Shown here piece by piece: positions 1-21,821 of a stretch of 21,821 nucleotides of DNA. The notes beneath the pieces were generated by a model. It had not been told where the DNA came from. It worked only from the letters and a program-made list of their open reading frames with translations, and ran no database searches. The position numbers and the translations under genes are program-made. Positions within the stretch are counted from its first letter, which is position 1. Each line of letters opens with the position of its first letter. The stretch spans positions 1 through 21,821 of the IMG/VR virus record IMGVR_UViG_3300037322_000362, one strand, 5' to 3'. This DNA is from a virus.

Positions 1-91
1 GGGCAGAGGCAGAAGGCGGGGCAGAGGCAGGGCAGGGGCCGGGGCCGGGGCAGAGGCAGGGGCAGGGGCCGGGGGTGAAGGCGGGGCGGGG
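1..91. repeat. G-rich low-complexity tract
   Basis: The first 91 bases are almost only G, C and A on the + strand (one T, at 76) and consist of degenerate GGCAGG, GGCCGG and GGCAGA units. Runs of four or more G lie at 35-38, 41-44, 47-50, 59-62, 65-68 and 71-75, separated by CC, CA or an 8-base spacer, so the stretch from 35 to 50 is two GGGGCC units plus GGGG. This satisfies the usual G-quadruplex pattern. Composition differs sharply from the moderate-GC genes that follow. Bases 92-183 are ordinary leader with no clear promoter; GAGAG at 170-174 is the only weak ribosome binding site before the start at 184. The tract could be the end of a repetitive gene cut by the window edge, a regulatory element, or an assembly-end artefact. 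Confidence 0.8.
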
Positions 92-183
92 CCGGTCGGC
101 GTCGGTGAACTGAAGGGACTTAGTGCGCGGTGTCGGGTTTATGGGTATTATCGTCATCAGGCCCGGATTGAGAGACTAAGTAA

Positions 184-2139
184 ATGTCATACACACTAGT
201 TCGCAGGTATCTGGAAGTAGGGCGGGTTCCGACGATTGATGACATGTTGGAAAACGAACTAGTTGTAAACGTCACTGACAAAATAGCTTTTGTCAAAGTA
301 AATGACGCAATTGTAACTTTGCCGTTTGGAGCCTCGTCCGGGGGCTCGGGAACAGTAACTAGCGTAGCTACCTCAGTTACAGGAGCTGGGCTAACTGTTA
401 CGGGAGGGCCAATTTCGACTTCTGGAACGCTCGTCTTTGAGTTGTCGACTAACTTAAAGGATTGGAGCGGAGTATCTCCATCAACGAAGTTAGACGCTAC
501 TCACGAAGGGACGGGAGGTACGGCGCATTTGCTCGCTACTGGAAGCGTTCCAGGGTTCTTGTCAAGTTCGGACTTCACTAAGCTTGCCGGCATAGCTACG
601 TCAGCTAACAACTATTCACATCCTACCGGGTTTTCCAACCAACCGACGGTAGCACTCTCCAATGCTGCTGTAGTTTCTCAAATCACAATTAACACTAATG
701 GACACGTTACAGCTGTAGTTACTAGAAACCTTACTGCGGCGAACATAGGGGCGGCAGCATCTTCGCACGTTCTCGATTCAGCTTCTCACACTATTTCAGG
801 TAAAACTTCAGGGCAGATGCTTTTAGCAACTGCAGCAACTACGTTTGCTTTTGTCACCGCTACTGGAGATATTTCCATTACTGGCGGTGGAGTTACTCTC
901 ATAGCTAATGCTGCGGTTACTACTGCGAAACTGGCGGATACTTCTGTTACTAATGCTAAACTTTCTAACGTAGCCACAGCAACTATCAAAGGAAGAGTTA
1001 CTGCTGCGACTGGAGTGCCTGAAGACTTAACTGCTACTCAGGTTAGAACTCTAATAAATGTTGCAAACGGGGCCACTTCTAATGTTGGAACTGTAACAAG
1101 CGTAGGGATTACATTCCCTTCAATCTTTTCTGTTACTCCTGCTACTATTACCACTTCTGGAACTTTTGCGGTAACTTTTGCTACTCAGACCAGCGCTCTT
1201 GTTTTTGCGTCTCCGGTTTCTGGCACGGGTGTTCCGACATTTAGGTCTTTAGCTATAGGGGACCTGCCTGTAGCTGCTTCTGGGGTCAGCAACGCTACCA
1301 GCGTAGTTAGAGCCGATGACTCTAGATTGTCGGATTCTAGGATTCCGACTGGGCACGTTCTTGATTCATCTTCTCACACTATTTCAGGTAAGACTTCAGG
1401 GCAGATGCTTTTAGCAACTGCAGCGACTACGTTTGATTTTGTCACGGCTACTGGTGATATCTCGATTACTGGGGCCGGAGTTACCCTTATAGCCTCTGGC
1501 GCTGTCAATAATAATAAGATGAGCGACGTAGGTACAGAAACTCTTAAAGGAAGAATTAACTCCGGTACTGGAAAGATTCAAGACTTAACTACTACTGAGG
1601 TTAGAACTCTCATAAATGTTGCAAACGGGGCCACTGCTAACGCTTCTGATGCTAGCTTAAGAGACAGAACTACTCACACTGGTGTTCAAGCCCAGTCTAC
1701 TATAACTATGGACACCAACAGGCTGCTTGGCCGAACTACTGCGAGTTCTGGCGCAACTGAGCTAATTACTGTTGGAACCGGATTAGTCTTGTCAGCGGGA
1801 GTTCTGAGTACAGGGGCTACCGTTCCTCTTACTACGTATGGTGCGGCCCACACTTTCATTATAGCCGACGTAGGTACGGGAACTCAGAAAACTACAACTT
1901 CCGCGCTTACTTTCACTATCCCTGCTAACTCAACTACGTCTTTCCCTAACGGGTCTATCATAACTGTCTTGAATAACGCCAGCTCGGGCAACTTAACGAT
2001 TGCAGGTGCAGGCGGGGTAACTATTAGGTTAACCGGAACTTCTACTACAGGCAGCAGAGTAATAGCGCCTTACGGGGCAGCTACCTGTTGGAGAGCATCT
2101 AGCGATCTTTGGTTTGTTAGCGGAGCGGGAGTCTCTTAA
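184..2139 (+). CDS. Tail fibre / receptor-binding-like protein
   Basis: This 651-residue protein has the look of a phage tail fibre or tail tip appendage, which would contact the host surface. It begins with a short N-terminal segment of the kind seen in such proteins (NVTDKIAFVKVND, about residues 29-41), followed by the GTVTSV motif typical of fibre repeats at residues 56-61 and again at 302-307. The body is low in charge and rich in Ser, Thr, Gly and Ala. A block of about 100 residues occurs twice, from residue 195 and from residue 391. The C-terminal 100 residues (IITVLNNASSGNLTIAG ... LWFVSGAGVS) form a beta-rich end common in phage fibre and adhesin proteins. No enzyme motif or intramolecular chaperone domain is evident. 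The ribosome binding site is weak. It overlaps the next start by one base. The fibre role is inferred from repeat style and composition; the receptor is unknown. Confidence 0.72.
   Translation: MSYTLVRRYLEVGRVPTIDDMLENELVVNVTDKIAFVKVNDAIVTLPFGASSGGSGTVTSVATSVTGAGLTVTGGPISTSGTLVFELSTNLKDWSGVSPSTKLDATHEGTGGTAHLLATGSVPGFLSSSDFTKLAGIATSANNYSHPTGFSNQPTVALSNAAVVSQITINTNGHVTAVVTRNLTAANIGAAASSHVLDSASHTISGKTSGQMLLATAATTFAFVTATGDISITGGGVTLIANAAVTTAKLADTSVTNAKLSNVATATIKGRVTAATGVPEDLTATQVRTLINVANGATSNVGTVTSVGITFPSIFSVTPATITTSGTFAVTFATQTSALVFASPVSGTGVPTFRSLAIGDLPVAASGVSNATSVVRADDSRLSDSRIPTGHVLDSSSHTISGKTSGQMLLATAATTFDFVTATGDISITGAGVTLIASGAVNNNKMSDVGTETLKGRINSGTGKIQDLTTTEVRTLINVANGATANASDASLRDRTTHTGVQAQSTITMDTNRLLGRTTASSGATELITVGTGLVLSAGVLSTGATVPLTTYGAAHTFIIADVGTGTQKTTTSALTFTIPANSTTSFPNGSIITVLNNASSGNLTIAGAGGVTIRLTGTSTTGSRVIAPYGAATCWRASSDLWFVSGAGVS
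766..1080 (+). repeat. Fibre internal repeat, copy 1
   Basis: This is the first copy of a roughly 100-residue block inside the fibre gene (residues 195-299), starting HVLDSASHTISGKTSGQ and ending near RTLINVANGATS. The matching copy starts 588 bases (196 residues) downstream. The beginning and end are nearly identical between copies, while the middle differs and this copy is about ten residues longer. Confidence 0.85.
1354..1638 (+). repeat. Fibre internal repeat, copy 2
   Basis: This is the second copy of the fibre block (from residue 391), starting HVLDSSSHTISGKTSGQ and ending near RTLINVANGATA. It lacks about ten residues present in the centre of copy 1. Nucleotide identity is high at the start (CACACTATTTCAGGTAA and the following bases), which suggests fairly recent duplication or homogenisation. 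Confidence 0.85.
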
Positions 2140-2630
2140 TGTCAATTCACCAACTAATGAGAGGACTTTCTCTCCCTCCGCTTCCTCTGAATTTTGCTCT
2201 AACTCAAGTAGAAACTGTTTCTGGTCTAGTTGTGGCAAGAGTCAACACTAGCGGCGCTATTGGCAATTACGATTCTGCTATCGCTACTAATAGTGTTCTA
2301 AGGTTTCAGCCGCAAGGGACTATAGAGTTCATTCAATACACCAACGCAGGTGGAATACAACTTTCAGCAACAGATACTGACGGAACTTGGTATACTGGAG
2401 TTTTTGCCCCTTCTCTTTACGCGATACAGTTCACTCTTGTTTCGGGAGATACGGGGGTGAACGGATTGTCGGCGGGATTTAGGAATCTCTCTAGTACTAG
2501 AAACTTTAGCTGGAATTATGTGTCTTTTGCAGCAGGAAGAAACTCCACCATTAGAGCAGAAATAAGAAGAGTTTCGGATTCTGCTGTCGTTTTTACCAAA
2601 GATATTACTTTGGTTATGACTCTCGTTTAA
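2139..2630 (+). CDS. Small beta-rich protein, unrecognised
   Basis: I do not recognise this 163-residue protein. It starts one base inside the fibre stop codon (TAATG) with GGGAG at 2127-2131 as ribosome binding site, so it is translationally tied to the fibre gene. It is rich in alternating hydrophobic and Ser/Thr residues, which suggests a beta-sandwich; it has no signal peptide, membrane segment or Cys. Phrases such as FQPQGTIEFIQYTNAGG and DTDGTWYTGVFAPSLYAIQF resemble small virion or fibre-accessory proteins. Its place directly after a fibre gene and before the terminase suggests an accessory tail or fibre-tip protein, but that is only context. Confidence 0.6.
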   Translation: MSIHQLMRGLSLPPLPLNFALTQVETVSGLVVARVNTSGAIGNYDSAIATNSVLRFQPQGTIEFIQYTNAGGIQLSATDTDGTWYTGVFAPSLYAIQFTLVSGDTGVNGLSAGFRNLSSTRNFSWNYVSFAAGRNSTIRAEIRRVSDSAVVFTKDITLVMTLV

Positions 2631-2640
2631 GGAGCTTAAA

Positions 2641-3099
2641 GTGAATAGTTTTGCGCACGGAAATCCAATAAACCATTTAGTCAAAGACCTAGAAGACTCT
2701 AGAAGGTTTATAGACACTGGCTTAGCTATTAGGCTTAACGAGATAATAAAAGACGTGCTGCCCAGTAGAGGCCCTGCAGAAGAAGACGAAGAGTTCGGGG
2801 AATTTTCTATAACCAAAGCTCTTAAGAAACAAATGAAAACCTTGAAAAGGATTCAGGATGTTGCGGCTACGTCTGATGATGTGGGAGAGCTTAAAGCTGT
2901 GCTTACGGCATCAAGAGACATAATTACGCAGATGACTAAGCTAAAAGATATTGTGGACGCAGAGGGCGCGCTTAGAATAATAGAAGATTCCCTTGTTGAA
3001 TGCTTAGACGAACTTGGAGACGAAAAATTAAAAGAAAAGTTTCGAGAGCTCATCAACGCCAAGACCAAGCACGCAAAAGACCTAAAGAGGAATAGCTAA
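2641..3099 (+). CDS. Probable terminase small subunit
   Basis: This 152-residue protein starts at GTG with an excellent ribosome binding site (AAGGAG at 2629-2634, six bases before). It is almost entirely helical and highly charged, with an acidic patch around residues 46-54 and a basic C-terminus (KTKHAKDLKRNS). It directly precedes and overlaps the large terminase (TAATG), the standard place for the small subunit, which recognises the packaging site and stimulates the ATPase. The length fits the family. I see no clear helix-turn-helix, so the assignment rests on position, size and helical character. Confidence 0.6.
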   Translation: MNSFAHGNPINHLVKDLEDSRRFIDTGLAIRLNEIIKDVLPSRGPAEEDEEFGEFSITKALKKQMKTLKRIQDVAATSDDVGELKAVLTASRDIITQMTKLKDIVDAEGALRIIEDSLVECLDELGDEKLKEKFRELINAKTKHAKDLKRNS

Positions 3100-4847
3100 T
3101 GTCTACAGTCCTGCAGAGAGTACAGGACTCTGTACTGAGAATAAATGATAAGCTGATTAGGAACGCAGCTCTCCCAAACATACCTAATTGGATGATCGAA
3201 AACACCTACTTAAAAGGGAAAAGATGGAGCTTTAAGGACCACGAGTTTCAGATAGCGATTGCATCGGATACCTCTTCTCAAGTAGTAGTTAAGAAGTGTT
3301 CGCAGGTAGGGATTTCTGAGCTGGAAATCAGGTTCATCTTGGCCTTCCTGTACATTAAGCCGGGCCTGTCAGCGATCTACGTACTGCCTAGTAGAATCTT
3401 TGCGATGAAGTTTTCTAAGAGCCGGATCGACCCCGTGATTAAGGGGTCCCCGGAGCTAAGTAGAAGGCTGGTAAGCGGGGTGGACGGGGCCGAGCTTAAG
3501 CAAATAGGAGATTCCTTTCTTTACGTCGGCGGAGCAAACTCAGACTCTCAGGCCATTTCCATTCCTGCTGACCTTTTAGTAAGGGACGAGTACGACTTTG
3601 GAGATGAAACCGTACTTGGCAAGTACAGCTCAAGACTTAGACATGCCGAGAACGGAGGTCTTTCTAGAGACTTCAGTACCCCTACTGTGACTGGCTACGG
3701 AATTGACGCGCTCTACGACAATTCCAGCAAAGCTGACTACATGTGCAAGTGTGAGAAGTGCGGCACATGGCAAGCTCCTGACTTCCACAAGCTTGTAAGA
3801 ATTCCGGGATATGACGGGGAGTACTCGAAATTTACTTCTCTGGACGTATCTCGATATGACATTGAGGCGGCTATAGTAGCCTGCATGAAGTGTGGCACTG
3901 ATCTAGGCCCTTCTCTTTCTAACCCTAAAAACAGAGAGTGGGTACACAAACACCCAGGCAAAACAGTGTCCGGCTACTCAGTCTCTCCATTGGACGTTTA
4001 TGCCTACAACCATCCCCCTAGACTAATTGACCAGCTTAAGCTCTATCCGCTAAGATCAGACTACGAGAACTTCGTTATCGGGCAGACTCACAGCGATGAC
4101 ACTACAGAAGTTAACTTAGCTAGGGTAAAACAAACTACCGAAGGGTACGATGAAACTACAGGCGAAGGCTGTTCTTTAGGAATCGACGTTGGGCACGTTC
4201 TTTACGTCACTGTCGGCAAAGTGATAAACGGAAAAGACAACTTCATAGCAAAAATTGTCATAGACACTAGAGAGACTAACCCGATAGAAAAAATATCAGA
4301 GATAGTGAAGCAGTACGGAGTCAAGAATATAGCTATCGACTCTAACCCTGACCTTACTCTGGTGAGAAACTTAGTCGAGCGCTTCCAAGATGTAATACCA
4401 GTCTACCCCTGCAACTACGTGGAAGATTCTGGAAAAGACATAAACTTTGTTAGCGTGAATTCTAACGGAGTTGCTAACATAAAGAGGACTAAGGCTTTAG
4501 ACGAGCTTGTTTCCAGAATAAATAGTCTTCAGTGCGTATTCACAGACGGTCCCCACCGTGCTACAGTTCTGGAGCACTTCAAGGGAATGAAGAGAGTCAG
4601 AAAAAAGAACGATAAAGGAGAAGAAGTTGCTAGATGGGTTAAACTAAATAACTCAGATCACTTTTTCCATTCAACCCTTTATTGCTCTGTAGCCATGTAT
4701 CTCTTGGGAATTGACGACCAGACCACGAAAAACTCTTATCCAATAATTGCCCCAACTTTGGCAGAGATTGGCCTAGTAAACCAAAGTAGGAGTACTTCGG
4801 ATGCTTTCAGAGCTAAAGAAATGGTGGATTTCTTTGGGGTTAGGTAA
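3099..4847 (+). CDS. Terminase large subunit, GpA family
   Basis: This is the DNA-packaging motor ATPase and nuclease (582 residues, close to the usual length of lambda gpA-like proteins). The N-terminal ATPase domain shows an adenine-binding stretch around F45-Q51, a deviant Walker A (KKCSQVGISE, residues 65-74, with Gln and Val where the classical motif has Gly) and a Walker B ending LLVRDEYDF with D163 and E164. A zinc ribbon typical of this family has C218/C221 and C262/C265. The C-terminal nuclease domain has acidic residues at D363 (GIDVGH), D414 (IDSNPD) and D520 (NNSDHFFHS), as expected for an RNase H-like metal site. AGAGG at 3086-3090 is the ribosome binding site. The 3' end overlaps the next gene by 47 bases. 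It should act with the upstream small subunit at the portal. Confidence 0.93.
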   Translation: MSTVLQRVQDSVLRINDKLIRNAALPNIPNWMIENTYLKGKRWSFKDHEFQIAIASDTSSQVVVKKCSQVGISELEIRFILAFLYIKPGLSAIYVLPSRIFAMKFSKSRIDPVIKGSPELSRRLVSGVDGAELKQIGDSFLYVGGANSDSQAISIPADLLVRDEYDFGDETVLGKYSSRLRHAENGGLSRDFSTPTVTGYGIDALYDNSSKADYMCKCEKCGTWQAPDFHKLVRIPGYDGEYSKFTSLDVSRYDIEAAIVACMKCGTDLGPSLSNPKNREWVHKHPGKTVSGYSVSPLDVYAYNHPPRLIDQLKLYPLRSDYENFVIGQTHSDDTTEVNLARVKQTTEGYDETTGEGCSLGIDVGHVLYVTVGKVINGKDNFIAKIVIDTRETNPIEKISEIVKQYGVKNIAIDSNPDLTLVRNLVERFQDVIPVYPCNYVEDSGKDINFVSVNSNGVANIKRTKALDELVSRINSLQCVFTDGPHRATVLEHFKGMKRVRKKNDKGEEVARWVKLNNSDHFFHSTLYCSVAMYLLGIDDQTTKNSYPIIAPTLAEIGLVNQSRSTSDAFRAKEMVDFFGVR

Positions 4848-5343
4848 AACCAATTCTCTAGAGGGAAATAAAGTGGAAGACTTTGAACAAGCTAGCGGGA
4901 AATACGGAGACAGAACTCTAATAGTCTTGGAAAGATTCAAGTTTTCAAATCAAGGAACTTTAGGTAGACTTCTAGATAAAGATGGGGGTTCGTTTAGCGG
5001 CCTAGTGACACTTGAGCTTCCTTGGAAAGATAACGCTAGATCGGTGTCCTGTATCCCCAGAGGCAGCTACAAATGTTCTCCGGTAGTCTCTCCTAGGTTC
5101 GGAGATTGCTATCAAGTAGATGAAGTTCCGGGAAGAAGTCATATTCTGTTTCATCACGGAAATTTTGCAGGAGATAGGTCTTTAGGAATGAGAACAGACT
5201 CAAACGGCTGCATTCTCTTAGGGTACAAACATTCAAAGCTACAGGGCCAAGATGCAGTTTTGAGTTCTAGAGTAGCCAGAACTTTGTTTGAAAGCAGTCT
5301 TGATAACCAGTCATTCGTCTTAGAAATTAGGGAGAGAATCTAA
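4801..5343 (+). CDS. DUF5675-like protein, possible lysis enzyme
   Basis: This 180-residue protein matches my memory of the DUF5675 family, found in phages and prophages near lysis genes; the core starts around LIVLERFKFSNQGTLGRLL. A conserved-looking patch has H118, H119, G120 and N121 and, 16 residues further, SNGC with C137. The spacing of HG and (S)xGC resembles the YkuD L,D-transpeptidase active site, but the His of SHGC and the Arg after it are absent, so catalysis is unproven. The start is uncertain: ATG at 4801 has AGGAG at 4788-4792 and overlaps the terminase gene, whereas GTG at 4873 has GAGGG at 4861-4865 and would avoid the overlap. The holin-like gene follows with a one-base overlap, which supports a lysis role. 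No other endolysin candidate is visible in the window. Confidence 0.7.
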   Translation: MLSELKKWWISLGLGKTNSLEGNKVEDFEQASGKYGDRTLIVLERFKFSNQGTLGRLLDKDGGSFSGLVTLELPWKDNARSVSCIPRGSYKCSPVVSPRFGDCYQVDEVPGRSHILFHHGNFAGDRSLGMRTDSNGCILLGYKHSKLQGQDAVLSSRVARTLFESSLDNQSFVLEIRERI

Positions 5344-5861
5344 TGGCCGTAGGAGAGTACCTTACGTCTATTCTTGCTGGCGGGGCAACTGGTCTTTTAG
5401 GGACTGGTATTTCTAGAGTTTTCAGTTTCTTTGAGAACAAGCAAAAGTATAGACAGCAGCTTGAACTTCTCAGGATAAACCGAGAAGCTGCTAAAGAAGA
5501 GTCAGAGTACAGGTTGAAAGAAGCCGAGCTGTCAGGGAAGCTCAAGCTCTCCCAGATCGAGGAAGAGGGCCGGGCTGCGTCTGAGGCGGGTGCTAACCTA
5601 GCCCTAGGCAATAGCTACTTAGAAGCTGCTACGAGGTGGAGTGAGGGCAACAGCCCTTGGATGGTCTTTGTTGACGTGCTTCGAGGGGTTACTCGTCCCG
5701 GTTTGACTATCTTGCTTTGCCTTACAGCTTTTGTCATGTGGACCAGAACTGAGGATAAAGACCTTGAGAATCAGATTGTAATGACTTTCTTGTATCTCAA
5801 TACTTCTGCAGTTCTCTGGTGGTTTGGCAGCAGACCTTCTAGCTATAACAAAGTTAGGTGA
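5343..5861 (+). CDS. Holin-like membrane protein (3-TM type)
   Basis: This 172-residue protein has three hydrophobic segments: residues 6-30 (Gly/Ala-rich), 119-133 (PGLTILLCLTAFVMW) and about 145-161 (IVMTFLYLNTSAVLWWF). Between the first two is a charged helical, coiled-coil-like region (residues 31-80). The pattern of a VLRGVTRPGLT motif before a membrane helix and a WWFGSR ending is shared with phage proteins annotated as three-helix holins of the gene-transfer-agent type. It would permeabilise the inner membrane and time lysis. The start overlaps the upstream stop (TAATG), with AGGGAG at 5329-5334. The adjacent DUF5675-like and coiled-coil membrane proteins complete a plausible lysis block. 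Holin function is inferred from topology and context. Confidence 0.65.
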   Translation: MAVGEYLTSILAGGATGLLGTGISRVFSFFENKQKYRQQLELLRINREAAKEESEYRLKEAELSGKLKLSQIEEEGRAASEAGANLALGNSYLEAATRWSEGNSPWMVFVDVLRGVTRPGLTILLCLTAFVMWTRTEDKDLENQIVMTFLYLNTSAVLWWFGSRPSSYNKVR

Positions 5862-5864
5862 ACA

Positions 5865-6245
5865 ATGCTTAATTATCCTTTCATGCTGAAAAAAGGCCAG
5901 CGCAAGGCTAGACCTTCTGGAGATTTTCCCTTTTGTGTGGCAGAATACGTCCAAGAAATCGAGAAAACCGAGAAAACTGGGAATAGAGGTAAGCCTTACA
6001 TGTCTTTGAACACCGAAAACACAAATAGGCTAAACAGCACAAAGCTAGTAGAGGCTATGGTTATAGCCTTGCTTACTACTTTGCTTATTTACCTGCTCGC
6101 TATTCCTAAACTGGAAGAAAAGATAACTACGCTTTCTAAGGAAGTTGAAGGGGTCAAGCTTGAGGTAAGGGAGATTAGGTCCGACATATACGTACCTGCG
6201 CACAGGGCCGGTCCAAATAATAATAACAACGACGAGAAAAGGTAA
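5865..6245 (+). CDS. Small membrane/coiled-coil protein, lysis accessory?
   Basis: From ATG 5865 the product is 126 residues. The recognisable part is its second half: one strong membrane helix (AMVIALLTTLLIYLLAIP) followed by a coiled coil (KLEEKITTLSKEVEGVKLEV) and a polar Asn-rich tail (NNNNNDEKR). This is the shape of small phage lysis accessory proteins (XhlA-like or i-spanin-like). An alternative in-frame ATG at 6000 has AGAGGT at 5985-5990 and would give an 81-residue product of more usual size. The 45-residue extension is basic and polar and begins only three bases after the holin stop, with AGGTGA just upstream. Either start, or both, may be used. No lipobox or o-spanin-like partner is visible. 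Confidence 0.55.
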   Translation: MLNYPFMLKKGQRKARPSGDFPFCVAEYVQEIEKTEKTGNRGKPYMSLNTENTNRLNSTKLVEAMVIALLTTLLIYLLAIPKLEEKITTLSKEVEGVKLEVREIRSDIYVPAHRAGPNNNNNDEKR

Positions 6246-6251
6246 GTAACG

Positions 6252-7709
6252 ATGGCCGCTAAGTTACCAGATTTAAACATACCTCTTCCAAAGAGAGTTG
6301 CTACAGCGGCTAAAGCTTCTACGTTGCCGACAACTAACGCAGGGAACGGGGAACAGATATCCCGGTCATCTGCTTATTCTTTACTAAATAACTCTGTTGC
6401 CAACTACAGAAACGCTAGTAACGTAACTCAGCTAATCAGGCATTTTTGTAGGGCAGAAGGTTCCATATCTTCTGCCCTGCATTCCTTAGTCCAGGTGGCT
6501 AACAACACTTTTACCATAACCGCTTTCGACGCAAAGACTCACGAGTTTTCGGTTGAAGGGACCAAAGTGGCTGCTGCTATTAGAGCTTCTTTTGAAACTC
6601 TGTACGACTTTAACGCCGGATTTTCTACTAAGAAAAGCTTTGAAAGTCTCAATGCCCATCTTATAAGAGAAGCTGCTATTACTGGCGCGGTAGCCGCAGA
6701 GCTGGTAATTAACAAAGCTTTCGTTCCTGATAATATTAGCGTTGTTCCGTTTGAAAGCTTGAGACCAATGTCTAACGGCAAAGGTAGCTACTACTATGAC
6801 CAACTTGTCGCAGGAGGCGACGACATACCCTTAAACATTCCTAACTTCTTTGTTAGCTTTGTTCAGAGTGACGCAGGACAGCCTTTTGCTATTTCAATGT
6901 TTGAATCAGCCATTAAGCTTCTCTTAATGTTTGAAGAGTTTCTGGAAGACATTAGAAGAAGCATCAAAGTTTCTGGTCATTCTAGAACTATGGTTACTTT
7001 GGACTCAGGGAAAGTTGTAAGTACGGCGCCCGCAAACATAAAAGAAGACCCTGCAAAACTAAAGCTATACATGGAACAAGTCAGAGACGCGGTAGCCGCG
7101 CAGCTCCAAAGTCTGACCCCTGAGCAGGCCTTAGTTATGTTTGACTACGCTGAAGTAGAAGTTCTCAACTCCGGCCTAGGAACTAAAGTAGATTACACCC
7201 CTCTTCTTAGCGTCATAAGCGGCCTGTACGCAACTTCCATGAAGACGCCTCCCTCTGCTATAGGTTTGAGGCTGGAAGGTGGTTCGCAGGCTCTAGGCAA
7301 TGTTGAAAGCTTGATATTTCTTAAGGCTGCTGCAGCCCTGCAGACTCCGATAGAAGAAGTTTATAGCCGCATGCTGACTTTAGGGTGCAGAGTTCTGGGA
7401 TCAGACGTTTACGTAGAATTTAAGTTTGACACGATAAACTTAAGGCCTGCCGACGAACTTGAAGCTTTTAAGACTATGAAACAAACGAGAATTCTGGAAC
7501 TTCTCTCCCTTGGATTGTATTCTGACGACTACGCTGCACATCTTCTGGGCACGGGATTCCGGCCAGCAGGAGCGCCGGTTCTTTCTGGAACTATGTTTCA
7601 TTCTGGAGACGGCAATCAAGTTTCTTCGTTCCCCGGTGATACAGCTATGGGCAGAACTTTACAGCCCGACAAAGAAGTCCCAAGAAAAGGTGGAGGTAAG
7701 TCACAGTGA
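6252..7709 (+). CDS. Portal protein
   Basis: This 485-residue protein has the length and sequence character of a phage portal, the dodecameric ring at one capsid vertex through which DNA is packaged and ejected and to which terminase and connector proteins bind. It has a low-complexity N-terminus (about residues 1-40), then alpha/beta wing-like sequence with PFESLRPM near residue 170, a helical middle part (residues 210-300) and a C-terminal region with SMKTPPSAIGLRLEGGSQ (about residues 327-344), which is typical of portal proteins, followed by long helices. A polar, Lys-rich tail ends KEVPRKGGGKSQ. The ribosome binding site is AAAAGG at 6237-6242. Its stop codon overlaps the protease start (GTGA), as is common for portal-protease pairs. 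Its subfamily is not clear to me. Confidence 0.85.
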   Translation: MAAKLPDLNIPLPKRVATAAKASTLPTTNAGNGEQISRSSAYSLLNNSVANYRNASNVTQLIRHFCRAEGSISSALHSLVQVANNTFTITAFDAKTHEFSVEGTKVAAAIRASFETLYDFNAGFSTKKSFESLNAHLIREAAITGAVAAELVINKAFVPDNISVVPFESLRPMSNGKGSYYYDQLVAGGDDIPLNIPNFFVSFVQSDAGQPFAISMFESAIKLLLMFEEFLEDIRRSIKVSGHSRTMVTLDSGKVVSTAPANIKEDPAKLKLYMEQVRDAVAAQLQSLTPEQALVMFDYAEVEVLNSGLGTKVDYTPLLSVISGLYATSMKTPPSAIGLRLEGGSQALGNVESLIFLKAAAALQTPIEEVYSRMLTLGCRVLGSDVYVEFKFDTINLRPADELEAFKTMKQTRILELLSLGLYSDDYAAHLLGTGFRPAGAPVLSGTMFHSGDGNQVSSFPGDTAMGRTLQPDKEVPRKGGGKSQ

Positions 7710-9178
7710 TTATTCTTTCTAGCAGCGACATTTGGTTGGGCTCCGAGGCCTCTCTCTCAAGCGTAGTAGCCACTTTGGAGAAGTTCAACTCTTCCGAAGC
7801 TGCTCTGTCAAGCAGACATGATGAAGACGGCGAAGACAACCCTGTAGGCTACAGGGTAGACTCAGGGGTAGGTGTAATTAGCATCACAGGGCCAACTCTT
7901 TCTTCTTCTAACTGGATTACTAGGTATCTAGGAATAGTAACCTACGAAGACATTAAAGAAAGAGTAGTAGAAGCTTTAGAAGACAACAATGTTAAGGAAA
8001 TTTCCTTTTTTATTGACAGTCCGGGCGGGTCCGCGAAAGGCGTTAAAAGCCTGAGTAGCTTTGTAAGTAAAGCAGGCAAGCTGAAGAGTACTACCGCGTT
8101 TAGCGAAGGAACTATGTCCAGTGCTGCGCTTTGGTACGGAACCGCGTCGAACGAAGTAGTTTTAGACGAAGATTCTACAGCAGGCTCTTTAGGGGCAATT
8201 GCAGTTCATACTTCTATTGTCGAGATGCGCAAGAGAGACGGAATCGAAGACACTATTTTGCGCACGGCAGAAAACAAAGCTTTGGGCCACCCTTTAGAAA
8301 AGCTTTCCGATAAAGCCAAAGAAAAGCTAATGGAAGGAATGAACTTCCTGCACGACAGCTTTGTTGAAGGCATTGCCCTTAACAGGAGTTTGCAGGTTTC
8401 TACTGTAAATAACAAGATCGCAACTGGTGACGTTTTCAGGGCCAGTAAGGCGGTCAGTCTGGGCCTCGCCGACAGGATTGATAGTGCGGAAGGAGTCTTG
8501 TATTCTCTTGTCCAGAAGGCCGCGAAAGCTAGCGGAAAGCAAAGCAGAAATGCTAAACTAAGCGCAACTCAAAGTGAAGAGGAACTAAACGTGAAGAGAA
8601 AAGGGTTATCTACCGCAGTACTTGCCGCTTTAGCTGCAGGCGTTCCAATTGAAAACTTGCAGTCCGACATTGATGAACAGGGATCGGAGCAGGAAAGTTC
8701 TACGGACGTAGTAGAGCTGGAAGCTTCTCCGGCAGAGCAGGACGCTTCTACTGAACAGGCCGTTACTGCTGTGATTGCGGCCCCAAAAGACTCTGAACTT
8801 GTTTCGTTCCTTAAGTCTTCCCTTGAGGCGGCTAACTTAAGAATCTCGGACCTTTCGATGGCTTCGGCCTCTCTTATTGCTGAAACAGCAGAGCTTAACA
8901 AAACGGTTTCCCTTAAGAATTCGGAACTGACCGCGCTCAGAGTTCCGTTAATTGAGCTGACCACTAGGTTTGCAGTCGCTTGCAATGTTTCTTTGCCTGA
9001 CCTTCAAGCCTTAGATACTTTGTCTCTTTTAGCTTCGTACAAAATGGTTAACGACACTCTCCTTAGTAACTTTGGAAAAGGTCAAGTAACTAAAACCACA
9101 GGTGAAGTCGAAACGCCTAAGCCGGCTTCAACTCCTGTTGCACGGGCCAGCAAGGCCACAACTTTAGGCTCCAAGTAA
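7706..9178 (+). CDS. S49-type prohead protease with scaffold C-terminus
   Basis: This 490-residue protein starts at GTG with a near-perfect GGAGGT at 7692-7697. Residues 50-270 form an S49 (SppA/ClpP-fold) serine protease like lambda gpC: FFIDSPGGSAKG around D104-G108, the nucleophile region GTMSSAALW with probable Ser139, AGSLGAIAVH, and a probable general base Lys191 in RTAENKALGHP. The Ser-Lys spacing of 52 matches that of bacterial SppA. The domain ends with ASKAVSLGLADRIDS, as in the family. Residues from about 290 to 490 are acidic, Ala/Ser/Glu-rich and helical, as expected of a scaffolding domain. The protein should mature the prohead and remove scaffold before packaging. A second in-frame start within the gene may make the scaffold alone, as lambda C/Nu3 does. 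Confidence 0.9.
   Translation: MIILSSSDIWLGSEASLSSVVATLEKFNSSEAALSSRHDEDGEDNPVGYRVDSGVGVISITGPTLSSSNWITRYLGIVTYEDIKERVVEALEDNNVKEISFFIDSPGGSAKGVKSLSSFVSKAGKLKSTTAFSEGTMSSAALWYGTASNEVVLDEDSTAGSLGAIAVHTSIVEMRKRDGIEDTILRTAENKALGHPLEKLSDKAKEKLMEGMNFLHDSFVEGIALNRSLQVSTVNNKIATGDVFRASKAVSLGLADRIDSAEGVLYSLVQKAAKASGKQSRNAKLSATQSEEELNVKRKGLSTAVLAALAAGVPIENLQSDIDEQGSEQESSTDVVELEASPAEQDASTEQAVTAVIAAPKDSELVSFLKSSLEAANLRISDLSMASASLIAETAELNKTVSLKNSELTALRVPLIELTTRFAVACNVSLPDLQALDTLSLLASYKMVNDTLLSNFGKGQVTKTTGEVETPKPASTPVARASKATTLGSK
8591..9178 (+). CDS. Probable nested scaffold protein (Nu3-like)
   Basis: An in-frame GTG at 8591 inside the protease gene is preceded by GAGG at 8579-8582 with an eight-base spacer. 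It would give a 195-residue product beginning with the residues KRKGLSTAVLAALAAGV after the start and covering only the acidic helical C-terminal domain. Size, position and charge match lambda Nu3, which is made from an internal start in gene C and serves as the capsid assembly scaffold. A Lys-Arg-Lys cluster at the new N-terminus and the predicted helices (ELVSFLKSSLEAANLRISDL) fit a scaffold. The nested product is inferred; the ribosome binding site and the start codon are seen in the sequence. Confidence 0.5.
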   Translation: MKRKGLSTAVLAALAAGVPIENLQSDIDEQGSEQESSTDVVELEASPAEQDASTEQAVTAVIAAPKDSELVSFLKSSLEAANLRISDLSMASASLIAETAELNKTVSLKNSELTALRVPLIELTTRFAVACNVSLPDLQALDTLSLLASYKMVNDTLLSNFGKGQVTKTTGEVETPKPASTPVARASKATTLGSK

Positions 9179-9190
9179 AGGAATAGAGAC

Positions 9191-9682
9191 ATGGCAGAGT
9201 TTATTTTCGGTGTAAAAGCAGGCCTTGCTGACGACGCGGTTTTTTCTGCCGCGTTGGGAGTTAATGTGGCTGGCAAGCTTACTAGTCTTGACTCGTTTAA
9301 AGTAGTCAAGCTTATCGGTGACAGCCGTTATGGGCTGGCAATTGACGGAGACAGTATTGAAGGCTTTTTGATTGCAGTTGAGCCTAGCACTGTTAACAAC
9401 GGTTTTGGCTTCGGTTCAATTCAGTGCAAAGAGAACTTCATTGTCAGCAACGCCGGAGCTGGTGCAATCGCTGTCGGTGCCCTTGTAGTAGCTGCCGCAC
9501 AGCCTGCGGTGGGTACGGCACTGGCTACCGTTGCTTCCGGCCCTTTGACGGGCAACCGGGCCGCCCCTGTACGGGCGGCCGCTGGAGCCGAACTTACGCG
9601 ACCTTTCTTCAACTGGCGGGTTACTTCCCTGCTGCGAGGGAATGGCGGAGTTGGAACTCAGATTCTAATCGAAAGAATCTAA
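9191..9682 (+). CDS. Capsid decoration-like protein
   Basis: This 163-residue protein lies between the protease/scaffold and the major capsid protein, the place of lambda gene D. It is Ala/Gly/Val-rich and beta-type, with spaced segments such as VVKLIGDSRYGLAIDGDSIEGFLIAVEP (given only as KVVKLIGDSRYGLAI here) followed by an Ala-rich stretch (GALVVAAAQPAVG) that resembles capsid cement proteins binding the outer shell after expansion. AAAGGAA at 9177-9183 is the ribosome binding site. Arginine codons in its 3' half are CGA, CGG or CGT, as in the capsid gene, which suggests high expression. The function is inferred from position and sequence style. Confidence 0.62.
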   Translation: MAEFIFGVKAGLADDAVFSAALGVNVAGKLTSLDSFKVVKLIGDSRYGLAIDGDSIEGFLIAVEPSTVNNGFGFGSIQCKENFIVSNAGAGAIAVGALVVAAAQPAVGTALATVASGPLTGNRAAPVRAAAGAELTRPFFNWRVTSLLRGNGGVGTQILIERI

Positions 9683-9718
9683 TCAGCCCTTACCTCTAAC
9701 AACAGCGGAGAAACAGAA

Positions 9719-10906
9719 ATGGAAAGTAGCTTTAAGGTTCAGACAATTGCAGGCTTAGCGGACTGTCCGGTTAGCTTAGAAATGTATCAGGAAGCCGCAG
9801 ATCGAGAGCTTACCTTGCCGCAGCTTATTAACACTAAGTACGCTACGGCAGAGGGCGCTCCAACTGCTTTCGAGCAGATGTTGGTAACTTCTGGTATCTT
9901 CCTCGGTGAGGATAGAACGTATGGGCACCGCTCCCCTACGATGAAGCGAGTACTTGAAGGTGGACCAGAGCTTAACGCTATTGTCCGTCCCGACGGCTCT
10001 AACTCCCGTACCCCTGCGGGCCGGGTTCTGTTTCCTTCAGTGATGCTTGAAATGCTGGAATCAGAGCTTCGTACCAATCAGGATTCGTACTTAGGAGCGT
10101 TTAACTCCTTAGTTGCGTTTACTCGCAGCATCACTGGCAACAAGTACGAACAGGTGATTGTTAACCACAGCGCTCCTCGTGCAGCTCGCGGACAGCCGAT
10201 TTCTCAGCTTTCGCGTCCTGATCGTATGCTGACTCTGACCACTAGTGACCGGACTTTCACTATTCCGACTTACTCAATTGGTCTTGAGATTTCAGCTGAA
10301 GCAATGCAGGCTGCTACTCTGGACCTCGTTGGACTGGCTATCAGAGAGTACTCGATTGAAGAGCGTGCTGCCGTGGTTGACAAAGACATTGTTGCAATGT
10401 CTAACGGAGACGTGGATTCGGGCATGACGGCGCTTCCTGCCGTTACTCTGCAGTCGATTGACGCTTCTGCCAATGCGGTTGGTTTAGTCACCCATAGAGC
10501 CTGGGTTAAGGCTCTTCGTCGCAGACACCGGACGATGACGGTCACTGACGTTATCTGTGACATTGACACTTACTTGGCTGTTGAAGGCAGAACCGGCCGT
10601 CCGGTTAAAGACACGGAAGCGGCGGTTGACGAGAGGTTGAACACTGTTCCGACTATCTCCATTCCGGGTATTCCTAGAGGTGTCCAGTTCTTTGTTACGG
10701 AAGAGTCTATTCTTGGTGCTAACACCATGATTTTGCTTGACCGCAGCAAAGCCATTAGAAAGGTTGTCTACACTGGTGCTTCGTATCAGGCTATCGAGAA
10801 CTTCGTTATGCGCCGGTCTACTGCTATGCGCATGGATTGGGCAGAGCGTTACGAGAGAGCAGGGTACGATCAGGCTTTCCAGAAGATTACTCTGACCACC
10901 GCTTAA
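9719..10906 (+). CDS. Major capsid protein
   Basis: This 395-residue protein is the best candidate for the HK97-fold shell subunit. It follows the protease, scaffold and decoration-like genes and precedes the head-tail joining genes. Features typical of such subunits are a helical N-terminus, a long helix region with DLVGLAIREYSIEERAAVVDKDI (about residues 203-225, quoted in part as AIREYSIEERAAV) that fits the spine helix, PIPGIPRG-like loop sequence (SIPGIPRGVQFFV) and an ending with AERYERAGYDQAFQKITL that fits the P-domain. GGAG at 9707-9710 is the ribosome binding site, eight bases before ATG. Arginine codons are mostly CGT, CGC and CGG, unlike the AGA/AGG-rich neighbours, as expected for the most abundant virion protein. 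A strong hairpin follows the stop codon. Confidence 0.82.
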   Translation: MESSFKVQTIAGLADCPVSLEMYQEAADRELTLPQLINTKYATAEGAPTAFEQMLVTSGIFLGEDRTYGHRSPTMKRVLEGGPELNAIVRPDGSNSRTPAGRVLFPSVMLEMLESELRTNQDSYLGAFNSLVAFTRSITGNKYEQVIVNHSAPRAARGQPISQLSRPDRMLTLTTSDRTFTIPTYSIGLEISAEAMQAATLDLVGLAIREYSIEERAAVVDKDIVAMSNGDVDSGMTALPAVTLQSIDASANAVGLVTHRAWVKALRRRHRTMTVTDVICDIDTYLAVEGRTGRPVKDTEAAVDERLNTVPTISIPGIPRGVQFFVTEESILGANTMILLDRSKAIRKVVYTGASYQAIENFVMRRSTAMRMDWAERYERAGYDQAFQKITLTTA

Positions 10907-10930
10907 TAAAATAGTTTTTGTTTCTAAACC

Positions 10931-10953
10931 GAGGGGGCCTTTATGGCCCCCTC
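10931..10953 (+). terminator. GC-rich hairpin after capsid gene
   Basis: A perfect nine-base-pair stem (GAGGGGGCC at 10931-10939 with GGCCCCCTC at 10945-10953) closes a TTTAT loop, 25 bases after the capsid stop. Only two T residues follow before the AGGAG ribosome binding site (10956-10960) of the next gene, so it is a weak intrinsic terminator at best. It may instead protect the 3' end of capsid mRNA and lower expression of the genes downstream. Confidence 0.6.
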
Positions 10954-10966
10954 TTAGGAGAAAGGC

Positions 10967-11254
10967 ATGGGAATTTCTACAAACACTTCTGCCCTTAAAG
11001 GGGCAGATTCTGCCGCTAAAGTGCCACCTCTTGAGCCTGCTAGGAGACTAGCAAGCCTTAGAGCTACCAAGTTCAATCTGTTCAATCCTTTTCAGATGGT
11101 CCACTTCAATACTGCGCTAGGTAGCGAAGTAGTCGAGATTGACAGCTGGAACAAAGTGCAGATGAGTAAAGGGCTGTTGGAGATTTATGACAGCACTCGC
11201 CCAGTCGTAGCAGAAGAGGACGACTTAATAGATTCAGACGAGAACTTGAACTAA
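10967..11254 (+). CDS. Small protein between capsid and connector genes
   Basis: I do not recognise this 95-residue protein. It has a Ser/Ala-rich N-terminus, a middle section with LFNPFQMVHFNTALGSEVVEI and an acidic end (EEDDLIDSDENLN). There is no membrane segment or Cys. The start is firm: AGGAG at 10956-10960 lies six bases before ATG, just after the capsid hairpin. Position between capsid and connector matches the lambda FI region and many phages with a small head-related gene here, so a minor head or head-completion role is possible, but the sequence alone does not show it. Confidence 0.6.
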   Translation: MGISTNTSALKGADSAAKVPPLEPARRLASLRATKFNLFNPFQMVHFNTALGSEVVEIDSWNKVQMSKGLLEIYDSTRPVVAEEDDLIDSDENLN

Positions 11255-11263
11255 GGCTAGTAT

Positions 11264-11734
11264 ATGAACATCCTCTACAGCAGTATTTCGTCCGTGAGAG
11301 CAGTACTAGGTCTAAGCTCGGAAGAGCTTCCTTCAAGTAATGTTGAAGGGCTTGACTTAGCTACTTTAGTAGAACTCGAACTTGACTTAATTTACCCACA
11401 GCATCTCATAGTGCATGCTGCTGTAGAGGGTGGTTTAGCTAGCCCGGAACAGGCCAGAATTTTCAAAGTCCTTAAACTGTTTTGCGGCTACCAAGCTGCT
11501 GTTTTCTTGCTTCCCCAGCTGCAAATGCTTGTCGTTCAATCCATTTCAGACGGAGACGCAGAGAACAGTAGGTTTTCTCCCAACGATTTAGAAACTATGA
11601 AGTATCAGATACGCGGAAGACTGCAGCATGTAAAAGAAATTCTTAACCCTTCAATTGCGATCGCCTCTGGGCTCGTTTCTGTTTTAATAGGCGTGCAGCC
11701 TAACTTTGATCCTGTCACTAACGTAGGCGCGTAA
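11264..11734 (+). CDS. Probable head-tail connector (adaptor) protein
   Basis: This 156-residue protein lies where phages encode the adaptor that forms a ring under the portal. It is mainly helical, with acidic N-terminal helices (LATLVELELDLIYPQHL), a central helix pair around RIFKVLKLFCGYQAAVFLLPQ, and a C-terminal helix (LETMKYQIRGRLQHVKEIL) typical of gp6/gp15-type connectors. The short C-terminal tail is hydrophobic. TAAGG at 11252-11256 precedes the ATG by seven bases. The next gene begins one base after the stop. The assignment rests on position and helical pattern; family membership is not certain. Confidence 0.55.
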   Translation: MNILYSSISSVRAVLGLSSEELPSSNVEGLDLATLVELELDLIYPQHLIVHAAVEGGLASPEQARIFKVLKLFCGYQAAVFLLPQLQMLVVQSISDGDAENSRFSPNDLETMKYQIRGRLQHVKEILNPSIAIASGLVSVLIGVQPNFDPVTNVGA

Positions 11735-11735
11735 A

Positions 11736-12623
11736 GTGGACATATACCAAACTTCGAGGTTTTTTGATAAGACTCAGTTTGAAGAGTGGAGTTTTGCTCT
11801 GTCCGCGTTTAGAAACTTAGGATTTCTAGGCCAGCTTAAAAAAGCTGATAACTTTGTTTCTATATGGAACAGACCTACAAGAAAGAGAATGATATATTCT
11901 CAAGTTGACCGCAATCTCACTAGCGGAGTGGTACGACTCCCCTCTACGGGAGAAATCTTCTTAGTAGGCTCAAGCCAAGACGATACCCACTTAAACAAGG
12001 GCTACCGTAGAGTCTACAATGCGCACGAGGCCCACGGCCCTGCCACTGTTCTACGTAAAGTACCTGCGGTTAAAGCTCTTGGGGAGTTGGGGTTTGCAAC
12101 TACCATAACGATAGAAGCCACGTTTGCAGACTACGAATTAAGATCGACTGACAGGATTCTGGATACAAAGTTACTAGGGTACGGAGAGTACTTCTTGTTC
12201 CTTCCCAGTAGCTCTGGTGTTGCTGACCTAGACACTGTGACTTTGGGAGGTAAAATCTTCTATGTGTACGAAGTGTATAAAGACAGCGGACTTGTCACTT
12301 GCAGAGCTACAGCTAAGCCTGATGACCGCAGAGATGTTTTGTACATAGAGGTAGGGCCTAAAGTCTACGACCCTTTGACTCAAACAGTGTCTTCAACTGA
12401 GAGAGTTTACGAGACAACGGCCAGAGTTGTGCCTAAGATGGAACAGACTGACTTTGAGAGCGTTGGTTTAGAAAGTTCGTACAGGATCGTCATGGCTCAG
12501 AACTTTATCTCTTATATCCCTAAAGTAGGAAACTTTGTTCAATTCGGCGGGGATAGATACAAAGTCATGAAAGTTATGTCTAACACTCTGGCTGAAGAGT
12601 TTATTTTGGACATTGTGTTATGA
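11736..12623 (+). CDS. Probable head closure / neck protein
   Basis: This 295-residue protein starts at GTG one base after the previous stop and overlaps the next start by four bases (ATGA). It is beta-rich. The C-terminal 70 residues (SYRIVMAQNFISYIPKVG, then FVQFGGDRYKVMKV) resemble the small SH3-like stopper proteins that close the head after packaging: a proline-glycine turn, a hydrophobic strand and a GxxYxVxxV strand pair. A similar pattern (FLPSSSG ... VTLGGKIFYVYEVYK) occurs near residues 150-185, so two related domains may be fused, which would explain a length about twice that of usual stoppers. A combined neck role is inferred. No catalytic motif is seen. Confidence 0.5.
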   Translation: MDIYQTSRFFDKTQFEEWSFALSAFRNLGFLGQLKKADNFVSIWNRPTRKRMIYSQVDRNLTSGVVRLPSTGEIFLVGSSQDDTHLNKGYRRVYNAHEAHGPATVLRKVPAVKALGELGFATTITIEATFADYELRSTDRILDTKLLGYGEYFLFLPSSSGVADLDTVTLGGKIFYVYEVYKDSGLVTCRATAKPDDRRDVLYIEVGPKVYDPLTQTVSSTERVYETTARVVPKMEQTDFESVGLESSYRIVMAQNFISYIPKVGNFVQFGGDRYKVMKVMSNTLAEEFILDIVL

Positions 12624-13186
12624 GTCTAAGCAGCAACAAAAGATACGCGGCTCGGCTGGTCAAAGCAATAGACCAAACTCCAAGGTTTCTAATAGCGTAC
12701 ACAGGGCTATTTTTCTATCAAGAAGTAGTTAAAGCGCACATAAGCGGAGAGCTTGGAGGGTTTGACTCTGGTCAGGGAGCGCTTAACTGGAGGCTTAAGT
12801 TCTACTCAGCCAGCGTAAAGAAGAGAAAGCCTAAAGTAATGTGGGGCTATAGGTACAAAGGGAAAGTAGTAAGACCGAAATCTCCTGCAGGCTACAAGAG
12901 CCAGAGAGGCGGGATAAGCTCAAAAGCTCTTAAGCCTGTAGTTCTTTCCTACTTAATTGAAGAGTCGATGAAAGCCTTTGTGAGCAGGCCGAAAGGCTTT
13001 ACTTCTTTTGTTGTGTATAACCCTATCTCAAAGAACTTTCCGGGATTTGAACCCGGCTCTCCAGTATGGTATGTTGATAACGTCTTCGGGGAAATGACTA
13101 GCTCGACCTTGGGCATGCTGCTCAAGAGAGCAAAAGCTAAGGCGGAAGCCACGGTACTCGGAATTTTAACGGGCGACGTTAAATGA
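12620..13186 (+). CDS. Probable tail completion / neck protein (gp10/Z-like)
   Basis: This 188-residue, strongly basic protein lies between the stopper and the tail terminator, the place of lambda gpZ and HK97 gp10-like minor tail proteins that finish the tail top and help join it to the head. The N-terminus is helical (SLSSNKRYAARLVKAIDQTPRFL), given here only as KRYAARLVKAIDQTPRF; a Lys/Arg-rich middle (SVKKRKPKVMWGYRYKGK) is followed by beta sequence (GFTSFVVYNP) and a helical end (LLKRAKAKAEATVLGIL). Both ends overlap neighbouring genes by four bases (ATGA), which implies coupled translation. Its own ribosome binding site is weak. The assignment is mainly by position and by the basic, helix-first pattern. 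Confidence 0.55.
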   Translation: MSLSSNKRYAARLVKAIDQTPRFLIAYTGLFFYQEVVKAHISGELGGFDSGQGALNWRLKFYSASVKKRKPKVMWGYRYKGKVVRPKSPAGYKSQRGGISSKALKPVVLSYLIEESMKAFVSRPKGFTSFVVYNPISKNFPGFEPGSPVWYVDNVFGEMTSSTLGMLLKRAKAKAEATVLGILTGDVK

Positions 13187-13587
13187 CTACTTTAACTGAA
13201 GTCCATTCCTTAATAGACCAGCAAACAATCGCAGAGTTTTTACCCCAGTTCACCGTAGTCTTTGATAACGTAAGCGAGCAGGAGGCTTTTGAAGGGGTCT
13301 TGCCTTTCCTCAAGCAAACAGTGGTCTTCAGCGAGTTTGCTCAGTTTGAACTTGGAATTCCAGAGAACCAAAGGATATACGGGACTTTGATGTTTTTCAT
13401 TTACGTGAAACAAGGTACAGGCTCTGGGGCAAAAAACTCTGTACTAGAAAAAATAGTTAGTAGGTTTAGAGGAAAGCAGTTTTCTAATGGGCTTACTACT
13501 TTGTCAGTGACTGCCAGTGCGGAAGGAGCAAGACAAAACTGGAATGTAACTGCTGTTGAAGTCCCGTTTTATTTCCACAACTTTTGA
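13183..13587 (+). CDS. Tail terminator protein (lambda U-like)
   Basis: This 134-residue protein has the size, position and alpha/beta pattern of siphovirus tail terminators, which cap the growing tube and bind the head stopper. It begins with a helix (LTEVHSLIDQQTIAEFL), then shows strands (GTLMFFIYVKQGTGSGAKN), a helix (NSVLEKIVSRFRG) and strands ending WNVTAVEVPFYFHNF, in the order seen in gpU-like and DUF4128-like proteins. It starts within ATGA of the previous gene with little ribosome binding site of its own, so it probably depends on coupling. The tail tube gene follows after nine bases. Confidence 0.68.
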   Translation: MTTLTEVHSLIDQQTIAEFLPQFTVVFDNVSEQEAFEGVLPFLKQTVVFSEFAQFELGIPENQRIYGTLMFFIYVKQGTGSGAKNSVLEKIVSRFRGKQFSNGLTTLSVTASAEGARQNWNVTAVEVPFYFHNF

Positions 13588-13596
13588 GGTAAAAAC

Positions 13597-14790
13597 ATGT
13601 CCGCTTTCGCTTCCGCCAACCGCGTTTCTCTCTTCAGCGTCAAGGAGACTTTGTGGGGGGTTACTCCGGCTTCTCCAGCACTGCAGCAGCTTCGATACAC
13701 TGGTGAGAGTCTCGATGACTCCATCACTACTGAGAAGTCTCAGGAGATCAGAGATGACCGAATGGTGTCTGACCTGATTGTAACTGACTCGTCTCCTAGT
13801 GGCTCCTTCGACATGGAGTTCTCCGCTAGCACTTTTGACAACTACATCTCTTCGGCCCTTATGTCGTCTTGGTCTGCTACCCTAAACATTGTGGGAGTTG
13901 CGGGAGACATTTCCACGGCTACCACTCCGTCAGGCCCCCACTTAACTTCTACTACTGCTGGAAAGTTTACAGCAATCGTACAAGGCCAGTGGATTAGACT
14001 TGCTGGATTTACCGGCACTGTTAACAACTTTTATCAGGTAGTTGAAAAAGTCAGCAACACGGCTTTAAGACTTTTCCCGGTGCCTACAGCCATTCAGACT
14101 CCCGCCGGAACTGCTGCTGTAATTACAGGTTCTATGTGCCGCAACGGCGTTACTGAAGAGTCCTACACTCTCGTCAAAAAGTTTAACGACACTACTCCGG
14201 TTAACTTTCATATTTTCCGGGGTATGAGAGTCGGAGGCATTTCCTTGGAAATGAGCACTGGCTCTATTTTGACTGGCGCTGTTAACTTTATCGGCCGCAC
14301 TGCTACGATGGTCGATGTTGCAATTTCCGGCTCTACTGAAGTTCCTACCACTGCAACCGAGGTAATGAACTGCGTCACTAACATCCGCAACATTATCCAA
14401 GACGGCACGGCACTCGGAGCTGAAGGCTCTATTATGTCACTCTCCCTTGAGATTGATAACCAGCACCGAGAGCAGAAAGGAATCGGCGTTTTAGGTAATG
14501 TCGGCGTTGCGGCTGGTCAGCTTATGGTCAATGTTTCTGCTAGCCAGTACTTTGAAAATAAGGCTCAGGCCGATAAGTTCAAGGCTTCGGAATCTTTTGC
14601 CTTCTCTTACCGCATGCAAGACAATGCAGGTAATAGCTACATCGTTACTCTGCCGCGTTGCAAGTACGAGGACTTCACGGCCAACTCGTCCCAGCTGGAT
14701 TCGGACGTGATGGCAGAGACGACGTTCACCGCCTTGCGCGATCCGGTCTCTCTTTGTATGATTCAGATCGACCGCTTCGCTGCTCCGTAA
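13597..14790 (+). CDS. Major tail tube protein
   Basis: This 397-residue protein has the signature of the phage tail tube family with the N-terminal pattern LRYTGESLDDSITTEKSQ, EIRDDRMVSDLIV and SGSFDMEFSASTFDNYIS (about residues 30-85), so it should form the stacked hexameric rings of a non-contractile tail. The middle portion (residues 90-190) is Thr/Ala/Gly-rich beta sequence that may be an inserted surface domain, since the protein is longer than lambda gpV. GAGGT at 13586-13590 overlaps the upstream stop and lies six bases before the ATG. Arginine codons are largely CGC and CGT, as in the capsid gene. A branched stem-loop with a T-tract follows the stop. Confidence 0.85.
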   Translation: MSAFASANRVSLFSVKETLWGVTPASPALQQLRYTGESLDDSITTEKSQEIRDDRMVSDLIVTDSSPSGSFDMEFSASTFDNYISSALMSSWSATLNIVGVAGDISTATTPSGPHLTSTTAGKFTAIVQGQWIRLAGFTGTVNNFYQVVEKVSNTALRLFPVPTAIQTPAGTAAVITGSMCRNGVTEESYTLVKKFNDTTPVNFHIFRGMRVGGISLEMSTGSILTGAVNFIGRTATMVDVAISGSTEVPTTATEVMNCVTNIRNIIQDGTALGAEGSIMSLSLEIDNQHREQKGIGVLGNVGVAAGQLMVNVSASQYFENKAQADKFKASESFAFSYRMQDNAGNSYIVTLPRCKYEDFTANSSQLDSDVMAETTFTALRDPVSLCMIQIDRFAAP

Positions 14791-14801
14791 GGCGTAGCCT
14801 A

Positions 14802-14868
14802 TCTGCCAGAGTAAGGGCGCGATCCGCCTCTAATTGCCGATGCTCCCGGCTCTCTGGCAGACTTTTTT
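14802..14868 (+). terminator. Branched stem-loop terminator after tail tube gene
   Basis: A perfect ten-base-pair stem (TCTGCCAGAG at 14802-14811 with CTCTGGCAGA at 14852-14861) is followed by C and six T residues (14863-14868), the form of an intrinsic terminator. The 40-base interior is unusually long and holds two small stems, GGCG/CGCC around 14816-14828 and GCCG/CGGC around 14836-14850, so a three-way junction is possible. It lies between the highly expressed tail tube gene and the tail chaperone gene and should reduce read-through into the chaperones and tape measure. Confidence 0.7.
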
Positions 14869-14899
14869 ATTAGGAGCGAAACTCAACAGGAGCTACACA

Positions 14900-15310
14900 A
14901 TGAGCAGCGAATTTTTTGACGTTTCAAACTTGGTTACTGACGAAACCAAAGAAGTTGCAGGAGTCTGGAAAGACTTGTCCTCTAATGCCAAAGTGAAGAT
15001 TGCCCGCTGGGGCAACACTGAGTTTACTCGCGCCCTTCGCCGTAAGTTCAAAGCGAATCGCGTTATCATGGAAGCTGACGACGACATTTCGGAGAAGGTT
15101 TCTACTGACCTTATGATCGAAGTGATGGCCGATACCATCCTGAAAGACGTTCAGGGCCTGGGGTTTCAGGGCAAACTTATCGAAAAGTACACTCCTGAGA
15201 TTGGCCGAAAGCTTCTTCAGATTAAAGATTTCCGAGACAAAATTAAGGGAATCGCTGAAGATACCGACGCTTACCTTGCTGGGAAAGAGGAAGCGTTGGT
15301 AAACGTGTAA
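14900..15310 (+). CDS. Tail assembly chaperone G
   Basis: This 136-residue, mostly helical, charged protein lies between the tail tube and tape measure genes, where long-tailed phages encode the chaperone that coats the tape measure during tail assembly and is absent from the virion. The chosen start at 14900 has AGGAG at 14888-14892 with seven bases spacing; the frame is open back to 14834, but that extension runs through the terminator and has no good ribosome binding site. The end (GKEEALVNV) overlaps a -1 frame that is open from 15256, which leads into the T-like reading frame. This G/GT arrangement is widely conserved in siphoviruses. Arginine codons are CGC/CGT, in line with the tail tube gene. 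Confidence 0.8.
   Translation: MSSEFFDVSNLVTDETKEVAGVWKDLSSNAKVKIARWGNTEFTRALRRKFKANRVIMEADDDISEKVSTDLMIEVMADTILKDVQGLGFQGKLIEKYTPEIGRKLLQIKDFRDKIKGIAEDTDAYLAGKEEALVNV
15298..15304 (+). other. Candidate -1 frameshift site, G to GT
   Basis: The last codons of G read GTA AAC GTG TAA. The heptamer GGTAAAC (15298-15304) is in the right register for a -1 slip: the A-site AAC can re-pair on AAA, while the P-site GTA to GGT re-pairing is imperfect. The new frame runs without a stop from here into the T-like region. A small hairpin can form nine bases downstream (arms 15314-15321 and 15326-15333 with one mismatch). That GT is made by frameshifting is well supported by the reading frames; the exact slip position is not. 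Confidence 0.45.
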
Positions 15311-15366
15311 AGGAAGCTGTCAAATGGCAACTTGTTTGGGGAAAAGAGAAAGACAATTTAGTTAAC

Positions 15367-15675
15367 ATGGCTAAGATATCTGGTAAGCTTCCGCCAGCTC
15401 TGCAGTCCCAGCCAGAAATTGACCCAATACTAGTTCCATACTTTAGAGCCTTTTTCAGTCTTAGCAGCGTTCGCGGTAACAGCATGGGGGCGGAGCTTCC
15501 TCTAACTCCTTCTGAGATACTAGCTTACGCAACTATTCATTGCTTTCTAGAGGACTTGCAGTTTTTCTACCGGGTAGTTACCGAGAGTGATTCTGTTTTC
15601 TTTGAACATTTAGCTGAAAAACAAAAAGCTAAGGGCTCTACAAAACCTAAGAAATCTTCCGGCCAAAGAAAGTAA
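15367..15675 (+). CDS. Tail chaperone T region, expressed as GT fusion
   Basis: The reading frame from ATG 15367 encodes 102 residues, but the same frame is open without a stop from 15256, overlaps the end of G and is at -1 relative to it. The natural product is therefore probably a GT fusion spanning 14900-15675 (about 258 residues) produced by programmed frameshifting. The ATG at 15367 has no good ribosome binding site. T is helical, ends with a Lys-rich tail (KQKAKGSTKPKKSSGQRK), and contains an aromatic patch (HCFLEDLQFFYRVV). In lambda the T part recruits the tail tube protein while G binds the tape measure; the same division is inferred here. A strong terminator follows the stop. Confidence 0.75.
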   Translation: MAKISGKLPPALQSQPEIDPILVPYFRAFFSLSSVRGNSMGAELPLTPSEILAYATIHCFLEDLQFFYRVVTESDSVFFEHLAEKQKAKGSTKPKKSSGQRK

Positions 15676-15678
15676 TTG

Positions 15679-15707
15679 AGCCCCCTATTCAGGGGGCTTT
15701 TCTTTTT
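15679..15707 (+). terminator. Intrinsic terminator after T
   Basis: An eight-base-pair stem (AGCCCCCT at 15679-15686 with AGGGGGCT at 15691-15698) closes an ATTC loop and is followed by a T-rich run (15698-15707, one C). It lies four bases after the T stop and 38 bases before the tape measure start. Some read-through must occur for the tape measure to be made, unless an unseen promoter lies between; I found no convincing one. Confidence 0.85.
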
Positions 15708-15745
15708 GTACCATGTACGCATACTCCACCGCAAGGGCTTCTTAA

Positions 15746-18700
15746 ATGAGTCAGCAAGGCTTTGAAGTTGATGTAAGCGCTGAAAAAGGCATTCAGGCCG
15801 TTCAGAGGCTTAATGCCGAAATTTTGGCAATCCCTGACAAGATTGATAAGGCGGCTAAGCAGATTAAAAAATCTGATTTCGGAGTGTCTGGAATCAGAGA
15901 AGAATTTAAGAGCTTAGGTAAAAGCATTCAAGATGACCTAAAAGGGATGATTAAGTCTGACCCTTTCAAGGTGCTTTCTGGAAGCACCAAAACTTTTACT
16001 GCTTCAGTAAAGGCAGCTAATAAAGAAATATCCGCTATGTCCGTTAGCTTAGAAAAGCTAGCTGGAATGAAAATGGGACCTCTTACCGGGGTCTTTAAAG
16101 CGGCTGAAGCCGCTAAAGCAAGAAAAGAGCTGGGGGAGCTGGCTAAGGAACAAGAGAAAGTAGCTAAGGCTTCTAAGGAAGCAGGGGATGCCATTGCCTC
16201 TAGCTCCAAGGCTGCAGAGACAGGTGCCATAGTCTTGTCTAAGGCTATAAAAGGAAGCATGACTGCTTCTCTGGACAACACAGCTGCTAAGCAAAAAGAA
16301 CTGCAGGTGATGAAGCAGCAGGAAGAAGCTTCTAAGCGTCAAGCTCAGATAGAAGCTTTGGTTCCGAAGATCAAAGAGGCGGGAGCCGTAGCTCAGAAAA
16401 AGTATCTTGAGCAAGTAATTCTTTCTAATTCGGCAGAAAAAGCTGGGCTTGTTTCTAAGCAAGAGTTGTCTAGGTATCTGCTATTGTTGCAGGCTAACTA
16501 CAAAACGTCGGGTACTGCAGCCGAGCTTCACACTAGGAAGATTACAGAAGCTAATTCGCAGTATGGAAAGACCAAAAGTCAGCTTATGTCTTTGATTCCT
16601 GGATATGACTTACTAGGGTCTGCAGCTAAAAGGTTTTCACACAGACAGGCAGGGATTTCTGCCGACATTGCTGTTGTTGGTGATTCTTTTAAGAAAGCTT
16701 TAACTCCTATGGAAACTTTTGGGTCTAAAGTAGCAGCCTTAACTCGCTTGCAGAATCACTTTGTTCAGACGAACGGAAAAGTAGGACTCTCCCAGCATCA
16801 GGCAGCTGAGTCGCTTAAAGTTTTTTCTTTGGAGCTTGTGAAAGCCACGAAAGGGAGACTGGACTTTAACTCTGCGCTTAAAGGGAGTGAGGCCGCTTCT
16901 GTTGCTGAAAAGACCAGACTGCAGGAACTTGCAAAGATAGTTAAAAATGATTTAGTCACTTCTTACGATAAGTTCAGGCAGCAGCTTAGAGACTTAATTA
17001 AGCTGAAGAAAGAGGGCTCGATATCCACTGACCAGTACAAAGATAAAGTTCTCCAGCTAAGAAATGCTCTCAACGCTAATGCTTCGGAAGCTCAGAAGTT
17101 TTTAATTAAGCTTAGAGAGCAAAATGCTGCCTTTGCTGAGGGCGGTAGGTTCGTGGCTGAAAGACTACAAGGGTTCTCCAAGCTGACTTCTACTCAGCAG
17201 GCTGCAGTGAGGACCGAAAAAGAATTAGCGGATGCTATCTTACTTTCTGGTAAGTACACCAAAGAAAGTTTGAGCATTACTCAGCAGTACTCGAACATAC
17301 GTAAAGCCCTGCAGACCGTCGAGAGGTCAGGAGCTGCAACCGCTGACCAGTATGCGGCAGCCCTCGCTAGAGTTAACTTAGAAGAGGACAAGGCTCTACG
17401 TAAAGCAGGCGAGCTGCTGTCAATGCGTCAGCGCTACGCCCAAGCAGTGACCAAGGGCCGGCAAGAAGTCGATACCTACCTCAATTCTCTTATAAGAGAG
17501 AATAGTGCGTTTGGTAAGTCGAACATAGAAGTTCTTAGGTCCTCGGATGCTTGGAGTAAGCTTTCTGTCGCTAAAAGGCGTGCTCTTGAAGTAGCCTATA
17601 AAAATAATGAAGGATTGAAGCAGGAAGCTAGTCTTTCTAAGTTTGTCGAAGACCAGCTGAGAAGAACTACCACAGCTGAAGAAAGGTACGCCCAATCGCT
17701 TGCCAAGCTGAACCAAGCTAGGATTGGCGGAAAAGTAAACACCGAACAGTACACTAGAATAGTAAAAGGCTTAAACTCAGAGCTTGATATCGGCAATGGG
17801 AAGATGGGCGCAATGCTCCCCAGAATGGGAGGAATGTCGTCAAGCTTTAGTGTGCTTAATCAAAGCACTTCAGCCTTCCGCGCCGCGCTTATGGGAGCTA
17901 ACCTAAGCTTCGGTATCTTTACTGGATCGACAATCGCTGCAGCTGCCGCTGCGTTTACTCTGTCTAAAGCTTTGTCTTTCTCTGTTAAATCTGGTGCTGG
18001 GTTTGAAGCCAAGTTCGAGCGAGCTGCTATCATCATGGGAGAGTATAGCTCTCAGATGGACGAGTTTGGCAGCAACGTAAGCCACGCCGGCAAAATGCTT
18101 AAAGAAAGAATAATCGACCTTGCTGAGGTAACTCAGTTCGGAGCTAACGAAGTTGCAGAAGCTGCAACTGTCATGGCTCAGGCCGGTTTCAATACTACTC
18201 AGGTAATGGCTGGCCTTGCCCCTACGCTAGATTTAGCAGCGGTAGGAATGATAGGAATGGCAGAGTCTGCCGACATTTCTTCAAACATGATGTACATGTT
18301 TGGTAAGAGAGCTTGGGAGCTGGACAATGTAGCTGACGTTTTAGTTACTACTGTTACTAATGCCAACTTAAACCTTTCTCAGCTTGCTAACACCATGTCC
18401 TACGCTGGTGGTGCTGCTACAGCCGCTGGGGTTGAACTTGAAACTGTGTCTGCAGCTATTGGCGTCTTGGCTAATACTGCGGCGCTCAAAGGCTCGAAAG
18501 CAGGTACAGCTTTAAGAACTGCTTTCCTTAACCTCGTCGCTCCGACTAACAACGTAAGGGAAGCTTTTAAGCTCATAAAAGTTGACTTAGACGCTTTCAC
18601 GCAGGGCGGGCAGCTGCAGTTTATTCCTTTGCTGAAAGCTATAAGAGACAGTGGCGCTAGCATGACAGCTCTTAAGGGCATCTTTCTTAAGACGGGCATA

Positions 18701-21700
18701 CAGGGTGGTCTGTCGATGGTCAAGTTCGTTGACCAGATTGAAGCCTTAGAACTTAAGCTTAGGGGCGCTAACGGCGAAGCTAGAAAAATGGCTGAGCAGT
18801 TAAGAGAAAATCTTAACGGAGAGATGGAAAAGCTTCGCTCTCTCATGGAGAGCGTGGCCGTAGACGCCTTTGATTTGTTTGGTAACGATCTCACCAGTCT
18901 AATCAAAAAAGTAAACAGTCTTATAGAAGAGAACAGAGTAAGAATAGTTAGCGTAATTTCGTACATAGCTGACTGGGGTCAGTCCATTGCTAACTTTTTC
19001 CTAAACTGGGGCGGAAGCCTTGCCAAGTTTCTCGGGTACTTAACTGCATTCTTAGTGTTAAGGTCTGCTATAAGCGCTATCGTTGGAATTTTCGCTGGAA
19101 TGGTGGGATACCTTTCAGCTCTCCAGACCAAGATGCTCGCTACGGCCGGTGCGTCTGCTTCTGCGGCTGCAGGGCACGACAGGCAAAGCTCTGCGCTGTT
19201 CAGGCTCGCAGTAAACGCCAGAACGGCCGAGAGAGCTATGATTGCCCTTACCTTGGCTCAGGGCATGGCCGGAGCAGGCGGCGCGGCCAGCGCGGTCAGG
19301 GCTGCAGGGGTTTCTTCAGCGATAGGCGGCACAGCTCTTCTTAGACAGGGAGGATCGTTTGATTCGGCTAGACAAGCTGCGGTTGCGTCAGGCGCTGCTT
19401 CAAACATCGCCATAGCTTCAGCAGGCGCTTTGACTCTTACTTCTAGACTGGCTTCCGCTGCTGGCTGGCTGCTAAAAGGGCTGACTTTTTTAAGCGGATG
19501 GGGCGGGCTTATCCTTGGGATAGTCGCTCTTCTCTCAGGTCCGATCATAGACGCCTTAGTAAACGTAGAAGATCAGGTTAAAGAAGTCAGAGACGCATTT
19601 GACGATTTCAAAAAACTGGCAGAGAAAAGCACTTACGGAGATTCTCTGTTAAGCGCAACTTCTTTAATGTCCACTAGAGAGCTTGAAGACCAGTATCAGA
19701 AGCTTGTAGCCAGTAACCAGCTTAAAAGAAAAGAGATTGAAGCCGCGCAGACTAAGGTTCTTGGGCTTGAAAGAAAGCACCTTGCCCAAGTTGCTAACCT
19801 TAAAGCTGCCTATATGGCAGACGGGTTCATGGGAGAAGCCGAAGCTCAGGCCGCCGCAGAGAGAAGTTCTCTTAAAGGAAGAGACTTTGAAAGGACTGCC
19901 CTTACCGAAAAGCTTAATTTCCTAAGAGCAGCAGGAAGTGAGCAAACTGAAATCATGCGTCAGCTTGCTATAGACATAGAAGCTTACGCTATCGTAGATA
20001 AAGCAGACAGCCTTAAAGCCATAGAAGAGTACTTTGCCGCTGCCATAGAAAGAGCTGTAACTTTTGCTGAAAACATGAAAAAGCTGGGACTGGGTAAACT
20101 GTTTAATCTAGATGAGCAGCTTAAAAGACTGCTCGATGTTCAGGCGTCAGCCATGATTAGGGCTGGGGTAGAAAACAAGCCGGAGCTTAACGATGTAGAC
20201 AACTCCGAAAACGACGCCGCCATTAGTGCTTCGATAAATTCTTTGAAGCAGTACTTAGACGCCTACGAGAAGGCTACTGATGGGGTCGCAGAGCATAATC
20301 AAAAGATAAGAGAAGCTGTTGAGCTGCAGAAGTTCCTCGGTCAAGGGTCCGCTGAACTTTCAAATATACTAAAAGACTACGGGTACTCTGCCAAGGAAGC
20401 CGGAGAAGCAATTAACTTTGTTAAAGACCAGAGCATAACCGACTATCTCGTAGACGGTCTTGCTAATCTTGACCCTAGATTTAAAGAGTTCAACAAGGAA
20501 ATTGCTTCCGCTAGTACGGAGTCTCTTACCTTTGAGCGCGCTATGGAGCTGATGAACGAGTCTATTCTTAGGCTTGAACCTTCGGCCAGGGCCGGGGCTA
20601 ATGCCCTTCTTCAGGGTCTTGTTCCTGCTATATATAGAGTTACCAGCGGATCTACTGAAGCAGAGAAAAGCTTTCAGAGCCTTAGAGAGAAGACTGAAGC
20701 CGACTGGACTAAGTTCGCTCCCCTAGAAAGCATAGAAGCTCAGATTCAAAAGTACATTGCGTCTTCTAACCTTTTGGCAGCTAACGACGGAGAAGTAGTT
20801 AAAACTACTTTGTACCGTGCTGCGGCCATGCGCATATACGGTTCGGCGCTTGAAGATAGCTTTACTGTAGAAGAGAAGCTGGCTGAGGCTAGAGAAGTAA
20901 ATAATCAGTTTGCGGGGCTTTCTGTAGATATCTCGAAAAGACTTGGCAAAGCTTACGGAAAGATGTATCAAGACTCTCCAGTAGGAATGCTTGAAGAAAG
21001 TAACGAACAGCTTAAGGTTCAGATTTCTCTGTTTGGAGAAGGTGCCGAGGCAATAGAACTTTATAGAGCTGCTGTTGAAGCCAGCGGGGGTGACCTTAAA
21101 GACTTGCAGGCAAACTTCATAGCGACTAAAAAAGCCAACATGGAGTTGACCAGAGAACTTCAGCAGATGGAGGAAGTTAGAGAAGTGTTTAGGTCGGCTG
21201 TTGACGACTTTGCTAACATCTGGTCCGACGTGTTTACCGGAGGAATCAAAAGCTTCAAAGACTTTGCTTCTAGAGTTAAAGATTCGTTTAAGAAGCTGAT
21301 AGCCGATTTGATCTATATGGCTATCAGAAATAACTTAATGAAGACTTTGCTCAATGAGGGGAGCGGGAACAGCCAAGGCTTTTTTGCCGCTGTAGTTCAA
21401 GGGTTCTCTTCCATGTTTGGAGGGGGACGCGGAGCTTCAAGTTCCGGCAGCGGAGGAAATGCCGGTTCTGGTTCTGGCGGCTTTGGAGCTTTGATCTCCA
21501 GTGGTATTCAAGCAATGACCGGGAATAATGCAACTTCCGGTGGTGGCGTGTTTGGTTCTACTAACTTTCTCGGAGAGCTTTTCGGCAGTTCTAGAGGGGC
21601 TCAAGGACAAGGGACTTCAGGAGCTGGAGGACAGGCGGGCTCTGGTTCTAGTGCTCAGAGCCTAATCCAGCTGGGCCAGCAGGCGTACAAAGGCTATAAG

Positions 21701-21821
21701 TGGGCCAGCGGCTTTTTCGGTTCTGGCGCAGTTTCAGGTGGCATCAGCGGAGGTGCTTCTTTAGCTAGCTCTGCTGGTGTCAATATTGGTGGGTATCAGA
21801 TAGGAGCTTTCGGAACTCAGG
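15746..21821 (+). CDS. Tape measure protein, 3' end outside window
   Basis: The frame from ATG 15746 is open to the window edge, giving at least 2,025 residues. The tape measure sets tail length and is ejected ahead of the DNA. Residues 1-750 are helical, coiled-coil-like and Lys/Ala/Gln-rich, with degenerate repeats such as LIKLKKEGSISTDQYKD and LNQARIGGKVNTEQYTR. Residues 753-1010 are a TP901-type tape measure core (LSQLANTMSYAGGAAATAAG, then GSKAGTALRTAFLNLVAP). Hydrophobic membrane-like segments follow near 1087-1125 and 1242-1271. After another helical stretch comes a lambda gpH-like C-terminal motif (DFANIWSDVFTGGIKSFKDF, about residues 1815-1834) and then a Gly/Ser-rich stretch (about 1891-1975). 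The likely ribosome binding site is AAGGG at 15733-15737. The stop codon lies beyond 21821. Confidence 0.92.
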   Translation, partial: MSQQGFEVDVSAEKGIQAVQRLNAEILAIPDKIDKAAKQIKKSDFGVSGIREEFKSLGKSIQDDLKGMIKSDPFKVLSGSTKTFTASVKAANKEISAMSVSLEKLAGMKMGPLTGVFKAAEAAKARKELGELAKEQEKVAKASKEAGDAIASSSKAAETGAIVLSKAIKGSMTASLDNTAAKQKELQVMKQQEEASKRQAQIEALVPKIKEAGAVAQKKYLEQVILSNSAEKAGLVSKQELSRYLLLLQANYKTSGTAAELHTRKITEANSQYGKTKSQLMSLIPGYDLLGSAAKRFSHRQAGISADIAVVGDSFKKALTPMETFGSKVAALTRLQNHFVQTNGKVGLSQHQAAESLKVFSLELVKATKGRLDFNSALKGSEAASVAEKTRLQELAKIVKNDLVTSYDKFRQQLRDLIKLKKEGSISTDQYKDKVLQLRNALNANASEAQKFLIKLREQNAAFAEGGRFVAERLQGFSKLTSTQQAAVRTEKELADAILLSGKYTKESLSITQQYSNIRKALQTVERSGAATADQYAAALARVNLEEDKALRKAGELLSMRQRYAQAVTKGRQEVDTYLNSLIRENSAFGKSNIEVLRSSDAWSKLSVAKRRALEVAYKNNEGLKQEASLSKFVEDQLRRTTTAEERYAQSLAKLNQARIGGKVNTEQYTRIVKGLNSELDIGNGKMGAMLPRMGGMSSSFSVLNQSTSAFRAALMGANLSFGIFTGSTIAAAAAAFTLSKALSFSVKSGAGFEAKFERAAIIMGEYSSQMDEFGSNVSHAGKMLKERIIDLAEVTQFGANEVAEAATVMAQAGFNTTQVMAGLAPTLDLAAVGMIGMAESADISSNMMYMFGKRAWELDNVADVLVTTVTNANLNLSQLANTMSYAGGAATAAGVELETVSAAIGVLANTAALKGSKAGTALRTAFLNLVAPTNNVREAFKLIKVDLDAFTQGGQLQFIPLLKAIRDSGASMTALKGIFLKTGIQGGLSMVKFVDQIEALELKLRGANGEARKMAEQLRENLNGEMEKLRSLMESVAVDAFDLFGNDLTSLIKKVNSLIEENRVRIVSVISYIADWGQSIANFFLNWGGSLAKFLGYLTAFLVLRSAISAIVGIFAGMVGYLSALQTKMLATAGASASAAAGHDRQSSALFRLAVNARTAERAMIALTLAQGMAGAGGAASAVRAAGVSSAIGGTALLRQGGSFDSARQAAVASGAASNIAIASAGALTLTSRLASAAGWLLKGLTFLSGWGGLILGIVALLSGPIIDALVNVEDQVKEVRDAFDDFKKLAEKSTYGDSLLSATSLMSTRELEDQYQKLVASNQLKRKEIEAAQTKVLGLERKHLAQVANLKAAYMADGFMGEAEAQAAAERSSLKGRDFERTALTEKLNFLRAAGSEQTEIMRQLAIDIEAYAIVDKADSLKAIEEYFAAAIERAVTFAENMKKLGLGKLFNLDEQLKRLLDVQASAMIRAGVENKPELNDVDNSENDAAISASINSLKQYLDAYEKATDGVAEHNQKIREAVELQKFLGQGSAELSNILKDYGYSAKEAGEAINFVKDQSITDYLVDGLANLDPRFKEFNKEIASASTESLTFERAMELMNESILRLEPSARAGANALLQGLVPAIYRVTSGSTEAEKSFQSLREKTEADWTKFAPLESIEAQIQKYIASSNLLAANDGEVVKTTLYRAAAMRIYGSALEDSFTVEEKLAEAREVNNQFAGLSVDISKRLGKAYGKMYQDSPVGMLEESNEQLKVQISLFGEGAEAIELYRAAVEASGGDLKDLQANFIATKKANMELTRELQQMEEVREVFRSAVDDFANIWSDVFTGGIKSFKDFASRVKDSFKKLIADLIYMAIRNNLMKTLLNEGSGNSQGFFAAVVQGFSSMFGGGRGASSSGSGGNAGSGSGGFGALISSGIQAMTGNNATSGGGVFGSTNFLGELFGSSRGAQGQGTSGAGGQAGSGSSAQSLIQLGQQAYKGYKWASGFFGSGAVSGGISGGASLASSAGVNIGGYQIGAFGTQ

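Follow-up and report, generated by a model that had tools for sequence, protein, structure and literature searches.

What does the small gene that begins inside the end of the terminase gene of this virus do, and could it provide the enzyme that breaks the host cell wall? The window, a complete linear virus record of 21,821 bases that is a fragment of its phage genome, carries at positions 4801 to 5343 (+ strand) an ORF for a protein of 180 amino acids. The ORF starts inside the terminase gene (3099 to 4847), near its end, and has a Shine-Dalgarno-like AGGAG 8 nucleotides to its 5' side. The protein was assigned to DUF5675 (PF18925) by a Pfam match over residues 43 to 167 (86.6 bits, E 1.4e-24; curated cut-off 26.7 bits), and to phrog_1501 among the PHROGs (E 1.4e-23); residues 1 to about 38 were a low-confidence extension, and the remainder made up the domain. 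As DUF5675 and phrog_1501 have so far carried no function in these libraries, the endolysin role put forward here is a proposal of the present analysis.

The earlier note had seen in this protein a candidate peptidoglycan-acting enzyme with residues spaced like the His and Cys motifs of YkuD L,D-transpeptidases, and both segments, H118-H119-G120-N121 and S134-N135-G136-C137, read as described in the ORF. Among 68 aligned DUF5675 members, the predicted catalytic base H118 (codon at 5152 to 5154, + strand; H-x-G-N) and the predicted nucleophile C137 (5209 to 5211, + strand; SNGC) were invariant (68/68), as were R112 (5134 to 5136, + strand), S156 and the G136-C137 pair, which provides the Gly before Cys required for a YkuD assignment. 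The distance from R112 to H118 was six residues in all 68 members (R-x5-H), and that from His to Cys was short, 11 to 12 residues, in 50 of them. H118, C137, R112 and S156 all lie outside ELPWKDN, a motif whose own invariance is biased because the larger scans used it as their query. The adjacent H119, by contrast, was His in only 4/68 members and was ruled out as the catalytic residue; H118 is the likely base judging from the alignment, and the H119A variant that had been suggested would consequently be the wrong mutant. C84 was likewise ruled out as nucleophile, being R, S or A in 4/68 members (R in SIO-2).

It had also been pointed out that the second His and the Arg of SHGCxR are missing. 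Both are indeed absent, the [S/T]HGC His being N135 in the window protein and His in 2/68 members (THGC), and the Arg at C+2 occurring in 0/68. This does not count against a YkuD fold, however, because THGC does occur in those two members, because the same His was absent from 16 of 33 YkuD proteins compared, and because one domain above the Pfam YkuD cut-off (L131) carries the same SNGC. The Arg at C+2 was present in 22 of the 33, a set chosen by motif pattern: 45 loci were reduced to 33 by dropping seven that were not in frame and five outside the motif pattern, L131 among the latter.

AlphaFold2 models of the window protein (mean pLDDT 88.4, pTM 0.79) and of a DUF5675 relative of 132 amino acids (pLDDT 94.3) were compared with known structures by VIA-align, and a YkuD-like fold, as anticipated in the earlier note, was found for both. 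For the window protein, 10 of the 10 matches listed were enzymes of the L,D-transpeptidase or L,D-carboxypeptidase fold (Z 10.5 for Pgp2, 9.6 for Csd6 and 7.7 for DpaA). For the relative, at least 47 of the 50 matches listed had this fold; 42 were titled L,D-transpeptidase, Ldt or YkuD, B. subtilis YkuD itself giving Z 9.5 (4a1i) and 9.4 (1y7m), and five further ones were Pgp2 (twice), Csd6, Tlde1a and DpaA (Z 7.8). Foldseek against the PDB gave no significant match (best E 0.44 and 0.11 for the two models), and the fold claim therefore rests on VIA-align, the two models and the residue register. A sequence search for relatives with solved structures returned nothing usable. The register was seen when the DUF5675 profile (A3) was aligned locally with that of the 33 YkuD proteins, which placed H118 on the His and C137 on the Cys (E 5.6e-4 for one comparison, 25 columns, probability 30%), and the local score was matched by 0 of 200 column shuffles; global mode gave E 0.5 and a different register. 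Comparison with a set of eight YkuD proteins was weak (local E 0.02 to 0.08) and failed in global mode as well. Pfam YkuD (PF03734) gave no listed match to the window protein at E up to 1, and hence none at the cut-off, and sub-threshold matches to 2/68 members (E up to 1, best 0.013). Overall, the YkuD idea is supported: of the refuting conditions named in the earlier note, conservation (of H118 and C137) and predicted fold both turned out in its favour.

The same comparisons raise the question of whether the protein might function as an L,D-transpeptidase, or as an enzyme that exchanges D-amino acids, and so, like Tlde1, weaken the wall by editing and not by cutting cross-links. The 132-residue relative matched the Tlde1a structure with Z 8.4 and 22% identity over 105 residues, the R-x5-H spacing is common to Tlde1a and DUF5675, and sub-threshold Tlde1_dom matches were found in 9/68 members (E up to 1, best 0.036), the window protein scoring 13.2 bits (E 0.13) against a cut-off of 30.1 bits. 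The search for Tlde1 itself gave three matches in 199 genomes of one phylum, and these loci were left out of the comparisons. Rapid phage lysis normally requires cutting, however, and DUF5675 is without the Arg seen in many transpeptidases, and an editing enzyme is therefore an unlikely explanation.

The surroundings of the gene point to lysis. Its stop codon (5341 to 5343) and the ATG of the next gene (from 5343) form a TAATG junction, and this next gene (5343 to 5861, + strand) encodes a candidate holin of 172 amino acids with a coiled-coil-like middle and a hydrophobic C-terminal part. The product matched only phrog_6637, a family without a name (E 9.3e-15), and was homologous to the products of the genes right after DUF5675 in SIO-2 (31%, 3.9e-14) and in Alteromonas phage V19 (25%, 1.1e-7); of 95 membrane proteins encoded next to other DUF5675 genes, seven also matched phrog_6637, and this association predicts that the family acts as a holin. 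The gene had been described as joined to a holin-like gene: the junction stands, whereas 'holin-like' is a prediction for a product with a modest hydropathy peak (1.43, under the threshold of 1.6 used for counting membrane genes). The following ORF (5865 to 6245, + strand; hydropathy peak 2.41) encodes one strong TM segment and then a charged tail and had no Pfam or PHROG match; it could, speculatively, be a second lysis membrane protein or an inner spanin. No lipoprotein-type outer spanin ORF was found by a simple pattern search of positions 4800 to 6400 (+ strand).

Across the family, 57 of 62 DUF5675 loci had a membrane ORF on the same strand and no more than two genes away (76 loci minus seven cellular contigs, six in which the DUF5675 ORF was not called and one fusion), the window being counted through its second downstream ORF and not through the TAATG-joined gene. 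The five loci with no membrane ORF in reach included two microviruses and the Mu-like phage ZX4290. Membrane proteins made up 60, 39 and 21% of ORFs below 260 amino acids at distances 1, 2 and 3, respectively, against 12% at distances of at least 4. Holin and Rz-like spanin families were found among the membrane neighbours, and DUF5675 was fused in one locus (L004) to SLT and in another (L059) to a GTA_holin_3TM-like domain (match below the curated cut-off). A lysis-cassette context was thus found at the level of the family, the window's own partner being holin-like. Two of the members come from microviruses of 4.8 to 5.0 kb without an annotated holin, and a third microvirus, of 6.4 kb, gave a weak DUF5675 match.

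According to the earlier note, no other murein hydrolase is visible in the window. None was recognised among the 20 window proteins scanned (10 by Pfam and PHROGs, 10 by PHROGs only), but seven of the 20 matched nothing, and another endolysin may sit elsewhere in the phage genome, beyond the 21.8-kb fragment. When 17 DUF5675 phage records were searched for eight lysin families, no standard endolysin was found in 16; seven families had no match in any of the 17 (among them GH19, a search without a working control, since it matched nothing anywhere, controls included), whereas Hydrolase_2 was present in Salinibacter phage M8CC-19 alongside its DUF5675. No lysin was among the best 25 of 36 families in a PHROG scan of phi39:1.

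Known endolysins were moreover found to be replaced by DUF5675 in two lineages of relatives, Mu-like and P2-like Vibrio phages. In the former, the DUF5675 gene of Vibrio phage martha 12B12 occupies the place of the GH108+PG_binding_3 endolysin (E 1.2e-20) of Vibrio phage 1.136.O, with a preceding Mor gene that is 98.5% identical and four following genes that are 93, 99.5, 96 and 99% identical, respectively. In the latter, the DUF5675 gene of B12_PE001 lies in the slot of the GH24-like endolysin of 1.202.O and PV94 (E 8e-14 and 2e-12, respectively, against Mu gp22 in a three-sequence comparison), and DksA-like and tail-chaperone genes flank the slot in all three. The 152-residue product of the gene before DUF5675 in martha was considered as a lysin, since the gene in the corresponding position of 1.136.O is labelled COG3926, a lysozyme group; it was rejected, with no Pfam match in either.

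A rival reading is a virion-associated enzyme that opens murein locally at DNA injection, at entry and not at lysis. One locus (L004), in which DUF5675 and SLT domains are joined in a single ORF of more than 2,400 codons, probably encodes a virion protein, and the DUF5675 domain is therefore not always an endolysin; the microviruses, small and without an annotated holin, would suit an entry enzyme as well. Stand-alone small genes amid membrane, holin and spanin genes were nevertheless the rule in the loci examined, and the gene takes the endolysin slot in two lineages, which makes a role in entry quite unlikely for the window protein. A DpaA-like accessory, aiding outer-membrane rupture by lipoprotein detachment or stem-peptide editing while another endolysin cuts, is very improbable: DpaA is among the structural matches and is also without Arg at C+2, but martha and B12_PE001 carry DUF5675 in the endolysin place of their relatives with no other canonical lysin found there (the Pfam scan of martha covering the best 25 of 29 families). 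Moreover, Braun-type lipoprotein linkage is not expected in Bacteroidota, and some hosts, such as Cellulophaga, belong to that group.

Given the predicted fold, the invariant residues, the lysis-cassette context and the replacement of known endolysins in relatives, we consider it probable that the window DUF5675 protein is a YkuD-fold endolysin, cutting the mDAP-D-Ala bond and released by its holin-like partner. A compact cysteine enzyme of this fold, with neither signal peptide nor membrane anchor, would accumulate in the cytoplasm during late infection, reaching the murein once the holin-like product of the translationally joined next gene opened the inner membrane. H118 would serve as base for the attack of C137 on the peptide carbonyl, R112 probably binding a stem-peptide carboxylate or shaping the active site, and the acyl-enzyme would be resolved by water, because the C+2 Arg of many transpeptidases is absent from all members compared; we thus infer hydrolysis over transpeptidation. 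The bond expected to be cut joins meso-DAP(3) to D-Ala(4) in the stem peptide, and its cleavage would sever 4-3 cross-links. The chances are about even that DUF5675 as a whole is a family of L,D-endopeptidase endolysins on the YkuD fold, serving with this mDAP-D-Ala cut as the main lysis enzyme of diverse phages (Mu-like, P2-like, marine siphoviruses, podoviruses, 5-kb microviruses and perhaps crAss-like phages). For crAss-like phages, no source with such an annotation was found in the literature searched.

A search of 50,697 phage records found DUF5675 in 145, of which 98 belong to Vibrio phages. Among the matches listed it mostly bore the label hypothetical protein, also in phages under study for aquaculture therapy. 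The endolysin reading offers a testable function for such proteins and indicates which active-site substitutions are expected to abolish activity. If it is true, a fold known mainly for wall building and trimming becomes a natural wall-breaking tool, and a bond specificity is added that PhaLP, the phage lytic protein database, barely lists (10 YkuD entries).

A related proposal was made in a 2022 phage Mu paper, in which a protein weakly similar to L,D-transpeptidase was suggested, from synteny and HHpred, as the Martha 12B12 endolysin (PMC9239132). In the part of that paper concerned, the proposal takes a single sentence on one phage, counted as a class, with no naming of DUF5675 and no fold or conservation analysis; the martha gene whose position agrees with what it describes is VPCG_00031, which encodes DUF5675. 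With enzymes of the YkuD/Csd6/Pgp2/DpaA fold, DUF5675 has in common the predicted fold, the His and Cys register and the Cys after Gly. It differs from the YkuD family in the lack of a significant Pfam YkuD match and of the C+2 Arg, in the rarity of His before GC and in its short His-Cys spacing; the hydrolase DpaA (Cys143, Ala145) resembles it in having no Arg at C+2. Tlde1 (PF10908) has the R-x5-H and GC arrangement in common with DUF5675, R115 and H121 of Tlde1a being spaced as R112 and H118 are. Tlde1a is presented in the text cited as an effector that bacteria secrete when competing (PMC9638812), and it differs in this from a gene for phage lysis. Unlike DUF5675, endolysins of the Mu gp22, GH108 and HP1 types cut glycan and belong to other Pfam families; they occupy the same genome stretch as DUF5675 and presumably fill the same role.

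The DUF5675 ORF of the window (4801-5343, + strand) encodes a protein of 180 amino acids (P0001), in which the residues that the earlier note had likened to the His and Cys motifs of YkuD L,D-transpeptidases (H118-H119-G120-N121 and S134-N135-G136-C137) were all present. P0001 belonged to DUF5675 (PF18925; 86.6 bits against a Pfam cut-off of 26.7) and was also assigned to phrog_1501 (PHROGs), both being families without known function. The gene is preceded by that for the terminase large subunit (3099-4847) and followed by a 172-amino-acid gene (start 5343; family phrog_6637) through a TAATG junction, in which one A is common to the DUF5675 stop codon and the start of the next gene; the portal, S49 protease, major head protein and tape measure genes lie further downstream. 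Since the window is an entire linear record of 21,821 bases, much of the phage may lie outside it. Degenerate GC-rich GGGCAG repeats at the contig's very start (1-74) might be an assembly artefact.

P0001 had tblastn matches (E <= 1e-3) in 145 of the 50,697 records in the phage set, including 98 from Vibrio phages. An alignment of 68 family members was built from viral and cellular contig scans after removal of near-identical and short sequences. S83, R112, H118, G136, C137 and S156 were invariant in this alignment, and C84 differed in four members. The proposed H118 and C137 were thereby borne out and H119 was not, position 119 being His in 4 of the 68 sequences (position 135 in 2). The distance from R112 to H118 was 6 in all members, and that from H118 to C137 was 11-12 in 50 and 19-20 in 18 members. 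ELPWKDN (or ELPWKDNA) served as the query of the larger scans, which accounts at least in part for its invariance.

Structures were predicted by AlphaFold2 for P0001 and for L010, a member of 132 amino acids carrying THGC (mean pLDDT 88.4 and 94.3, respectively), and neither model gave a significant Foldseek match against the PDB. When the candidates supplied by Foldseek were re-aligned by VIA-align 2, all ten entries listed for the P0001 model were L,D-transpeptidase or L,D-carboxypeptidase-fold enzymes, including Pgp2 (Z 10.5, 118 residues, 2.4 A), Csd6 (Z 9.6) and DpaA (Z 7.7). For the L010 model, 42 of the 50 entries listed had titles naming L,D-transpeptidase, Ldt or YkuD (Z 9.4-9.5 for B. 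subtilis YkuD), and three were Bd1075 and 1zat, both of the L,D-transpeptidase fold, and 4xxt, a fused amidase/peptidoglycan-binding protein. The other five were Pgp2 (two entries), Csd6, Tlde1a (Z 8.4, 22% identity over 105 residues) and DpaA, all assigned to the L,D-transpeptidase/L,D-carboxypeptidase fold in the excerpts of the literature available. Pgp2 and Csd6, by their reference titles L,D-carboxypeptidases and hence hydrolases, headed the VIA-align rows, with Z gaps too small to carry weight. The models, with at least 47 of the 50 entries listed for L010 being of this fold, thus favour the YkuD fold that had been suggested for P0001.

In the Mu-like Vibrio phages martha 12B12 and ZX4290, the DUF5675 gene lies one gene past and immediately past the late activator gene, respectively. 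In phage 1.136.O a GH108+PG_binding_3 endolysin (E 1.2e-20) occupies the position of martha's DUF5675 gene, within flanks that are 98.5% identical upstream (Mor) and 93, 99.5, 96 and 99% identical in the next genes downstream. The gene between Mor and this slot had no recognisable relation in the two phages, and may belong to the block that was exchanged. The ORFs before the martha DUF5675 gene (L019:9181-9639) and before the 1.136.O GH108 gene (L122:2600-3052) were unrelated by BLAST and both start, by eye, with a signal-peptide-like stretch, as if exchanged along with the endolysin. Mu, MuM16-1 and HS6 carry a lysozyme or GH108 endolysin in the corresponding stretch ahead of the terminase genes. 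In P2-like Vibrio phages, the stretch between the DksA-like and tail chaperone genes contains a holin and an annotated endolysin in 1.202.O and PV94, DUF5675 plus two membrane-like genes (judged by eye) in B12_PE001, and a third, different gene in yong1 (L181:2387-2884; 165 amino acids), annotated as RNA polymerase alpha subunit and by eye resembling a lytic transglycosylase. The annotated endolysins of 1.202.O and PV94 were related to Mu gp22 (BLAST). With one swap in Mu-like and one in P2-like phages, two unrelated lineages thus have DUF5675 in the place of known endolysins.

DUF5675 occurred in two papers of the literature searched, where, in the excerpts available, its members are named hypothetical or DUF5675 domain-containing proteins, and the accessible part of PhaLP holds 10 YkuD-class phage lytic proteins. 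From synteny, a work on phage Mu lysis (PMC9239132, in the part available) suggested as the Martha 12B12 endolysin a soluble protein that HHpred finds weakly similar to L,D-transpeptidase, and the crAss-like records cr10_1 and cr116_1 are labelled 'transpeptidase catalytic domain protein' and 'L,D-carboxypeptidase/transpeptidase', respectively. The endolysin idea had therefore already been put forward for one phage, Martha 12B12; the present analysis adds the fold across the family, the invariant residues, both slot swaps, the statistics on the cassette and the tie to DUF5675.

A standard endolysin elsewhere had been named as refuting this role. Eight lysin families (a set that CHAP and M23 lie outside) were sought in 17 phage records that P0001 matched in tblastn, hand-picked for variety, of which three were titled partial and two matched weakly (cr10_1, E 5e-4; Dulem virus 260, E 4e-4). 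Phage_lysozyme, Amidase_2, GH108, M15_4, SLT and M15_3 were found in none of the 17, nor was GH19 in a search without a working control; the GH108 control was detected in both GH108-bearing phages among four comparison phages. No such competitor from the eight families was seen in 16 of these records, and one, Salinibacter phage M8CC-19, had Hydrolase_2. Among script-called ORFs of 80-420 amino acids, no lysin apart from DUF5675 appeared among all 24 Pfam families matched in B12_PE001 (38 ORFs), and none among 25 of 29 Pfam families listed for martha (35 ORFs) or 25 of 36 PHROGs listed for phi39:1 (28 ORFs). Circular genomes of two microviruses (5.0 and 4.8 kb) also encode DUF5675, and a third, of 6.4 kb, has a weak match (L022, L023 and L121 among these loci); a murein hydrolase has been demonstrated in another microvirus, Ebor (PMC11980548, in the part available).

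Of 62 loci in which DUF5675 was called as a stand-alone gene, 57 had a membrane ORF (hydropathy test) at most two genes away on the same strand. The membrane share of ORFs below 260 amino acids was 60% at distance 1, 39% at 2, 21% at 3 and 12% at 4 or more, figures that cover membrane ORFs as a class and not holin families as such. The window scored positive through 5865-6245, which has a single strong TM segment and a charged tail and might be a second holin or an inner spanin, although a simple pattern found no lipoprotein partner for it; the joined 172-amino-acid gene fell below the hydropathy threshold. Pfam families among the 95 membrane neighbours included GTA_holin_3TM (6), Phage_holin_4_1 (6), LydA holin (1) and LysC (Rz1-like; 1). 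PHROG holin and Rz-like spanin families were also present, as was phrog_6637 (7 of 95), among 25 of 54 families listed, where a single protein may match several families. In M8CC-19, a GTA_holin_3TM gene (E 3.1e-19) lies three genes past DUF5675. A single frame at L059:4995-5906, identical to an ORF of L060, encodes DUF5675 and then a GTA_holin_3TM-like domain (E 2.3e-4; 22.1 bits, below the cut-off of 24.8) with an internal ATG ahead of the holin part, a possible endolysin-holin fusion. On a 234-kb virus contig, an ORF of more than 2,400 codons (L004:655-7965) combines DUF5675 with an SLT transglycosylase domain (SLT E 1.5e-10).

P0001 has no hydrophobic N-terminus (hydropathy maximum 0.40 over the whole protein), so its release would be expected to need a holin. 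Transpeptidases, carboxypeptidases and endopeptidases all occur among the known YkuD-type enzymes (PMC12729407, in the part available); for P0001, hydrolysis of mDAP-D-Ala inside 4-3 cross-links would be the favoured activity, because such a cut suits the fold and would break the wall down.

A local alignment, spanning 25 columns, between the profile of the 68 members and 33 YkuD proteins of other genomes paired H118 with the YkuD His and C137 with the catalytic Cys (E 5.6e-4, counted as one comparison; probability 30%), with a score of 29.2 against 23.6 for the best of 200 column shuffles; global mode gave no meaningful alignment (E 0.5). When members were searched singly, 9 of 68 matched Tlde1_dom and 2 of 68 matched YkuD, in each case below the Pfam threshold. 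Of the 33 YkuD proteins, 16 lacked the His before GC. One more YkuD domain, at L131, scored above the Pfam cut-off and has SNGC like P0001; the motif pattern had excluded it from the 33. For Tlde1a, the available part of PMC9638812 names R115, H121, H129 and C131, and the R-x5-H spacing is equal in DUF5675 and Tlde1a. None of the 68 DUF5675 members has Arg at C+2, and this Arg is likewise absent from DpaA, a hydrolase of the YkuD fold with Cys143 and Ala145 (PMC10653827, in the part available).
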